From the NCBI RefSeq assembly GCF_000504285.1, contig NZ_KI632511.1, positions 7,856,154 to 7,920,153 of the forward strand: a stretch of 64,000 bases of DNA, read 5' to 3'. Position numbers and translations under genes: made by a program. The notes under the pieces are model-generated. The model searched no databases, was not told the origin of the DNA, and saw nothing but the letters and a program-made list of their open reading frames with translations. The DNA comes from Actinospica robiniae DSM 44927 (GTDB lineage: Bacteria > Actinomycetota > Actinomycetes > Streptomycetales > Catenulisporaceae). Every line of letters starts with the position of its first letter. Within the stretch, counting starts at the first letter, position 1. Positions 1-64,000 of this stretch are shown piece by piece.

Positions 1-138
1 GGAGGCGGAGCCGCGGATGCTGTAACCGGCCTCGGCGCAGCTGATGCCGGCTCGCTCCCGCAGTCTGCGCAGCTGGTTGCCCAAGATCAGTCGGCGCACC
101 GACGGTCCGGCCCGCCCCGCACTGCCCTCCGCGGCCAT
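1..138 (-). CDS. XRE-family helix-turn-helix regulator, 5' part only
   Basis: Only the first 46 codons lie in the window; the gene runs off the left edge. The N-terminus (GPSVRRLILGNQLRRLRERA, then GISCAEAGYSIRGS) matches the opening helices of the actinobacterial XRE regulators that carry a C-terminal DUF5753 domain. These normally bind DNA through an HTH in the first 70 residues. The ATG at 138 is preceded by AGGAGG at a good distance, so the start is firm. It lies downstream of a methyltransferase gene on the same strand, a common neighbourhood for this family. The rest of the protein cannot be seen. Confidence 0.8.
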   Translation of the reverse strand, partial: MAAEGSAGRAGPSVRRLILGNQLRRLRERAGISCAEAGYSIRGSAS

Positions 139-242
139 CCCCGATCCTCCTGACGCGAACAAGGATTCGCTATTCGGCGAACGTGTGTGGGTATCTACGC
201 TAAGTCAGCTTCGCGCCGAATGCCAGCGCCGTACGGCGCCGT

Positions 243-1097
243 TCACGGTTTGCGGGCGACCAGGCCGCCGATGCACTGCGCCGTGGGGCTCGGCGTCTTG
301 AGCTGAGGGCCGTCGGGCCACCACTGGTAGCAGGGCACGAGCCCGGGCCCTCGGGTGGCGTTCGGCTTGACGATCTCGAGGCCGGGCAGCATCGCCTCGA
401 TCTCCTCGCGCGTGCGGAAGCGGCCGGCGCCCATGGGCCCGTGCACGAGGATCTCCTCGATCCGCTTGGCCACCTTGGTCAGCTCGGGCACCTCGGGGTC
501 GTAGAAGTGGCTGAAGACGACGTAGGAGCCGGACGCGAGGGCGTCGATGTACTGCTGCATCAGTGCCGGCCCGCCGTCACCCTCAAGGTGATGCAGGGTG
601 CCGACATGGAGCAGAACCGCCGGCTCGGAAAGATCCAGGTACTGCGCGACCAGGGGATGGTCGAGGACGGTCGACGGCGAGAAGATGTCCGCCTCGGCGA
701 TCACGACCAGTTCGTCGTCCTCGAGGAGGGCTCGACCGTGGGCCAGCACCACCGGATCGTTGTCCACGTAGACGATGCGGGCCTCCGGATTGGACCGATG
801 CACGATCTGGTGCGTGTTCTCCGTGGTGGGCAGCCCCGACCCGCAGTCCAGGTACTGCTCGATGTCCGTCTGCGTGGCCAGGAAGCGGCATGCGCGGTTG
901 AGGAAGCGACGATTGCCCTGGGCGATGTCGGCAGCTTCCGGCACCACCTCGAGGATTCGATCCATCACCGCCCGGTCGACCGAGTAGTGGTTCTTCCCCC
1001 CGAGGAACCCGTCGTAGACCCTGGCGATGCTCGGGCGGTTCGGATCTATCCCCACCGGAACCCGACGCGGCGTTGCGTCGGCTACTCCCTCGGGCAT
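243..1097 (-). CDS. SAM-dependent methyltransferase, DUF574/Methyltransf_19 family
   Basis: The product of about 284 residues carries the hallmarks of the actinobacterial DUF574 methyltransferases: N-terminal DPNRPSIARVYDGFLGGKNH, a SAM-binding strand YLDCGSGLPT, the acidic end of strand 2 (IVYVDNDPVV) and a VLLHVGTLHHL segment. These are cytoplasmic Rossmann-fold proteins whose substrates are mostly unknown. The ATG at 1097 is preferred because GAGG stands five bases upstream; a GTG at 1112 would add five residues. It sits upstream of the truncated XRE regulator on the same strand, and the two may be co-transcribed. Confidence 0.85.
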   Translation of the reverse strand: MPEGVADATPRRVPVGIDPNRPSIARVYDGFLGGKNHYSVDRAVMDRILEVVPEAADIAQGNRRFLNRACRFLATQTDIEQYLDCGSGLPTTENTHQIVHRSNPEARIVYVDNDPVVLAHGRALLEDDELVVIAEADIFSPSTVLDHPLVAQYLDLSEPAVLLHVGTLHHLEGDGGPALMQQYIDALASGSYVVFSHFYDPEVPELTKVAKRIEEILVHGPMGAGRFRTREEIEAMLPGLEIVKPNATRGPGLVPCYQWWPDGPQLKTPSPTAQCIGGLVARKP

Positions 1098-1273
1098 GTC
1101 CACCTCGCACACTCTTCGATTTTTTCCACGGACCGCTGCGTGGGCGGCAGCGTTCTGGTACGGCCGTCAGGGGACGGCTACGGACCGACCCAGCGTACTG
1201 CCTCGAACGCGCACGGTCACCCCCCTCTGCGACTCTTATCCCGCTCGTTACGCCGTCACCTCCCGCCGTGTGC

Positions 1274-4200
1274 CTAGGCCGCCGGTTCGAGCAGACGATC
1301 GCGGTGAGCGACGGCGGCGGCCTCGGTCCGGGACGAGACGCCGAGCTTCGCCAGGATGTTGGACACGTGCACGGACACCGTCTTCGTGGTGATGTACAGG
1401 CGCGCGCCGATCTGACCGTTCGACAGCCCCTCGGCCACCAGCCGCAACACGTCGGTCTCGCGCGCGGTGAGGCCGGGTGCCGTCGCAGCGGCTTGAACGG
1501 CGGCGCCGGGCTCGTCGGACGGCACGACGCTCAGCAGACGGGCACTGCGCGCGAGCGCGTCGATCCGTGCCAGCAGCGGCTCGGCGCCGAGGCTCACCGC
1601 GAGCAGGCGAGCCTCCCGCGCGGCCGTGGCGGCCGCTTCTCGGCCTCCGGGCACCGCCGCGGCGTGCTGGGCCTCGCGCAGGCGTATCCGGGCCCTGAGG
1701 AGGACCGGCGCGGCTATCTCGTCCGCGCGGCCGGCCAACTCCGCCCAGCACAGCGGCGTCGGCGAGGCCGCGGTCGACGTCGCCACCTCCTCCGCCATGG
1801 CCAGTTCGGCGGCGATCAGACCCGCGTAGAGGTCGTGGATGGGCACGCGGCGGGGAATCGCGTCGGCGTACTTGCGGATGAGCGCACTGAGCTCCCCGTC
1901 CCGGCTGTCGAGGTCCGTCAGCGCAGCCGCCGCGGTGTACAGCAGCGGCCAGGCCCACCACTCGAACTCCTCGCGCACCCCGTTCGCGAAGACCTGCCGC
2001 AGCTCGACGCCGACCTGCTCGCCCACTCCGCCCTCGGCAGCCAGCATGATCTGCAGTGCCGCGGTCGGAATCAGATGCTGCAGTTCGATGTCTCCGTGCC
2101 CGAACCGACCCCGCCGCACGACCTGGCGCAGGTCGGCGGCGGCCGCATCGTTGTGGCCACGCAGCACGTGCACGGAGGCGCGCAGCCGCAGCAGGCCTTG
2201 GTCCTGGACGTCCGGGAGCGCCAGGTTCAGGCCCTCGTCGATGTGCGCCAGCGCCTCGTCGAGCCGCCCCAGATCGATCAGCGGCTCCGCGGCGTTGTGC
2301 CGCAGCAGGCCCTTCTGCGCCCGGTTCGACGCGGCGACCGAGTCCAGTGCGCCTTCGGCCACCTCGGCGGCCTCGGCGTACCGTCCGAGCTTGTACAGCT
2401 CGTCGGAGATGCAGATCTCGATGCGCGAGAGCAGAGCCGGGGTACGGCCCATGGAGTGCGCCTGCTCGCGCGCCTGATACTGCAGCTCCAACCCCTGCTC
2501 CCAGTCCCCGGAGTGGAAGAGCACGGACCCGTAGGAGGACAAAGCGAGCAAGCGGTCGCCGAGATCGGGAGCCTGCTCGCTGAGCCGGCGCCCCTCTTCC
2601 GCGGCTATGAGCGCCTCGGTGCTGCGCCCGTGCAGGCACAGCTTGGAAGCCAGCCGCGCGAGCATGAAGGCGCGCTTGACCGGATAGCGGTCCGCGGGCA
2701 ACAGATCCACCGCGCGGTAGAGCCCGTCGAGGTCCAGCCGGCCGAGCCCCCAGCGGTGCGTGGAGCGCTGCTCGTACAGGTGCGCGGCGAGGGTCGGACG
2801 CTGCTCGACGTCGATCACGGCCAGGCCCGCCTCGGCGAAGCACAGTCCGCGATCCGGCTGCCCGGCGCGCCAGGCCGCCAGCGACGCCCGGTACATCCAG
2901 TAGATCTCGTCCGGCTGCTCGTCCGGAGCGTGGTCGACCGCGTCCCACAGTTCGAGCGCCCGCTCGAGCATGGCGAGCTCATCGGAGAAGGCGAACTTCT
3001 CGTTGGCCCGCTTGGCCGCGCGCAAGGAGGCGGCCAAGGCCTTGTCCGCCACCTTCGCCCGGTGCCAGTAGTGCGCGACCTGGACGTCCCGGCCGTCCTC
3101 GGCGACGAGGCCGGGATCCTGCTCGAGCAGCTCGCCGAGCTGACGACTGATCCGGGCCCGCTCGCCCGGCAGCAGGTTCTCCCGCAGCACCTCGCGCATC
3201 AGCGCGTGCCGGAAGCGGAACGCGTCCCCCTCCCCGCCGATCAGCATCTGCGCGGTGAAGGCCGGCCGCAGCCGGTCGGCGAGCTCGGACTCGCTGAGCC
3301 CGGACAGCCGGCTGATCAGCGCGGTATGCGTGGGCTGATAGGCGCAGGAGATCAGCCGCAGCAGGCGTTGAGTGTCCTCGGGCAGCGTCTCCACCCGTGC
3401 GATGAACAGGTCGTGCAGCGTCCAGGACAGCTCGTCCCCGTCCCCGCAGGAGAAGCAGCAGGCGAGCTCTTCGGTGAAGAACGCGTTGCCCTCGGCTCGG
3501 CAGTAGACGTCCTCGACCGTGCTCGGCGCCACCCGTTCGCCGAGCAAAGCCTCGAGCTGCTCCGCCGTCTCCCTGCGGTCGAACCGGCCGAGGTCGATCC
3601 GCTCCACCTCCCGTACCCGCGACAGCTCGGCCACCAGCGGCCGCAGCGGATGCCCGCGGTGCAGCTCGTCGTCGCGGAAGGTGCCGATCAGCAGCAGCCG
3701 ACCGCGGCGCAGCACCCGGGCGAGGTAGCCGAACAGCTCGCGGCTCGCCCGGTCCGCCCAATGCAGGTCGTCGACGACCACGATCAGCGGCCGCTCCTCC
3801 GCCGCGTCGAGCAGTGCCGACGTCACCGCCTCGAAGAGCCGCACTCGGCCGAACTCATCGTCTATCCGCGCCGGTGGGGCCGCCCCCAGTTCCGGCAGCA
3901 GCCGGGCGAGTTCGTCGCGCTCCCAGCCCCCGCAGCGCAGCAGATCCGCCTCGTGCAAGCTGCGCAGCACCCCGGTGAAGGCCGCGTAGGGAACCCCGTC
4001 GCCCCCTATTTCGACGCACGCCCCCAGTGCGAGCGCCGCCCCGCTCTGCCCCGCGAACTCCTCCACCAGCCTGGTCTTGCCCACCCCGGCCTCGCCGCCC
4101 AACAGCACGGATTGCGGCTGCCCGGCCGCGGACCGCTCGAACACGGAACGCAGTCGGGACAGCTCGCTCTTCCTGCCGATGAACACCGGGCTTGTCGACC

Positions 4201-4276
4201 TTGTCACATCAGTGAGTCTGCCACGCTCTACCGACGGCCGGTCCGCCGTGACGGTCACGCCAGGTCCGTGGCGCAC
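1274..4276 (-). CDS. LuxR-family ATP-binding regulator (LAL type)
   Basis: This 1000-residue protein has the layout of large MalT-like regulators. An N-terminal AAA/NACHT-like ATPase follows FIGRKSEL (Walker A GGEAGVGKTRL, Walker B LIVVVDDLHWAD), then a long helical TPR-like middle, then a LuxR HTH at the C-terminus (LTARETDVLRLVAEGLSNGQ, with the recognition helix near TTKTVSVHVSNIL). Such regulators bind DNA as ATP-controlled oligomers and often govern secondary metabolism or sugar use. The target is not evident. The start is uncertain: GTG at 4276 overlaps the end of the small upstream gene by 22 bases, while GTG at 4207 would leave the conserved region intact. Confidence 0.88.
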   Translation of the reverse strand: MRHGPGVTVTADRPSVERGRLTDVTRSTSPVFIGRKSELSRLRSVFERSAAGQPQSVLLGGEAGVGKTRLVEEFAGQSGAALALGACVEIGGDGVPYAAFTGVLRSLHEADLLRCGGWERDELARLLPELGAAPPARIDDEFGRVRLFEAVTSALLDAAEERPLIVVVDDLHWADRASRELFGYLARVLRRGRLLLIGTFRDDELHRGHPLRPLVAELSRVREVERIDLGRFDRRETAEQLEALLGERVAPSTVEDVYCRAEGNAFFTEELACCFSCGDGDELSWTLHDLFIARVETLPEDTQRLLRLISCAYQPTHTALISRLSGLSESELADRLRPAFTAQMLIGGEGDAFRFRHALMREVLRENLLPGERARISRQLGELLEQDPGLVAEDGRDVQVAHYWHRAKVADKALAASLRAAKRANEKFAFSDELAMLERALELWDAVDHAPDEQPDEIYWMYRASLAAWRAGQPDRGLCFAEAGLAVIDVEQRPTLAAHLYEQRSTHRWGLGRLDLDGLYRAVDLLPADRYPVKRAFMLARLASKLCLHGRSTEALIAAEEGRRLSEQAPDLGDRLLALSSYGSVLFHSGDWEQGLELQYQAREQAHSMGRTPALLSRIEICISDELYKLGRYAEAAEVAEGALDSVAASNRAQKGLLRHNAAEPLIDLGRLDEALAHIDEGLNLALPDVQDQGLLRLRASVHVLRGHNDAAAADLRQVVRRGRFGHGDIELQHLIPTAALQIMLAAEGGVGEQVGVELRQVFANGVREEFEWWAWPLLYTAAAALTDLDSRDGELSALIRKYADAIPRRVPIHDLYAGLIAAELAMAEEVATSTAASPTPLCWAELAGRADEIAAPVLLRARIRLREAQHAAAVPGGREAAATAAREARLLAVSLGAEPLLARIDALARSARLLSVVPSDEPGAAVQAAATAPGLTARETDVLRLVAEGLSNGQIGARLYITTKTVSVHVSNILAKLGVSSRTEAAAVAHRDRLLEPAA

Positions 4277-4440
4277 CGCGAACTCGGCCGCGGATCGCGT
4301 ACGGTCCGCGGATCAAGCCCGCCCCGGGGCGACTTCTTGACCTCGTGAACCAGGCGGTGCCGCCGCGCGGCGCTCTCCAGAGACGCCTGGCGCTCCGCGA
4401 CGTAGGCGAGGGCCGCGTACTCGTTCAGAAAGCCGTTCAT
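4255..4440 (-). CDS. Small protein of unknown function upstream of the LAL regulator
   Basis: A 61-residue reading frame begins at ATG 4440 behind a strong GAGGAGG ribosome site. The sequence MNGFLNEYAALAYVAERQAS followed by a basic stretch RRHRLVHEVKK resembles the short amphipathic actinobacterial proteins that are often found beside regulators. No family function is known to me. Its stop falls inside the longest version of the downstream LAL gene, which suggests co-translation. The start is well supported by the ribosome site; the reality of the gene is moderately supported. Confidence 0.55.
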   Translation of the reverse strand: MNGFLNEYAALAYVAERQASLESAARRHRLVHEVKKSPRGGLDPRTVRDPRPSSRCATDLA

Positions 4441-4555
4441 GTGAGTCCTCCTCGAATCGGCGCCGGGATTTCCCGGCTGATTCAAGGATCCGAGCCAAGG
4501 TAGGCCCGGCGGATCGGACGATCTCCCGAAACCGGAGGCCGAAACGGGGACCACG

Positions 4556-4610
4556 GCTACCTTAGGCGGGCGGCTGAGCTACCTTAGATCGGCCTGAGAC
4601 GATCTAGGTA
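4556..4610. promoter_or_regulatory. Repeated GCTACCTTAG elements upstream of the small ORF/LAL unit
   Basis: GCTACCTTAG occurs at 4556-4565 and again at 4578-4587, 22 bases apart (two helical turns). A related inverted copy follows (CGATCTAGGTACC at 4600-4612). The second and third copies can pair (AGATCG/CGATCT plus TACCT/AGGTA with one bulged T). They sit in the AT-richer gap between two minus-strand genes, which suits a regulator-binding array. No regulator can be assigned. Confidence 0.45.
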
Positions 4611-4691
4611 CCTCAGAACCGAGCGGCCGCGCGGAGGACTCTGATGGAAGAGTCCTGCCAGTAAGTGCTTGTCATGCCAGCCCGGGCCGGG

Positions 4692-5273
4692 TCATGGCCG
4701 TCGGGCCTCGCCTGACGTGGGCTGATGGTAAGAGGCTGGCTTGCTCAAACGGAGCACAGCGTACACCGTCGCGCTGATCGCCAACACGGCGCCGGCGGCC
4801 ACGATCCGGCCCCACCAGCCTCCGGACACCGGCGTCAGCGCGGCGCCGAGGACGGTTCCGGCCGCGATCCACGCGGCGACGGCGTGGCTGCCGAGGCCGG
4901 GCGGCGTACCCGGCGCCTCGCTATGAAGATCGAGCACGCTCAGGTACATCAGCACCAGGACGAGATCGACCACCATCAGCCACGTCGGCGGCGTGCTCGT
5001 GGCCGCAAGCAGCACGCCGACGCACGGCAACAGGGTGTTGCGGTACCTCGACACCCGCGACCACAACTTGTGGCCGGCCATGACGGGGCGTTCGCGCAGC
5101 GGCGGAGCCGCCCAACAGCCTGCGACCAGCGCCGCCCCGACCAGCACCCACCTCGTGCCGAACTGCTCGCCCAATCGGGCCGGGTAGAGGGTGGCGACCA
5201 ACAGGCCCATGCCGAGGATCCTGGCGGGGACATCCCGCTGCAGCGCGCCCGCGACTCGGGAGATCATGCTCAT
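4692..5273 (-). CDS. Integral membrane protein of unknown function, end of the MoxR-DUF58 operon
   Basis: The 193-residue product has several hydrophobic helices, for example ILGMGLLVATLY, WVLVGAALVAGCW, WLMVVDLVLVLMYLSV and IVAAGAVLAISATVYAVL. A short basic stretch (HKLWSRVSRYR) lies between them. The ATG at 5273 (MSMISRV) has AGGACTC upstream and follows the DUF58 gene by about 50 bases, so it is likely the last gene of that transcript. I do not recognise a named family. Its place beside MoxR/DUF58 hints at a role in that envelope-associated complex, which is inference only. Confidence 0.65.
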   Translation of the reverse strand: MSMISRVAGALQRDVPARILGMGLLVATLYPARLGEQFGTRWVLVGAALVAGCWAAPPLRERPVMAGHKLWSRVSRYRNTLLPCVGVLLAATSTPPTWLMVVDLVLVLMYLSVLDLHSEAPGTPPGLGSHAVAAWIAAGTVLGAALTPVSGGWWGRIVAAGAVLAISATVYAVLRLSKPASYHQPTSGEARRP

Positions 5274-5325
5274 CGGAGAGTCCTGCTTCGGCTTGTGCGG
5301 TGGAAGGTTCTCACGGCGAACGGGT

Positions 5326-6678
5326 TCATCGAGACCGCCCGTACACGGGACGGCGCAGCAGCGGGGCCAAGGCCAAGTCGAGCGCGCCCTCGCCATCCCA
5401 GGCCACCACCGGCATTCCGCGCTCGGTGAGGCTGAACCGCAAGGCCTCGCGGTCCAGGCGCCACAGCCTCCGCGCGAGCGGAGCGTCCGGGTCCTGAGGG
5501 TCGAGCAGCGGTTCGCCGGCCGGGATCTCCACGACCACGGCCGGGTTCCCGCGCTCGGCGAGATCGCGCAGGGCTTCGAGGAACCGGTCGTCCGCGAGCG
5601 GAGTGATCGCGTACACCAATGCGCCCGCGGGCAATGCCGGCGGCGGGACGCGGTCGAGGTCCGGGACCTGATAGCCCATGTCGCGCCGCACGTCGAGGAC
5701 GGATTCGACGATCCGCAGCAGGTGGGTCGAACCCGTGCCGGGGGTCAGCCAGCGCAGTCTGCCGCCCAACGAGACGATGCCCACACGGTCGTGGCTGCGC
5801 AGATACGCCCGCGCGATGCCCGCCGCGGCGCGCACCGAGTCGTCCAGGGTGCTGTGGCCGTCCACGGCCGAGACCACGTCGCCGAACGCGTCGAGCAGGA
5901 CCACGGCGTCCGTCGCCTGTTCCGCCGCGAACTGGCTGATCTGGATCGAGCCGCGGCGCGTGGTCGCCGGCCAGTTGATCCGGCGCTGGCGCTCGCCCCA
6001 CCGGAACGGACTCACGCCCACGAACTCCAGGCCCTCGCCGCGCTGGCGTGAGGTGTGCTCGCCGAGCCGGTTCGGCAGCCGCGCCGGGATCGGGGTGAGC
6101 GAGCTGTCCGACGGCAGCGGGAAGACCTCGCAGTCGCCCAAGTCCACGCGCACGCTCTGCCGAGCCAGACCCGCCCGGTCGTAGACGTCCAGATCGACCA
6201 CGCCCAGGCTCCACCGGCCCCAGCGGTGCGCGGTGAACATCAGGCCGACCGTGCCCGCCCGCTGTTCGATCCCGGTCAGCTCCACGCCAGGGCCCGGATA
6301 CACGGCCGGGTCGAGGCCGCCGGCCGCGCCGGCGAAGGCCAAGTCGATCCGCACCGAGACGGTCTCGCCCTCGAAACAGCGGCGCACCGGCACATGTGCC
6401 GTCGCCTGGACCCGTTCCGGCTTGGCGCCCGGGCGGGCAGCGAGCACCAGCCACACCAGCGGACCGGCCGCCAGCGCGAACGCCCACGCGTTGCCGGCGG
6501 CCACACCCACGGCCAGCGCGCACGCGGCGACCGCCACCAGCCGGTACCCGCGTTCGGACAGGCGCCACCCGTCCGGACGCGCCGACGGGGCCTCGAATTC
6601 GTTGCCGCCCTGCGCCTCCCGGCCGAGCGCGCGCTGCACCAGGGGTGACGGCTGCGGCGGTCCGGGCTTCTCGCTCAT
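5326..6678 (-). CDS. DUF58 protein (vWA-like), partner of MoxR
   Basis: The product is 450 residues long. It has two membrane helices near the N-terminus (LVAVAACALAVGVAAGNAWA and FALAAGPLVWLVLAA), a beta-rich middle, and the DUF58 signature RWGERQRRINWPATTR followed by a vWA-like region with DAVVLLDAFGD. DUF58 proteins are the usual partners of MoxR AAA ATPases and may act as metal-ion or chaperone clients at the membrane. ATG 6678 overlaps the MoxR stop in an ATGA, which indicates translational coupling. Its frame continues open upstream through MoxR, but that extension is a shadow. Confidence 0.9.
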   Translation of the reverse strand: MSEKPGPPQPSPLVQRALGREAQGGNEFEAPSARPDGWRLSERGYRLVAVAACALAVGVAAGNAWAFALAAGPLVWLVLAARPGAKPERVQATAHVPVRRCFEGETVSVRIDLAFAGAAGGLDPAVYPGPGVELTGIEQRAGTVGLMFTAHRWGRWSLGVVDLDVYDRAGLARQSVRVDLGDCEVFPLPSDSSLTPIPARLPNRLGEHTSRQRGEGLEFVGVSPFRWGERQRRINWPATTRRGSIQISQFAAEQATDAVVLLDAFGDVVSAVDGHSTLDDSVRAAAGIARAYLRSHDRVGIVSLGGRLRWLTPGTGSTHLLRIVESVLDVRRDMGYQVPDLDRVPPPALPAGALVYAITPLADDRFLEALRDLAERGNPAVVVEIPAGEPLLDPQDPDAPLARRLWRLDREALRFSLTERGMPVVAWDGEGALDLALAPLLRRPVYGRSR

Positions 6679-7667
6679 GCGCGCGCGGCGGGTTGCGCCG
6701 GGTTGGGCGTGGTGCGCGGGGTCGGCACGGACTCGACGATCCCGGCGACGACGTCGTCGGTCGAGATGCGCCGCACCCACAGTTCCGGGCGCAGCGTGAT
6801 GCGGTGGGCGAGCGCGGGCACCGCCACCGCCTTGACGTCCTCGGGCACCACGTAGTCGCGGTCGCGCAGGACCGCGTGCGCGCGGGCGAGCTGAACGAGC
6901 GCCAGACCGCCGCGCGGAGAAGCACCGACCTGGACCTGCGCGTGTGCGCGGGTCGCGTCGATGAGCGCGACGACGTAGCCGATCAGATCGTCGTCGACCT
7001 CGACGCGCTCGAGGCTCTCGCGCATCGCCAGCACCTGGCTCGCGTCCGACTTGGCGTCCAGCACCGCTTCGGGCGCCGCCCGGTCCAGTCGGCGCTTGAG
7101 CATCGCCGCCTCGTCCTGCACCGGCAGGTAGCCCATGCGCGTGCGCAGCAGGAACCGGTCGAGCTGTGCCTCGGGCAGCGAGTAAGTGCCCTCGTACTCG
7201 ATCGGGTTGTCCGTGGCGATGACGATGAACGGCTTGGGCAGCGGGCGGGTGACGCCGTCGAGCGAGACCTGGCTCTCCGCCATCGCTTCGAGCAGCGCCG
7301 CCTGCGTCTTCGGCGGAGTGCGGTTGATCTCGTCGGCCAGCAGCAGCTGGGTGAAGACCGGTCCGGGACGGAAGACCATCTCCCCGCTCTTCTGGTCGTA
7401 GAACGGCGCTCCGGTCACGTCCGAGGGCAGCAGGTCCGGGGTGAACTGGATACGGGTGAACTCCAGCCCGAGGGCGGTGGCGAACGAGCGCGCCAGCAGG
7501 GTCTTGCCCAGCCCGGGCAGGTCCTCGATCAGCACGTGGCCGCCGGCCAGAACGCCCAGCATCACCAGCTCGAGCGGCCGGCGCTTGCCGACGACGGCGC
7601 GCTCCACCTCGTCGAGCACGGTCCGGGCCACGGCCCCGGCCTGTTGCGGCGTCAGTTCGTCGGTCAT
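6675..7667 (-). CDS. MoxR-family AAA+ ATPase
   Basis: This is a 330-residue MoxR ATPase. It shows Walker A-like HVLIEDLPGLGKTLLARSFA, Walker B LLLADEINRTPPKTQAALLE, sensor 1 PFIVIATDNPIEYEGTYSLP with the following PEAQLDRF arginine-finger region, and a C-terminal lid domain. MoxR proteins work as chaperones that mature or activate envelope complexes with DUF58/vWA partners. It is coupled to the DUF58 gene by a 4-base overlap and preceded by two membrane protein genes of the same operon. The first codon is ATG (MTDELTPQQAGAV). Confidence 0.95.
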   Translation of the reverse strand: MTDELTPQQAGAVARTVLDEVERAVVGKRRPLELVMLGVLAGGHVLIEDLPGLGKTLLARSFATALGLEFTRIQFTPDLLPSDVTGAPFYDQKSGEMVFRPGPVFTQLLLADEINRTPPKTQAALLEAMAESQVSLDGVTRPLPKPFIVIATDNPIEYEGTYSLPEAQLDRFLLRTRMGYLPVQDEAAMLKRRLDRAAPEAVLDAKSDASQVLAMRESLERVEVDDDLIGYVVALIDATRAHAQVQVGASPRGGLALVQLARAHAVLRDRDYVVPEDVKAVAVPALAHRITLRPELWVRRISTDDVVAGIVESVPTPRTTPNPAQPAARA

Positions 7668-7733
7668 TCGCGTCCTCGTAGCTTCTTCGGATGCGGAGCC
7701 GGTCCCGGCCCCGCGGCAGGTGGAGAAAGTCGG

Positions 7734-8375
7734 TCAGAGCTGTTCGAGCCGGTCCACCAGCGCGATCAGCACGGCATCGGGCGGTGGGGCCCCGGCGTTG
7801 CTGCGCCGGTCCAGCGACTGATGCGGCGCGCGCGCGGCGGCGGGGAGCGGGGCGGGCCGGCTCGGGTCGATCCAGGGCCACAGCTCGGGGCCGATGAGCG
7901 CGGCGGCCTTCTCCGGCTCCGTCAGCAGGCTGATGCCGTGCCTCTCGGCCAGGCGGACGGCGTACAGGCGCTGGATCTCGGGTCGCGCGCCGTGCGCGAA
8001 GCCGGTGGCGGAGGCGCGGGCGGAGGAGACCAGCGCGGTCCAGCCGAGCATGCTCAGGTTGCGCCGCCGCACCATGCGCAACGGCTTGCGGTACTGGCCG
8101 TCGAGGATCTCGGCGCCGGCCACGTAGCAGAACACGGCGATGACGATGGCGGCCAGCGCGGCCAAGCCCACCGCGGCCGCCGCGCCGCCGCCGACCAGGA
8201 CGAGGGCGATCTCGACGATCACGGCGAAGCCGGCGGCGCCCAGGATGAGCGTCCGGGAGGCGGGCATCTGATCCGGCTGCTCGTATCCGTCCGCGGACTT
8301 CGGGCGCGTCTTGCTGGATTCGGCCCTCTTCACCAGGCCACCGCCTTCGTCTGTGCCCTCGTGCCCATCGCGCAC
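7734..8375 (-). CDS. Membrane protein between DUF4129 and MoxR genes
   Basis: The product has two adjacent transmembrane helices (TLILGAAGFAVIVEIALVLV and AAAVGLAALAAIVIAVFCYV). A cytoplasmic part follows with RKPLRMVRRRNLSMLGWTAL, and the tail ends DAVLIALVDRLEQL. It fills the slot often taken by DUF4350 or similar proteins in MoxR clusters, but I do not recognise it as DUF4350. GTG 8375, 13 bases after the upstream stop with GAGCAGG ahead, is the preferred start. GTG 8333 is an alternative, and the frame is open further upstream inside the previous gene. Confidence 0.7.
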   Translation of the reverse strand: MRDGHEGTDEGGGLVKRAESSKTRPKSADGYEQPDQMPASRTLILGAAGFAVIVEIALVLVGGGAAAAVGLAALAAIVIAVFCYVAGAEILDGQYRKPLRMVRRRNLSMLGWTALVSSARASATGFAHGARPEIQRLYAVRLAERHGISLLTEPEKAAALIGPELWPWIDPSRPAPLPAAARAPHQSLDRRSNAGAPPPDAVLIALVDRLEQL

Positions 8376-8388
8376 CGCACGACCCTGC

Positions 8389-9483
8389 TCACCGTGCTCC
8401 CGCCCGTCCGTGACCGTCTGCCGACTGGGCCGCGGCTGCCCGGGCCTCTCTGGCTGCCTGTGCGGTGGCAGCCTCGGCCGTGGCACGGGCCGCTGCCTCC
8501 TGCAGACGTGCTGTCACCTGCGCGAGGATCTCGTCCAAGGCGGCGCGCGCGTCGGCGAGCTTGCTCTCGCCCAACTCGTGCGTGGAGAAGCGCGCTTCGC
8601 GGAAAAGCTCGGCGAGGCGGCCCGGTGCCGCACCGCGGATCAAGCCGGTAACGGCCGCCCGCGCCAGCAGGTCGGCCGGGCTGTCCGAGTTCAGCAGGGT
8701 CACGCCCGCGGCGGACAGCGACTCCTCCATGGCCGCGTAGCAGGCGATGATCGCCGCCCTGGCCTCGCCTTCGAGCGCGCCCCGGCCCGCCAGCATCGCG
8801 CGCTCGAGATCGGCGTCGTCCACGATCTCCTGGGCCGGCAGGGCGAGCCCGTTGATCGGGGCGGCGATCGGCTTGCGCATCAGCCGCACGATGATGAAGA
8901 CCGCGATGGCGATGGCCACGACCGCGACGAGGATGCCGAGAATGGCCAGGAACGGCCCGAGTTGGACGTTCTTGGGAGCGCGCGGAGTCTGGTTGGTCGG
9001 GATGTTCACAGTGGCGGTGGGCGCCGGGTGCGTGGCGGGGATGAGGGTGCAGGTGCCGCAACCCAGACCGCCGTCACCGGAGGAAACGGGCCGCGAGAGG
9101 TAGAAGCCCACTGGAAGGGCGACCGCCAGTACGGCGAACACCGCGAGCATGGCCCGGTTCAGCCGCTGCGCCGCCTCGGAGGCCTTGTCCGCGCCTTGAC
9201 GTCGGATCAGAAGCTGGTAGGCCGCGGCGGCGGCGCCGGCGAAGGCCAGGAAGGCGAACAGCACCCACAGGTGCGACAGCGCCCCGACGGCATGGATCGT
9301 CGAGCCCTTCGCCGAGGCCAGCGAGATGGCGCCGATGGCCAGGAGCACGGTGATCCCGACCGCCAGCAGGGGCCGGGCTGCCCGTATCCAACCCTCTTGC
9401 CCGGCTGTGCCCTTTTCCACGTGCTCTATCCCCACGACGAACTCATCGCGCCCGACCCGCTCCCGGGCTTTACCGGTTGCCAC
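8389..9483 (-). CDS. DUF4129-domain membrane protein, first gene of the MoxR operon
   Basis: The 364-residue protein has helices near residues 35-55 and 70-90, a third near 110-130, an outside proline/threonine-rich loop (PATHPAPTATVNIP) and a fourth helix (FLAILGILVAVVAIAIAVFI). The C-terminal cytoplasmic DUF4129 region contains AAIIACYAAMEESLSAAG and a FREARFSTHEL motif. DUF4129 proteins are standard partners of MoxR/DUF58 in actinobacteria and carry a transglutaminase-associated domain. The C-terminus ends in an Ala/Arg-rich coiled-coil-like run. It probably opens the transcript that continues to 4692. Confidence 0.85.
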   Translation of the reverse strand: MATGKARERVGRDEFVVGIEHVEKGTAGQEGWIRAARPLLAVGITVLLAIGAISLASAKGSTIHAVGALSHLWVLFAFLAFAGAAAAAYQLLIRRQGADKASEAAQRLNRAMLAVFAVLAVALPVGFYLSRPVSSGDGGLGCGTCTLIPATHPAPTATVNIPTNQTPRAPKNVQLGPFLAILGILVAVVAIAIAVFIIVRLMRKPIAAPINGLALPAQEIVDDADLERAMLAGRGALEGEARAAIIACYAAMEESLSAAGVTLLNSDSPADLLARAAVTGLIRGAAPGRLAELFREARFSTHELGESKLADARAALDEILAQVTARLQEAAARATAEAATAQAAREARAAAAQSADGHGRAGAR

Positions 9484-9554
9484 CCTGCCACAGTGCGGCG
9501 GGGCCTGTCAGCAGGAAGCCGGGGGCAATCAGCCTCGCCCGCGTACCAGACCTG

Positions 9555-10688
9555 TTACAAACGGGACAGGGTGGTGGAGGCTTCGAGCAGTTCCGAGCGG
9601 ATCAGTTTGAGTTCGGCGCGCAGATCCGTGGGTATCTCGCGGCACCGGACCGGCAGAGCGCGAACCGACTGGTAGAGGCTGAGCTGCGGCAGCGCGCCGG
9701 CCAGCTCCACGTGCCGGTCCATCAGCCGGGCCAGGCCGTGCCGGCGCATCCGGGCCAGCGCGTCGGCCAGCCTGAGCGCGAACAGCCATACCGCGAGCTG
9801 CCACAGCGGGATGAGGACCAGCCAGATCGCGATGTAGACGTGCGTGGCCGAGGCCTGGGTGATGGTGAGGTGTTTGAGTGCTCCGACCCTTTTGAGCAGC
9901 TTGGGCTCGAAATGGTGCTCGACCCGGGTCGGCAGCCAGTACAGGGCCAGCGAATACGTGCTCAGCATCAGCGGGATCGTGACGTATACGGCCCAGCGGA
10001 CCCAGGTCCCCGGGGCCTGGAACCTGCGATTGAGCCGCATGAACGGCGCCGGCGCCAGGACCGAGCTGAGGTTGCCGATGGCGATCGGGGCCAGCGGCAT
10101 CACGGCCAACTGCGGCAGCGCGCGGGGTATCCAGGCGTCGGTGTGTCCGAGCCAGGCGATCAGCGCCACCACTGAGGCCACGTAGACCAGCTCGCACAGC
10201 AGCAGCATCAGGTTGCGGACGCGCAGGATCCGGGCCGGGTCCTCGCCGGAACGCAGCAGCGCGGCCGACCACTCGGGCTCGGCCGCGAGCTGGTTGGTGA
10301 GCGACCCGTCCGCGATCGCGGTGAGTACGACGAGAACGACCACCGTCGTCGGATCGCCCTTGAGGTTCGGGTGCGTGAACAGCACGAGGTACGCCAGGAA
10401 GGCGTAACCGATGCCCCAACTGCAAAGCATGCCGTAAAACCAGTCCGGCCTGGTCCGTGCGATGCGAGCGAACTCGCCGAGCAGAGTCGGCCGGTTCGGA
10501 AGCAGTGTGTCCGCGACGACGGCCACGGCTTCGTCCACCGCGGCGGCGGCGACGTCGATTCCCGCGCCACCCGCGGAGATCACCGCAGCCGCGGCGGTTC
10601 CGACCGCTGCTTCCGCGCCGATCCCGGCCGCCACGCCCGCATCCAACTCGGCCACGCCGCCTCCGTCCGCGGCCTCGTGCTCGGCCAT
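9555..10688 (-). CDS. Polytopic membrane protein of unknown function
   Basis: The 377-residue product starts with a long Ala/Gly-rich segment and then has about six hydrophobic segments, including YGMLCSWGIGYAFLAYLVLF, PTTVVVLVVLTAI, LLCELVYVASVVALIAWLG, WAVYVTIPLMLSTYSLALYW and VYIAIWLVLIPLWQLAVWLF. A basic cytoplasmic tail follows. Its layout, with a conserved-looking RVRNLMLLLCEL segment, resembles ABC-2-type permease-like proteins, but there is no ATPase partner and I make no firm assignment. It lies upstream of the DUF4129 operon on the same strand with a 71-base gap. Confidence 0.7.
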   Translation of the reverse strand: MAEHEAADGGGVAELDAGVAAGIGAEAAVGTAAAAVISAGGAGIDVAAAAVDEAVAVVADTLLPNRPTLLGEFARIARTRPDWFYGMLCSWGIGYAFLAYLVLFTHPNLKGDPTTVVVLVVLTAIADGSLTNQLAAEPEWSAALLRSGEDPARILRVRNLMLLLCELVYVASVVALIAWLGHTDAWIPRALPQLAVMPLAPIAIGNLSSVLAPAPFMRLNRRFQAPGTWVRWAVYVTIPLMLSTYSLALYWLPTRVEHHFEPKLLKRVGALKHLTITQASATHVYIAIWLVLIPLWQLAVWLFALRLADALARMRRHGLARLMDRHVELAGALPQLSLYQSVRALPVRCREIPTDLRAELKLIRSELLEASTTLSRL

Positions 10689-11160
10689 GTGCGTCCCTCC
10701 CCTTCGACCGCCGCCGCCTGACGGTTGGTCAGCCTATCCATCCGTCCCTGTATGGGACTAGTGCGCATCCGCCCCGACGTGCGGTCGTGGCCCGTCCGGT
10801 GCGCGTCGTGGCGTAGTTGCGCCACGGCAGGTTTCCGCCATGGTGTAGACCTCCCGCCGGGCTGCCCGGGCCGCCATGCTGGTCCGGTGCACGGGCGGCG
10901 ACGGAGGGGCGCCGGTCGCGTTCGCACCTGTCCGGGGAATGCTCCCCGTGCGGGCAGGGGGGAACTGTGCGACGGGCCGGACCGTCTGCCGACGACCCCT
11001 CGGATGGGCGTCCGGCTCGTCGCGCCATGTCGGCCACCCGCGCCGCGCACCCCGGCACCGCTCGCGCTGCACCTTATGCGCTTAGGTTTGCGCCACCGGC
11101 CACGCTCTGCCCGACAGCCTGCGTCGCTCGCCTCTCAGGGTCGTCCGGCCCTCTGCGTCG
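10689..11160. other. 472-base intergenic stretch
   Basis: I see no convincing gene here. Open frames on both strands are GC-bias shadows without ribosome sites or recognisable products. The right part is the downstream flank of the VOC gene and the left part is the upstream flank of the membrane protein at 9555-10688, whose promoter should lie near 10700-10760. No strong hairpin was found. Confidence 0.5.
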
Positions 11161-11931
11161 TCACTCGTCTGAACTCATCTCCATCGAGTTGAGCTGGATC
11201 TCCACCCCGTTCGGGTCCTTCAACGTGGCCATCCGGCCGAACGGAGTGTCCGTAGGCGCGTTCACCAGCTGCGCGCCGCCGGCCTGCGCCGTGGCCGCGG
11301 CCTCGTCCACGTCGTCGACCAGGAAGTAAGGCCGCCAATAAGGCTTCTTCGACTCGTCGACCTGGAAGATCCCGGCCCTCGGCTGGCCTTCCACCTGCAG
11401 CGTCCAGTACGAGTCCGGCATCGACTCCATCGGCTCCACCGTGCACTCGAGCAGCGCCGCGTAGAAGTCGGCCGAGCTCTTGCCCTCCGCCGTCACCAGT
11501 TCCAGCCAGCCCATGCAGCCGGGCTCGCCCCAGATCTGGAAGCCCGGGAACGGCCCCGCCTCCCACAGGCCGAAGTGCCCCCCGGCCGGATCGGTGCCGT
11601 GCGCGAACCGGCCGTGACCCTCGGCATCGCTGGCGCCGACGATGATGCCGCCGCCGTTCGCCGTGATCCGCGAAACCGCCGCGTCCAGGTCCGTCACGGA
11701 GAAGTAGCCCGTCCAGGGCATGAGCGGCTCGCTCTCGGGCATCAGCCCGATGCCGGCGACCGCCTTGCCGTTCACCGTCTGCACGGCGTACTTGGTCGGA
11801 TCGTTCGGGTCGGGCTCGCCGCTCCAGCCGAGCAGCCGCTGGTAGAACCGCAACGCCTCGGCCTGCCCCGACAGGAGCATGTCGAGCCAGCAGACGGCAC
11901 CCTGCGGGTGGGGGAGAGTGGTGTCGGGCAT
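11161..11931 (-). CDS. Two-domain VOC (glyoxalase/bleomycin-resistance fold) protein
   Basis: The product of about 256 residues has two tandem VOC modules. The first runs over roughly residues 10-118 (VCWLDMLLSGQAEALRFYQR, ending GGHFGLWE); the second covers about 128-250 (WLELVTAEGKSSADFYAALL, ending DPNGVEIQLNSME). This resembles the Streptomyces family often annotated as a 27-kDa hydroxylase or hydrolase-like VOC protein. The substrate is unknown. ATG 11931 is chosen because AAGGAG lies nine bases upstream; an in-frame TTG at 11940 sits directly on that site and is less likely. Confidence 0.85.
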   Translation of the reverse strand: MPDTTLPHPQGAVCWLDMLLSGQAEALRFYQRLLGWSGEPDPNDPTKYAVQTVNGKAVAGIGLMPESEPLMPWTGYFSVTDLDAAVSRITANGGGIIVGASDAEGHGRFAHGTDPAGGHFGLWEAGPFPGFQIWGEPGCMGWLELVTAEGKSSADFYAALLECTVEPMESMPDSYWTLQVEGQPRAGIFQVDESKKPYWRPYFLVDDVDEAAATAQAGGAQLVNAPTDTPFGRMATLKDPNGVEIQLNSMEMSSDE

Positions 11932-12101
11932 GATCCTCAACTCCTTGGTCTCCGAGCGTGATCACTTGCGCGCTCATTGTGCCCACTGTGCCACGGCCCT
12001 CCGACAATTTCCGGGGACCAGGTCCAAGGAGGAGTTCAGCGGCCGCCTACCCCCGACGGCGATCCGCGGGGCTCGATGCGGCGTACGCCTCGACGACCCG
12101 C

Positions 12102-12473
12102 TCAGTCGTGCGGAATTCCTTCCACTTCGTGCTCGGCCTGGCCGAGCGCCTCGTCCAGTAGGCGCTTGATGTGGTCGCCGCGCAGCCGGTAGTACCGTGC
12201 CCGCCCCTCGGCGCGTTGGTAGACGAGGCCGGCCAGCCGCAGCTTGGCCAGATGCTGGCTGGCGGCGGTCGGAGTGCAGCGCGCGATCTCGGCCAGGGTG
12301 CTGACGCCGAACTCTCCGTCGCGCAGTGCCCACAGCAGGCGCAGCCGCGTCGGTTCGGCGAGCATGTCGAGGTAGCCGACCGCTGTCTGGACCAGTGTGT
12401 CGGGCAGGGCAGGTCCGAGCGCGGGTCTGTGATGAGGGGAGGAATGGTCGCCGGACGCTGCGGGATTGGCCAT
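12102..12473 (-). CDS. ArsR/SmtB-family metal-sensing repressor
   Basis: The 123-residue protein has a winged HTH typical of ArsR/SmtB: MLAEPTRLRLLWALRDGEFG, VSTLAEIARCTPTAASQHLAKLRLAGLV and the wing YQRAEGRARYYRLRGDHI. The C-terminal tail has several His and acidic residues (ALGQAEHEVEGIPHD) that could form the alpha-5 metal site seen in the Ni/Co sensors NmtR and KmtR. Metal specificity is inferred. It is divergent from the Ni/Co-type permease at 12571, so it probably represses that gene and itself until metal binds. Confidence 0.88.
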   Translation of the reverse strand: MANPAASGDHSSPHHRPALGPALPDTLVQTAVGYLDMLAEPTRLRLLWALRDGEFGVSTLAEIARCTPTAASQHLAKLRLAGLVYQRAEGRARYYRLRGDHIKRLLDEALGQAEHEVEGIPHD

Positions 12474-12487
12474 GACTCATCCTCCCA

Positions 12488-12552
12488 CTTGCGAAAGTCC
12501 TGCAGGAACCAGCCCTCCGCATTATCTTCTCATATTCACGCTTGCGAAGATG
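12488..12552. promoter_or_regulatory. Two candidate ArsR operators between the ArsR and permease genes
   Basis: The 97-base divergent gap contains CTTGCGAA twice, at 12489-12496 and 12542-12549. Each copy lies inside an imperfect palindrome: ACTT-GCGA-AAGT at 12488-12499 and CTT-GCG-AAG at 12542-12550. The right one also lies in a wider repeat, ATCTTC (12525-12530) paired with GAAGAT (12547-12552). One site is beside the ArsR start and the other about 20 bases before the permease start. This arrangement would let one repressor control both genes. Confidence 0.55.
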
Positions 12553-12570
12553 TGGTGCTAGCCTGACGGC

Positions 12571-13317
<747 letters not shown>

Positions 13318-13327
13318 AGCGCCTGCG

Positions 13328-13819
13328 CTAGTCGATGTACTCGCTGCGGCGTTCCAGGAGGACCACGTCCCGCCAGCCGCGGTCGCCGTGCTTGCCGAGC
13401 TTCTCGTGGACGCCCACCTGTCGGAAGCCCGCGCGCATATGTAAGGCCAGGGACGCGGTGTTCTCGGGGAAGATCCCGGCGCGCAGTGTCCAGACGCCGG
13501 CCTGCTCGGTCGAGGCGATGAGTTGGTCCAGCAGCGCCTTGCCGACGCCGGAGCCGCGCGCTTCGGAGGCGACGTAGACCGACAACTCGACGACGCCTGC
13601 GTAGACCGGACGCGCGGAAACCGCGGAAACCGCCGCCCAGCCGAGCACCCGCCCTGCCTCGTCGAGCGCGACGAAGCGGTGCTCGGCGAGCTTTCCCGCG
13701 CTGAATTCCGGCCAATCCGGTGCAGACCGCTGGAATGAGGCGTCGCCGGTGTCCAAGCCTGACTGATAGACCGTCAATACGCCCGCAGCGTGCTCGTCGC
13801 GCATCGGGACTATCCGCAT
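13328..13819 (-). CDS. GNAT N-acetyltransferase, phosphinothricin-acetyltransferase-like
   Basis: The 163-residue protein begins MRIVPMRDEHAAGVLTVYQS, has the internal DTGDASFQ...PDWPEF region of the Bar/Pat group, and carries the acetyl-CoA loop motif A (VYVASEARGSGVGKALLDQL) followed by LRAGIFPENTASLALHMRAG. Bar/Pat-like enzymes acetylate phosphinothricin or, in many species, methionine sulfoximine-type or other amines. The true substrate is not known. Its stop lies only 10 bases from the stop of the convergent permease gene. Confidence 0.88.
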   Translation of the reverse strand: MRIVPMRDEHAAGVLTVYQSGLDTGDASFQRSAPDWPEFSAGKLAEHRFVALDEAGRVLGWAAVSAVSARPVYAGVVELSVYVASEARGSGVGKALLDQLIASTEQAGVWTLRAGIFPENTASLALHMRAGFRQVGVHEKLGKHGDRGWRDVVLLERRSEYID

Positions 13820-13880
13820 AGCTGAACCCTAGTGCACCCCGGCGGACGAACTCCGCGGGTCGATCAGCCAAAATGAGAGA

Positions 13881-14861
13881 GTGCCGATCTTGTCGCAGGC
13901 CGGGGATCTCGCCCCGGCGAGCCCTTATGTGGATCTTGACCGCGAGGCGTGGAGCCGGTTGCGCGAGCGTACCCCGCTGCCGCTGACCGCCGAGGAGGTC
14001 GAGGGGTTGCGCGGACTCGGCGACGAGATCGACCTCGACGAAGTGCGCGAGATGTACCTGCCGATCTCGCGGCTGCTCAATCTGTACGTGGGAGCCGTCC
14101 ACAACCTGCGCGGTGCCGTCGAGACCTTCCTCGGCGACACGCCCGCGCACGGCCGGGGTCGCTCGACCCCCTTCGTCATCGGCGTCGCCGGAAGTGTCGC
14201 CGTCGGCAAGTCGACCACGGCGCGTCTGCTCAGGGCCCTGCTGGCGCGCTGGCCCGAGCACCCGCGAGTGGAACTCGTGACGACCGACGGCTTCCTGCTC
14301 CCGAACGCCGAACTCGGACGGCGCGGCCTGATGGGGCGCAAGGGCTTCCCGGAGTCCTACGACCGCCGCGCGCTGACCCGCTTCGTCGCCGACATCAAGG
14401 CGGGCAAGGACGAGGTATGCGCGCCGGTCTACTCGCACCTCGTCTACGACATCGTGCCCGGAGAGCAGGCGATCGTGCACCGGCCGGACATCCTCATCGT
14501 CGAGGGGCTCAACGTGCTGCAGCCCGCCTTGCCCGGCCAGGACGGTCGCACGCGGATGGCGCTGGCCGACTACTTCGACTTCAGCATCTACGTGGACGCA
14601 CGCGAGTCCGACATCGAACAGTGGTACCTGGAGCGCTTCCGCAAGCTACGGGAGACCGCGTTCACGGATCCGAGTTCGTATTTCCGGCGGTTCACGCAGC
14701 TGCCGGAAGCGGAGACGATGGACTTCGCCCGCGGCGTGTGGGCCGGGATCAACCGGCTGAACCTGGTGGAGAACGTGTTGCCCACGCGGGGCCGAGCCAC
14801 CCTGGTGCTGCGTAAAGGCCCTGACCACAGGATCGAACGGGTCCGGATGCGCAAGCTCTGA
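13881..14861 (+). CDS. coaA: Type I pantothenate kinase
   Basis: The 326-residue protein is full length for bacterial type I CoaA. This enzyme phosphorylates pantothenate with ATP and so controls coenzyme A synthesis in the cytoplasm. It shows the P-loop [30 protein letters not shown], the [13 protein letters not shown] segment, [12 protein letters not shown], the strand [10 protein letters not shown] and the lid-side [12 protein letters not shown]. The GTG start at 13881 gives MPILSQAG; the ribosome site is weak (GAGAG). A strong hairpin follows the stop. Confidence 0.96.
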
Positions 14862-14876
14862 GCAGCCAGGACATGA

Positions 14877-14922
14877 CCGCGCCCGCCCCTGTCCTGTTGT
14901 GCGGACATCGGGGCGGGCGCGG
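14877..14922. terminator. Bidirectional terminator between coaA and the DUF2510 gene
   Basis: A perfect 13-bp GC stem (CCGCGCCCGCCCC paired with GGGGCGGGCGCGG) encloses an inner TGTCC/GGACA pairing. It lies between the stops of two convergent genes, 15 bases from one and 6 from the other. There is no long T tract, as is usual in actinobacteria. Confidence 0.8.
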
Positions 14923-14927
14923 GAGGA

Positions 14928-15908
14928 TCAGGCGCCGGTCGCGTTGGCGTCCACGATGTTGTTGATGATCTGGCTGTCCACGGTGCTCAGGCTCGGCGCC
15001 TTGCTGGACTTGTCGACGCCGATGTCGATGATGGCCATGTAGCCCGGCAGATCGGGGTCGGGCAGCGCGATGAGCTGGACCGTGCCGCTGGGGCCGGAGT
15101 AGTCCGGGACCACGCTCCAGGTGATCTGGTAGCCGGTGCGGCCGGCGACCGAGATCGCGCCTTCGTTGACCACCGAGTGCGAGGAGAGCGTGCCGTAGTT
15201 GCCCTTCGCGAACTGGGCCATGTTCGAGGTGGCCACGGTCTTCGCGTCCGTGCCCTGGGCGGTGGTGAGGTTCACGCCGCCGCTCGTGCACGTCGACGCG
15301 GACGACGAGCTCGACCCGTTCTGCTGAGCGAGCGCGCTCGGGCACGTGTAGGTGCCGGTGGCCAGCGCGGGCCAGGAGCCTTCTCCGCTGGTCGAGCCGG
15401 AGTTGCCGGTCCAGCCGGTGGGCACCGGGATCGTCAGGCCGTTGATCGGGTCGGAGACCGTGGACCCGGAGCCGCCGGTGACCGTGGGCGCCGGGGACGG
15501 AGTCGATCCGAGCCCGCCGGACCCGTTGCCTCCGCCGTTTCCGTTGCCGTTCCCGCCTCCGTTGCCGCCGCCCAGGCCGCCGAGGCCGTTGCCGCCCTGG
15601 TTGGTGGTCGACTGGACGTCAGGCTGCGCGGCCGTGGTGGTCGGATTGCCGTTGTGCAGGCCGAAGTACAGGCCCAGACCGGCCGCCGCGAGGACCACCA
15701 CCGTGGCCGAGGCGATCAGAGTCTTGGTACGCGGGCTGCGGCGCGGAGGCTGTGCGCCGAAGGTGCCGCCCCCCAGCGGCCGCACCATCGCGCTCCACCC
15801 GCCGCCGTCCCACCAGCGCTCGACCGGCGCTCCGTCCGGGCCGGTCTCCCCTGTGGAGTACCAGCCGGGTGGGACGGCGGGCTGGGGAGAGTCTTGCGGT
15901 ATCGACAT
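14928..15908 (-). CDS. DUF2510 membrane protein with glycine-rich linker and extracellular domain
   Basis: The 326-residue protein opens with a DUF2510 module (PPGWYSTGETG, then VERWWDGGGW), which is cytoplasmic. One membrane helix follows (TLIASATVVVLAAAGLGLYF at about residues 63-82), then a long Gly/Asn-rich flexible linker (residues about 105-135), then an extracellular domain from about 150 to the end. That domain has four or more cysteines or Ser-rich turns and ends VDSQIINNIVDANATGA. The fold of the outer domain is unknown to me. No ribosome site precedes the ATG, so it may be leaderless. Confidence 0.75.
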   Translation of the reverse strand: MSIPQDSPQPAVPPGWYSTGETGPDGAPVERWWDGGGWSAMVRPLGGGTFGAQPPRRSPRTKTLIASATVVVLAAAGLGLYFGLHNGNPTTTAAQPDVQSTTNQGGNGLGGLGGGNGGGNGNGNGGGNGSGGLGSTPSPAPTVTGGSGSTVSDPINGLTIPVPTGWTGNSGSTSGEGSWPALATGTYTCPSALAQQNGSSSSSASTCTSGGVNLTTAQGTDAKTVATSNMAQFAKGNYGTLSSHSVVNEGAISVAGRTGYQITWSVVPDYSGPSGTVQLIALPDPDLPGYMAIIDIGVDKSSKAPSLSTVDSQIINNIVDANATGA

Positions 15909-16194
15909 GAAAGGAGGATATCCGCGCGGTGTGAGGCTCTGACCGGCCAGCGGCTAAGAATTGTCCGAACAACGCCTGTGCGGTTCTCAGGCTCAGCGGC
16001 TCTTTCTCATACTCGCGCCGAGTGGGCGCTGAGCCGGGATGCGAGTGGTGGCATGGCATGTGACGCCTGGTGCCACCGCGGTCGTTCCGGCCGGCCGGCG
16101 TGCCTGGGCGCAGCAGCGGACGGTGCCGTATTGACCCGGATGCGGTGACGCTTTCAGGTGACGGCGGTGCGTCGCCGTCGTCGCGGCGGCACGG

Positions 16195-17016
16195 TCAGTC
16201 GAGCACCGTGAATCGGTCGCCGACGGTGAGCGGTCCGACCGTGTCGGGGATCAGGTTCATCCCGAACAGCACCAGTTTCTCGTGACGACGATGCTTACGG
16301 AGCGCACGGAGCGGCTGCTGACCGGCGAGAACACCGCGCTCCGGGTCGACCGTCGTCATGATGCACCGATCGCAGGGCTTGACGACGCGAAACCGCTGGC
16401 CGCCGATCTGCACACGCTTCCAGTCGTCCTCGGCCCAGGCCTTGGTTCCCTCGATCACCACGTTCGGCCGGAACCGGGTCATCGGCACGGCTTCACCGCC
16501 CATGTCCGTGATCGCGACGTTGAGAGCGTCGAGCGAGCCGCTCGTGGCGAGCAGCAGCGGGTAGCCGTCGGCGAACGAGACCCGGTCGTCGCTCCGGCCG
16601 TAGTCCGGATTGACGGCTCGGACCGACGTGTCGTCCATGTGGGCGAGCCGACTGGGTACGTCGAGGGCCTGGCTGAGCCATTCGTCCGCCTCGTCGCCGG
16701 CCCACGCGGCTGCTCCGCGGAACCTCCAGACCGAGACCTCGGCCGACGCCGCGCCCTCGGATCGCCGCGGAGACACGACGGTCAGATCCGGCTGGCCGGG
16801 TGCGGAGAGCAGGAGCCGCCCGTCCGGGCCGTACGCCGTGCGGACCAAGGCCATCCGAGGCAGTTCACGCTGAGTACGGAGCATTCCGTCGGGATCGGTG
16901 ACAAGCCAGCGGCGATCGCCCGCCAGGCCCCAGGGCTCCACGGTGGCCGTGTCGGTCTCCACCCGGCGGCAGGACTTCACGGGGTAAACGAAGATCGACG
17001 AAAGTCTTGCCTCCAC
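16195..17016 (-). CDS. MOSC-domain protein (YcbX/mARC-like)
   Basis: The 273-residue protein has an N-terminal MOSC_N barrel (IFVYPVKSCRRVETDTATVE, GDRRWLVTDPDG) and a C-terminal MOSC domain with RFRPNVVIEG. It also has the conserved cysteine motif VVKPCDRCIMTTVDPERG, where the first Cys is expected to ligate molybdenum cofactor. Relatives reduce N-hydroxylated compounds using electrons from a ferredoxin-type partner. This copy lacks the C-terminal 2Fe-2S domain of E. coli YcbX, so a separate electron donor is needed. The start is GTG at 17016 with CAGGG upstream. Confidence 0.88.
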   Translation of the reverse strand: MEARLSSIFVYPVKSCRRVETDTATVEPWGLAGDRRWLVTDPDGMLRTQRELPRMALVRTAYGPDGRLLLSAPGQPDLTVVSPRRSEGAASAEVSVWRFRGAAAWAGDEADEWLSQALDVPSRLAHMDDTSVRAVNPDYGRSDDRVSFADGYPLLLATSGSLDALNVAITDMGGEAVPMTRFRPNVVIEGTKAWAEDDWKRVQIGGQRFRVVKPCDRCIMTTVDPERGVLAGQQPLRALRKHRRHEKLVLFGMNLIPDTVGPLTVGDRFTVLD

Positions 17017-17133
17017 GCCCTGAGGGTACCTGGCCCGGATGGAGCAGGGAGTACGCCGGCCGGGTGAAGCACGACGAATCGGACGTTCTGCCGAGGTAAT
17101 CCGGATCGGAGAAGCGCTCCGGAAGCGGGCTGC

Positions 17134-17193
17134 CTAGGGCGCGTTGGAGAAGTAGCGTCGCGGCCCCGGCGATACTTCTCCAACGCGCCCTAG
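17134..17193. promoter_or_regulatory. Perfect 21-bp inverted repeat ending 10 bases before a VOC gene
   Basis: The arm at 17134-17154 (starting CTAGGGCGCG) is exactly complementary to 17173-17193, with an 18-base GC-rich loop. It lies between a minus-strand MOSC gene and the plus-strand VOC gene, and the right arm ends 10 bases before that ATG. No clear Shine-Dalgarno is left between the arm and the ATG. It may be an operator, an attenuator/5'-UTR hairpin, or a relic of a small inverted-repeat element. Confidence 0.75.
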
Positions 17194-17203
17194 TGTTGTC
17201 GGC

Positions 17204-17614
17204 ATGGATATGACAGTTTCGACGTGCTTCGTTCTCGTGCACGACCCCGATAGCGCGCTGGGCTTCTACCGCGACGCCCTCGGCCTGGAACTGCGCAACG
17301 ACGTCGCCCGGGACAAATTCCGCTGGATCACGGTCGGCGCGCCCAAGCAGCCGGATGTCTCGATCGTGCTGACGAACTATCTCAACGGCTCGCCCGCCGA
17401 CCACGACGCCCTCGCCGCGCTCGCGGCCAAGGGCGCGCTCAACGGCGTCTACTTCCGCACGGACGACCTCGACACCGCGTTCAAGAAGGTGAGTGAAGCC
17501 GGCGCGGAGATCGTGCAGGAGCCGTCCGAGCAGCCCTGGGGTACTCGCGACTTCGCCGTGCGCGACCCGGCCGGCAACCTCGTGCGCGTCGACCAGCCGC
17601 CGGCCGCGCAGTAG
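17204..17614 (+). CDS. Single-domain VOC protein (glyoxalase/bleomycin-resistance fold)
   Basis: The 136-residue protein has paired beta-alpha-beta-beta-beta modules: TCFVLVHDPDSALGFYRDAL, then GVYFRTDDLDTAFKKVSEAG, and the closing RDPAGNLVRVDQP. The family binds a metal and acts as dioxygenase, isomerase or drug-binding protein. The substrate is not visible. The most striking context is the 21-bp perfect inverted repeat immediately upstream and the absence of a good ribosome site, which together suggest unusual expression control. Confidence 0.85.
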   Translation: MDMTVSTCFVLVHDPDSALGFYRDALGLELRNDVARDKFRWITVGAPKQPDVSIVLTNYLNGSPADHDALAALAAKGALNGVYFRTDDLDTAFKKVSEAGAEIVQEPSEQPWGTRDFAVRDPAGNLVRVDQPPAAQ

Positions 17615-17691
17615 CCAGAGCGATGCCGCCGGGTGAGCCGAATCGAGAAGCCCGCGGACTCGACATACCCGGCCAGGTTCGACGCTCAGGC

Positions 17692-19842
17692 TTAGCCGGC
17701 GAGCGCCAGCACCAGAGGCAGCACCGCCGGAGCGCCGCCCTGGCGTAGGAGGCGGGCGGCGACGGTCATGGTCCAGCCCGAGTCGACGAGATCGTCGACG
17801 AGCAGCACGGGGCCGGGACAATCGGCGAGACGCTCGCGCAGCTGTGGACCGAGAGCGAAGGCCTCGTACACGGATCGCAGCCGCCAGGCGCTGTTGGTCG
17901 GCCCGGTGTGGCCGTCGTCGCGCACCCGCTCCACGTTTCCGGCGATGGGGAGCCGGCCGATCTCCGAGATCCCCTCGGCCAGCGAGGCGACCAGCCGGGG
18001 CCGGGCGCGTGAGGTGATCGTGACGATACCCACGGGCCGGCCGGCGCCGCTCCACGGGCCGCCCGGTGCGTCGTTCGCCGCCCACTCCTTGAGCACGTTG
18101 ACCATCGCGCCGAGCAGCTGCGGCCGCACGGGCTGGTCGCCCACGCCGGGCCCGAGCAAGTCCCGCAGCGCCGAGCCCCAGCCGAGATCCGTGAGCCGGG
18201 CCAGCGCCCGACCCTCGGCAGCCTGCTCTCCGGCCGGGATCTTCCCCTTGAGCTCCACGCCCACTGCCGGCATGCCGCTCGGCCACTGGCGCCGCGCATC
18301 GAGGGCGACCCATGCCCGCTTCGCATGGCTGCCCGCGGCGTCGACCACACTCGACTGCACGGTCGCGTCCCGCCGTACGCCGGTGCAGTTGTCGCAGCGC
18401 CCGCACGGGGTCGCCTCTGGATCGTCGAGTTGGCGCCGCAAGAACTCCATCCGGCAGCTGCTCGTCGAGGAGTACTCGAGCATGGCCTGCTGCTCCGCCT
18501 CACGGGCTGCCGTGATGCGGGCGTACCGTTCGGCGTCGTACTGCCAGGGCTGCCCGGTCGAGACCCAGCCGCCTTGCACCCGCCGCACCGCGCCGTCCGC
18601 ATCCAGGACCTTCAGCAGCAGCTCCAACCGTGAGCGCTTGAGATCCACCATCGGTTCGAGCGCCATGGTGGAAAGCGGCTTGGCCGCGCCGCCGAGGACG
18701 TCGAGCACGCGCTCCACCGTCGCCCGCGGCGGGAAGGCGAGCGAGGCGAAGTAGCGCCAGATCTCCCTGTCCTCGACGCCTGGGAGCAGCACCACCTCGG
18801 CCCGTTCCACGCCGCGCCCGGCTCGCCCGACCTGCTGGTAGTAGGAGATCGGCGACGAGGGCGCGCCCAGGTGCACGACGAATCCGAGGTCTGGCTTGTC
18901 GAAGCCCATGCCCAGCGCCGAGGTGGCGACCAGGGCCTTGATTTTGTTGTCGAGCAGGTCCTGCTCGCCCGCCCGCCGCTCCTCATCCTCGGTGCGGCCG
19001 GTGTACGAGGACACCTCGTATCCGCGGGAGCGTAAGAAGTCCGCCGTCTCCGCCGCCGCGGCAACCGTCAAGGTGTAGATGATCCCGGAGCCGGGCAGCT
19101 CGGGCAGATGCTCGGCCAGCCAGGCCAGCCTGCTCGCGCTGTCCGGCAGCGAGAGCACCGACAGATGCAGCGACTCCCGATTGAGCGGCCCGCGCAGCAC
19201 CAGAGCCTTCTCGCTGCCGGTGCCGAGTTGCTCGGCCACATCCTCGGTGACCCGAGCATTCGCCGTGGCCGTCGTCGCCAGGACCGGAAGATCCGGCGCC
19301 AACGAGGCGATCAGCTCGCGCAGCCGCCGGTAGTCCGGCCGGAAGTCGTGGCCCCAGTCGCTCACCGAGTGTGCCTCGTCGACGACCAGCAGCCCGGTCT
19401 CGGCCGCCAGCTTCGGCAACACCGTGTCGCGGAACTGGGGATTGTTCAGCCGCTCCGGCGAGATCAGCAGCAGATCGACCTCGCCGGTGCGGATGGCCGC
19501 CTCGATCTGCTCCCACTCGGTCAGGTTGGCCGAGTTGATGGTGGCGGCGTGCAGCCCCGCCCGGGCCGCGGCCTCGATCTGGTTGCGCATCAGGGCGAGC
19601 AGCGGCGAGACGATCACGGTGGGCCCGGCGCCGCGCGCCCGGAGCAGTGCCGTGCTCACGAAGTAGACCGCCGACTTGCCCCAGCCGGTGCGCTGCACGA
19701 CGAGGCAATGGCGGCGGTCGGCCACCAGGGCCTCGATCGCCTGCCACTGATCCTCACGCAGCCGCGCCTCGGCCCCGGCGAGTGCCCGCAGCACTTGCTC
19801 GGCCTCGGCGCGCAGCGCCACCCGATCCATCAACTGAGCCAT
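17692..19842 (-). CDS. RecQ-like DNA helicase with C-terminal phosphoribosyltransferase-like domain
   Basis: The 716-residue protein has a RecQ superfamily 2 core: DQWQAIEALV, Walker A VVQRTGWGKSAVYF, DEAH box LLVVDEAHSVSDWGHDFRPD, TTATAN, and motif VI YYQQVGRAGRG. A Zn-binding region carries four Cys (SSCRMEFLRRQL, then CGRCDNCTG). The last 130 residues instead resemble a type I phosphoribosyltransferase, with the PRPP motif PVLLVDDLVDSGWTMT at the very end. No HRDC domain is seen. Similar fused proteins occur in actinobacteria. It likely unwinds DNA during repair; the tail could bind a nucleotide. The start could also be the ATG at 19830. Confidence 0.9.
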   Translation of the reverse strand: MAQLMDRVALRAEAEQVLRALAGAEARLREDQWQAIEALVADRRHCLVVQRTGWGKSAVYFVSTALLRARGAGPTVIVSPLLALMRNQIEAAARAGLHAATINSANLTEWEQIEAAIRTGEVDLLLISPERLNNPQFRDTVLPKLAAETGLLVVDEAHSVSDWGHDFRPDYRRLRELIASLAPDLPVLATTATANARVTEDVAEQLGTGSEKALVLRGPLNRESLHLSVLSLPDSASRLAWLAEHLPELPGSGIIYTLTVAAAAETADFLRSRGYEVSSYTGRTEDEERRAGEQDLLDNKIKALVATSALGMGFDKPDLGFVVHLGAPSSPISYYQQVGRAGRGVERAEVVLLPGVEDREIWRYFASLAFPPRATVERVLDVLGGAAKPLSTMALEPMVDLKRSRLELLLKVLDADGAVRRVQGGWVSTGQPWQYDAERYARITAAREAEQQAMLEYSSTSSCRMEFLRRQLDDPEATPCGRCDNCTGVRRDATVQSSVVDAAGSHAKRAWVALDARRQWPSGMPAVGVELKGKIPAGEQAAEGRALARLTDLGWGSALRDLLGPGVGDQPVRPQLLGAMVNVLKEWAANDAPGGPWSGAGRPVGIVTITSRARPRLVASLAEGISEIGRLPIAGNVERVRDDGHTGPTNSAWRLRSVYEAFALGPQLRERLADCPGPVLLVDDLVDSGWTMTVAARLLRQGGAPAVLPLVLALAG

Positions 19843-19954
19843 GAGTCCATCTTGGCCTACCCCACTGACAAATGGGCCCGGACCTGGGATTTCCAGCCAG
19901 TCGGTGGATTCATATGACTTCAGGGAGTGCGCGCGGCCTCACTCTTTCGCACCT

Positions 19955-20383
19955 TTAGCGGGGCAGAACGCTGACGCCCAGCGCGATCAGCAGGCCGACC
20001 TTGGCGACCTCGAGCGCGATATAGACGAGGTGCTGGTGGGACCGTGGCAGATCCTCACCGGCCAGCACCCGGTCGGAGCGCCGATCGAGTGCGGGCCGAA
20101 CCGCGGCGAGCTGGACGGCCAGCAAGGCCGCGACGCACGCCGTGAGCGTGGCCGGACCGGTCGTGGCGTGCCCGGCGAAAGCAGAGACGACCACGACGAG
20201 GGCGAATACGACCTCGACCAGGTTGAGCGCGCGGAAGACCAGTCGGCCGATGCCGAGCCCGATGGGAATCGTCACGCCGGGAGCGCGGAACTTCACCGGC
20301 GCCTCGATGAACGAGATCGCCAGCACCATGCCCAGCCATACGAAAACCACAGCGGTGACCGTGGCAGCGGCGGTCGAATGCAT
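19955..20383 (-). CDS. Four-helix membrane protein coupled to the HTH regulator
   Basis: The 142-residue protein has four hydrophobic segments: AVVFVWLGMVLAISFIEAPV, ALNLVEVVFALVVVVSAFAG, ATLTACVAALLAVQLAAV and VYIALEVAKVGLLIALGV. The WLG...SFIEAPVKFRAPG motif with a conserved Pro is seen in small actinobacterial membrane proteins of unknown function. ATG 20383 begins 4 bases after the regulator's stop, so the two are translationally linked. The link with a cysteine-rich HTH regulator and a DUF2249 gene suggests redox or nitrosative stress, which is inference. Confidence 0.7.
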   Translation of the reverse strand: MHSTAAATVTAVVFVWLGMVLAISFIEAPVKFRAPGVTIPIGLGIGRLVFRALNLVEVVFALVVVVSAFAGHATTGPATLTACVAALLAVQLAAVRPALDRRSDRVLAGEDLPRSHQHLVYIALEVAKVGLLIALGVSVLPR

Positions 20384-20387
20384 GAGG

Positions 20388-21182
20388 TCATGTCCTGTTC
20401 TTGTTGCTGTGGCGATACCCCGTGTTACTTGCCGCCGTGCCGGCGGCGGGAGCGATTCCGGCGGCCGACGGTTTGCGCTCGACGCCCGGGGCAGTCCTCC
20501 GGGCAAGCCGGACGACGCACGCGTCAGGCTCGGCGAAAGGCTCCAGCCCGACGGCGGTGATAGGCGCGCCCATCTGATCGAGAGCGCCCTGCATCAACCC
20601 GAGGTGCACCGGGCAGACGACGCCGCCGAACTCCTCAGCCAGCTCCAGGAACGGGCAATGACGCAGGCGAAGCGACTTGTCCGGCGCCTCAGCGTCGGGC
20701 TCGGGCGAGAAATCGAGATCCGCCAGAAGGCCCGTCAGGCGCCCGACCGCTTCGTCGGCCGAGGGCGGTCGCTGGAAGGGCTGAGGCGACGAGGCCAGAT
20801 GCCGGCCCCACGCCTGCCCCGCCTCCCGGGCGTCATCGGCCGCACTCGCCCCGTCGGCGGCGAGCCGACTGAGCAGGATCCGGGACAGGAACAGGTAGTC
20901 GCGCCCGCCGGCACGGTTCATTCCAGGCCGCGGCGCATACACCGATCGCGGGCGTCCCGGCCCGTCGGGCTCCGTCAGCGTCCGTACGACGATGCCTTCT
21001 GCAACCAGACCGTCGAGGTGGAACCGCGCAGTGTTGGCGTGGACGCCCAGGCGGTGCGCGACGTCGATGACGCCCAACGGTTCGTCGGCCGACCGTAGTG
21101 CGCCCAGCACTTGAGCGCGCCTCGTGGGGCTGCTGCTGTCGTGTGCGGCTGTTGCCCGTGTCATCTCCGCTTCCGCCTCCAC
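20388..21182 (-). CDS. HTH transcriptional regulator with C-terminal cysteine motif, possibly Fe-S sensing
   Basis: The product is 264 residues or fewer. An N-terminal winged HTH (RRAQVLGALRSADEPLGVID, then VHANTARFHLDGLVAEGIVV) is followed by a domain holding LRHCPFLELAEEFGGVVCPVHLGL. The spaced CPF...C-P-x-H motif is like that of SufR-type and related ArsR/DeoR-like repressors that bind an iron-sulfur cluster. Cluster binding is inference. The start is GTG 21182 or ATG 21164; the latter has GCGGAG close upstream. It is divergent from the DUF2249-cupin gene across a short palindrome. Confidence 0.8.
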   Translation of the reverse strand: MEAEAEMTRATAAHDSSSPTRRAQVLGALRSADEPLGVIDVAHRLGVHANTARFHLDGLVAEGIVVRTLTEPDGPGRPRSVYAPRPGMNRAGGRDYLFLSRILLSRLAADGASAADDAREAGQAWGRHLASSPQPFQRPPSADEAVGRLTGLLADLDFSPEPDAEAPDKSLRLRHCPFLELAEEFGGVVCPVHLGLMQGALDQMGAPITAVGLEPFAEPDACVVRLARRTAPGVERKPSAAGIAPAAGTAASNTGYRHSNKNRT

Positions 21183-21200
21183 CCCACATCGCGTGAGTTT

Positions 21201-21219
21201 TTACATATCCTACATGTAA
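21201..21219. promoter_or_regulatory. Palindromic operator candidate between regulator and DUF2249 gene
   Basis: TTACAT at 21201-21206 is mirrored by ATGTAA at 21214-21219 across 7 bases, in the only AT-rich part of this divergent gap. TGTAATAAT immediately right resembles an extended -10 for the plus-strand gene. Binding by the adjacent HTH regulator is the simplest reading. Confidence 0.5.
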
Positions 21220-21261
21220 TAATCGGGAATCCGTCGGGGCGCTCGGAGAAGGAGACGTGAC

Positions 21262-21915
21262 ATGGAGCCGATCGAGGTCGAGAACGAGGCAGTCGAGAAC
21301 CAGGCAGTCGTCGACGCGACGAAGCTGCCGCCTCGTGAGCGGCATCAGCGGATCTTCGCGCGCTTCGCCGAACTGGCGGTGGGGGAGTCGTTCATCCTGT
21401 CCAACAGCCACGATCCCAAGCCGCTGCACCGCGAGTTCGACGCGGCCCACCCCGGCGCATTCACCTGGGACTACGTCGAATCCGGCCCTGAGCGGTGGCA
21501 GGTGCGCATCGGCCGGGTAGCGCAGTCGGAAACCGAGCCGGCGACCGCCGCCCCGATCCCGAAGCTGCTGTGCGACGCGCGAGCGATGGCCGAAGAACTC
21601 GGCAACCTTTCGGCCGGAGCCGTCTGGAAGCTGGCCGAATCCGACCGCCAACTCGACGCCAACCTCGTCCACCTGCCTGCCGGCCGCCGCGTCGACGCGC
21701 ATGCCGAGGCCGCGCTCGACGTTCTGCTGGTCGTCGTGTCCGGTGGCGGGGAACTCGAGTCCGGGGAAGGGGAGAAGCTGGCGCTCACTGAGGGGCGCGT
21801 GCTCTGGCTCCCGCACGGCTCGCGACGCAGTCTGAGTGCCGGCGACGACGGGCTGCTTTATCTGACCGTGCATCGGCGGCGGCCCGGGATGAGTATCCAG
21901 CTGATCGAACGCTGA
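21262..21915 (+). CDS. DUF2249 plus cupin fusion protein
   Basis: The 217-residue protein has an N-terminal DUF2249 domain: DATKLPPRERHQRIFARFAE, SFILSNSHDPKPLHREF and FTWDYVESGPERWQVRIGR. A C-terminal cupin follows (LVHLPAGRRVDAHAEAALDV, LLVVVSGGGELESGEG). DUF2249 proteins often accompany nitrate or nitric-oxide metabolism. The cupin could bind a metal but has only a few His. ATG 21262 has GGAGAAGGAGACG ahead. It is divergent from the Cys-rich HTH regulator. Confidence 0.82.
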   Translation: MEPIEVENEAVENQAVVDATKLPPRERHQRIFARFAELAVGESFILSNSHDPKPLHREFDAAHPGAFTWDYVESGPERWQVRIGRVAQSETEPATAAPIPKLLCDARAMAEELGNLSAGAVWKLAESDRQLDANLVHLPAGRRVDAHAEAALDVLLVVVSGGGELESGEGEKLALTEGRVLWLPHGSRRSLSAGDDGLLYLTVHRRRPGMSIQLIER

Positions 21916-22071
21916 GACTCCGGCCACAGCCGGTCCGCAGTCCGCCTCACGTGTGCGAATCGCGCGGCCGGGCGATCGAGCCCTGACAGTGGATGGAGAG
22001 TTCTTACCCAGTGCCGAAAATTCATACTGCGAAACGGGGAACTCGCTGGCTGTCACGCACGTTTACCGTTC

Positions 22072-22389
22072 GTGATCATCTGGTTCGTGTCCCTGCCCGC
22101 GTTGGTCGTGCTGCTGGTGCTGCTCGCCATCGCGGATCAGCTGCTGCTCGCACTCGGCAAGGCCGGTCTGGTGCCGTGGCGGCGGGCGCGCGGGGAACGG
22201 CCGGTGTCCGCCACCGGGTTCGAGGTGCTGCACGCGAACCTGGCGCCTGGGAAGGCGCAGGAGTTGAAGCAGCGCCAGACCTCGTTGGTGCTGCGCGAAG
22301 ACGAGGAATCCGGAGCACCGCCCTCGCGCGCGGTGGACCTCGACTCGGGCCGAATAGTGATGCGCCGCGCGGAAGACCCAGCGGGGTGA
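22072..22389 (+). CDS. Small DUF6191-like membrane protein
   Basis: The 105-residue product starts with a single helix (WFVSLPALVVLLVLLAIADQ) followed by a short cytoplasmic tail containing RPVSATGFEVLHANLAPGKA and RAVDLDSGRIVMRR. This matches the small actinobacterial proteins annotated DUF6191, which have no known function. The start is GTG 22072. No ribosome site is clear, and a start further upstream in frame is not excluded. Confidence 0.7.
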   Translation: MIIWFVSLPALVVLLVLLAIADQLLLALGKAGLVPWRRARGERPVSATGFEVLHANLAPGKAQELKQRQTSLVLREDEESGAPPSRAVDLDSGRIVMRRAEDPAG

Positions 22390-22499
22390 CCTTCGCGCGG
22401 CGCAGAAGAGAGTGCGTGGCGTAGCGCTGGACACGCATGGCGGTCGAGCGCGTGCGTCGCGGCGCGAGTACGCGGCGTGGCATCGCGCACGCGGCAAAG

Positions 22500-22610
22500 A
22501 ACACAGCGCTAACTACAGCATTGAACACACTGCAGTGGCATTGATCACAGCGGCAGTGGCCGCAGTGACAGCGACCGTGGCGGCAGTGAAATAGACAGTG
22601 AAGAGAGACA
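22500..22610 (+). repeat. Low-complexity CAGTG/ACAGCG-rich stretch
   Basis: Between the DUF6191 gene and the YbaK gene, short words such as GCAGTGGC, CGGCAGTG and ACAGCG recur about every 10-14 bases. The base composition is distinctly less GC-rich than its surroundings. A 60-codon open frame crosses it (from GTG 22412), but its Ala/Val-Thr repeat product looks like a by-product of the repeat. Confidence 0.45.
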
Positions 22611-22656
22611 CGATCCGCCGGGCCGTTCCGGCGATCGCGTCAGACCGGTGGCTTCG

Positions 22657-23214
22657 CTACTCGCGTGGTTCGACCGGTGTACCGAGGTCATCGAGTACTT
22701 CGGCGTTCGGGAGTAGGGCGAGAGCCGCTCCCGGAAGCCACAGCTTCGATCCGCGGACGCCTGAGCCGATCACGACGCGTGGCGCCGCGGTGACGGCTCG
22801 GTCGACCAGGATCGGCCAGTCCGCGGGCAGGCCGATCGGGGTGATTCCCCCGTACTCCATGCCGGTCAGGCCCACAGCCTCGTCCATCGGCGCGAACGAC
22901 ACCTTCCGCACGCCCAGATGCCGGCGTGCCAGGCCGTTGACGTCCGCGCGGGTGGTGGCGAGGACCATGCAGGCTGCGTAAACGGTCTCGCCGGCCCTTT
23001 TGCCCGCGAGCACCACGCAGTTCGCCGACTCCTCGATGCCCACGCCGTACTCCGCGCAGAACGCCGCCGTGTCCGCGAGGGCCGGGTCGATCGCGGCGAC
23101 CTCGACGGTCGCCGGGTCGAGCACGTCGGCGAGTTCTTCCAGCGCCTTGGCGGTGGACGGGGCGAGCAGATCGGGCCGGGAGTGCGCCGGGACGAGGGGA
23201 AGATTCGGAGCCAT
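22657..23214 (-). CDS. YbaK/ProX-type aminoacyl-tRNA editing protein
   Basis: The 185-residue protein has the YbaK/EbsC fold: CVVLAGKRAGETVYAACMVL, RADVNGLARRHLGVRKVSFA, then TGMEYGGITPIGLPADWPI and a final VIGSGVRGSKLWLPGAALAL. The fold hydrolyses mischarged tRNA (for example Cys or Ala on tRNA-Pro) or acts as a free editing factor. Here the protein is freestanding. The conserved Gly-Gly-x-x-P loop and the GSG element are intact. Start ATG 23214 follows an AGCC stretch with a modest ribosome site. Confidence 0.88.
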   Translation of the reverse strand: MAPNLPLVPAHSRPDLLAPSTAKALEELADVLDPATVEVAAIDPALADTAAFCAEYGVGIEESANCVVLAGKRAGETVYAACMVLATTRADVNGLARRHLGVRKVSFAPMDEAVGLTGMEYGGITPIGLPADWPILVDRAVTAAPRVVIGSGVRGSKLWLPGAALALLPNAEVLDDLGTPVEPRE

Positions 23215-23347
23215 GGCTCACAGCTTGCCATGCCTTTGCCCTCGGCGTGATGGGATGGGGCGCGAGTCCAGCGGGATTTCCGTGACTCGGGAGCGCCCCG
23301 ACGCATCTGAGTTTTCAGACAGGAATCCGTGCGAGAAGGATGAAGAG

Positions 23348-25201
23348 GTGCCGCAGGTGGTCGGATTAGTCGACACGGAGTTGGCCGAGGCCGCGCGCTC
23401 GGGAGACGCGGACGCGCTGGACGCGCTGGTGGCCGAATGCCTGCCGCTGGTCTACTCGATAGTGCGCCGCTCGTTGCGAGCGAGTTCCGACGTCGACGAC
23501 GTGGTCCAAGACGTCATGCTCAACGTCGTGCGCGGCCTCGGCTCGCTGCGCGACCCGGAGCGGTTGCGGGCGTGGCTCGCGGCCGTCACGGTCAACCAGA
23601 TCCGCGTGTATCTGCGGTCCGGACGCACCGGATCGTTCGCCGTCGCGGACCGGTTCGAGCCCTTCGACCAACCGGACCCCGGCAGCGAGTTCGTCGGCCA
23701 TTCCCTGCTTCAGCTCGACCTGTCCGACCAGCGCCGGGAGACCGCGCGTGCGGCGAACTGGCTGGATCCGGAGCACCGCGACCTGCTCGGGTTGTGGTGG
23801 CTCGAGGCATCCGGACATCTCAGCCGGGCTGAGTTGATCGCCGCGCTCGGGCTGGACCCGCACCTCGTCACAGTGCGGGTGGCGCGGATGAAGGAGCAGC
23901 TCGACAGCTGCCGCCAGATACTGCGCGCTTTCGACTCCGGGTGCGTCGACCTGATGGAACTCGCGGCGGATTGGCGCGGCGAGACGTCGTCGGTGTGGCG
24001 CAAGCGCTTCATCCGGCACGTGCGAGCCTGCCATCGCTGCGTGTCCGCGACGGATGGTCTGATCGCCCCGGAGCGATTGCTCGCCGGACTTCCGCTGCTG
24101 CCACTGCCTCTCGCGTATCTCGGCCCTGCGCAAGGAGGCGCGGGTATCGCGGGCGCGGGCTACGGCACCGGACATTCGGGCGGTGGTTACGGGGCTGGGC
24201 ATGCGGGTTCAGGCTACGGGACGTCGCACGGGGCCGGCTTCGGGGTGCCGAACGGGGGTTCGGGCTACGGGACCGGCTATGAGACGACCGGCAGTGGCGG
24301 GCACTTAGCCGGGAGCTCGAGCGCTGGCGGCGGTGGGAGCGGCTCCGGTCCCGATACGGCGACGGTGCACCTTGAACACAGCCGCCATAGTGCGCGGCAT
24401 CGCGCCGGTTCGCACGGCGGGGCTGCGGGAGGTTCGTCGGGTAAGACCGGCGTCGCCTCACTGTTCGGCAAGCCGCTTGGTGTCGCCGCGGCGGTGTTGT
24501 CGGTACTCGGTGTCGCGGCAGCGGTCGTCTTCGTCGCTCGACCCGCCACGACGACGTCGGCGGTCCAATCGCAGTCCACCAGCCAGTCCGCGCCGGTGTC
24601 GACCGCGCTCGCTTCGGTGGGCTCCGTGGTCGTCCCATCTACGCAGGCTTCGCAGAGTTCCGCCGCAGCTTCGCCGTCACCGACGCACGCGGCCAGCCAC
24701 AGCGCGTCGGCCTCCGCCCACGCGACGCACCCGGCGGCGCCGGTGACGTCGACGACGAGCTCCGGCTCAAGTGGGAGCCAGAGCCCTGCGGAGCAGGTGC
24801 TCGCGGTGATCAACGCGGCACGCAAATCGGCAGGGCTCCCGGCGTACACGATGAGCTCGGGCCTGATCAAGAGCGCGACCGCGCATAACAACCTGATGGC
24901 CGACGGCTGCGGACTCTCGCACCAATGCTCGGGCGAGCCCGCGATCGGCGACCGGGTGACGGCAGCCGGCGTGCACTGGACGGCGTGCGGCGAGAACATC
25001 GGCGAGGGCGGCCCCGAACCGGACACGCAGGCCGGGATGGCGAAGATGGCGGTGGGTCTCACGAACGACATGCTCGCCGAGAAGCCGCCGAACGACGGGC
25101 ACCGGCTCAATATTCTGAGTTCGAGCTTTACGGAAGTCGGCATCGTGGTCTCGATCGACTCGTCCGGGACGGTCTGGATGACGCAGGACTTCGCGAACTG
25201 A
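23348..25201 (+). CDS. Membrane-spanning ECF-type sigma factor with secreted CAP domain
   Basis: The product is about 617 residues. Residues about 10-90 form a sigma-70 region 2 (DVDDVVQDVMLNVVRGLGSL, with LRAWLAAVTVNQIRVYL). Residues about 140-200 form a region 4-like HTH. Next comes an H-x3-C-x2-C motif (His224, Cys228, Cys231), like the zinc motif of anti-sigma factors. A Gly/Tyr/Ser-rich linker follows, then one membrane helix at about 377-400 (GVAAAVLSVLGVAAAVVFVA), then an outer Ser/Thr linker. Residues about 478-617 form a CAP (SCP/PR1) domain ending GHRLNILSSSFTEVGIVV. GTG 23348 is chosen for its upstream AAGGA. Regulated release of the sigma part is a possibility, not shown. Confidence 0.87.
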   Translation: MPQVVGLVDTELAEAARSGDADALDALVAECLPLVYSIVRRSLRASSDVDDVVQDVMLNVVRGLGSLRDPERLRAWLAAVTVNQIRVYLRSGRTGSFAVADRFEPFDQPDPGSEFVGHSLLQLDLSDQRRETARAANWLDPEHRDLLGLWWLEASGHLSRAELIAALGLDPHLVTVRVARMKEQLDSCRQILRAFDSGCVDLMELAADWRGETSSVWRKRFIRHVRACHRCVSATDGLIAPERLLAGLPLLPLPLAYLGPAQGGAGIAGAGYGTGHSGGGYGAGHAGSGYGTSHGAGFGVPNGGSGYGTGYETTGSGGHLAGSSSAGGGGSGSGPDTATVHLEHSRHSARHRAGSHGGAAGGSSGKTGVASLFGKPLGVAAAVLSVLGVAAAVVFVARPATTTSAVQSQSTSQSAPVSTALASVGSVVVPSTQASQSSAAASPSPTHAASHSASASAHATHPAAPVTSTTSSGSSGSQSPAEQVLAVINAARKSAGLPAYTMSSGLIKSATAHNNLMADGCGLSHQCSGEPAIGDRVTAAGVHWTACGENIGEGGPEPDTQAGMAKMAVGLTNDMLAEKPPNDGHRLNILSSSFTEVGIVVSIDSSGTVWMTQDFAN

Positions 25202-25644
25202 GGTGTGAGATCTGCGAGAGCTACAGATGCGGCTGGAGATTGTGCCTGGACGGGGGTAAGTCCGGGCTAGTGCCGGGCTGCCCGCGGATGGCCTGGAGAA
25301 AAGGCGATGCGTCCGGGTCAGGGGCGGCCTAAGTAGAGCGTGATAGCGGGCAGCGTCGGGGCCAGGTGGTGGTGGGTGTCACCACCACCTGGTTCGGTCG
25401 AGCGGACGTCACCACGATTTGGTTCGGCCGGGTGGATCCCACCATCACCTGGTTCGGACAGGTGGGCACCATCGCTACCTGATTCGGTCGGGTGAGTTTC
25501 ACCGCGACTTCGTTCGGCCAGAACGGGTGTCACCACGAATTGGTTCAGTCACGGTGAGCGCCGCCACTCCGGGCTGCGGCTGGCACGTCGCCGCCTGCCC
25601 GTCGTGTGCCGAGCGCTGCGAGCCTTGGGGTTGCTTGCTGCGGC
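25202..25644. other. 443-base gap between convergent genes holding a tandem repeat
   Basis: The left part (25202-25368) shows nothing clear. The middle holds the 30-bp repeat array listed separately, and the rest is plain GC-rich sequence up to the stop of the secreted protein gene. No strong terminator hairpin was seen other than the small GGTG/CACC pairs inside each repeat. Confidence 0.6.
25369..25549. repeat. Six-unit degenerate 30-bp tandem repeat
   Basis: On the minus strand each unit reads about nCCGAACCAGGTnGTGGTGA then a CCACCnG end. Units start at 25398, 25428, 25458, 25488, 25518 (30-base spacing) and 25549 (31). On the plus strand the invariant word is GGTTCGG. Five units keep one open frame on the minus strand (GTG at 25536 to a stop at 25318), giving a 10-residue repeat such as DGGIHPAEPN, RGDVRSTEPG. 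The sixth unit is out of frame by one base. No ribosome site precedes it, so a protein is doubtful. Confidence 0.8.
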
Positions 25645-26391
25645 TTAGGACTTGAGCGATGCCCGCAGTTCCTTGGCGTCGCTCCGCGCCTTGACCAGGT
25701 CCTGATGCGCGGACTTCACCGCGCTCTTCACCGGCTGGAGTGCGTTGCGGATCGCGGTCTCGTCCGGGCCGGGCTGGATGGCGAGTTCGGTGTCGACCTC
25801 GTTCGCTATCGCTGCTTGGGCCGCGGTCACTTGCGTCTGGAGGTCGGCGAGCTCGGATTGCTGCGTCGGCGTGGCTCCGCCGGACTGCTTGTTCGCTAGG
25901 TCGGACAGGGCCGTGTAGGCCTTCTGCAGCGTCGCTGCGGCGTCCGACTCGGCGGCGAGTGCGTCGGTCAGACGGGTTTGGGGCGCCATCAACACGTAGA
26001 CGCGGTAATCGTCGACCATGACCGTCTCGTCGGCGCGGACGGCTGCGGCCGTGGACTCCGCGGACATCTTCGAGGACAGGGTGGTCAGGCCGGACAGGTC
26101 GGCGTTGATCTGCTTGTTGAGAGCCGACCTCTCGTCGGACGTCAGGTATTTCGAGTCGCTCACGGCGAGCGAGAGCGCGTGTAGCGTCGCGAGCCGGCCT
26201 TGGATGCGGGCGTTCGCGATGGCTTTGACGGCGGTGAGGCGGGCCGAGCCGCCGGTCGAGGGGGCGGACGACGAGGTGCCGGTCGGGGTGGAGGACGCGG
26301 CGGATGCGGCGGAGGCGTACGCGGCGCCGGCGGGGGCGAGCAGAAGCGCGGCGCCGGTGGTGATGGCTCCGATGCGGAGTGCTGACTTCAT
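25645..26391 (-). CDS. Secreted alpha-helical protein of unknown function
   Basis: The 248-residue protein begins with a signal peptide (MKSALRIGAITTGAALLLAP, then AGAAYASA as cleavage zone). A Ser/Thr-rich spacer follows, then a long helical domain rich in Ala, Asp and Lys, for example YLTSDERSALNKQINADLSG and VKARSDAKELRASLKS, with many heptad-like patterns. I do not recognise a family. ATG 26391 is preferred with AAAGGTGG nine bases upstream. The upstream lipoprotein gene lies 126 bases away on the same strand. Confidence 0.75.
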   Translation of the reverse strand: MKSALRIGAITTGAALLLAPAGAAYASAASAASSTPTGTSSSAPSTGGSARLTAVKAIANARIQGRLATLHALSLAVSDSKYLTSDERSALNKQINADLSGLTTLSSKMSAESTAAAVRADETVMVDDYRVYVLMAPQTRLTDALAAESDAAATLQKAYTALSDLANKQSGGATPTQQSELADLQTQVTAAQAAIANEVDTELAIQPGPDETAIRNALQPVKSAVKSAHQDLVKARSDAKELRASLKS

Positions 26392-26517
26392 GATGGAGGG
26401 CCACCTTTCGAGGGGCGGTCGAGGGCTAAAGGACGATGCCGTGAGGATCTGAGGGGTCGGGCGTCGCGGAGGAATGGCGACGGTGCGGTGTGGTCGGGGC
26501 AACTCGGCGGGCGGCGG

Positions 26518-26823
26518 TTAGTCGCCGTCGGAGGGCTGGGCGGTCGCTTGGGCGAGATCCGTGTCGGCGGCGCCGAGTTGCTGGTCGACGGAGTTGAGCT
26601 CCGAGTCGACGGCGGCGGCACCGGTGGGCGTGCCGGGCGGGACGCCGTCTGCGCCCGCATCCGCACCGGGTTGGGCGCCGGTGTTGGCTGCGGGGGTGGC
26701 CGTCGGCTTTGCGGCGTTCGCGCCGGATATGCCTGCGCCTCCGTGGTTTCCGGCTCCGCATCCGGCTAGCGCCAGTACGCACAGGACGGCGCTTGCTACG
26801 GCTGCGCCGATCGTCTTTCGCAT
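26518..26823 (-). CDS. Small lipoprotein with Ala/Gly/Pro-rich body
   Basis: The 101-residue product has a lipoprotein signal: MRKTIGAAVASAVLCVLALA followed by the lipobox LAGC at about residues 19-22. The mature part is low complexity (Ala, Gly, Thr, Pro) with an acidic tail DSELNSVDQQLGAADTDLAQ. The function is unknown. ATG 26823 has GAGG ten bases upstream. It is probably in one transcript with the secreted helical protein next to it. Confidence 0.72.
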   Translation of the reverse strand: MRKTIGAAVASAVLCVLALAGCGAGNHGGAGISGANAAKPTATPAANTGAQPGADAGADGVPPGTPTGAAAVDSELNSVDQQLGAADTDLAQATAQPSDGD

Positions 26824-27014
26824 GGGTTGCCTCGCCTCTTGGCTCTCGGCTTTCGACTCTCGCGTCATCTCCGTTGCTTCGGAGTTCGGCGGAGTCGGTC
26901 GTCTCGGGTCGGATTCTGCTGACACGGTGACGATTGCAGGGCGGGCGTAAGGGGCCGATAAGCGCGGACGGACGGAGCGGTGGGAGACGAGTGGGCGGAG
27001 CGAGCCCGTCGCAG

Positions 27015-27779
27015 TTACGCGGAAGCCGGCGGGGAAGCCGGCGGCGAGGCGGGCGCGGAACCGGGTGGGGAGGCGGTGAGGGCGGCGCGGGCCGCGCGCA
27101 GCTCCTGTTCGGCCTCTGCGACCCACAGCGCGCTCAGGCCCGCCTCCCTCGCCCTCTGCGCCGCCTCCTGCGCCAGTTCCACGGCTCGTGCGTACGCTCC
27201 CCGTGCCCGCTCGGCGGACGCGAGGGCGGTGAGGCTGCTGGGGATCAGCCTTTCGTCTCCGCCGCTTTCGAGGATGGCGTGAGAGAGGCCGAGGTGGTGC
27301 AGTGCGCGCTCCGGCCTCGTATCGGCCACGAGGAAGTACAGGCCCAGACGACGCTGTATCTCCGATTCCGTGTACGCGTCTCGGCCGCTTCTCAGCTCCG
27401 GGATGAGGGCTTCGGCTCGCCGGTAGTACGGCATCGCCTCGTTCCAGTCTCCGCGGGTGACTTGCTCGACCAGGCCGATTCCGAGGAGCGCGGCGGCTGC
27501 GCATGCTCTATCTGCTACCGCTTCCGCGAGCGCCAGGGCACTGCGGAACAGGGCTTCCTCCTCGGCTGCCGCGGCGTCTTCCGGCGGTCGGTGGCGTCGC
27601 AGGACACTTTGATAGTGGCGGATCAGGCCGAGTTGGACTCTCGCCCTCGCTACCGCGGCGTGCTTTCTTTGGCGTTGCGCGGTTTGCTCTGCCGCGCGGG
27701 CGGCCTGCTCCGCTTGCTCGAATGATCCGGTGCGGAAGGCGGCCTCGAGCAGGAGTTCGTTGTGTTCGGGGTCTGGCAT
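27015..27779 (-). CDS. TPR-like helical repeat protein paired with an HTH regulator
   Basis: The 254-residue protein is made of antiparallel helical pairs (FRTGSFEQAEQAARAAEQTA, ARARVQLGLIRHYQSVLRRH, ALLGIGLVEQVTRGDWNEAM) and ends in a Pro/Ala/Ser tail. This resembles TPR modules of actinobacterial regulatory pairs. ATG 27779 (MPDPEHNE) follows the regulator stop by 20 bases; the frame is open upstream but only as a shadow of the regulator. It may be the protein-interaction partner of the HTH protein. Confidence 0.75.
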   Translation of the reverse strand: MPDPEHNELLLEAAFRTGSFEQAEQAARAAEQTAQRQRKHAAVARARVQLGLIRHYQSVLRRHRPPEDAAAAEEEALFRSALALAEAVADRACAAAALLGIGLVEQVTRGDWNEAMPYYRRAEALIPELRSGRDAYTESEIQRRLGLYFLVADTRPERALHHLGLSHAILESGGDERLIPSSLTALASAERARGAYARAVELAQEAAQRAREAGLSALWVAEAEQELRAARAALTASPPGSAPASPPASPPASA

Positions 27780-27799
27780 GGGGCTTGTGGTCGCCTCGC

Positions 27800-28810
27800 C
27801 TATCTGTCCCAGTCGTCTCGCGCGCCCTGTACCGGGGTCGTCCAGTCCCAGCGGATGCCGAGGAGGCAGGGGCCCGCGGCCAACGCCACGGCCAGCACGG
27901 AGCCGGCGGCGTCGGGCTTCAGCAGGCGCTCTTGCGGGCGCGATCCGGCTGTGGTGCTGCGGAAGGAGTGGCAGGAGGCGGGCAGTGCGGAGGGGTCGAA
28001 TCTGACTTCGAGGACGTATTCGCGGACGGGGACGTGCAGCGTGGACTGCAGTACCGTCGAGCTGGGCCTCGGGTCGCGGTGGTCCAGGGTGTACTCGACG
28101 ATGATCGATTCGCCTCGCGTCAGCTTGCGGTCGAACAGTACCTCCGCCACCAGCAGGCCGGCCGCTTCGGATTCGACGACGGCGCCGATGCGCAGGGGGT
28201 CGCACGTCTCTATCTTCGGCGGCGGCCCGGGCTCGTCCCTTCGGAACACCGTCACCCAGCGGTCGGGGCCGTCGACGTCGGCGCGGAGCAGCTGCCGGCT
28301 GTGCATGCTTCGTTCTCTGCCCTGCTCGTCCAACTCCAGCCGGCAGTGCGTGCTCAGCCGGGTCAGGCTCTGGTCCCAGCGGGTGTCCACCTGACTCAGG
28401 GCACTGCTGATGTCCAGCTGGCCCGACCAGGTCGCGCCGAGGCCGGGGCCGTCCTGGGGGGCGCTGCGCCGGCCGCGCGGGCGGGGCGGGCCGACGAGGG
28501 CGGCGAGGGATTCCGGGCGCACGCCGAGCACTTCCTCCAGCGCGGACAGGACGGCGAGCGAGCCGGCGCGCTCCGGGCGGTATCTGCCGGACTGCCAGGA
28601 ACTGAGCGTGGGCACCGAGATCACGGCGCCGCGGCGGCGCAGCCGGTCCTGGATCCGGTCCAGGCTCAGGCCGCTGTTGGCCACGGCCGCGCGCAGCGCC
28701 TCGTGGAACGGACCGGTTCGCAGAAGTCTGTCGAGCTCCCGCTCGCGGGCGCCGCCCGCGGCGAACGGCGGATCCTCGCCCCGATCGGCGGCGTACCCGA
28801 GGACGTGCAT
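27800..28810 (-). CDS. HTH regulator with unknown C-terminal domain
   Basis: The 336-residue protein has an N-terminal HTH of the XRE type at about residues 34-90: ALRAAVANSGLSLDRIQDRL, then RRGAVISVPTLSSWQSGRYR and LSALEEVLGVRPESL. A beta-rich C-terminal part of about 200 residues follows (WVTVFRRDEPG, ESIIVEYTLDHRD, REYVLEVRFDPS). No ligand domain is recognised. Start ATG 28810. It probably forms an operon with the TPR-like gene. Confidence 0.75.
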   Translation of the reverse strand: MHVLGYAADRGEDPPFAAGGARERELDRLLRTGPFHEALRAAVANSGLSLDRIQDRLRRRGAVISVPTLSSWQSGRYRPERAGSLAVLSALEEVLGVRPESLAALVGPPRPRGRRSAPQDGPGLGATWSGQLDISSALSQVDTRWDQSLTRLSTHCRLELDEQGRERSMHSRQLLRADVDGPDRWVTVFRRDEPGPPPKIETCDPLRIGAVVESEAAGLLVAEVLFDRKLTRGESIIVEYTLDHRDPRPSSTVLQSTLHVPVREYVLEVRFDPSALPASCHSFRSTTAGSRPQERLLKPDAAGSVLAVALAAGPCLLGIRWDWTTPVQGARDDWDR

Positions 28811-29176
28811 CGCGACGTCGGTCCCTTCTCGAGCGTCCGAGCGGCTTGCCGTGCAACTTACCGGCGGGTCACCCCGTGTCTGGGAGAGGTTTCCTCAGCT
28901 GTTCTCGCAATCGTGACCTTTCGTTGATCTTCCCGTTCGTCACAGTCTCCGAAACCGGCCCGCTATATCTGAATATTTCCACCCAGAACCCCAATTCCCT
29001 TAAGACTAAACGCTTTCGCGGCCCTTGCCCAGCGCGTGCGGCGCGACGCAAGCTGTGAGCGCCGGACTCGGTCACCCACCCATGGATCGGCCGGCATCCT
29101 TGCGCGCCGGGCGGCATTGACGGCTCGTAGAGCCGCCCGGCCGCGACCCTTAGCCCACAACAAGGGAGATCCGCCC
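28811..29176. other. 366-base divergent intergenic region before the G1 peptidase
   Basis: This gap separates the HTH regulator (minus) from the peptidase (plus). A relatively AT-rich stretch (about 28905-29015, including CTATATCTGAATATTTCC) probably contains the promoters. I see no gene and no clean palindrome. Confidence 0.55.
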
Positions 29177-29971
29177 ATGTCCCACAGGTCTTATGTCCGT
29201 GCTCTGGCGATCGGCGCGGCCGGCCTCACCGCGGCCTTCAGCGCGCCCGCCGCCTTCGCCGCCTCCACCCCGGCCGCCGCCACCGGCCAGATCAGCGCCG
29301 CCATGGCCAGCCAGGAGAGCCACGGCCTGCACGCCCTCACCTCACTGCGTTCCGCCACCGTGTCCTCGACCAACTGGTCGGGCTACGCCGCCACCGGCGC
29401 CTCCGGCGCGTTCACCTCGGTCTCCGCCTCCTGGACCCAGCCGACCATCACCTGCACCTCGAAGACCACTTACTCCTCCTTCTGGGTCGGGCTCGACGGA
29501 TACAGCAACTCGGCGCTGGAGCAGACCGGCACCGAGGCGGACTGCATCGGCGGCAAGGCGAAGTACGGCGCGTGGTGGGAGGTGCTCCCCGCCTCGGAGA
29601 GCGCCTACTCGGTGACCGTCAAGGCGGGCGACTCGCTCACCGCGAGCGTCGCGCGCAACAGCAGCGGAACCTTCACCATGACCCTGACCGACTCCACCCA
29701 GGGCTGGACCAAGACCACGACCCACGCCGGCTCCTCCGGCTACCAGGACTCGTCCGCCGAGGTCATCGCGGAGGCGACCGAGGTCAACGGCCGGATCGCG
29801 AACCTGTCCAACTTCGGCACGGTGAACTTCAAGAACGCCACCGCGAACGGGACCGCACTCGGTAGCTACTCGCCGACCGAGATCGTGATGGCCGGCAGCT
29901 CGGACACGAAGGCGCAGCCGGGCTCGATCTCCGGCGGCTCCTTCTCGGACACCTGGAAGAACTACACCTGA
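29177..29971 (+). CDS. Secreted G1-family (eqolisin-like) glutamic peptidase
   Basis: The 264-residue protein has a signal peptide (about 1-29, AAFSAPAAFAAS) and a jelly-roll G1 domain beginning STNWSGYAATG. It contains YSSFWVGLDGYSNSALEQTG, WWEVLPASESAYSV and SSAEVIAEATEV. The Gln in LEQTGTEAD and the Glu in SSAEVIAEA match the catalytic Gln and Glu of fungal scytalidoglutamic peptidase. Members cut proteins at acid pH outside the cell. ATG 29177 has AAGGGAGA upstream. A GC hairpin follows the stop. Confidence 0.88.
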   Translation: MSHRSYVRALAIGAAGLTAAFSAPAAFAASTPAAATGQISAAMASQESHGLHALTSLRSATVSSTNWSGYAATGASGAFTSVSASWTQPTITCTSKTTYSSFWVGLDGYSNSALEQTGTEADCIGGKAKYGAWWEVLPASESAYSVTVKAGDSLTASVARNSSGTFTMTLTDSTQGWTKTTTHAGSSGYQDSSAEVIAEATEVNGRIANLSNFGTVNFKNATANGTALGSYSPTEIVMAGSSDTKAQPGSISGGSFSDTWKNYT

Positions 29972-30279
29972 TCCCCGCTCCCGGGGGAGCGCTCCGGCGG
30001 TCGGCGCGTGTGGCTGCCCGCCGCCGACCGCCCGTGAGCCGTGAGCCGCGGCCCCGTTCCGTTTGAAGCGGACGGCGGAATGGGGCCGCGCACGTCCCGA
30101 CCGGGACACCAGAACCGCATAGAGGACGCCCGCCGCGCCGGATCCGAATCCGAGCCGGCGCCCCCGGGCGCCACACCGCCGAGCGCGCGGACCCACAAGG
30201 TCCGCGCGCCGGGTGCATTCTCGGCCGGATGGTTCGCGAACAGGCCGATTCGTTCGAACATTTGAGCTAAACTCGTTCC
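29972..30279 (+). other. 308-base gap before the isochorismatase-like gene
   Basis: This gap contains the terminator at 29996-30032. The stretch 30040-30279 ends in AT-richer sequence (GTTCGAACATTTGAGCTAAACTCG), a likely promoter for the gene at 30280. No gene is seen. Confidence 0.55.
29996..30032 (+). terminator. Terminator of the G1 peptidase gene
   Basis: An 11-bp perfect stem (GGCGGTCGGCG with CGCCGACCGCC) and a 15-base loop begin 25 bases after the stop. There is no T tract. Confidence 0.7.
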
Positions 30280-30789
30280 ATGGCCACCACACTGCTCCTC
30301 CTCGACCTTCAGCGCGGCCGGCTCGACGCCCCCCGGCCGGTGTCCGGCGCGGCCCGCCTGATCAGGGCGGCGGCGGAGTTGTTGGAGCGGGCGCGGGCGG
30401 GCGGCGTGCCGGTCGTGCACGTGCGCCACGACGGCGCGCCCGGGGAGCCGGACGCGGCGGGCACCGCGGGCTGGGAGCTCCACCACCCGATCGTCGAGGG
30501 CGAACACGTCCTCAGTGCCCCGCACGCGGATGCCTTCGCGGGCACGGATCTGGCCGTGTTGCTGCCGCCGCGCTCGGTCGTCGTCGTGGCCGGGCTGGCC
30601 AGCGACGGACGGGTGCGCGCGACGGTGCTGGCCGGGCTGCGTCAGGGCTATGAGATGCGGCTGGTGCGCGGGGCGCATGCGGCCTACGACGGCGGCGGAC
30701 GCGGCGCGGACGAGATCACCGCCCGGGTCGAGCTCGAACTCGAGGCCGCGGGCGCGAAGCTGGTGGCCCCGCACGGCCGGCTGTTCTGA
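30280..30789 (+). CDS. Isochorismatase-like protein, probably lacking the catalytic Cys
   Basis: The 169-residue protein has the Rossmann-like cysteine hydrolase fold: LLLLDLQRGRL with the conserved Asp, VPVVHVRHD, HPIVEGEHVLSAPHADAFAG, then VVVVAGLASDGRVRATVLAG. In active isochorismatases the last motif reads like G-x-x-T-D-x-C-V-x-x-T. Here the Cys position is Arg, and the middle Lys looks to be replaced. The catalytic triad therefore seems broken, and it is more likely a binding or regulatory homologue. Start ATG 30280. Confidence 0.75.
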   Translation: MATTLLLLDLQRGRLDAPRPVSGAARLIRAAAELLERARAGGVPVVHVRHDGAPGEPDAAGTAGWELHHPIVEGEHVLSAPHADAFAGTDLAVLLPPRSVVVVAGLASDGRVRATVLAGLRQGYEMRLVRGAHAAYDGGGRGADEITARVELELEAAGAKLVAPHGRLF

Positions 30790-30833
30790 CTCCGGCCGAT
30801 CGGATCCGCGCGTGAGCTGACCCGACCCGAAAA

Positions 30834-30870
30834 TGGTCCAGACCCTTGACAGCAGCATTGGTCTGGACCA
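30834..30870 (+). promoter_or_regulatory. Chitinase promoter with two DasR-like (dre) sites
   Basis: TGGTCCAGACC at 30834-30844 and TGGTCTGGACCA at 30859-30870 match the dre-type consensus (about TGGTCTAGACCA) bound by the GlcNAc-responsive repressor DasR in Streptomyces. A TTGACA -35 (30847-30852) lies between them, with CAAATT 17 bases on as a weak -10, so binding would block RNA polymerase. DasR itself is not in the window. Confidence 0.75.
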
Positions 30871-30915
30871 AATTCTCGGCAGGCGCCGTGTCGCGGCGCG
30901 TTTCGAGCCGAGGAG

Positions 30916-32508
30916 ATGTCAGCCTTGAGCCACCCACCCACATCCTCATCACCCACGTCGGCTTCCGGGCCGGGCGGCCGTCGCCGTCGGACGGCTGCGT
31001 TGGTCTCCGGCGCTCTGGCGGTCGGTCTGGTCGCGAGTGTCAGCCTGCTGGCGAGCCCGGCGACGGCGGCGGCGACGAATCTGTTGTCCGATCCGGGCTT
31101 CGAGTCCTCGCTCTCCGGGTGGAGTTGCGATGCGGGGACGGCGGCGGTGGTCTCCTCGCCGGTGCACGCGGGTTCGGGGGCGCTGGCCGGGTCGCCTTCG
31201 TCTTCGGATGACGCGCAGTGCACGCAGACGGTCTCGGTGGTGCCGAACACGTCGTATACGTTGTCGGGGTATGTCGAGGGCTCGTATGTGTATATCGGGG
31301 TGAGCGGGGGCTCTTCGACGTGGACGCCGAGTGCGTCGAGTTGGCAGCAGTTGAGCGTGACGTTCACGACGGGTGCGTCGCAGACCTCTGTGCAGGTGTT
31401 CGTGCACGGCTGGTATGCGCAGCCGACGTATTACGCGGATGACCTGGCGCTGACGGGGCCGGCCGGGGCGAGCTCCTCGCCGTCCGCGAGCGCGTCCGCG
31501 AGCAAGACCCCCACGCCGTCCGCAAGCGCCAGCGCGAGCCCGTCGCACTCCGCCAGCCCGAGCGCCAGCGCCTCGCCGACGCCCACGGGCACCTCCACCG
31601 GCACCTCGGGCCCCTGGACCCACCCGGTGTACTGGATGCCGCTGGACAACGGCGCGCAATCGATCTCGTCGGTCATCTCAGGGTCCGGAGAGACCGAGTA
31701 CAACCTCTCCTTCGTGCTCGACTCGGGCGGCTGCACCCCGGCCTGGGACGGGAACTCCAGCGAGCTGGTCTCCTCCGACACGGCCGTGCTCGCGGACGTC
31801 AACGCGATCCGCGCGGCCGGCGGCGACGTCGCCGTGACCTTCGGCGGCTACAACGGCACCGAACTCGGCACGACCTGCGGGTCCGCGTCGGCTCTGGCCG
31901 CCGCCTACCAGCAGGTGATCACCAAGTACCACCTCACGCACGTCGACTTCGACTACGAGAACGGCGCGCTGGACTCGAACACCGCGATCCGCTTCGGCGC
32001 CATCGCCACCATCGAGAAGAACAACCCCAGCCTCAAGGTCTCGCTCACCATCCCGATGACCACCGTCGGCTTCCCCGGCACCGGCACCGACGAGATCCAG
32101 CAGGCCAAGGCGGACGGCGCCCGGCTCGACGTCGTCAACATCATGAACTTCGACACCGGCCTGACTTCGGGCACTGAGACCGGGCAGACCGAGACCATCA
32201 CCGACGACGCGATCACCCAGCTCGAGTCGATCTACGGCTGGAGCGCGGCGCAGGCCTGGTCGCACCTCGGGCTCACCCTGATGAACGGGCACACCGACCA
32301 GCCGTCCGAGCTGTTCCTGCAGTCGGACTTCTCGAACCTGCTGGCGTTCTCGAAGTCCAACCACCCGGCTCTGTTCTCGTTCTGGTCGGCGAACCGGGAC
32401 TTCCCGTGCCCGTCCGGCGCGGTCGAGCCCTGGGCTCCGGGCACCTGCTCGAACGTGACGCAGAACGCTTACGACTTCACGAAGATCATCGTGCAGTACG
32501 GCGGCTGA
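30916..32508 (+). CDS. Secreted GH18 chitinase with N-terminal carbohydrate-binding module
   Basis: The product of about 530 residues has an extended signal region (AALVSGALAVGLVASVSLLA). A CBM4/16-like beta-sandwich follows at about 52-180 (NLLSDPGFESSLSGW, ending YYADDLALTG), then a Ser/Thr/Pro linker, then a GH18 barrel from about 235 with the catalytic motif LTHVDFDYENGAL (D-x-D-x-E). It hydrolyses chitin outside the cell. AGGAG is directly at the ATG 30916, so TTG 30925, nine bases on, may be the true start. Two DasR-like sites overlap the promoter. Confidence 0.9.
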   Translation: MSALSHPPTSSSPTSASGPGGRRRRTAALVSGALAVGLVASVSLLASPATAAATNLLSDPGFESSLSGWSCDAGTAAVVSSPVHAGSGALAGSPSSSDDAQCTQTVSVVPNTSYTLSGYVEGSYVYIGVSGGSSTWTPSASSWQQLSVTFTTGASQTSVQVFVHGWYAQPTYYADDLALTGPAGASSSPSASASASKTPTPSASASASPSHSASPSASASPTPTGTSTGTSGPWTHPVYWMPLDNGAQSISSVISGSGETEYNLSFVLDSGGCTPAWDGNSSELVSSDTAVLADVNAIRAAGGDVAVTFGGYNGTELGTTCGSASALAAAYQQVITKYHLTHVDFDYENGALDSNTAIRFGAIATIEKNNPSLKVSLTIPMTTVGFPGTGTDEIQQAKADGARLDVVNIMNFDTGLTSGTETGQTETITDDAITQLESIYGWSAAQAWSHLGLTLMNGHTDQPSELFLQSDFSNLLAFSKSNHPALFSFWSANRDFPCPSGAVEPWAPGTCSNVTQNAYDFTKIIVQYGG

Positions 32509-32535
32509 CCCGGCTGACGGCGGCTGACGGCGGTT

Positions 32536-32572
32536 CGCCGTCGTGCCCGGCGTCCTGCCGGGCACGACGGCG
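32536..32572 (+). terminator. Terminator of the chitinase gene
   Basis: A perfect 16-bp stem (left arm 32536-32551, right arm 32557-32572) has a 5-base loop, 28 bases after the stop. It is the strongest hairpin in this region. Confidence 0.85.
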
Positions 32573-32595
32573 CTCGCCGAGTAGCCTTGGCGTTC

Positions 32596-32931
32596 ATGGA
32601 CACCGATCCCTGGGACGTCATCGACCGGCTGGTCGCCTGGCTCGACGCGGGCAGCGCGCTGCCGCCGGAGACCAAGACCATCCTGCAGATCCTCAAGATC
32701 ACCGAGGAGGCCGGCGAGGTCGCCGAGGCGTTGATCGGGGTGACCGGGCAGAATCCGCGCAAGGGCTTCTCGCACGACTGGCAGGACGTCGAGCACGAGC
32801 TCTGCGACGTCATCATCACCGCGATGGTCGCGCTCACCCGGGTCAATCCGCAGGCGCGCGCGGTGTTCGCCGAGCGTCTGTCCGTCGTGTCCGAGCGGGC
32901 CGGACACGACGGATCAGACACAGGGTCCTGA
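32596..32931 (+). CDS. MazG-like NTP pyrophosphohydrolase
   Basis: The 111-residue protein has the all-alpha MazG-like core: LKITEEAGEVAEALIGVTGQ (E-E-x-x-E metal ligands) and VEHELCDVIITAMVAL (Glu and Asp ligands). MazG-like enzymes split non-canonical NTPs to NMP and pyrophosphate. ATG 32596 (MDTDPWDV) is preferred; a TTG nine bases upstream is in frame. It stands alone between the chitinase terminator and a convergent glycosidase gene. Confidence 0.85.
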   Translation: MDTDPWDVIDRLVAWLDAGSALPPETKTILQILKITEEAGEVAEALIGVTGQNPRKGFSHDWQDVEHELCDVIITAMVALTRVNPQARAVFAERLSVVSERAGHDGSDTGS

Positions 32932-32949
32932 TTACTCAGCGGCCGGCGG

Positions 32950-35130
32950 TCAGCCGGTCGGCGTACAGCTGAGACTGCCGAGACCGGTCGGCGCGGTGCC
33001 GCTGCCGAGCAACCCGAACGTGGTCGAGGTGCCTGCGGACAGGGCGCCGTTGTAGCTCAGGTTCGTCGCCGTGACCGCGGCTCCGGACTGGGTCTCCGTG
33101 GCGTTCCAGATCTGGCTGATGGTCTGTGAACCAGGCCACGAATACTTCACGTTCCAGCCGGTGATCGAGCTGGATCCGCTGTCGGTGACGGTGAATCCGA
33201 GCTGGAATCCGCCGGACCACGAGTTGGTCACCGACCAGGTCGCGGTGCAGCCCTTGCCGGCCGAGGGGCTCGGGCTGGCGGAGGCCGAGGCGCTGGGGCT
33301 GGCCGACGCCGAGTGCGACGGGGACGCGGAGGCCGACGCGGACGGCGAGGCGCTCGCCGAGTGCGACGGGGACGCGGACGCCGAGGGGCTGGCCGACGCG
33401 GACGGCGAACCCGTGGGGGTCGTGCCGGCGCCGCCGGAGAGGACGACCACGGATTCGGCCGGCACCGAGATCGAGGTGCCGCTCGCGGTGCCCTTGACCA
33501 CGGTCGGGTTGGCCGCGTCGTAGGTGTACTCGGTCTCCGAGCCGCTGGTCAGGCCGAGGCTCGAGGCCGAGACCGTGTAAGCGTTCGAAGGGTCGGCGTT
33601 GACGAGCATCACGTTGTACCCGCCGCTGGACAGCTTCGAGGAGTACGCGTAGATGTTCGGCGTCGAGATCGGCAGCGTGCTGACCTTGGCTCCCTTGACC
33701 GCGAGCAGCGAGGCGAGCTGGTAGCCGTAGTACGGCGCGTACGGGGTGTCCATGGCCGGCTCGCCGCTGGTCGCGGACGAGAACATGCCGAAGTCGGCGG
33801 TCGGCGTGCCGTAGTTGTGCACGTCCCACCAGTCGACGCTCTGCGCGCCGTAGGAGAGCCATTCGAGGGCGTTCGCGGCGGCGTAGAGGGCGCCGACCGG
33901 CTCCTCGTTCCAGGCGTTCGCGGTCTGCGAGATGTTCGTCTCGCCGACGACGAAGTAGGCGCTCGGGTCATAGGTCGAGAGCGCGGTCTTGATCTCGGCC
34001 GCGGCGGTCGGGACGTTGTCCACCGTCGCCATGATGGCCTGGACGTTCTCGGTGGGCAGGCCGTTGAAGGGGTACCAGTGCACGTCGGCGCAGTTGATGT
34101 CGGCGGCGTCGGCCTGCAGGATCGTGTCGTTCCAGGTCTGCCAGTCCGTCGCGCCGGAGCCGGGCGCGAGGTTGCCGTCCATGCCGTAGTCGTAGCAGAT
34201 CTGGGCGCTGGGATCGGCGGCCTTCATCGCCTGCATGTAGGGCAGGGCGTTGCTGGCGTAGGACGCGGCGGTGTGCGGGTTGGCGTGGTTGTCCGTCTCC
34301 CAGGAGCCGTACTCCTCGTTGCCGATCTCCCACAGAGCCACACCCTGGCCCGAGGTCTTGGACTGGGTGACCCAGGCCGCCGCGTCGGCGGCGGTGTCGG
34401 AGCCGTAGTTCACGGTGACGAACTTCTGGCCGCCGGTGATCGAGTCGACCTGGCTGGAGTACTGGGCGAAGTCCACCGGCTGGGCGGTGCCGTTGGCCGT
34501 GTTGGGCTGCCACAGGTACTCGTCCGCCCAGGAGCCGCCGGGGTAGCGGATCAGGCCCACGCTGGCGGCGTTGAGGTCGCTGGAGATGGCCGAGTCGGTG
34601 AAGTTGGTGTCCCAGGAGGCGGTGTTCACGCCCAGCGGGTCGAGCGAACCGGTGAGGCTGGCGCTGGCCGTGCCCTCGCTCGGGCCGGCGCAGGTGATCG
34701 TGGGCGCCGGGTTGGAGGTGCCGTTGTAGTCGCCGTCGAAGCCGAAGGTGGTGCTCGCGCCCGGGCCGAGACTGGCGTTGTCGCCGGACAGGCCGGTAGC
34801 GCTCATCACCGTCCCGCTCTGGGTCACCGTGGCGCTGTACGCGCTGCCGGCCACGAGGGTCTGGCCGGCGGAGAAGGCCATCGACAGCGTCCAGGTGCTG
34901 ATGGTGAAGGAGGAGTTGTTGGTGACGGTCACGGTGGCGCCGAAGTCCGGCGGCGTGTTCGACGGCGTCTGCCAGCCGATCGAATACGTGGCGGAGCAGG
35001 AGGCGCCGGTGTCCGCGGGGGCGCTCGGGGCGCTCAGCGCGACGGTGGCCACGGCGCTGGCCGTGGTCAGCGCGAGCGCGAGGGCCGGGGCGCTCCAGCG
35101 GCGGTGCGGGCGCGCTACGGATATGGGCAT
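32950..35130 (-). CDS. Secreted clan GH-A glycosidase with two CBM2 modules
   Basis: The 726-residue protein has a signal peptide (about 1-40), an N-terminal CBM2 domain (about 43-145) and a (beta/alpha)8 catalytic domain (about 155-570). The likely acid/base Glu is in ALWEIGNEEYGSW (about 272) and the nucleophile Glu in VVGETNIS (about 396). A Ser/Ala/Pro linker and a C-terminal CBM2 (about 630-726) follow. The arrangement resembles GH51/GH39-type alpha-L-arabinofuranosidases or related enzymes, but the exact family is not settled. ATG 35130 has CGGAGAATC upstream. A LacI-like palindrome lies 42 bases ahead. Confidence 0.82.
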   Translation of the reverse strand: MPISVARPHRRWSAPALALALTTASAVATVALSAPSAPADTGASCSATYSIGWQTPSNTPPDFGATVTVTNNSSFTISTWTLSMAFSAGQTLVAGSAYSATVTQSGTVMSATGLSGDNASLGPGASTTFGFDGDYNGTSNPAPTITCAGPSEGTASASLTGSLDPLGVNTASWDTNFTDSAISSDLNAASVGLIRYPGGSWADEYLWQPNTANGTAQPVDFAQYSSQVDSITGGQKFVTVNYGSDTAADAAAWVTQSKTSGQGVALWEIGNEEYGSWETDNHANPHTAASYASNALPYMQAMKAADPSAQICYDYGMDGNLAPGSGATDWQTWNDTILQADAADINCADVHWYPFNGLPTENVQAIMATVDNVPTAAAEIKTALSTYDPSAYFVVGETNISQTANAWNEEPVGALYAAANALEWLSYGAQSVDWWDVHNYGTPTADFGMFSSATSGEPAMDTPYAPYYGYQLASLLAVKGAKVSTLPISTPNIYAYSSKLSSGGYNVMLVNADPSNAYTVSASSLGLTSGSETEYTYDAANPTVVKGTASGTSISVPAESVVVLSGGAGTTPTGSPSASASPSASASPSHSASASPSASASASPSHSASASPSASASASPSPSAGKGCTATWSVTNSWSGGFQLGFTVTDSGSSSITGWNVKYSWPGSQTISQIWNATETQSGAAVTATNLSYNGALSAGTSTTFGLLGSGTAPTGLGSLSCTPTG

Positions 35131-35171
35131 GATTCTCCGGGTCCTTCCTCGGCCTGGCCGGGATCAGGCGT

Positions 35172-35187
35172 GCTTAACCGATTAAGC
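35172..35187 (-). promoter_or_regulatory. LacI-family-like operator upstream of the CBM2 glycosidase
   Basis: GCTTAACCGATTAAGC has 6-bp complementary halves (GCTTAA and TTAAGC) around CCGA, with central CG as in LacI-family operators. It is 42-57 bases upstream of the glycosidase ATG. The matching repressor is not in the window. Confidence 0.6.
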
Positions 35188-35422
35188 GAACGGCCGGGGA
35201 ATCATGGCTTTGATAGCCCGGACCGGTGGCAGCGACACTACCCCGGGCGACGCGGGCGTCAAGGCGCCCTCGCCGGCCGCCTCCTCCTTCGGCAGGTGGC
35301 GGCCGGCGCCGGCGCTGTAGCTTTCATGCCGGGCGACCGGTCCGGCCGTGGGGCCCGCGTGGGATACTGATCCGCTCATCGTGTGTGCCGGATATCGGAC
35401 CTGGACGGAGAACGGGCGGAGC

Positions 35423-36265
35423 ATGCCGAACCTCATGTGGACCTGGCAGCAGGCCGCCGTGATCGGCGCGGTCGCGGCGGCCGTGTTCGGGGTGCTGCGG
35501 CTGCGCGACGTGCTGCCGCGGGTGCGGCCCTTCCTCCGCGAGGCGGCGCTGATCATCTGGCTCTACGGGCTCTGGCAGCTGGTCGGCTCGCTGAACGGCG
35601 AGGGCGACTACCGGGCCGTCACCCGCGGGCGGTGGATCTGGGACACCGAACGCTCGGCGCACCTGCCCAGCGAGCACACCCTGCAGGGCTGGGTGCTGCC
35701 GCATCCGCTGGTGGTGCAGGCCGCGAACCTCTACTACGCGTCCATGCACTTCACCGTGCTCATCATCTTCCTGGTCTGGCTCTTCGCCCGGCACCGCGCG
35801 CAGTACGGACGCTGGCGGACGGTGCTGGCCCTGCTCACCGCCTCGTGCCTGCTGATCCAGTTCCTGCCGGTCGCGCCGCCGCGGATGATCCCGGGGATCG
35901 GCATGGCTGACACGGCCATGCAGTACGGGCAGTCCGTCTACGGGCAGATCGGCGGGTTCCAGCCGGACGAGCTCTCCGCGATGCCCTCGGTGCATGTGGG
36001 CTGGGCCGTGCTGGTGGCCGTGGCGGTCTGCGCGGTGACGCGGTCGCGCTGGCGGTACCTGGCCGTGCTGCACGCCGCGCTGACCGTCTTCGTGGTCGTG
36101 GCCACCGGCAACCACTTCTGGTCGGACGGGATCGTCGCCTGCGCCCTGCTGCTGCTCGCCGTGCCGGCCGAGCGCTCCGGGCGGCGGCTGTGGCAGGCTG
36201 CGACGCGCCGTAAAGGCTTGGCCAATTCCGGAAGCGCCACGCCGAGCCTCGTTGACGCCGCCTGA
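35423..36265 (+). CDS. PAP2/Aur1-like phosphatidylinositol-type membrane phosphotransferase or phosphatase
   Basis: The 280-residue polytopic protein has five or six helices and the motifs of the PAP2_3 (inositolphosphotransferase Aur1/Ipt1-like) family: PVAPPRMIPGIGMADTA, SAMPSVHVGWAVL (the S-x-x-x-H region) and ATGNHFWSDGIVA. Catalysis uses the two His on the outer side of the membrane. Actinobacterial members modify lipid headgroups. ATG 35423 is chosen with GGCGGAGC close upstream; a longer frame starts at 35348. Confidence 0.82.
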   Translation: MPNLMWTWQQAAVIGAVAAAVFGVLRLRDVLPRVRPFLREAALIIWLYGLWQLVGSLNGEGDYRAVTRGRWIWDTERSAHLPSEHTLQGWVLPHPLVVQAANLYYASMHFTVLIIFLVWLFARHRAQYGRWRTVLALLTASCLLIQFLPVAPPRMIPGIGMADTAMQYGQSVYGQIGGFQPDELSAMPSVHVGWAVLVAVAVCAVTRSRWRYLAVLHAALTVFVVVATGNHFWSDGIVACALLLLAVPAERSGRRLWQAATRRKGLANSGSATPSLVDAA

Positions 36266-36336
36266 CCGGTCGGCGAGCATGACGGCAGCTGCGCGGCTAC
36301 CGACGGTATTGAGATCCTTACCCTCTCGGAGCGTCC

Positions 36337-37212
36337 ATGCCCACTGTCGTGCATGTGCGCCGAGCCTTCGTGCTCGGAGCCGCACTCTCGCTCGCCCTCA
36401 CCGGCGCTCTGGCCGCCGCCACCTCGGCCTCCGCCGCGGGCGGGCGCTACGTCTCGCTCGGTGACTCCTACGTCTCCGGGCCTCTGATCCCGACCCAGTC
36501 CGGCGGCCTGTGCCTGCGCTCGTCGCACAACTACCCCTCGCTGACCGCGGCGGCCCTCGGGCTGAGCCTGACCGACGCGAGCTGCTTCGGCGCGACCACG
36601 GTCGAGATGACCGCGGCCCAGAGCGACGACGGCCTGACCATCAACGCGCCGCAGCTGAATTCGGTCACCTCGGGCACTTCGGTGGTCACGCTCGGCATCG
36701 GCGGCAACGACATCGGGTTCATCAACATCATCGAGACCTGCGCCGAGGAGAGCCTGACCAACCCGTTCGGCTCGCCCTGCACCTCGCACTACACCTCGGG
36801 CGGCACGGATCAGCTCGCCGCGTCGATCTCCGCGACCGGGCCCAAGGTGGCCGCGGTGTTGACCGAGATCCACCAGCTCGCCCCGGACGCCCGGGTTTAC
36901 GTGGTCGGGTATCCGGACATTCTGCCTGAGCACAACAACGGCTGCTGGCCGATCGTGCCGATCGCCTACGGCGACGTCAGCTACCTGCGGCAGACCGAGA
37001 AGGGGCTCGACTCGATGCTCTCCGCCGAGGCCGCGGCCCACGGCGCCACCTACGTCGACACGTACACGCCGACCATCGGGCACGACGTGTGCCAGGCCGT
37101 CGGGACCAAGTGGATCGAGGGGCTGGTGCCGACGTCCTCGGCGGCGCCGTTCCACCCCAACGCGCTCGGCGAGGCGGCCATGGCCCGGGCGTTGGAGAGT
37201 GCCATCGGCTGA
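36337..37212 (+). CDS. Secreted SGNH-fold lipase/esterase
   Basis: The 291-residue protein has a signal peptide (to about residue 34) and the SGNH blocks: YVSLGDSYVSG with the nucleophile Ser, the Gly and Asn blocks around VVTLGIGGNDIGF, and the catalytic His in AAPFHPNALGE. Streptomyces homologues hydrolyse lipids or acyl groups on polysaccharides. It has six Cys, probably in three disulfides. It lies between polysaccharide-degradation genes, where an acetyl-esterase role would fit, but this is not shown. Confidence 0.88.
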   Translation: MPTVVHVRRAFVLGAALSLALTGALAAATSASAAGGRYVSLGDSYVSGPLIPTQSGGLCLRSSHNYPSLTAAALGLSLTDASCFGATTVEMTAAQSDDGLTINAPQLNSVTSGTSVVTLGIGGNDIGFINIIETCAEESLTNPFGSPCTSHYTSGGTDQLAASISATGPKVAAVLTEIHQLAPDARVYVVGYPDILPEHNNGCWPIVPIAYGDVSYLRQTEKGLDSMLSAEAAAHGATYVDTYTPTIGHDVCQAVGTKWIEGLVPTSSAAPFHPNALGEAAMARALESAIG

Positions 37213-37242
37213 CGGCGCGCTGCTGCCCGCCCCAGGGATACG

Positions 37243-37286
37243 CCGGTGCCCCCGAGTCGACCGGATTCGGCTTTCGGGGGCACCGG
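37243..37286. terminator. Bidirectional terminator between SGNH esterase and GH28 genes
   Basis: A 13-bp perfect stem (CCGGTGCCCCCGA with TCGGGGGCACCGG) lies between two convergent stops, 30 bases from one and 21 bases from the other. Confidence 0.8.
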
Positions 37287-37307
37287 TGTCCTGCCTTTCT
37301 AGAACGA

Positions 37308-38840
37308 CTACCCGGAGGTGACCGGAGAGCCGTTGATCGTGACGTCGACGAGTTCGAAGTCGTCGATGAAATCGAGCACGTTGGTGCCGGTCTGCGTGGT
37401 CACGCTGAAGTTGTCCAGGGTGACCGTGCCGACGTGGTCCTCGGTGTAGCCGATGACGTCCCAGGCCTGGGTGGCCTGGCCCACCGTCCAATACAGCAGG
37501 TTGATATCGGTGACGTCCGGGTAGTACGTGCCGGTGTCGCCCTCGCCGTAGGTGTAGTCGATCAGCAGCGCCGGGCCGCCGATGATCGGGGCGTTGACCC
37601 GGTAGACGTTGCTGTCCTGGATGTAGCCGCCGCGCACCGAGTTGGTCTTGAGCCGGTGGCCGGCCTGCAGATCGGTGCTGGAGAAGAGCAGGTCGCGGGC
37701 GTAGACGTGGGCGACGCCGCCGGTCATCTCGGAGCCGATGGTCACGCCGCCGTGGCCGTTGGCGAACGCGGTGTTCTGGATCACCAGGTCGGTGCACGGG
37801 ACGTTCACCCGGCGGCCGTCGGCGTTGCGGCCGGCCTTGATGGCGATGCAGTCGTCGCCGACCGAGATCGAGCAGTGGTCGATCAGCACGCGGGTGCACG
37901 ACTCCGGGTCGCAGCCGTCGGTGTTCGGGCCGGTGCTCGGGCCCACGGTGACGCCCTCGACCGTGACGTCTTTCGACAGGGTCGGGTGCAGGTGCCAGAA
38001 CGGCGGGTTGACGAAGGTGACGCCCTGCAGCAGGACCCGCTCGCACTCGTACGGCTCGACCATGGTGGGCGGCAGGTAGTTCCCGGCGCCCATGATCCGC
38101 TGGTCTACCGGCACGCCGTCGTCGGCGTAAGCCTGGAGCACGTTGAAGCCGGGCGTCTCAAGGTTCTTCCAGGCCCACCAGTTGCCGGTGGAGGCCTGGC
38201 CGTTGAGCACGCCGTCGCCGGTGATCGCGATATCGGTGGCCTGATACGCGTAGACGTTGGGGGAGTAGTTGTAGCACTCGATGCCCTGCCACCGCGTGTA
38301 GACCAGCGGGTAGACGGTCGGGTCGGTGCTGAACAGCACGGTCACCCCGGCCGGCACGTGCAGCTCGATCCGGGAGTAGAGCCGGATCGGGCCGGTGAAG
38401 TAGACGGCCGTGCCGGTGGCCGGGTCGGCCGGGAGCACCACGCGTCCGCCGCCGTGCCGACTCGCCGCCGCGATCGTCGCGGCGATCGCGGCCGAGTCGT
38501 CGGTGACGCCGTCGCCGACCGCGCCGAAGTCGGTCACCTTGTAGTCGCGGCGCGGAATGCGCGGGCGGCGGATCTCGCACACGATCCGGTCCGCGGCCCG
38601 GTCCTGCGGCAGGTTGCGCGGCCCGGCCTGGTCGCCGACGCCGCGGCCGGCGAACCAGGACTGCGGTGGCCGCACGGCCGGGTCGAGGTCGCGCCCGTGG
38701 GACGCGCCGGACTCGGCGTCGGCGGAGGGGGTGGACGCGGCGGCACTGGCGGGTGCCGCCGCGAGCTGGGATACCGCGGCGGCGGTGCCGGTGGCCGCGG
38801 TGGCTTTCAGGAACTTGCGACGATCGAGGGTGGAAGACAT
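37308..38840 (-). CDS. Tat-exported GH28 polygalacturonase
   Basis: The 510-residue protein opens with a Tat-type signal (DRRKFLKATAATGTAAAVSQ) and then the parallel beta-helix of GH28, announced by YKVTDFGAVGDGVTDDSAAI. Catalytic motifs are GPNTDGCDP (about 305), GDDCIAIKAGR (about 329), GHGGVTIGSE and RLKTNS (about 396). It cuts polygalacturonan or rhamnogalacturonan outside the cell. It is the last gene of the minus-strand operon that starts near 46743, following the importer genes, so export and uptake are co-expressed. Start ATG 38840. Confidence 0.92.
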   Translation of the reverse strand: MSSTLDRRKFLKATAATGTAAAVSQLAAAPASAAASTPSADAESGASHGRDLDPAVRPPQSWFAGRGVGDQAGPRNLPQDRAADRIVCEIRRPRIPRRDYKVTDFGAVGDGVTDDSAAIAATIAAASRHGGGRVVLPADPATGTAVYFTGPIRLYSRIELHVPAGVTVLFSTDPTVYPLVYTRWQGIECYNYSPNVYAYQATDIAITGDGVLNGQASTGNWWAWKNLETPGFNVLQAYADDGVPVDQRIMGAGNYLPPTMVEPYECERVLLQGVTFVNPPFWHLHPTLSKDVTVEGVTVGPSTGPNTDGCDPESCTRVLIDHCSISVGDDCIAIKAGRNADGRRVNVPCTDLVIQNTAFANGHGGVTIGSEMTGGVAHVYARDLLFSSTDLQAGHRLKTNSVRGGYIQDSNVYRVNAPIIGGPALLIDYTYGEGDTGTYYPDVTDINLLYWTVGQATQAWDVIGYTEDHVGTVTLDNFSVTTQTGTNVLDFIDDFELVDVTINGSPVTSG

Positions 38841-38878
38841 CTTCGTCCGTTCCGTCGAGGGGAGCGAGAGGGGCGCGG

Positions 38879-39706
38879 TCAGTCGCGCGAGCGCGCGACC
38901 AGCTGCGTCGGGTTGACGAACCGCAGAGCGACCAGCAGCAGCACCAGCATCGAACCGGTGTAGATCACGGCCATCGCGTCGATGCTCTGCGCGCTGCGGA
39001 TGCCCGCGGAGAAGACCGCGGAGAACAGGCTCACCACCAGCGTCTGGCTGGTCGGGCCCGAGGTGAGGAAGGTGAGCTCGAACATGCCGAACGTGCGCAC
39101 CAGCACCAGGATCCCGGCCGCGAGCATGCCCGGCAGCAGCAGCGGCGCGATGATCCGGCCGAGCACGCTGCGGGTGGGCGCGCCGCACATCCGCGCGGCC
39201 TGTTCCAGGCGCGGATCGATCTGCTCGATGAACGGGGTCATCGTGTAGACCACGAACGGCACCGAGGGCACCAGGTTGGCCAGCACCACGCCGGTGAGCG
39301 AGCCGGCCATGTGGAACTTGTAGAGCACGGTGGCCAACGGGATGCCGTAGGCGATCGGCGGCACCAGGATCGGCAGCACGAACAGCAGCATCACCGCGCG
39401 CTTGCCCGGGAAATCGCGCCGGGCCAGCGCGTACGCGGCCGGCACGCCGACCAGCAGGGACAGGCCCACCACCAGGAAGGTGATCTCGAAGGTGACCGTC
39501 ATCACCTGGCCGAGGTCGAACTCGTTCCAGGCCGCGGAGTAGTTCGAGCCCGTATACCCGGACGGAGTCCAGCCGCGGAACCAGGTGGTGCCGAACGAGT
39601 CGAGCACCACCGCGCCGATCACGCCGAGCACGTTGACCATGAAGAAGGCCACCAGCGCCCACACCAGCCAGGCGCCCGGGCGCAGTGTCAGGGCTTTGGC
39701 ACGCAT
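38879..39706 (-). CDS. ABC transporter permease (second subunit)
   Basis: The 275-residue membrane protein has about six helices and the cytoplasmic EAA loop EQIDPRLEQAARMCGAPTRS with RIIAPLLLPGML. This is the pattern of binding-protein-dependent importers of the Pot/Fbp type (two permeases, one ATPase). Its ATG overlaps the stop of the partner permease (TGATG), so the two are made together. The importer probably takes up pectin-derived oligosaccharide or sugar acid, judged only by context. Confidence 0.9.
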   Translation of the reverse strand: MRAKALTLRPGAWLVWALVAFFMVNVLGVIGAVVLDSFGTTWFRGWTPSGYTGSNYSAAWNEFDLGQVMTVTFEITFLVVGLSLLVGVPAAYALARRDFPGKRAVMLLFVLPILVPPIAYGIPLATVLYKFHMAGSLTGVVLANLVPSVPFVVYTMTPFIEQIDPRLEQAARMCGAPTRSVLGRIIAPLLLPGMLAAGILVLVRTFGMFELTFLTSGPTSQTLVVSLFSAVFSAGIRSAQSIDAMAVIYTGSMLVLLLVALRFVNPTQLVARSRD

Positions 39707-40611
39707 CAGCCCTTGCCTCCCGTCGAGCCGGTGTAGAACAGGGCTCTGACGCCCATGGCGAGCCCGATCACGGCCAGCATCAGGCCGGTCATGACCATCG
39801 CGTCCGCGCAGCCCTGCGGATAGTCGAAGTTCTGCAGGGCCTGCTCGTACGCCTCGATCGAGATCACGTGCGTCTTGCCGTCCGGATCGCCGACCATCAT
39901 GGCCGAGGGGAAGACCGAGAAGCTCAGCACGAAGGTGAGGCAGAAGGTGGTGAGCAGGCCGGGCAGCAGCAGCGGGAAGGTGATGAAGCGGAACCGCTGC
40001 CACCAGCCCGCGCCGAGCGTCGCCGCCGCCTTCTCCAGCGCCGGGTGGATGCCGGAGAGGTAGGAGTGGGTGAGCAGGAAGGCGAACGGGAACCCGCTGA
40101 TGATCAGCGAGAACAGCACGCCCCAGTAGTCGTTGATCAGCTTCAGCGGGTGGCCCGCGCCGACCAGGCCGAGCTTCTGCAGGGTCAGGTTGAACCAGCC
40201 GACCGGGCCGAAGAACTCCAGGATGCCCTCGGCGGTGAGCACCGTGCCCAGCGTGATCGGGACGACCAGCAGGGCGAGCAGCAGGCGCTTGCCGCGGAAG
40301 TCTCCGCGCATCCGATAGGAGATCGGCACGGACAGGCCCACGTTGATCAGGGAGCTGGGAATGGCCAGGCCGAAGGTGGTGCCGATGGTGCCGGCGGAGA
40401 ACGAGTCGCTGAAGAACGCGCGGTAGGCGCCGAGCACCCCGCCCTTGGCCGGTTGGAAGGAGAGGCCGAGGCCGTAGACGAACGGATAGCAGAACAGCGC
40501 CGCGATCGCCACGATCCCGGGCAGCATGAGAAGCAGTGTTCTGTCGATGCCGCGCTCGGCCAGCCGGTGGCGCAGCGCGGGGCGGGGAGCCGCGGCGGTG
40601 AGCGAGGTCAT
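39706..40611 (-). CDS. ABC transporter permease (first subunit)
   Basis: The 301-residue product has six helices, including LLLMLPGIVAIAALFCYPFV and LVVPITLGTVLTAEGILEFF. The EAA-type loop is SGIHPALEKAAATLGAGWWQ with ITFPLLLPGLL. It pairs with the permease at 38879. Start ATG 40611 overlaps the ATPase stop in an ATGA, so translation is coupled across all three transporter genes. Confidence 0.9.
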   Translation of the reverse strand: MTSLTAAAPRPALRHRLAERGIDRTLLLMLPGIVAIAALFCYPFVYGLGLSFQPAKGGVLGAYRAFFSDSFSAGTIGTTFGLAIPSSLINVGLSVPISYRMRGDFRGKRLLLALLVVPITLGTVLTAEGILEFFGPVGWFNLTLQKLGLVGAGHPLKLINDYWGVLFSLIISGFPFAFLLTHSYLSGIHPALEKAAATLGAGWWQRFRFITFPLLLPGLLTTFCLTFVLSFSVFPSAMMVGDPDGKTHVISIEAYEQALQNFDYPQGCADAMVMTGLMLAVIGLAMGVRALFYTGSTGGKG

Positions 40612-41693
40612 GACACCACCTCGCCGCCCGCGAACACCAGCGCCCGCTGCGGATCCACGGTCAGCGCCAGCTGGTCGCCGGGCGCCACCCGCTGGTCGGT
40701 GCGCAGGTGGACGCGGCGGCCGGCCCGGGTGAGCGCGTCCACTTGGAACTCCCGGCCGTGGTACTCGACCACCTCGGCCACGGCCTCGAACACGCACTCC
40801 GCGCCGTCGGTCGCGATCCGCAGGTCGTCCGGCCGGATCGCGACCTGGACGCTCGAGCCGACCGTGCACACCGGGCCGTCGTCGGCCGTGTCGGCCAGGA
40901 CCCCGACCAGCTTCACACCGTCGCCGGCCACGGTCGCCCGCGGGCCGTCGAGCACCTCGGCCGTGAGATTCAGGATATTGCGGTAGCCCATGAACGCCGC
41001 GACGTAGGCGCTGCGCGGGGATTCGTAGAGGGCGGCCGGCGTGCCGATCTGCGCGACCCGTCCCTCCCGCAGCACGACCAGGCGGTCGGCCAGCGAGAGC
41101 GCCTCCTCCTGGTCGTGCGTGACGTAGATCGTGGTCAGGCCGAACTCCTGGTGGATGCGCCGGATCTCGGCGCGCATGTCCAGGCGCAGCGCCGCGTCGA
41201 GGTTCGAGAGCGGCTCGTCCATCAGCACCAGCGGCGGCTCCAGCACGATCGCGCGGGCGATGGCCACCCGCTGCTGCTGGCCGCCGGAGAGCTGGCCGGG
41301 CAGCTTGTGCGCGTGCTCGGTCAGCCGGACCAGCTCGAGCACCGCGTTCACCCGGCGCTCGAGCTCCGGCTTGGCCACCCGGCGCATCCGCAGGCCGAAG
41401 CCCACGTTGCGGCGCACGCTCAGGTGCGGGAAGAGCGCGTAGTTCTGGAACACCATGCCGAACCCGCGCTTCTCCGGCGGCAGGGTGTCGATCCGCTTGC
41501 CGTCGAGGTCGATCGAGCCGCCGGTCAGCGGCAGCAGTCCGGCGATCGAGTTGAGCGCGGTGGTCTTGCCGCAGCCGGACGGGCCCAGCAGGGCGATGAA
41601 CTCGCCGCCGTGCACGGTCAGGTCCAGCTCGGCCAGGGCGCGGTGTTCGCCGTAGGAGCGGGAGATGCCGTTCAGTCGCAGTTCGCTGATCAT
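40608..41693 (-). CDS. ABC importer ATPase with TOBE domain
   Basis: The 361-residue ATPase shows Walker A LLGPSGCGKTTALNSIAGLL, the Q-loop FQNYALFPHLSV, the LSGGQQQRVAIARAI signature, Walker B LVLMDEPLSNLD and the switch VTHDQEEALSLADR. A C-terminal TOBE-like region follows (QVAIRPDDLRIATDG). This is the Pot/Ugp/Mal-type ATPase of carbohydrate or polyamine importers. It follows the solute-binding protein gene by 8 bases. Confidence 0.95.
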   Translation of the reverse strand: MISELRLNGISRSYGEHRALAELDLTVHGGEFIALLGPSGCGKTTALNSIAGLLPLTGGSIDLDGKRIDTLPPEKRGFGMVFQNYALFPHLSVRRNVGFGLRMRRVAKPELERRVNAVLELVRLTEHAHKLPGQLSGGQQQRVAIARAIVLEPPLVLMDEPLSNLDAALRLDMRAEIRRIHQEFGLTTIYVTHDQEEALSLADRLVVLREGRVAQIGTPAALYESPRSAYVAAFMGYRNILNLTAEVLDGPRATVAGDGVKLVGVLADTADDGPVCTVGSSVQVAIRPDDLRIATDGAECVFEAVAEVVEYHGREFQVDALTRAGRRVHLRTDQRVAPGDQLALTVDPQRALVFAGGEVVS

Positions 41694-41701
41694 TCCAGGG
41701 C

Positions 41702-42946
41702 TCACTTCGTGCTGCCGATGTTCTTGTCCCACAGGTCGAACGCGGTCACCTGGGCCGTGGCCGGCAGCGAGTTCTTCATCGGGTACTGGGTCATCCAGGT
41801 GTCGAAGTCCGGCACGCCGTACTGCTGGATGACCTGCTGCGAGGACGCCGGGGCCTGCGAGATGGTCACGTTCTTGACCGCCGGGCCCGGGTAGAAGTAG
41901 CCCTGGTCGTAGGTCACCGCCTGCGCGGTCGGGGTCAGGATGTAGGCCAGCAGGTTCAGGTTCGCGATCAGCACGTCGTTCGAGACGCCCTTGGGGATCA
42001 CGCCGAACTGGGCGTCGGTGACCCAGGTGAAGGTCTGGAACTTGGCCACCGCGATCGCCTTCGGCACCGTGCCGATGGCGCGGCCGTTGATGTACCAGCC
42101 GGTGGTGGAGGCGATGATGTCCACGGTGCCGGCCGCGATGTTCTTCATCGTGGCGCTGGTGCCCGACGGGTAGGTGTCGACGTACTTGTTCAGCTCGGTC
42201 AGGTACGCCCAGGTCTTCGACCAGCCGTTGGTCGGGTCGGTCGGGTCCGAGTCGCCGAGCAGGTAGGGCAGGCCCATCAGCCAGGTGCGGCCGGGGCCGG
42301 AGTTGCGCGGCTGGGCGTACTGGTACTTGCCCGGGTTCGCCTTCGCCCAGGCCAGCAGGTCGTCGGTGGTGGCCGGCACGGTCTTGACGGTGGCCGGGTT
42401 GTACTCGATCAGCGGCCCGGAGGGGTACCAGACGATCTCGATGCCCTGGTCCTGGGCCAGGGTGGCCATGCTCGCCGCGGCGGTCTGGTAGTTCGACATC
42501 AGGTTCGGGAAGAACTGGTCGTAGTACGTCTTGAGGTTGATGTAGAGCCCGTCGGTGATGCCGGAGGCCAGGCCGTCGGTGCCGGTGAGCACGAGCGAGG
42601 TCTGCACGTTCCCGCCGGCCTGCTCGGCCTTCAGCTTCGCCGGCAGCTGCGGCGCGGTGCCGGTGGAGTAGGTCACGTTGGAGACGATCTCCGGGTGCGC
42701 CGACTTGAACTGCTCGATCGCGGGCTTGGTCAGGGCCAGGTTGCCCGCCACGTCCAGGATGTTGAGGGTGACCGGCTTGGACGGGGTCGCGCCCAGCGAC
42801 GCGGCCGGGCTGCTGTTCGCGGCCGGCCCCGAGCTCGGGGCGGAGCACGAGGACAGCAGCGGTGCCGTCGCGACGGCACCGGCCGCCAGGCCCACGGAAC
42901 CGAGCAGTGTGCGGCGGTTGATCTCAGGGTTGCGCTGAGGGGACAT
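41702..42946 (-). CDS. Solute-binding lipoprotein of the ABC importer
   Basis: The 414-residue protein starts with NRRTLLGSVGLAAGAVATAP and a lipobox ending LLSSC, so it is an RR-containing lipoprotein. The mature part has the extracellular type 1/2 binding fold (VTLNILDVAGNLALTKPAIE, then FKSAHPEIVSNVTYSTGTAP). It delivers substrate to the adjacent permeases. Substrate identity is not visible. Context (GH28, sugar-acid dehydratase, aldolase) argues for a pectin-derived acid. ATG 42946 has GGAAAGACC upstream. Confidence 0.9.
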   Translation of the reverse strand: MSPQRNPEINRRTLLGSVGLAAGAVATAPLLSSCSAPSSGPAANSSPAASLGATPSKPVTLNILDVAGNLALTKPAIEQFKSAHPEIVSNVTYSTGTAPQLPAKLKAEQAGGNVQTSLVLTGTDGLASGITDGLYINLKTYYDQFFPNLMSNYQTAAASMATLAQDQGIEIVWYPSGPLIEYNPATVKTVPATTDDLLAWAKANPGKYQYAQPRNSGPGRTWLMGLPYLLGDSDPTDPTNGWSKTWAYLTELNKYVDTYPSGTSATMKNIAAGTVDIIASTTGWYINGRAIGTVPKAIAVAKFQTFTWVTDAQFGVIPKGVSNDVLIANLNLLAYILTPTAQAVTYDQGYFYPGPAVKNVTISQAPASSQQVIQQYGVPDFDTWMTQYPMKNSLPATAQVTAFDLWDKNIGSTK

Positions 42947-43076
42947 GGTCTTTCCGCCTTCTACGTCGTCGTATCGGGAAAGGGGAGCAGGACGCGGCCG
43001 GCCGGGCGCGCGTGCCCGGCGCGGCACGTGGTGCCGAGGGTGCGGGTGCGTTGCGGGTGCGTCCGTGCGGGGTGCG

Positions 43077-44822
43077 TCAGTGCGGGTCGGGCTGCGGATT
43101 GCGGCCCGGCCGGGCCAGGAAGTCGAAGTCGCAGCCCTGGTCGGCCTGGGTCACCCGGGCCTGGTAGAGCGCGCCGTAGCCGCGCTCGAAGTGCGGCTCG
43201 GGGCGCTGCCAGGCGGCTTTGCGCCGGGCCAGCTCCTCGTCCGGGACCTCGAGCGTGAGGGTGCGGGCGGCGACGTCGAGGGTGATCGGGTCGCCGGTGC
43301 GCACCAGGGCGAGCGGACCGCCGACGTGCGACTCGGGGGCGACGTGCAGCACGCAGGTGCCGTAGCTCGTCCCGCTCATCCGCGCGTCGGAGATGCGCAC
43401 CAGGTCGGTGACCCCGGCTTCCAGCAGGTACTTGGGGATCGGGAGCATGCCGTACTCCGGCATCCCGGGGCCGCCGATCGGGCCGGCGCCGCGCAGCACC
43501 AGCACGGTCTCGGCGGTGATCGCGTGTGCCGGATCGTCGATCCCGGCACGCAGTTCGGCGTAGGAGTCGAACACCACCGCGGGCCCGGTGTGCTTGAGCA
43601 GGCTCGGTTTCTGCGACGCGATGTACTTGATCACCGCGCCGTCAGGGCACAGATTCCCGCGCAGCACGGCCACGCCGCCGTCCTCGCTGAACGGCTCGTC
43701 CACCGAGCGGATCACCTCGCGCCGGTGCACCGCGGCCCCGGACCAGTGCTCTGCGACGGTGCCGCCGGCGGCGCTCGGCCGGTCCGGGTGCAGGGCGCCG
43801 GGCACCCGGGCCAGCTCGGCCAGGAAGGCCTGCAGGCCGCCCGCGTAGTAGAAGTCTTCCATCAGGAACCTGCCGGACGGCCGCAGATCCGCCAGCACCG
43901 GCACCCGGCGCGAGATCGCGTCGAAGTCGTCCAGAGTGAATGCGACCCCTGCGCGGCCGGCCATGGCGACCAGGTGGATCAGGGCATTGGTGGAGCCGCC
44001 GAGCGCGATCACGGTGGCCGCCGCGTCCTCGAAGGCCTCGCGGCCGAGGAACTCGGTGATCCTCCGGCCCTCCCGGGCCAGCTCCACCGCGCGCATGCCG
44101 GTGCGTACCGCCATCCGGTGATGCGCGCTGTCCACGGCCGGGATCGAGGCGAAGCCGGGCAGGCACACCCCGAGCACCTCGGCCACCGAGGTCATGGTGC
44201 TGGCCGTGCCCATGGTCATGCAGTGGCCGGGGGAGCGGGCCAGCCCGCAGCCGACCTCGGCCAGGTCGCAGTCGCCGATCCGGCCGGCCCGGTGCTCGTC
44301 CCAGTACTTCCACAGGTCGGTGCCCGAGCCCAGCGGCTCGCCGCGGAAGTTGCCGCGCAGCATCGGCCCGGCCGGCAGGAACAGCGCCGGCACGTCCGCG
44401 CTGGCCGCGCCCATGAGCAGGGCGGGGGTGGTCTTGTCGCAGCCGCCCATGAGCACCGCGCCGTCCACCGGATAGGAGCGCAGCAGCTCTTCCGCCTCCA
44501 TCGCCAGCATATTGCGATAGAGCATCGGGGTGGGCTTCTGGAAGGTCTCCGAGAGCGTGGAGACCGGGAACTCCAGCGGGAATCCGCCGGCCTGCCACAC
44601 CCCGCGCTTGACCTGCTCGGCCCGCTCGCGCAGATGCATGTGGCAGGGGTTGATGTCAGACCACGTGTTGAGGATGGCGATGACCGGCTTGCCCTCGTAC
44701 TCGCTCGCCTCGTAGCCGAGCTGGGCGAGGCGGGAGCGGTGCGAGAACGCCCGCAGGTGTCCGCCGGTGGCGCCCTCGCCGAACCAGCCGGCGCTGCGCA
44801 GCGGAGCGGAATCGGTCGTCAT
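43077..44822 (-). CDS. IlvD/Edd-family sugar-acid dehydratase
   Basis: The 581-residue protein is a full-length IlvD/Edd dehydratase. It has the Cys motif VLMGGCDKTTPALLMGAA and LARSPGHCMTMGTASTMTSV (cluster ligands), VIALGGSTNALIHL, and the C-terminal RISDARMSGTSYGTCVLHV active-site segment. Members dehydrate branched dihydroxy acids or sugar acids such as L-arabonate or D-xylonate. It sits beside a DapA-type aldolase and an importer rather than in branched amino-acid genes, so a sugar-acid role (2-keto-3-deoxy product) is favoured. The start overlaps the aldolase stop. Confidence 0.9.
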   Translation of the reverse strand: MTTDSAPLRSAGWFGEGATGGHLRAFSHRSRLAQLGYEASEYEGKPVIAILNTWSDINPCHMHLRERAEQVKRGVWQAGGFPLEFPVSTLSETFQKPTPMLYRNMLAMEAEELLRSYPVDGAVLMGGCDKTTPALLMGAASADVPALFLPAGPMLRGNFRGEPLGSGTDLWKYWDEHRAGRIGDCDLAEVGCGLARSPGHCMTMGTASTMTSVAEVLGVCLPGFASIPAVDSAHHRMAVRTGMRAVELAREGRRITEFLGREAFEDAAATVIALGGSTNALIHLVAMAGRAGVAFTLDDFDAISRRVPVLADLRPSGRFLMEDFYYAGGLQAFLAELARVPGALHPDRPSAAGGTVAEHWSGAAVHRREVIRSVDEPFSEDGGVAVLRGNLCPDGAVIKYIASQKPSLLKHTGPAVVFDSYAELRAGIDDPAHAITAETVLVLRGAGPIGGPGMPEYGMLPIPKYLLEAGVTDLVRISDARMSGTSYGTCVLHVAPESHVGGPLALVRTGDPITLDVAARTLTLEVPDEELARRKAAWQRPEPHFERGYGALYQARVTQADQGCDFDFLARPGRNPQPDPH

Positions 44823-45790
44823 ACCGACCACCTCTCGCCCCACGAGGCGAGGATCGCCTCGATGTGGTCGCGCACGGGCCGCGGCAGCGTGCGCGAAGGC
44901 GGGCGCACCTCGGCGCGGCACAGGCCGAGCTGGGCCAGCGCCTCCTTGACCACGCTGACGTTGTCGGCGGACGAGTCGGCCGCGCGCAGCTCCTCGAACG
45001 GGCGGATCAGGGCCCAGATCTCCATCGCGGCGGCGTACTCGCCCGCGGCGAGGCGGCGGTAGAGCTCGAGCGCGATCTGCGGCGCCACGTTGACCAGGCC
45101 CGAGGTGAACCCGGTGGCGCCCACGGCGAAGTAGCCCGGCGCCGAGAGCTCGGCCAGCCCGGCCACCCACTCGAACCGGCCCGGCCCGGCGTCCATGGCC
45201 ACCCCGGCGAAGCGCACCGGGTCGGGCACCGAGTACTTGACCCCGACCACGTTCGGGCACAGCTCGCCGAGCCGGCCGATCTGCGCGCCGCCGATCCGGG
45301 CGTCGCGCACGTAGAGGACCACGCCGAGCTCCGGGACCGCCTCGGCGATCCGGCGGTGGTACTCGGTCCAGCCCTCGCCGGAGATGTACGGGTGCACCGG
45401 CTGGTGCACCATCACCATGTGCGCTCCGGCGTCGCGGGCGTGCCGCGCCGCGGCGATCGCGCCGGTGGTGTCCAGGCCCACGCCGACGATGACCGTGGCC
45501 TGGTCGCCGACCTCCTCGACGGTGTTCTCCACCGCGCGCCGCGCCTCGGCGGGCTCGAGCGTGTAGAACTCCCCGGTGTTGCCGTTAGGGGTGACGGCGC
45601 GCACGCCGGCGGCCACCAGGCGCGCCAGCAGCGCGCCGTGCCGCCCCCAGTCGACGCCGCCCTCGGCGTCGAACGGGGTCACCGGGATCGCCACCACCCC
45701 GCGCAGCGCGGCGCGCAACGCGGCGTGGTCGACCTGCCCACTCGGGCGAATAGGCGCCGGCGCGGTGGCCGTGCCATCATCGGACTGCAT
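44819..45790 (-). CDS. DapA-family aldolase/dehydratase for 2-keto-3-deoxy sugar acid
   Basis: The product of about 323 residues has the TIM barrel of DHDPS relatives: VVAIPVTPFDAEGGVDW, NGNTGEFYTLEPAEARRAVE, the Tyr in GVVLYVRDARIG and the Schiff-base Lys in NVVGVKYSVPD. The family includes 2-keto-3-deoxy-L-arabonate or -gluconate aldolases and dehydratases. Next to an IlvD/Edd dehydratase it would cleave or dehydrate that enzyme's product. ATG 45790 is preferred because GGAG lies 7 bases ahead; ATG 45808 is also in frame. Confidence 0.88.
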   Translation of the reverse strand: MQSDDGTATAPAPIRPSGQVDHAALRAALRGVVAIPVTPFDAEGGVDWGRHGALLARLVAAGVRAVTPNGNTGEFYTLEPAEARRAVENTVEEVGDQATVIVGVGLDTTGAIAAARHARDAGAHMVMVHQPVHPYISGEGWTEYHRRIAEAVPELGVVLYVRDARIGGAQIGRLGELCPNVVGVKYSVPDPVRFAGVAMDAGPGRFEWVAGLAELSAPGYFAVGATGFTSGLVNVAPQIALELYRRLAAGEYAAAMEIWALIRPFEELRAADSSADNVSVVKEALAQLGLCRAEVRPPSRTLPRPVRDHIEAILASWGERWSV

Positions 45791-45871
45791 CTCGTGTCTC
45801 CGGGTCATGGATCTCGCCAGGCGACGCCCCCGCTCGGGGACGCGCCGATCTGTGCCGTGGTGCGGGTGTCC

Positions 45872-45901
45872 CGGTCCGGACCGTTGCAGCGGTCCGGACC
45901 G
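45872..45901. promoter_or_regulatory. Twin CGGTCCGGACCG palindromes before the dehydratase operon
   Basis: Two perfect 12-bp palindromes, at 45872-45883 and 45890-45901, lie 18 bases centre to centre. Together they also form a 12-bp stem with a 6-base loop. The location is the 284-base gap between the GntR gene and the DapA gene. This suits an attenuator or terminator behind the GntR gene, or a double operator. The sequence alone cannot tell which. Confidence 0.6.
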
Positions 45902-46074
45902 ATCTTCTTCGCCCCGCGCCGACGGTGCGCGCGGTTGCTCGAGCCGGTGATCTTCCTACCCTGATGCCGTGGTGCGTGCGCCGAGGCGCGGCGGTGCGGT
46001 GGTGCTCTCGTGCGGTGCGCGGCCGTTTCCGCCCGGCGCGGGCGGATCCTGCCCGGTTCCGTCCGTGCGCGGGA

Positions 46075-46743
46075 TCAGGCCGAGTCGGCCGCGGAGCCGA
46101 AGTTGCGCTCCACGAAGGCCCGGATGTGCTCTTCGAGCAGGGTCGCGGCCACGTCCGCGCGCCCGGCCCTGATCGCGTCCAGGATGGCCCGGTGCTCGGC
46201 GGCCTCCTGCTCCCAGCTCGCGTTGCGGGTCCACACGGCGGTGGACACCAGCGCGGTCTGGTCGCGCAGCCCGTCGAGGATCCCGACCATCAGGTCGTTG
46301 CCGCACCCCGCGTACAGGGCGCGGTGGAACTCCCGGTTGGCGGTCTGCCGCTCCGCCCGGTCCGCGGCCCCGTCGGCCGCGTCCAGGGCCGAGCCGGCCG
46401 CGTCCCACCAGGTGCTGGCCGCGCCGCCGGCGGACGCCGCCCGGCGCACCGCCTCCGGCTCCAGCAGGATCCTGATGTCGTAGACGGAGTGGGCCAGCTT
46501 GTCGTCCACGGTCCGCACGCTCGCGCCCTTGTACGGGCTCATGGTGACCAGGCCGGCCCCGGCCAGGGTCTTGAGCGCTTCGCGCACCGGGGTCTTGGAG
46601 ACCCCCAGCTGCGCGGCGAGCTCGGTCTCGATCAGGGGCTGGCCCGGCATGAGCCGTCCGGTGAGGATCGCGTGTTTGACCGCGTCCAGCACCGCCTCGG
46701 TGCGCGAGGGCACCGCGACCGACGACATGACCGTGTCAGGCAT
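46075..46743 (-). CDS. GntR-family regulator, FCD (FadR-like) type
   Basis: The product of about 222 residues has an N-terminal GntR winged HTH (DAVKHAILTGRLMPGQPLIE, TELAAQLGVSKTPVREALKT). The FCD helical ligand domain has metal-ligand His positions around NREFHRALYAG, EHRAILDAIRAG and LLEEHIRAFVERN. Such regulators usually sense organic or sugar acids and repress the neighbouring catabolic genes. The start may be ATG 46743 or 46794. Two near-identical palindromes lie upstream, between it and the CE8-GH28 gene. Confidence 0.88.
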   Translation of the reverse strand: MPDTVMSSVAVPSRTEAVLDAVKHAILTGRLMPGQPLIETELAAQLGVSKTPVREALKTLAGAGLVTMSPYKGASVRTVDDKLAHSVYDIRILLEPEAVRRAASAGGAASTWWDAAGSALDAADGAADRAERQTANREFHRALYAGCGNDLMVGILDGLRDQTALVSTAVWTRNASWEQEAAEHRAILDAIRAGRADVAATLLEEHIRAFVERNFGSAADSA

Positions 46744-46802
46744 GGATGGTTTCCGTTTCCAGTACTTCGATACCGCGTATCCGGGATGCCGCATCGGGTA
46801 TC

Positions 46803-46812
46803 TCGTATACGA
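46803..46812. promoter_or_regulatory. GntR-like operator site 1
   Basis: TCGTATACGA is a perfect 10-bp palindrome within GGTATCTCGTATACGATGTG. It lies 60 bases ahead of the GntR ATG at 46743, so autoregulation is likely. Confidence 0.6.
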
Positions 46813-46976
46813 TGTGAAGGGAAGCTAGTCCCGGCGCGCCGTGCGTGTCAATGGTGGGGGAATCAGGCTGGTGAGAGACGACCGCGCGGGCGGTGCTCGG
46901 CCGAGTGAGGGTGTGCCGGGCACCGCCCGCGCGGAGTTTGGTCCCCCGACCGGGCTCGCCGCACAGATTCGATGTC

Positions 46977-46986
46977 TCATATACGA
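46977..46986. promoter_or_regulatory. GntR-like operator site 2
   Basis: TCATATACGA differs from site 1 by one base and shares the flanking words ATGTCTCA...CGTG. It lies 45 bases upstream of the -35 box for the CE8-GH28 gene. The two related sites in one divergent gap suggest the GntR protein controls both operons. Confidence 0.55.
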
Positions 46987-47030
46987 CGTGCCGCGTACGG
47001 TATCGGTGACATGAGATTCCGTCAACGCTC

Positions 47031-47059
47031 TTGACGCCGTGGGGATCGCGTCCTAGCCT
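47031..47059 (+). promoter_or_regulatory. Candidate promoter of the CE8-GH28 gene
   Basis: TTGACG (47031-47036), 17 bases, then TAGCCT (47054-47059) fits the actinobacterial housekeeping sigma consensus (TTGAC-N17-18-TAnnnT). The leader to the ATG at 47239 would be about 170 bases long. Confidence 0.6.
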
Positions 47060-47238
47060 CCCCGACTGCACCACACGCGTGCCCGGTATGAGGGTGTCTG
47101 GCCGCGTGGCGGAAACCCACCCGTCCTGTGTCGTGATCGACGGGGACGTGCCGTCATGCCCACCGGATCCGGTGTCGGCCCGGTACTTCGAGCCGCTCCG
47201 TCGCCGGCCACCCCCAGCCCGTTAGGACCGAAGTCTCC

Positions 47239-49668
47239 ATGCGATCGCGCAGATCCGCGCTGCTCGCCGCCGTTTGCGTCTCCGCCCTCGCGGGCGGCGC
47301 GTTCGCGGTCGGGGCGGCGCCCGCCTCCGCCGCCGGCCCGGCCGCCGGCGTCACGCTTACCGTCGGAAAATCCGGTGCCGAATACACGACCGTGCAGTCC
47401 GCGGTCGACGCCGTGCCGAACGACTCCGGCACCGCCTACACGATCTCCATCGCCGCCGGCACTTACCGCGAGATGGTGACGATCCCGGCCACCAAGCTGC
47501 ACCTGAGCCTGATCGGGGCCACCGGCAACGCCAAGGACGTCGTCATCACGTCCTCGACCTACGCGGGCGAGGCCACCAGCAGCGGCTCCACGTACGGCAC
47601 GGAGGGCTCGGCCACCGTGCACGTGAAGGCCAGCGACTTCACCGCGAAATACATCACTTTCTCCAACACGTTCGACAAGCTCGACTACCCGAGCGTGACC
47701 GCCACGCAGGCCGTCGCGATCGCGATGGAAGGCGACCGGCAGGTCTACCAGAACGACGTCTTCTACGGACATCAGGACACCCTGCTGTCCTGGGATTCCA
47801 CCGCGACCGCCGAGCTGCGCCAGTACGTGTACAACTCCACCATCGACGGCGATGTCGATTACATCTTCGGCGACGGCGACCTGGTCGTGGACCGCTCCGA
47901 CATCGTGACGCTCAACGACGGGATCTACTCGAAGGCGTACCTGACCGCGCCCGCGACTTACGCCGCCGAGACGTACGGCATCCTGCTGACCGGCGACACC
48001 GTGACCAGCACGCTCGCCTCGAACGGCGTGTACCTCGGTCGCGCCTGGGAGCCGTTCTCGGGCACCGCGCCGCAGTTGGTCGTGCGCAACACGAACCTGC
48101 CCGCGCAGGTCAACACGACGAACCCGTATCTTGGTATCAGCAGTGCGACATGGACGCCCGGTCGCTACTACGAATACGACGACACCGGCTCCGGCGCGAA
48201 CGCGAACGAGTCCACTCGTCCGCAGCTGACCGCGGCCCAGGCCGCGTCGTACACGGCGTACACGTACCTGGCCGGGTCGGACGGCTGGGACCCGGTGGTG
48301 AGCGGCGCCGCCAGAACCGTTGCCGCACAAGCCGAACGGGACAACGCGCGGCTCGGCGACACCCGCCGCGTAGCCGAGCCGAGGCTGCCCGGCACCTGCC
48401 AGACCGTGACCTCCGACCTCGCCGCTCCGGCGAACCGGGAGTTCTCGGACGACATGGAGGCCGCAGCCCCCGACACCGCCCGCATCCAGGCCGCGCTGAA
48501 CGCCTGCGCCGGCACCGGTCAGGCCGTCGAACTGTCGCCCGGCGCCGACGGCGGCGACACGGCGTTCCTCTCCGCGCCGCTGACCGTCTCAGGCTTCGAG
48601 TACCTCGTCATCGACACCGGGGTCACGCTCTTCGCCTCGCGTCAGGCCACTGACTACGGCGCCGCCTGCGGGACGATCGGCTCGTCCTCCAACGGATGCG
48701 CCGCCTTCATCACCGTCAGCGGCAACGAGAGCGGCGTCGAGGGCGTGCGCGCGGACTCGCGCAGCCGGGGCTCCCGGGACGGGCTGGGCAATCCGACCCA
48801 GGGCGCGATCGACGGCCGCGGCGACCTGCCGATCCTCGGTACGACCACGAGCTGGTGGGACAACGCGGTGACCGCCAAGGCGGAAGGGCTCAAGCAGGTC
48901 AATCCGCGGCTGATCCAGGCGACGTCCTCCGACCAGTTCACCGTGTACGACCTCACCCTGCGCGACGCGGCGAAGCAGAATCTCTACTACAAGACCGGCG
49001 GCGGCCTGCTGGTCTGGGGTCTCGTCGTGGAGAGCCCCGACACCTCGCTGAACACCGACGGCATCGACATCGACTCCTCGGTGTACGCCACCGTCCGCGA
49101 CTCGTGGATCATGGACGGTGACGACTGCGTGGCCATGCAGACGAACGACGCCACTGACGTGCACCTGACCGTGGCGGACAACCAGTGCTTCGGCACGCAC
49201 GGCATCTCGATCGGCAGCGAGACGACCTACGGGCTGCAGGACATCCTCGTCGAGCACAACCGCATCGAGGGCAAGGACCTCTACGGCACCGAGTCGAGCA
49301 TCGCGGCCGGTATCCGGATCAAGTCGTACGAAGGCGTCGGCGGTGTCGTGCGCGACGTCGAGTACCTGGACACGACCATGTCCGACCTGCAGTACCCGAT
49401 CGATCTCGACCCGTTCTACTCCGCGCCGACCGGCACCGCGAACATCCCGGATTATGCCGGCGTCACCATCGACGGCCTGGTCGCAACCCGTTCCATCCCG
49501 GGCGCGCAGGAGGTCGTCGAGGGCGTCAGCGCGGACCATCCGACCGTGCTGACCCTGCGTGACGTGTACGCGGACGCCACCACGACCGTGTCCCAGTACG
49601 CGCGGATCACCATCGAACATAGCGATCTGGACTTCGCCGGCACCGGCGTCGCGGAGGTACTGCGCTGA
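47239..49668 (+). CDS. Secreted pectin methylesterase-polygalacturonase fusion (CE8-GH28)
   Basis: The 809-residue protein has a signal peptide (about 1-31) and a CE8 pectin methylesterase domain at about 33-340. CE8 motifs are TQAVAIAMEGDRQVYQND, FYGHQDTLLSWD (about 177), DVDYIFGDGD (about 207) and LGRAWEPFSG, where LGRPW is usual. After a short link, a GH28 domain (about 390-800) carries LNTDGIDIDSS (about 606), MDGDDCVAMQTND (about 627), GTHGISIGSE and AGIRIKSYEG. One chain would remove methyl esters and then cut the backbone. ATG 47239 lies in a leader with a good promoter. Confidence 0.92.
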   Translation: MRSRRSALLAAVCVSALAGGAFAVGAAPASAAGPAAGVTLTVGKSGAEYTTVQSAVDAVPNDSGTAYTISIAAGTYREMVTIPATKLHLSLIGATGNAKDVVITSSTYAGEATSSGSTYGTEGSATVHVKASDFTAKYITFSNTFDKLDYPSVTATQAVAIAMEGDRQVYQNDVFYGHQDTLLSWDSTATAELRQYVYNSTIDGDVDYIFGDGDLVVDRSDIVTLNDGIYSKAYLTAPATYAAETYGILLTGDTVTSTLASNGVYLGRAWEPFSGTAPQLVVRNTNLPAQVNTTNPYLGISSATWTPGRYYEYDDTGSGANANESTRPQLTAAQAASYTAYTYLAGSDGWDPVVSGAARTVAAQAERDNARLGDTRRVAEPRLPGTCQTVTSDLAAPANREFSDDMEAAAPDTARIQAALNACAGTGQAVELSPGADGGDTAFLSAPLTVSGFEYLVIDTGVTLFASRQATDYGAACGTIGSSSNGCAAFITVSGNESGVEGVRADSRSRGSRDGLGNPTQGAIDGRGDLPILGTTTSWWDNAVTAKAEGLKQVNPRLIQATSSDQFTVYDLTLRDAAKQNLYYKTGGGLLVWGLVVESPDTSLNTDGIDIDSSVYATVRDSWIMDGDDCVAMQTNDATDVHLTVADNQCFGTHGISIGSETTYGLQDILVEHNRIEGKDLYGTESSIAAGIRIKSYEGVGGVVRDVEYLDTTMSDLQYPIDLDPFYSAPTGTANIPDYAGVTIDGLVATRSIPGAQEVVEGVSADHPTVLTLRDVYADATTTVSQYARITIEHSDLDFAGTGVAEVLR

Positions 49669-49691
49669 AATACATCCGATGAATGGCTTGC

Positions 49692-49749
49692 GCAAAGGTC
49701 CTTGCGCCTTCTAGATTCTGTCCCACCAGAAGGCGGAAAGGACCTTTGC
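49692..49749 (+). promoter_or_regulatory. Hairpin that buries the ribosome site of the fuconate operon
   Basis: GCAAAGGTCCTT plus CGCCTTCT (49692-49712) pairs with AGAAGGCG plus AAGGACCTTTGC (49728-49749), 20 pairs with one small bulge and a 15-base loop. The AAGGA in the right arm (49738-49742) is the only plausible Shine-Dalgarno for the ATG at 49752, so it is paired. It could also end the CE8-GH28 transcript. Confidence 0.7.
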
Positions 49750-49751
49750 CC

Positions 49752-51107
49752 ATGTCGGACGCCCGCGCCCGGATACTTGCCCTGGATACTTATGACATCC
49801 GGTTCCCCACCTCGCGTGAGCACGACGGGTCGGATGCCATGAATCCAGACCCTGACTACTCGGCGGCCTATGTGGTGCTGCGCTCCGACGCCCTCGGCCC
49901 GAACGGCCAGGAACTCGCCGGGCACGGTTTCGCCTTCACGATAGGTCGGGGCAATGAGGTGCAGGTCGCCGCGATCGAGGCGCTGCGCGCGCACGTGGTC
50001 GGCCGCGAGCTCGACGAGCTGTGCGCCGACCCCGGCAGCGTCAGCCGGGCCCTGATCGGCGACAGCCAGCTGCGCTGGCTCGGCCCGGAGAAGGGCGTGA
50101 TGCAGATGGCCATCGGCGCCGTCGTCAACGCCGTCTGGGACCTCGCCGGAAAGCGCGCGGGCAAGCCGGTCTGGCAGCTGCTCGCCGACGCCGAGCCGGA
50201 ATGGCTGGTGAGCCAGATCGACTTCCGCTACATCGAGGACGCGCTCACCCCGGCCGAGGCGCTCGAGCTGCTGCGCGCCGGACGGGCCGGCGCCGAGGAG
50301 CGGGTCGCGCTGCTGCGCGAGCACGGCTACCCGGCGTACACCACCTCGCCCGGCTGGCTCGGCTACTCCGACGAGAAGCTGACCCGGCTGGCCAAGCAGG
50401 CCGTCGAGGACGGGTTCACCCAGATCAAGCTGAAGGTCGGCGCCGACCTCGAGGACGATATGCGCCGCTTCCGTGCCGCCCGCGCCGCCGTCGGCCCCGA
50501 CCTGCGTATCGCCATCGACGCGAACCAGCGCTGGAACGTGCCCGAGGCGGTCGACTGGGTGCAGGCGCTGGCCGAGTTCGAGCCCTACTGGATCGAGGAG
50601 CCGACCAGCCCGGACGACATCCTCGGCCACGCCGCGGTTCGCCGCGGGGTCGCCCCGGTGAAGGTCGCCACCGGCGAGCACGTGCAGAACCGGATCGTGT
50701 TCAAGCAGCTGCTGCAGGCCGACGCCATCGACATCCTGCAGCTCGACTCCGCCCGGGTGGCCGGGGTCAACGAGAACCTCGCGATCCTGCTGCTCGCGGC
50801 CAAGTTCGGCGTCCCGGTCTGCCCGCACGCCGGCGGCGTGGGCCTGTGCGAGCTGGTCCAGCACCTGTCCATGTTCGACTACGTGGCGCTGAGCGGCACG
50901 ACCGTGGACCGCGTCATCGAATACGTCGACCACCTGCACGAGCACTTCGTCGATCCGGTGCGCGTGATCGCGGGCAGCTACCAGGCGCCCGAGGCCCCCG
51001 GATTCTCGGCCCGCATGCACGACGGATCGATCGCGGCATACCGCTTCCCGGACGGTACCTTCTGGGTGGAAGACCTGCGTCGCCAGAACGAAGGAGTCTC
51101 ACAATGA
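49752..51107 (+). CDS. L-fuconate dehydratase, enolase superfamily (ENOSF1-like)
   Basis: The 451-residue enolase-superfamily protein is close in pattern to bacterial L-fuconate dehydratases and human ENOSF1. It starts with [20 protein letters not shown] and [17 protein letters not shown]. The barrel has the K-x-K pair in [11 protein letters not shown] (about 225-227), the metal Asp in AIDANQRW, Glu in [17 protein letters not shown] and the His in VCPHAGGVG. It turns L-fuconate into 2-keto-3-deoxy-L-fuconate. It leads the four-gene operon; its AAGGA ribosome site lies inside a hairpin. Confidence 0.93.
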
Positions 51108-51871
51108 CCGATCAGCACCTCGAGTTCGCGGGCCTGCGCGCGGTGGTGACCGGCGGCGGCTCCGGCATCGGACTGGCCACCGCGACTCTGCTCGCCGAGC
51201 GCGGCGCCACCGTCGCGGTGCTCGACCTCGACCCGTCCGCGGCCCCGGATCCCAAGCTGGGCTTCGTCGCCGACGTCACCGACGACGAGTCCGTGCGCGC
51301 CGCCGTGGCCGGCGCGGCCGAAGCGCTCGGCGGGATAGACATCCTGATCAACAACGCCGGCATCGGCGCGGCCGGCACGGTCGAGGACAACTCGGACGAG
51401 CAGTGGCACCGGGTCTACGACGTCAACGTGGTCGGCATGGTGCGCGTCTCCCGGGCCGCGCTGCCGCACCTGCGCGCCTCGGCTCACGCCGCGATCGTCA
51501 ACACCGCCTCGATCGCCGCCGTGGCCGGCCTGCCGCAGCGCGCGCTCTACAGCGCGACCAAGGGCGCCGTGTACGCGCTGACCCTGGCCATGGCCACCGA
51601 CCACCTGCGCGAGGGCATCCGGGTCAACTGCGTGAACCCGGGCACCGCGGACACTCCGTGGGTCGGCCGGCTCCTCGACGCCGCGCAGGACCCGGAGGCC
51701 GAGCGCGCCGCGCTGGCGGCCCGCCAGCCCATGGGCCGGCTCGTCACCGCGCCGGAGATCGCCGCCGCCATCGCCTACCTCGCCTCGCCGCTGGCCGCCA
51801 GCGTCACCGGCACCTCGCTCGCGGTCGACGGCGGCTTCACCGGCCTGCGTCCCCGCCCGATCGGCCAGTAG
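51104..51871 (+). CDS. SDR dehydrogenase, probable 2-keto-3-deoxy-L-fuconate dehydrogenase
   Basis: The 255-residue short-chain dehydrogenase has TGGGSGIG for NAD(P) binding, [10 protein letters not shown], the catalytic Ser in [10 protein letters not shown] and Y-x-x-x-K in ALYSATKG, with the final [12 protein letters not shown]. In the oxidative L-fucose route this slot is the oxidation of 2-keto-3-deoxy-L-fuconate to the 2,4-diketo acid. The role is assigned by order in the operon. ATG 51104 overlaps the dehydratase stop (ATGA) and has AAGGAG upstream. Confidence 0.85.
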
Positions 51872-51880
51872 GGAATCCCC

Positions 51881-52870
51881 GTGCCCCAGCAACGTCCTGA
51901 CGTCCTGCGCCGGGTCTCGCGCCTCGGCTTCGGCGGCGCGGCCATCGGCAACCTCTTCGCGCAGGTCGACGACGACGCCGCGGCCGAGGCCGTGAACGCG
52001 GCCTGGGCCGACGGTTTCCGCTACTTCGACACGGCGCCGCACTACGGTCTGGGCCTGTCCGAGCGCAGGCTCGGCGAGGCGCTGCGGCCGCGGCCCCGGG
52101 GCGAGTACGTGCTCTCCACCAAGGTCGGCCGGATCCTGGAGCCGCTGGCCGGGGAGATCCCGGAGGGCCTGCGCGACGACGAGGGCTTCGACGTCCGGCG
52201 CACCCACCGCCGCCGCTGGGACTTCAGCGGCGACGGCGTGCGCCGCAGCATCGAGGAGAGCCTGCAGCGGCTCGGACTCGACCGGATCGACATCGCCTAC
52301 CTGCACGACCCGGACGACCACGCCGAGCAGGCGCTGGCCGAGGCGTATCCGGCGCTGGAGAAGCTGCGGGCGGAGGGCGTCGTCGGGGCGATCGGCGTCG
52401 GCATGAACCAGAGCGCGCTGCCGGCGCGGTTCGTGCGCGAGACCGACATCGACGTCGTCCTGCTGGCCGGCCGCTACACCCTGCTCGACCAGAGCGGGCT
52501 GGCCGAACTGCTGCCCGCGGCCGCGGAGCGCGGCGTCGCCGTCGTGCTCGGCGGCGTGTTCAACTCCGGCCTGCTGGCCGACCCGCGCCAGGCCGCGACC
52601 TACGACTACGCGCCCGCCCCGGAGCCGATCCTGCGCCGGGCGTTGGAGATCGAGAGGGTCTGCCTCGAGCACGGCGTCCCGCTGCGCGCGGCTGCGCTGC
52701 GGTTCGGTTTCGGCCACCCCGCCGTCATCAGCGCGCTGATCGGCGTCAGGGATGCCGGGCAGGCGGAAGATTGCGCCGCGCTGGCCGGGGTAGCGATACC
52801 GACGGAGCTGTGGGAGGACCTGCGTACCCGCGGCCTGCTTTCCCCCGACGTCCCGGTTCCGACGGAGTGA
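51881..52870 (+). CDS. Aldo-keto reductase, probable L-fucose (D-threo-aldose) dehydrogenase
   Basis: The 329-residue AKR shows the catalytic tetrad: Asp and Tyr in YFDTAPHYGLGLSE, Lys in LSTKVGR and His in IAYLHDPDDH. Relatives oxidise L-fucose or D-arabinose to the lactone with NAD(P). In the pathway it is the first step, although it is the third gene. Start GTG 51881 follows the SDR stop by 9 bases. Confidence 0.87.
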   Translation: MPQQRPDVLRRVSRLGFGGAAIGNLFAQVDDDAAAEAVNAAWADGFRYFDTAPHYGLGLSERRLGEALRPRPRGEYVLSTKVGRILEPLAGEIPEGLRDDEGFDVRRTHRRRWDFSGDGVRRSIEESLQRLGLDRIDIAYLHDPDDHAEQALAEAYPALEKLRAEGVVGAIGVGMNQSALPARFVRETDIDVVLLAGRYTLLDQSGLAELLPAAAERGVAVVLGGVFNSGLLADPRQAATYDYAPAPEPILRRALEIERVCLEHGVPLRAAALRFGFGHPAVISALIGVRDAGQAEDCAALAGVAIPTELWEDLRTRGLLSPDVPVPTE

Positions 52871-52872
52871 GC

Positions 52873-53712
52873 ATGACGGTAGACGCGCACCACCACCTCT
52901 GGGATCTGCATGTCCGCGCGCACGAGTGGCTGCGCGCGCCCGAACTCAAGCCGATCTGGCGGGATTTCGGGCTCGAGGAGCTTGAAGCCCAGGCGAGGGC
53001 CTGCGGCGTGGACAAGACGATCCTGGTCCAGGTGGCCGCTTCCGCCGACGAGACCAGGGAGTTCCTCGCGTACGCGGCGTGCACCCGGCTGATCGCGGGC
53101 GTGGTCGGCTGGATGGACCTGGCCGCGCCCGGCCCGGCCGAGCAGCTGGCGAAGATCCGCGGCGGGGCCGGCGGCCAGCGCCTGGTCGGTATCAGGCATC
53201 TGGTTCAGGACGAGGCCGATCCGGCCTGGCTGGACCGCCCCGGGGTACGGGCCGGCCTCGCCGCCGTGGGCGCGGCCGGACTGCCCTACGACCTGCTGGT
53301 GCGTCCGGCGCAGGCCGAGGCCGCGCTGCGCGCGGTGCGTGCGCTGCCCGACCAGGTGTTCGTGCTCGACCACATCGGCAAGCCCCCGATCGCCTCCGGC
53401 GAGACCGAGCCGTGGGCGGCCTGGATCCGCGAGCTGGCCGCCGAACCGCACGTCGTGTGCAAGCTCTCCGGCCTGGTCACCGAGGCCGACTGGGGCACCT
53501 GGACGGTTCCGGATCTGCGCCCCTACGCGGAGGTCGTGCTCGAGGCCTTCGGGCCGGACCGGCTCATGTTCGGCTCCGACTGGCCGGTGTGCGTCCTGGC
53601 CGGGAGCTACGATGACGTCTTCCACGCCGCGACCGACCTCACCGCGCAGCTGAGTGTGGCCGAGCGCGAGGCGGTTTTCGGCGGGACCGCGACCCGGGTG
53701 TACGGGATCTGA
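52873..53712 (+). CDS. Amidohydrolase-superfamily lactonase (COG3618), probable L-fuconolactonase
   Basis: The 279-residue protein has the COG3618 pattern: DAHHHLWDL (metal His pair), LVGIRHLVQDE, VLDHIGKPPI, CKLSGLVTEAD and MFGSDWPVCV with the catalytic Asp. Members open sugar lactones. With a fucose dehydrogenase next door, L-fuconolactone is the likely substrate. ATG 52873 starts 2 bases after the AKR stop. A 13-bp terminator hairpin follows. Confidence 0.88.
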   Translation: MTVDAHHHLWDLHVRAHEWLRAPELKPIWRDFGLEELEAQARACGVDKTILVQVAASADETREFLAYAACTRLIAGVVGWMDLAAPGPAEQLAKIRGGAGGQRLVGIRHLVQDEADPAWLDRPGVRAGLAAVGAAGLPYDLLVRPAQAEAALRAVRALPDQVFVLDHIGKPPIASGETEPWAAWIRELAAEPHVVCKLSGLVTEADWGTWTVPDLRPYAEVVLEAFGPDRLMFGSDWPVCVLAGSYDDVFHAATDLTAQLSVAEREAVFGGTATRVYGI

Positions 53713-53718
53713 TCGTTC

Positions 53719-53748
53719 TCTTCGGGCCGGATCATTCCGGCCCGAAGA
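53719..53748. terminator. Bidirectional terminator after the fuconolactonase gene
   Basis: A 13-bp perfect stem (TCTTCGGGCCGGA with TCCGGCCCGAAGA) and a 4-base loop start 6 bases past the stop. The stop codon of the convergent cupin gene sits in the loop. Confidence 0.85.
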
Positions 53749-54082
53749 CTTCCAGATCCGGCCCCTCGACGGCGATCGCGCTCAGTCCGGTCTCGGATCC
53801 CGAGGTGTGCAGCTCCTCGGGATCCCAGCGGACGCCCTGCCCGGCGCGGATGTCCAGCCGATGGCCGTCGGGCCCTGATACCCAGCCCTCGCCGGCGACC
53901 ACCAGGAACAGCTGCCCGCCGACCGCCGGGTGCTCCCCGATGACGCCGCCCGGTTCGATCGAGAGGCAGGTCACCCGGGTCTGCCCGGAGTGCTCGCCGT
54001 GCGCGATCAGAGTGGCGAACGCGTCCACGCTCTCGTGGTGCGGGATGCGGAATTCCCTGCGGTCGAACACGAACATCTCCAT
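53732..54082 (-). CDS. Small cupin protein
   Basis: The 116-residue protein is a single cupin barrel: RVTCLSIEPGGVIGEHPAVG, GQLFLVVAGEGWVSGPDGHR, then GVRWDPEELHTSGS. The His and Glu positions for metal are mostly present. Such small cupins may be enzymes or sensors; no role is assigned. ATG 54082 has GAGGGCC upstream. It is convergent with the L-fucose operon and shares its terminator. Confidence 0.75.
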   Translation of the reverse strand: MEMFVFDRREFRIPHHESVDAFATLIAHGEHSGQTRVTCLSIEPGGVIGEHPAVGGQLFLVVAGEGWVSGPDGHRLDIRAGQGVRWDPEELHTSGSETGLSAIAVEGPDLEVFGPE

Positions 54083-54167
54083 ACCGCGGCCCTCCGTGTC
54101 TGGGATGGAAGGCTTGAGTATAGGCCGTGGCGCAGCGGGGCGAACCGATCCGGAGGCGGGAGCGGAC

Positions 54168-54680
54168 ATGGTCGGGGAACCGGTGCCGGCACTGGGAATC
54201 GAGCCCTCGGCCTGGCCCGGCGTACGCAGGCTTTCCGGCCACGCGGGGGTGCGCTCCCGGCAGGAGGACGGGTCGCTCTCGGCCTCCCGGGCCGTCTCCT
54301 ACGTCCATTCCTATGTTCTGCCCGGCGAACGCAGTCCGGCCGTCGTCATCGCCCAGTCGCCCGTCTACCCGGGCCGGCCGCCCCACCAGCCCGGCGCGGC
54401 GATCTCCACGCTGCTGCGTCGGGGCCGGCGGGAAGGTGTGGCGCGGCCGGACCATCCGGTCTCGGTACGGTCCGGCCACGCCGTCATCGAGGGCTGCGAT
54501 ATCGGGATCGACGTCGTCGACTGGGGTGACGCGCGCCTCGGCGGAGTCGCTTTCACCTGGCGCGGATCCACCTATGTGGACATCGCCTCATGGCTCGCTC
54601 CCCTCGACGCGCTCTTCCTTGCCGCCTTGACCGTCATCGGGGATCCGCTCGAACCCCTGGCCGGCCGCCCGGGCGGCTGA
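54168..54680 (+). CDS. Hypothetical protein
   Basis: The 170-residue product starts at ATG 54168 behind a good GGAGGCGGGAGCG ribosome site. It has no signal or membrane helix and ends with a hydrophobic segment (ASWLAPLDALFLAALTVIGD). I recognise no domain. Its stop abuts the stop of the convergent lipoprotein gene (TGA/TCA adjacent), so no intergenic terminator is present. Confidence 0.6.
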   Translation: MVGEPVPALGIEPSAWPGVRRLSGHAGVRSRQEDGSLSASRAVSYVHSYVLPGERSPAVVIAQSPVYPGRPPHQPGAAISTLLRRGRREGVARPDHPVSVRSGHAVIEGCDIGIDVVDWGDARLGGVAFTWRGSTYVDIASWLAPLDALFLAALTVIGDPLEPLAGRPGG

Positions 54681-55340
54681 TCAGGACGGGGACGCGGACG
54701 AGTCCGTGCCCAGGTCCAGCGAGCCGCCGAGCATCGAAGACAGCACGCTGATGAAGTCGGTCTGGCCGACCCAGCCCGTCTTCTGGCCGTTGCCGACCAG
54801 CGGGCAGCCGGAGAGCTGCATGAGCACCTCGGTCTCCTGCGAGCCGGCCGTGAAGATGCCCAGGATGGAGCCGCCCGAGTCCATCGGACAGGAGACCGGC
54901 TGGGTCGGCGGGGGAGTCAGGGCATTGAGCGCCTTCTGCAGGGTGCCGATCTGGTCGGATTTGCTCAGCACGATCGCGGTCGGGGCGTGCGGGCTCGCGG
55001 CCGGGCTGGCGGAGCCGCCGGGGCTCTCGAGGCCGCCGGGGCTGCCGGAGTCGTCGGACGCGGGCGAGGCCGCGGCCGGGTAGACGCACAGCAGCACCCG
55101 GGTCGCGGCCAGCGGCTCGAGCTGGTCGGCGAGGCCGCTGACGTTCGAGGAGAGATTCTGCGGAGCTGTGCCGGGGCAGGTACTGCTCTGCGCGTCGTCG
55201 GCCGCCGCGGACGCGCCGGCGGTGGAGACCGTCGCGGACGAGCTCTGCAGCCGCTGGGCGGCGCAGCCGGAGACCGCGCTCGCGCCCAGGGCCAGGGCGG
55301 CCAGGCCGAGCGAGGCGCGGACCGCATACGGGATAGTCAT
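54681..55340 (-). CDS. Lipoprotein with two conserved Cys pairs, unknown function
   Basis: The 219-residue protein has a lipoprotein signal (SLGLAALALGASAVSGC, Cys at about 26). The mature part has STCPGTAP, RVLLCVYPAAA, PVSCPMDSGG and LSGCPLVGNG, which suggests two disulfides, plus a Ser/Pro/Gly insert. It ends in an acidic Ser-rich tail. No family is recognised. Start ATG 55340 has GGAGGCGAATC upstream. Confidence 0.75.
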   Translation of the reverse strand: MTIPYAVRASLGLAALALGASAVSGCAAQRLQSSSATVSTAGASAAADDAQSSTCPGTAPQNLSSNVSGLADQLEPLAATRVLLCVYPAAASPASDDSGSPGGLESPGGSASPAASPHAPTAIVLSKSDQIGTLQKALNALTPPPTQPVSCPMDSGGSILGIFTAGSQETEVLMQLSGCPLVGNGQKTGWVGQTDFISVLSSMLGGSLDLGTDSSASPS

Positions 55341-55435
55341 GATTCGCCTCCGCTGTAAGGGTTCTTCGGATACCCCGGCCGCCGCCCGGCATGCGCCCGA
55401 AGCCCCCGCGCGCCCCGGGCGCGGCCGCCCGGGAA

Positions 55436-55455
55436 CGCCCCGGCGCGCCGGGGCG
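55436..55455. repeat. Perfect 20-bp GC palindrome
   Basis: CGCCCCGGCG at 55436-55445 is followed directly by its own complement to 55455. It lies in the gap between the lipoprotein and MarR genes, upstream of both. It could be a chance GC palindrome, a hairpin or a regulator site. Confidence 0.5.
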
Positions 55456-55469
55456 AAAATAACTTTGCC

Positions 55470-55484
55470 TCCTAACAGTTTGGA
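55470..55484 (+). promoter_or_regulatory. MarR-type operator candidate
   Basis: TCCTAACAGTTTGGA is a 15-base imperfect palindrome (TCC-AAC-GTT-GGA matched around a central A). It sits 15 bases upstream of the MarR start codon in the only AT-rich part of the gap. Autoregulation of the MarR-exporter operon is the likely role. Confidence 0.6.
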
Positions 55485-55499
55485 CGCTAACCTTCTCGG

Positions 55500-56183
55500 G
55501 TGACCGCACCGCGCGAGCCGGACCCCTCGCCCCCCGCCCCGCCGCCGCCCCCTCCCGCGCCCCCGCCGCCGCCCGACCTCGACCTGCGCCAACGCCTGGT
55601 CGGCTCGCCCACGATGCGGCTGGTCGGGCTGGCCGGACAGGCCATGGGCAACCGGTACCGGCGGGTGCTCGCCGAGGAGGACGGGCTCTCGCCCGGCGCC
55701 GCCGGCGTGCTCAACGCGCTCGCCTGGGGCCAAGGGCGCGGGCTGGAGGCCGGCACCCCGGGCCGGGCCACGCACTCGGAGCTCGCCCAGCGCTGCATGA
55801 TCACCCCGGCCACGCTCACCGGCCTGGTCTCGACGCTGGAGAAGGCCGGCTACGTCCGGCGCCGGCGGGACGAGTCCGACCGGCGGATCGTCTGGCTCAC
55901 CCTCACCGAGGCCGGCGAGGCCCGCTCGCGCGAGATCGGCCTGCGGGCCAAGGCCGCCAACGACGAACTCATGCGAAAGTTGACCCCCGAACTCGAAGCC
56001 GCCCTGCGTGACTTCCTGATCACCGTGATCGAGAACGACCTCGCGGTCGTGCACCAGGAGACGTCCGTCTTGTCCGAGCACACCTCCACGCCCGCACACC
56101 CCGGGCACCGGGCGCCGACCGCGCGGTCGGCGCCGCCCGTCCCGACCACCGACCAGCCCGCCCCCGGGAGGACGCCGTGCTGA
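55500..56183 (+). CDS. MarR-family regulator of the ABC exporter
   Basis: The 227-residue protein has a Pro-rich N-terminal tail and a MarR winged HTH: LSPGAAGVLNALAWG, HSELAQRCMITPATLTGLVS, TLEKAGYVRRRRDESDRRIV, WLTLTEAGEA. MarR repressors release DNA on binding small molecules, often drugs. GTG 55500 is the start; its ribosome site is weak. Its stop overlaps the first exporter gene (GTG at 56177), so they are one operon. Confidence 0.88.
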   Translation: MTAPREPDPSPPAPPPPPPAPPPPPDLDLRQRLVGSPTMRLVGLAGQAMGNRYRRVLAEEDGLSPGAAGVLNALAWGQGRGLEAGTPGRATHSELAQRCMITPATLTGLVSTLEKAGYVRRRRDESDRRIVWLTLTEAGEARSREIGLRAKAANDELMRKLTPELEAALRDFLITVIENDLAVVHQETSVLSEHTSTPAHPGHRAPTARSAPPVPTTDQPAPGRTPC

Positions 56184-57913
56184 TCAAACTGCTGCGCGAG
56201 TACCTGCGCCCGTACCGCAAACCGATCGCGGTGGTGGTGTGCCTGCAGTTCCTGGCCACCCTCGCGATGCTCTATCTGCCCACGCTCAACGCCGACATCA
56301 TCGACGACGGCGTGCTGACCGGGGACTCCGGCTACATCTGGCGCACCGGCGGGATCATGCTGGCCATCACCCTGGGCCAGATCGCCTGCCAGATCTGCGC
56401 GGTCTACTTCGCCGCGCGCACCGCCATGGCCGTCGGCCGGGACCTGCGCGCGGCCCAGTTCCGCCAGGTCCAGCGCTACTCGGCCCGCGAGGTCGGCCAG
56501 ATCGGCACCCCGTCGCTGATCACCCGCAGCACCAACGACGTGCAGCAGGTGCAGATGCTGGTGCTGATGTTCTTCGTGATGACGGTCTCCGCGCCGATCA
56601 TGATGGTCGGCGGCGTCATCATGGCGCTCAACCAGAACGTCACCCTCTCCGGCCTGCTGGTCGTCATCATCCCGGTGCTCGCCTGCGTGCTGGCGCTGAT
56701 CATCTCGCGGATGGTGCCGCTGTTCCGGGCCACCCAGGGCAAGCTGGACGTGATCAACCGGGTGCTGCGCGAGCAGATCTCCGGCGTGCGGGTGGTGCGC
56801 GCGTTCGTGCGCGACGGGCGCGAGCGAGACCGGTTCGAGGAGGCCAGCGGCGAGCTGCTCGCGGTCTCCCTCGGCGCCGGCAAGCTGATGTCGCTGATGT
56901 TCCCCTCGGTGATGCTGGTGATGAACCTCTCCAGCGTCGCCGTGCTCTGGTTCGGCGGCCACCTGATCAGCGACGACCGGATGCAGATCGGCGCGCTCAC
57001 CGCGTTCCTCAGCTACCTGATGCAGATCCTGATGTCGGTGATGATGACCGTCTTCACCTTCATGATGGTCCCGCGGGCCGAGGTCAGCGCCGAGCGCATC
57101 CGCGAGGTGCTGACCACCGAGTCCAGCGTCGTGCCGCCCGCGAACCCGGTCAGCCCGGAGGCGACGACGGGGCTGCTCGAGCTGCGCGCGGTCGACTTCG
57201 CCTACCCCGGCGCCGAACAGTCGGTGCTGCGCGGCGTGGACGTGCTCGCCCGCCCCGGCGAGGTCACCGCGATCATCGGCTCCACCGGCGCGGGCAAGAC
57301 CACGCTGCTCTCCCTGGTGCCGCGGCTGATGGACGTCACCGCCGGCTCGGTCCTGGTCGACGGCGTGGACGTGCGCGAACTCGACCCGAACGCGCTGAGC
57401 AAGGCCGTGGGCTACGTCCCGCAGCGGCCGTACCTGTTCTCCGGCACCATCGCGAGCAACCTGCGCTACGGCAACCCGGACGCGACCGACGAAGAGCTCT
57501 GGCGCGCCCTCGAGATAGCCCAGGGCCGCGACTTCGTCGAGGCCATGCCGGAGGGGCTCGACTCCCCGATCGCGCAGGGCGGCACGAACGTCTCCGGCGG
57601 CCAGCGCCAGCGCCTGGCCATCGCCCGGGCCCTGGTGCGCCGCCCGGCCGTGTACCTGTTCGACGACTCCTTCTCCGCCCTCGACTACGCCACCGACGCG
57701 CGGCTGCGCGCCGCCCTGGCCCGCGAGACCGTGGAGGCGACGGTGCTGATCGTGGCGCAGCGGGTGAGCACCATCCGCCACGCCGACACCATCATCGTGC
57801 TCGACGAGGGCCGCGTGGTCGGCTCCGGCCGGCACGCGGAGCTGATGGAGGAGAACGAGACCTACCGGGAGATCGTGCTCTCCCAGCTGACGGAGCAGGA
57901 GGCTCTCGCATGA
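56177..57913 (+). CDS. ABC exporter half-transporter with degenerate Walker B Glu
   Basis: The 578-residue protein has six membrane helices (about 15-290) and an ATPase: Walker A IIGSTGAGKTTLLSLV, signature TNVSGGQRQRLAIARAL, and Walker B YLFDDSFSALD. The catalytic Glu after Walker B is Asp, the mark of the degenerate partner in heterodimeric drug or lipid exporters. GTG 56177 has GGAGGACGCC upstream. Its stop overlaps the next gene in ATGA, so the two subunits are made together. Confidence 0.92.
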   Translation: MLIKLLREYLRPYRKPIAVVVCLQFLATLAMLYLPTLNADIIDDGVLTGDSGYIWRTGGIMLAITLGQIACQICAVYFAARTAMAVGRDLRAAQFRQVQRYSAREVGQIGTPSLITRSTNDVQQVQMLVLMFFVMTVSAPIMMVGGVIMALNQNVTLSGLLVVIIPVLACVLALIISRMVPLFRATQGKLDVINRVLREQISGVRVVRAFVRDGRERDRFEEASGELLAVSLGAGKLMSLMFPSVMLVMNLSSVAVLWFGGHLISDDRMQIGALTAFLSYLMQILMSVMMTVFTFMMVPRAEVSAERIREVLTTESSVVPPANPVSPEATTGLLELRAVDFAYPGAEQSVLRGVDVLARPGEVTAIIGSTGAGKTTLLSLVPRLMDVTAGSVLVDGVDVRELDPNALSKAVGYVPQRPYLFSGTIASNLRYGNPDATDEELWRALEIAQGRDFVEAMPEGLDSPIAQGGTNVSGGQRQRLAIARALVRRPAVYLFDDSFSALDYATDARLRAALARETVEATVLIVAQRVSTIRHADTIIVLDEGRVVGSGRHAELMEENETYREIVLSQLTEQEALA

Positions 57914-60009
57914 CGACCAACGCTCCGGAAGAGACTTCCCCGGCCGACGAGGCGCCCGAGGCGCAGGTCGTGGCCAAGGTCGACGTGGTCGAGCTCGGCG
58001 GCGGCGCCAAGACCGAGGGCGGCGAGGCTCAGGGGGAGGGCGGCGAGCGGGTCGTCCCGGCCCGCGGCCTCGGCCCGGCCCCCGGCACCCGGCGCGGCCC
58101 CGCCGCGTTCATGTCCGGCCAGTCCACCGAGAAGGCGCTGAACTTCAAGGGCTCGAGCAAGCGGCTGCTGGCCACCATGAGCCCCGAGCGCCCGCTGATG
58201 ATCTTCGCCCTGGTCCTGACCGCGATCGGGGTCACCCTCAACGTCATCGGCCCGAAGATCCTCGGCAACGCCACCAACCAGATCCTCAGCGGCGTGGCCG
58301 GGCGCCAGACCGCCGCGTTCCACGGCCTGAGCCGGGCTCAGCTGCTGGCCAGCCCGCGGCTGCCGGCCGGCGTGCGCGAGATGCTCAAAAGCGTGCAGTT
58401 CGTCCCCGGTGTGGGCATGGACTTCGACGCGATCGGCCGCACCCTCGGCGTCGTCGCGCTGATCTACTGCTGCTCCTCGATCGTGCTCGCCGTCCAGGGC
58501 CGGATCGCCACCGCGCTGGTCCAGCGGGCCGTCTACCGGATGCGCAAGGACGCGCAGGCCAAGCTCTCCCGGCTGCCGCTGAGCTACTTCGACGGCCAGC
58601 CGCGCGGCGAGATCCTCTCCCGGGTCACCAACGACATGGACAACCTGGCCCAGACGCTGCAGCAGACGCTGAGCCAGATCGCGATGTCGCTGATGACCAT
58701 CGTCGGCGTGCTCACCATGATGTTCTGGATCTCCTGGGAGCTGGCCCTGCTGGCGCTGGTGACCATCCCGCTCTCGGTGGTGCTGGCCGCGCGCATCGGC
58801 AAGAAGGCCCAGCCCCAGTTCGTCAAGCAGTGGGGCACCACCGGCCGGCTCAACGGCCACATCGAGGAGCAGTACACCGGCCACACCCTGGTGAAGGTCT
58901 TCGGCCGCCAGGACGAGGCGATGGCCGAGTTCGACCAGCAGAACGAGACGCTCTACCAGGCCTCGTTCAAGGCGCAGTTCATCTCCGGCCTGATCCAGCC
59001 CGCGATGATGTTCATCGGCAACGTGAACTACGTGTTCATCGCCGTGGTCGGCGCGCTCAAGGTGGCCACCGGCTCGCTCTCCCTCGGCGACGTGCAGGCG
59101 TTCATCCAGTACTCGCGCAGCTTCAGCCAGCCGGTCACCCAGGTCGCGAGCATGTCCAACCTGCTCCAGTCCGCGGTGGCCTCGGCCGAGCGGGTGTTCG
59201 CGCTGCTCGACGCGACCGAGCAGACCCCGGACGACGCGCAGGCGCCGACCGTGGACGAGGTGCGCGGCCAGGTCGAGTTCGAGAACGTCTCGTTCCGCTA
59301 CAAGGCGGACACCCCGCTGATCCAGGACCTCTCGCTCTCGGTCAAGCCCGGCCAGACCGTGGCCATCGTCGGCCCGACCGGCGCGGGCAAGACCACGCTC
59401 GTCAATCTCCTGATGCGCTTCTACGAGATCGACGAGGGCCGGATCACCCTGGACGGGGTGGACATAGCGCGGATGACCCGGGAGGACCTGCGCTCGCGCA
59501 CCGGCATGGTGCTCCAGGACGCCTGGCTGTTCGGCGGCTCCATCGCGCAGAACATCTCCTACGGCGTGCCGGACGCCCCGATCGAGAAGATCGTGGCGGC
59601 GGCCCAGGCCACCCACGTCGACCGGTTCGTGCGCACGCTGCCGGACGGCTACGACACCGTCCTGGACGACGAGGCCTCCTCGGTCTCGGCCGGCGAGCGG
59701 CAGCTGATCACGATCGCCCGCGCGTTCCTCGCCGAGCCCGCGATCCTCATCCTGGACGAGGCGACCAGCTCGGTGGACACCCGCACCGAGGTGCTGATCC
59801 AGCGGGCGATGAACTCGCTGCGCGAGGGCCGCACCAGCTTCGTGATCGCGCACCGCCTGTCCACCATCCGCGACGCCGACCTGATCCTGGTGATGGAGAA
59901 CGGCCGGATCGTGGAGCAGGGCGACCACGAGGAACTGCTCGAGCGCCAGGGCGCCTACTCCCGGCTCTACCAGGCCCAGTTCGCCTCGGCGGTGGCCGAG
60001 GTCGACTGA
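57910..60009 (+). CDS. ABC exporter half-transporter with intact Walker B
   Basis: The 699-residue partner has an extra acidic/Gly-rich N-terminal tail of about 75 residues (MTTNAPEETSPADEAPEAQV) and six membrane helices. Its ATPase has Walker A IVGPTGAGKTTLVNLL, Walker B ILILDEATSSVD and a non-canonical signature SVSAGERQLITIARAF. A heterodimer with the first subunit would have one full and one degenerate ATP site, as in TM287/288-type exporters. The substrate is unknown. Confidence 0.92.
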   Translation: MTTNAPEETSPADEAPEAQVVAKVDVVELGGGAKTEGGEAQGEGGERVVPARGLGPAPGTRRGPAAFMSGQSTEKALNFKGSSKRLLATMSPERPLMIFALVLTAIGVTLNVIGPKILGNATNQILSGVAGRQTAAFHGLSRAQLLASPRLPAGVREMLKSVQFVPGVGMDFDAIGRTLGVVALIYCCSSIVLAVQGRIATALVQRAVYRMRKDAQAKLSRLPLSYFDGQPRGEILSRVTNDMDNLAQTLQQTLSQIAMSLMTIVGVLTMMFWISWELALLALVTIPLSVVLAARIGKKAQPQFVKQWGTTGRLNGHIEEQYTGHTLVKVFGRQDEAMAEFDQQNETLYQASFKAQFISGLIQPAMMFIGNVNYVFIAVVGALKVATGSLSLGDVQAFIQYSRSFSQPVTQVASMSNLLQSAVASAERVFALLDATEQTPDDAQAPTVDEVRGQVEFENVSFRYKADTPLIQDLSLSVKPGQTVAIVGPTGAGKTTLVNLLMRFYEIDEGRITLDGVDIARMTREDLRSRTGMVLQDAWLFGGSIAQNISYGVPDAPIEKIVAAAQATHVDRFVRTLPDGYDTVLDDEASSVSAGERQLITIARAFLAEPAILILDEATSSVDTRTEVLIQRAMNSLREGRTSFVIAHRLSTIRDADLILVMENGRIVEQGDHEELLERQGAYSRLYQAQFASAVAEVD

Positions 60010-60032
60010 CCCCGAGGTCGAGTGACCGCCGT

Positions 60033-60071
60033 CCTCCGGCGCGGCCCGCTGCCCGCGGACCGCGCCGGAGG
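60033..60071 (+). terminator. Terminator of the MarR-ABC exporter operon
   Basis: A 12-bp perfect stem (CCTCCGGCGCGG with CCGCGCCGGAGG) and a 15-base loop start 24 bases after the stop. Confidence 0.75.
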
Positions 60072-60168
60072 CGTGTCGGGGCCCGGCCGACCGGTGAGCC
60101 GACCACGATCTCAGTGGTCTTCTCCCAACACCCTCGCCACTCGCGCCGAGCCGGAATACCCTGGTGTT

Positions 60169-62298
60169 ATGGCGAGGCCGGGAGGGGTCCGAAGAGGTAT
60201 CAGTGCTCTGGCCAAGTTCGTCTGGGGGCTGATCGCCTTCATCGTCATCAGCTCGCTGGGCGGGGCGGTGGTGGCCGGGATGGCGCTGCCCGCGGTCGCC
60301 GCGGCCGGCCTCGGCGCCAAGGCCGCCTCCGACCATTTCCAGAACCTGCCGGGCGACTTCCAGCCGCCGCTGCTGCCGCAGCGCAACACCGTCGAGGCGG
60401 CGGACGGCTCGGTGATCGCCACCACCTGGGACCCGGACAACGAGAGCAACCGGGTCGTGGTGCCGCTCTCCCAGATGAACATCCTGATGCAGCACGCCAT
60501 CGTCGCGGTCGAGGACCAGCGCTTCTACCAGCACGGCGGGATCGACTGGAAGGGCACGATCAGGGCCCTGGTGAACAACTCCGAGGGCACCGGGAACCTG
60601 CAGGGCGGCTCCGACATCGCCCAGCAGTACGTCAAGAACTCGCTCGAGCTCGAAGCCGGCACGAACAAGGCCGCGTTCGCCGCCGCCCAAGCCGACACCT
60701 TCACCCGCAAGGTCCAGGAACTGCGCTTCGCCACGTCCGTGCTCCAGCAGATGGACCGCGGTCAGCTGCTGCAGGCCTACCTGAACCTGATCCCCTTCGG
60801 CAACGGCGCCTTCGGCGTGGAGGCCGCGGCCGAGACGTACTTCGACACCACCGCGGCCAAGCTCGACGCCGACCAGGCCGCCCTGCTCGCCGCCGTGGTC
60901 AACAGCCCCACCGCCGACGATCCCTTCGACCACGCCGGAGCCGCCTGGACCCGGCGCAACGTCGTGCTCGAGGACATGGCGCAGCAGGGCTACCTCACCC
61001 GGCAGCAGGCGGCCGCCGACGAGAAGCAGCCGCTGAACCTGAAGCCGGGCGACCAGGAGAACGGCTGCATCACGGCCGGCTCGGACGCGTTCTTCTGCAT
61101 GTACGTGTACTACTCCTTCCTGCAGGACCCGACCTACGGCTCGAGCGTCCAGGCCAGGGAGAACCTGTGGAACCAGGGCGGGCTGGTGATCAAGACGACG
61201 CTCTCGCCGAAGGACCAGGCCTCCGGCCAGAACGCGGTCTCCGCCCACACCCACTCCACCGACCAGGTGGCCACCGCGCTGGCCATGGTCGAACCCGGCG
61301 ACGGCGCGATCACCGCCATCGCCCAGTCCAAGCCGATGGGCAACGGCGTCGGCCAGACCTACGTCGACCTCGCCGCCGATCCTTCGCACGGGGGCGGCGA
61401 GGGATTCCAGGCCGGCTCCTCGTTCAAGATCTTCGAGGGACTGGCCGCGCTCGAGGACGACTGGAACCCCGCCACCGTGATGAGCGTGCCGAGCCCGCTG
61501 GTCGAGACCGGCCTGCACGTACCGGTCTGCGTCGCCGGGGCCAAGCCCACGATCGTCTGGCCGGCCGACTACCAGCCCAACAACGACGACGACCGCGGGT
61601 TCACCGGGACGCTCCCGGAGGCGTACTGGTTCTCCGTCAACACCTACTTCCTCACCCTGGAGACGAAGACAGGGCTCTGCCAGCCGGCGTCCATCGCCCA
61701 GTCCATGGGCGTGACCGCGGACAACGACACCGGCACCGGCGCGCCGCTCGACCAGTTCGCCTCCTTCACCCTCGGCACGAACCTGATCACCCCGATCGAG
61801 ATGGCCGGCGCGTACGCCACCCTCGCCGCCCACGGGGAGTACTGCCGGCCATACGTGATCACCCAGGTGGCGAATCTGTCCGGCAAGCAGTACCCCGCGC
61901 GTGGCAAGCAGTGCGCGCAGGTGATCGACCCCAACCTGGCCAACGAGCTGACCGCGATGCTGCGCGGCGTGCTCACCGTCCCCGGCGCCACCGCCGACGG
62001 CCTCGGCATCGGCCGCCCCGCCGCCGGCAAAACCGGCACCACGACGTTGTCGATAGCTACCTGGTTCGACGGCTTCACGCCGCAGCTGGCCACCGCCGTG
62101 TGGACCGGCTTCATCAGCCCCAAGCACGGCGACTTCCTCGGCTATATGGAGATCGGCGGCCACTACTGGGCTCAGCAGATCTTCGGCGCCACGATCTCCG
62201 CGCCGACCTGGCAGCAGGCGATGGAGGGCGCGCTCAAGGGGCAGTCGGTAGAGGACTTCACCCAGCCCTACGGCTTCCCGCCGATCCCCTCGGGCTGA
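60169..62298 (+). CDS. Class A penicillin-binding protein (transglycosylase-transpeptidase)
   Basis: The 709-residue protein has one membrane helix (about 18-45), a glycosyltransferase 51 domain with the catalytic Glu in IVAVEDQRFYQHGGIDWKG, GGSDIAQQYVKN and RKVQELRFA, and a transpeptidase domain. Its motifs are GSSFKIFEG (S-x-x-K), FSVNTYFL (S-x-N) and AGKTGTTTL (K-T-G). It polymerises and cross-links peptidoglycan outside the membrane. ATG 60169 (MARPGGVRR) is the start; the frame is open further upstream. It is the only gene of cell-wall synthesis here. Confidence 0.95.
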   Translation: MARPGGVRRGISALAKFVWGLIAFIVISSLGGAVVAGMALPAVAAAGLGAKAASDHFQNLPGDFQPPLLPQRNTVEAADGSVIATTWDPDNESNRVVVPLSQMNILMQHAIVAVEDQRFYQHGGIDWKGTIRALVNNSEGTGNLQGGSDIAQQYVKNSLELEAGTNKAAFAAAQADTFTRKVQELRFATSVLQQMDRGQLLQAYLNLIPFGNGAFGVEAAAETYFDTTAAKLDADQAALLAAVVNSPTADDPFDHAGAAWTRRNVVLEDMAQQGYLTRQQAAADEKQPLNLKPGDQENGCITAGSDAFFCMYVYYSFLQDPTYGSSVQARENLWNQGGLVIKTTLSPKDQASGQNAVSAHTHSTDQVATALAMVEPGDGAITAIAQSKPMGNGVGQTYVDLAADPSHGGGEGFQAGSSFKIFEGLAALEDDWNPATVMSVPSPLVETGLHVPVCVAGAKPTIVWPADYQPNNDDDRGFTGTLPEAYWFSVNTYFLTLETKTGLCQPASIAQSMGVTADNDTGTGAPLDQFASFTLGTNLITPIEMAGAYATLAAHGEYCRPYVITQVANLSGKQYPARGKQCAQVIDPNLANELTAMLRGVLTVPGATADGLGIGRPAAGKTGTTTLSIATWFDGFTPQLATAVWTGFISPKHGDFLGYMEIGGHYWAQQIFGATISAPTWQQAMEGALKGQSVEDFTQPYGFPPIPSG

Positions 62299-62353
62299 TT
62301 CGCCGTCAGTCCGGCGACGTCGTCGAAGCACCGCCGCGGGATACGCTGAGTCG

Positions 62354-62767
62354 ATGACGGCACCCGACTTCACCGCTCTGCGCCTGGCCGACGGCGTGCT
62401 CGCCCCCGCGGACGCGAACGTGGTGCTCGCCGAGTGGATCGCCGAGGGCGCCTCCGGCGAGGAGCCGCTGTACCAGGCGCCCTTGCATCGCCACGAGGAA
62501 GACGAGGCGTGGTACGTCCTGGAGGGCAGCCTATGCGTCCGCATCGGCGAGCAGGTGAGCGAGATCTCGGCCGGTGGCGCCGTGATCGTCCCCGGCGGCA
62601 TCGCGCACACGTACTGGAACCCGGCGCCCGACCCTGCCCGCTACCTGCTGGTGATGGGTGCTCGTACGTACGCCCTCATCCAGGCGATCCACGCCGCTGA
62701 GGACCGTAGCCCGGACGCGTTGCGCCGGCTCTTCCGGGAGTACGGCGCCGAGTTGCTCGACGGCTGA
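62354..62767 (+). CDS. Single-domain cupin
   Basis: The 137-residue protein has cupin motif 1 in LYQAPLHRHEEDEAWYVLEG (His, His, Glu metal set) and motif 2 in GGIAHTYWNPAPDPARYLL. A C-terminal helical tail follows. Related small cupins are isomerases, dioxygenases or metal-binding sensors. No assignment is made. Start ATG 62354. Confidence 0.82.
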   Translation: MTAPDFTALRLADGVLAPADANVVLAEWIAEGASGEEPLYQAPLHRHEEDEAWYVLEGSLCVRIGEQVSEISAGGAVIVPGGIAHTYWNPAPDPARYLLVMGARTYALIQAIHAAEDRSPDALRRLFREYGAELLDG

Positions 62768-62813
62768 TTCGGATGCTTGGAAGCCGTGGATCAGCCGGTG
62801 AGGAGCCCGCGGC

Positions 62814-63764
62814 GTGAACCGTCCGGACCGTCCGAACCCACCCGCGCGACGGTTACGCGCCTACCTGGCCGATGCCGTTGAGGAGATCCGCAAAACTTCC
62901 GTGTTCTCCTCTGCGGTGGACTGGGACGAGGTAGAGCGCGAGGCAACGGCAGTACTCGACGTCGCCGACTGCTACGCCGACACCCACGCCTTCCTGCTCG
63001 CGGTACTCCACCGAGCCGGCGGCCCCCACAGCCACCTGACCCCGCCGCCCGGTTCGGCCCCGACCCGCCAACGTAGCCCGCAGATGACAGCGGCCCTGGG
63101 TCCTCCGACACCCACCGGCCACCTCATCGACGAGCCGCCGGCCGCCGTGGCCTACCTGCGCCTGCCGAAGCTGTCCGAAGGCCGCAAGAACACCCGCAGC
63201 TACCTCGCCGCTGGCACCGCGGTCATGAGGAGCCTGATCGCCGCCCGCCCGGCCGGATGGATCGTGGACCTGCGCGCCAACATCGGCGGCGGCATATGGC
63301 CGATGCTCGCCGTCGCCGCCCCGCTGTTGCCCGAAGGCGTCCTCGGGCACTTCCTGCTGCCCGACGGCCGAGCCGAGGTGTGGTCCGCGCACCACGGCCG
63401 GATCAAGCATGACGGCAAGACCATGGCCCGCAGCCGTACCCGTACCCGTACCCACCGCCCCGGCGACGACCAATCCCGCATCGCCGTGCTCACCTCACGC
63501 CACACGTCCAGCGCCGGCGAGGCCGTCGCCCTCGCCTTCCGCGCGCAACCCCGAGCGCGTCTCATCGGCGCCCCCACGGCAGGAATGAGCACCGCCAACC
63601 GCACCCACATCCTGCGCGACGGAACCCGCCTGCGCATCAGCGCGTCCGTCTACGCCGACCACAACCGCGTCCCCGTCGACGGCCCGGTCCCCATCGACGA
63701 GCACCTCCCCGACAACAGCCGCGACAGTGCCCTGAGCGCTGCGCTGCAGTGGATACGCGGCTGA
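62814..63764 (+). CDS. S41-family (tail-specific) protease-like protein
   Basis: The 316-residue product has the S41 fold: a helical N-terminal part, VAYLRLPKLSEG, WIVDLRANIGGGIWPMLAVA and the active-site strand VLTSRHTSSAGEAVALAFRA, where the Ser before Ala-Gly-Glu is the nucleophile. IGAPTAGMSTANR and RISASVYADHN follow. There is no signal peptide or PDZ domain, so it is unusually compact and probably intracellular. The start is GTG 62814. Confidence 0.85.
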   Translation: MNRPDRPNPPARRLRAYLADAVEEIRKTSVFSSAVDWDEVEREATAVLDVADCYADTHAFLLAVLHRAGGPHSHLTPPPGSAPTRQRSPQMTAALGPPTPTGHLIDEPPAAVAYLRLPKLSEGRKNTRSYLAAGTAVMRSLIAARPAGWIVDLRANIGGGIWPMLAVAAPLLPEGVLGHFLLPDGRAEVWSAHHGRIKHDGKTMARSRTRTRTHRPGDDQSRIAVLTSRHTSSAGEAVALAFRAQPRARLIGAPTAGMSTANRTHILRDGTRLRISASVYADHNRVPVDGPVPIDEHLPDNSRDSALSAALQWIRG

Positions 63765-64000
63765 CCGGAGATTCGAGATCTGATGCAGGCTGGTCTGGAA
63801 CCGTGTCTAGCGCGAGTTGATGATCGGCTGGGTGCTGGTGGAGCGTGGTGGTCTGTCGGGTCGGGTGGGGGCGGTCGCTTCGCGTCGCCCTGTTTCGTGT
63901 GTCCACCCACCCACCCGTTGCGTTCGCGGGGCGGCCTGCGGTTTCAAGATCTCGCCTCCGGCGCGGGCCCTTCCCTCGGAGAGAGAGCCGGGGTTTGTGG

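Follow-up and report, generated by a model that had tools for sequence, protein, structure and literature searches.

We find that a single gene in the window (the whole 64,000-nucleotide stretch of Actinospica robiniae DNA analysed here) encodes, in this order and in one chain, an ECF sigma factor, a zinc anti-sigma-like domain, a membrane helix, and a CAP domain. The fused protein is probably a one-protein transmembrane signalling device, with a swappable sensor and a self-amplifying sigma factor. At rest, the sigma part would be held at the membrane, and the CHCC zinc domain behind region 4 would probably keep it off RNA polymerase. Detection of a cell-surface change by the outer CAP domain would set off proteolysis, possibly by an M50 protease, first in the stalk and next in the membrane helix, and this would free the sigma part. 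As a conserved promoter suggests, the freed sigma factor would then activate its own gene and, in relatives, also genes for secreted proteins, including some CAP genes that adjoin CAP-type sigma genes. Family members differ in the outer domain, which is exchanged, but keep the same cytoplasmic chassis, and many of them also keep the promoter.

From a GTG start, the frame reads through all 617 residues with no internal stop. The union of sigma factor, zinc motif, helix, and CAP domain proposed in an earlier, sequence-only reading of this DNA is thus borne out by an intact frame with Pfam and NCBIfam matches. That reading had allowed for a frameshift or an assembly error. Because the same full-length protein stands in the sister species Actinospica durhamensis, at 81% over the sigma part, such an artefact, or a chimera, is excluded; the protein is also intact across other genera. 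Both Sigma70_r2 and CAP exceed the Pfam cut-offs, the NCBIfam model TIGR02937 (sigma70-ECF) matches residues 22–186 above its cut-off, and residues 7–190 align with Escherichia coli SigE (1or7). Of the two sigma blocks claimed earlier, region 2 is confirmed by Pfam; region 4 has no Pfam match by itself and is recognised through TIGR02937 and SigE, with AlphaFold helices at residues 141–154, 160–167, and 171–197. With regions 2 and 4 present and region 3 absent by length, the protein is an ECF sigma factor. In a structure search with the AlphaFold model, residues 4–198 were spanned by at least one fifth of the matches listed. The model (pTM 0.56) gives neither a defined clamped sigma/anti-sigma arrangement nor a fixed placement of the two sigma domains relative to the zinc domain. 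Farther downstream in the window lie genes for a Peptidase_A4-family protein (29036–29971) and for one carrying the carbohydrate-binding domain CBM_4_9 (30916–32508).

Table 1. Features of the fused gene, in window positions.
Feature	Position	Strand	Basis
Putative own promoter, TTCCGTGACTC ... GCATCTGAG	23278..23311	+	About 70 nt upstream of the start codon
Whole fused gene, 617 aa	23348..25201	+	ORF and translation; full-length homologues in other genera
Sigma region 2, residues 27–92	23426..23623	+	PF04542, E 3e-13
Sigma region 4, diverged, about residues 134–190	23747..23917	+	TIGR02937, SigE 1or7, predicted helices
CHCC zinc anti-sigma-like domain, about residues 199–234	23942..24049	+	Cys199, His224, Cys228, Cys231
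Gly-rich linker, predicted cytoplasmic, residues 252–375	24101..24472	+	Composition, 42 Gly of 124
Membrane helix, about residues 376–398	24473..24541	+	Hydropathy 2.69
Stalk, predicted outer, Ser/Thr/Ala-rich, residues 399–480	24542..24787	+	Composition; no K/R/D/E
CAP domain, residues 485–615	24800..25192	+	PF00188, E 9.5e-10; fold model and structure search

The H-x3-C-x2-C motif reported earlier (His224, Cys228, and Cys231) is present, and Cys199, 25 residues upstream of His224, adds a candidate fourth ligand. ZAS domains are defined by HxxxCxxC with a Cys or His 23–26 residues upstream (available sections of PMC4960319). Since the spacing of 25 falls inside this range, the zinc domain is, by its sequence, of the CHCC type. 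All four are conserved in 161 of 162 homologues, the single exception (L149) being a gapped row in the alignment. Matches to known anti-sigma structures were non-significant, the best being 3hug_B (E 0.29), which we take to be RslA, followed by DdvA (E 1). The zf-HC2 model matches just 6 of 44 family members, the window protein not among them. Three short paralogues (L037, L045 on the + strand, and L079) end shortly after the zinc domain, without a membrane helix or outer domain; they may be natural untethered forms or decaying genes.

Because CHCC-type ZAS proteins are linked to redox sensing in RsrA (PMC4960319, in part), a cytoplasmic input to the window protein is possible by analogy. It might even be the main one: the CHCC domain would be the real sensor, disulfide stress would cause zinc loss and free the sigma factor in the cytoplasm, and the membrane and CAP parts would merely position the protein at the envelope. 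The near-invariance of the four ligands speaks for such a switch, which nevertheless leaves the conservation or exchange of outer domains and the long stalk unexplained, and under which the membrane tether would persist. We consider a redox switch unlikely.

A hydropathy scan from residue 226 onward finds just one strong hydrophobic helix in the window protein, as the sequence-only reading had proposed. Lys, Arg, and His residues precede this helix, and residues 399–480 contain no Lys or Arg; because of this charge distribution, the N terminus should lie inside and the CAP domain outside, which agrees with the extracellular position claimed earlier. The linker contains Gly/Tyr/His repeats of the GYGTGH type, and its length varies, with the helix beginning at residue 293 in the homologue L004 and at about 379 in the window protein.

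The suggestion that sensor, anti-sigma, and sigma share one chain is supported by this architecture; the further suggestion that proteolysis would release sigma has precedent in print. In the accessible parts of PMC8999054, ECF48, ECF52, and ECF53 proteins have zinc, membrane, and outer parts, with release by proteolysis expected. For the ECF52 protein SCO4117 of Streptomyces coelicolor, proteolytic release and autoregulation have been proposed, and a version truncated to the sigma part caused a defect that was less severe than when the gene was lost (PMC5826349, in part). The window genome has four M50 protease matches in three frames; their presence says little, because all 14 control genomes carry M50 proteases too. 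Nothing measured here demands cleavage, and the linker is long and Gly-rich, so one may also imagine a sigma factor that works while in the membrane, its output altered by shape. Against this stand the family precedent of release, namely, the release proposed for SCO4117 together with its truncation data (PMC5826349, in part), and the cleavage of IutY (PMC8999054, in part). Signalling without cleavage thus appears very unlikely, and we favour release.

The outer domain belongs to the CAP superfamily by both fold and signature. The final 143 residues are modelled as a CAP fold with a pLDDT of 96.8, and the PDB matches of the model are 4ifa, GAPR-1, BB0689, and Pry1 (best E 2.3e-08). It is the sole CAP domain detected (E ≤ 0.001) in its own 9.9-Mb genome. 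Among 82 CAP-type members, His525 is kept in 79, Glu549 in 75, and His585 in 77; these residues may correspond to the His/Glu cavity residues of eukaryotic CAP proteins. The window protein falls in a longer, insert-type group (26 of the 82), all 26 of which have the Cys521/Cys527 pair, a possible disulfide judging from the sequences.

The job of bacterial CAP domains is poorly known, and here the domain could be an effector, such as a surface enzyme or a binding protein, with the sigma factor reporting its correct export or assembly. The retention of the three residues, which would fit a need for a functional cavity, and the glycosyl hydrolase domains of other members are in keeping with this. 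A single copy tied to a regulator would, however, be a poor enzyme supply, and the AbfB and ricin-type domains found fused to sigma look, from their family names, like binding rather than catalysis. We hold an effector role to be quite unlikely and continue to treat the outer domain as a sensor.

With the sigma part as query, a match at E ≤ 0.001 was obtained in all 60 genomes searched, the window genome included, although in 13 of these the best match was only about 1e-13 or weaker, a level that any ECF sigma factor could reach. We read 90 frames from this set (leaving out matches below 60 bits) and 80 from a second set (the best 80 of 435, leaving out matches below 90 bits), with some genomes overlapping and homologue start codons picked by script. 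Before tree building, rows of fewer than 240 residues and rows whose sigma parts were identical were removed, which reduced these 170 to 162 distinct homologues, including 12 with no assigned outer domain and 8 short ones, some at contig ends. The sequence-only reading had considered that sigma and CAP parts might always be separate genes in homologues; instead, the fusion is widespread, with CAP in 82 of the 162 (local labels, window protein counted).

The remaining outer domains are diverse. By the same labels, they comprise a glycosyl hydrolase core (30), an uncharacterised domain here called VRDTG (13), AbfB (9), a GH99-like domain (4), a second uncharacterised domain (2), a ricin-type domain (1), and a beta-helix (1). 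A Pfam tally of 77 full-length proteins, which leans to CAP since they were fetched with a CAP-type query, gives CAP in 37, glycosyl hydrolase core in 24, AbfB in 4, and beta-helix in 2; ricin-type lectin and GH99 were found as outer domains in further members. The window genome itself has other family members with a glycosyl hydrolase core (L038), an uncharacterised domain (L065), and AbfB (L083, local label), as well as a short one (L087). All of the best 80 of 435 loci are from Actinomycetota, and the 40 CAP-labelled loci among them span five NCBI orders: Kitasatosporales (26), Pseudonocardiales (5), Catenulisporales (4), Micromonosporales (4), and Mycobacteriales (1).

On a quick tree of sigma parts, built by a short search and with several long branches, the outer domain changes at least eight times among five states, and between CAP and non-CAP at least twice; rows labelled other, short, prop, ricin, or beta-helix were left out of this count. 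The CAP members mostly form two groups on the tree. One sigma-CAP gene (L088, genome G033) appears as two overlapping frames, a pattern that a frameshift or a sequencing error could produce. Among the matches listed, matching proteins on plasmid records are annotated as sigma-70 family RNA polymerase sigma factor in 9 of 15 cases and unannotated in 6.

A conserved promoter precedes many of the sigma-fusion genes. Counting paired words upstream of 163 family genes, we found GTTAT-N18/19-TCTCC exactly in 77 upstream regions, 49–120 nt from the script-chosen start; in full, the family promoter reads TGTTATC-N16/17-GTCTCC. Its position suggests autoregulation, and the motif is presumably the one read by these fused sigma factors. 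The exact motif occurs upstream of 43 of 76 CAP, 19 of 30 hydrolase-core, and 6 of 13 VRDTG members, and is absent upstream of all nine AbfB and all four GH99 members. A general family matrix matches 125 of the 163 upstream regions, a partly circular figure, as the matrix was trained on those regions.

Across the 60 genomes, the exact motif occurs at 32 sites in 21 genomes (reversed control, 0). Behind 17 of these sites lie sigma-fusion genes, including one broken copy. The others precede six alginate-lyase-like genes, six beta-repeat genes, and one stand-alone CAP gene (L182), with one further site lacking a clear gene and one whose gene was left unread; three of the proteins behind the 32 sites were checked by Pfam and the others judged by eye. 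Thus, 13 sites have an assigned gene that is not a sigma fusion, and at 12 of them this gene is not a CAP gene either. Both the lyase-like proteins (L179, L181, L193, L194, L196, and L197) and the beta-repeat proteins, which carry PATR (L174, L178, L185, L188, L189, and L195), have export-signal-like starts; the Pfam scan covered L193 and L174. They are candidate targets of other family members. A comparison of the VRDTG outer domain with the lyase-like proteins gave zero matches. A relaxed motif yields 42 sites in 30 genomes (control, 0), and the 10 additional sites are all at sigma-fusion genes.

The promoter of the window gene is a variant, and the weaker case, because it scores −9 (poor) with the general matrix. 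The variant, TTCCGTGACTC with GCATCTGAG, is common to the window species and A. durhamensis, its first block recurring in the third genome of the genus, and the block GGATTTCCGTGA is identical across three Actinospica genomes, whose promoter is of the TTCCGTGAC type. In these three genomes, the pattern TTCCGTGAYN{16,18}RTCTS recovers the own-gene promoter in all three and has four matches in total (reversed control, 2), the fourth, in A. durhamensis, preceding a 140-aa frame of a different kind. A Catenulisporaceae variant, CTGTGACN{17,18}GTCTCC, has nine sites in 14 genomes, five of them at CAP-sigma genes; with three control matches, the other four are near background and were rejected as targets. 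Over the whole window, the family matrix gives zero sites scoring above 12, and motif searches of the window genome found no target beyond the fused gene itself. The sole exact site in that genome (G000, 916075) has no convincing gene behind it and was likewise rejected.

Stand-alone CAP genes are not a general regulon of these sigma factors. We picked 80 such genes among the matches listed (frames no longer than about 500 aa and lacking a sigma part; at two of them, L305 and L329, a contig end truncates the region), and only five score above 10 on their own strand: four strongly (26.6, 26.7, 25.9, and 32.3) and one weakly. In a shuffled control, one of 80 regions passes the same cut. Among the matches listed, a CAP gene adjoins a CAP-type sigma gene in four genomes (L254, L281, L302, and L277 in G036, G054, G052, and G032), which form group g4 and are presumably Streptomyces. 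Three of these four linked CAP genes have a strong motif (25.9–26.7) on their own strand, and possible starts of the CAP frames lie about 1–106 nt behind the strong motifs. The fourth, L277, has a match of 12.1, which we discount as a promoter: it is weak and lies 264 nt ahead of the first start codon. Among unlinked stand-alone CAP genes, the motif occurs at 1 of 76 (L289, the same gene as L182). In 30 further CAP loci, sigma fusions included, strong motifs occur at L206, L214, L219, and L230, all sigma fusions, and one match of 10.5 falls inside L213; with the 1500-base flank used, the promoter of a long frame may be overlooked, which happened at L212. CAP genes linked to a CAP-type sigma gene thus often appear to be under the family promoter and most CAP genes do not, a lead that comes from three linked cases and one unlinked.

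These patterns invite a matching rule, which we raise tentatively and think rather doubtful: sigma factor, zinc brake, and promoter would be fixed, and the outer domain would match the secreted targets in class, so that the CAP branch would watch CAP proteins or their ligand. If this is true, a membrane CAP domain controls secreted CAP genes, and bacterial CAP domains can be receptors. The signalling model would, more broadly, place bacterial CAP domains in signalling. The swappable outer domain, which points to a natural platform for receptors made of one protein, and the promoter are additions to what the sequence-only reading had seen. The predicted promoter also opens a direct way into the regulon of a large, little-studied class of actinobacterial sigma factors.

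Among the papers listed by literature searches (at most the top 20 of the larger result sets), we found no description of a CAP-sigma fusion, which the main ECF classification papers may mention, and none of the likely promoter or of how it connects to certain secreted CAP proteins. Neither ECF52 nor ECF53 is named in the accessible text of PMC7406223 on fused forms. The window protein has the ECF52/ECF53-type layout, with a C-terminal zinc domain, helix, and outer domain in one chain, and likely belongs to ECF53, by comparison with the published group description rather than with reference sequences. ECF53 proteins share a C-terminal fusion that comprises a zinc finger, one or two membrane helices, and external regions, and some ECF52 and ECF53 proteins bear glycosyl hydrolase and carbohydrate-binding domains; CAP, the outer domain of the window protein, is not mentioned in the available parts of these sources (PMC8999054 and PMC10766802) or of PMC5826349. 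SCO4117 likewise joins sigma, zinc finger, membrane segment, and a long outer ligand-binding extension, but has a proline-rich stalk, the carbohydrate-binding module smart00776, a zinc finger recognised as pfam13490, and a proposed promoter, CSGYN-17-SRHA, of its own (PMC5826349, in part). The window protein falls outside ECF52 as typified by SCO4117: zf-HC2 gives no match at E ≤ 1, and the outer domain is CAP.

More distant systems share parts of this design. Pseudomonas putida, the host of IutY, is Gram-negative, and the SigI/RsgI systems consist of separate sigma and anti-sigma proteins of a non-ECF type. In IutY (ECF243), a sigma factor is fused to a membrane-bound anti-sigma factor and freed by Prc and RseP, but the signal is a siderophore, and the accessible text describes no CAP domain or zinc site (PMC8999054). 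Clostridium thermocellum has nine paralogous SigI/RsgI sensors for different substrates, with RseP cleavage (PMC12203970, in part). The ZAS anti-sigma factor RsrA has CHCC ligands with the same 23–26 residue spacing (PMC4960319, in part), whereas the zinc domain of the window protein is fused in cis behind region 4. The general design is thus known from ECF52/ECF53, with proteolytic release proposed (PMC8999054 and PMC5826349, each in part), and the conserved promoter TGTTATC-N16/17-GTCTCC is new here.
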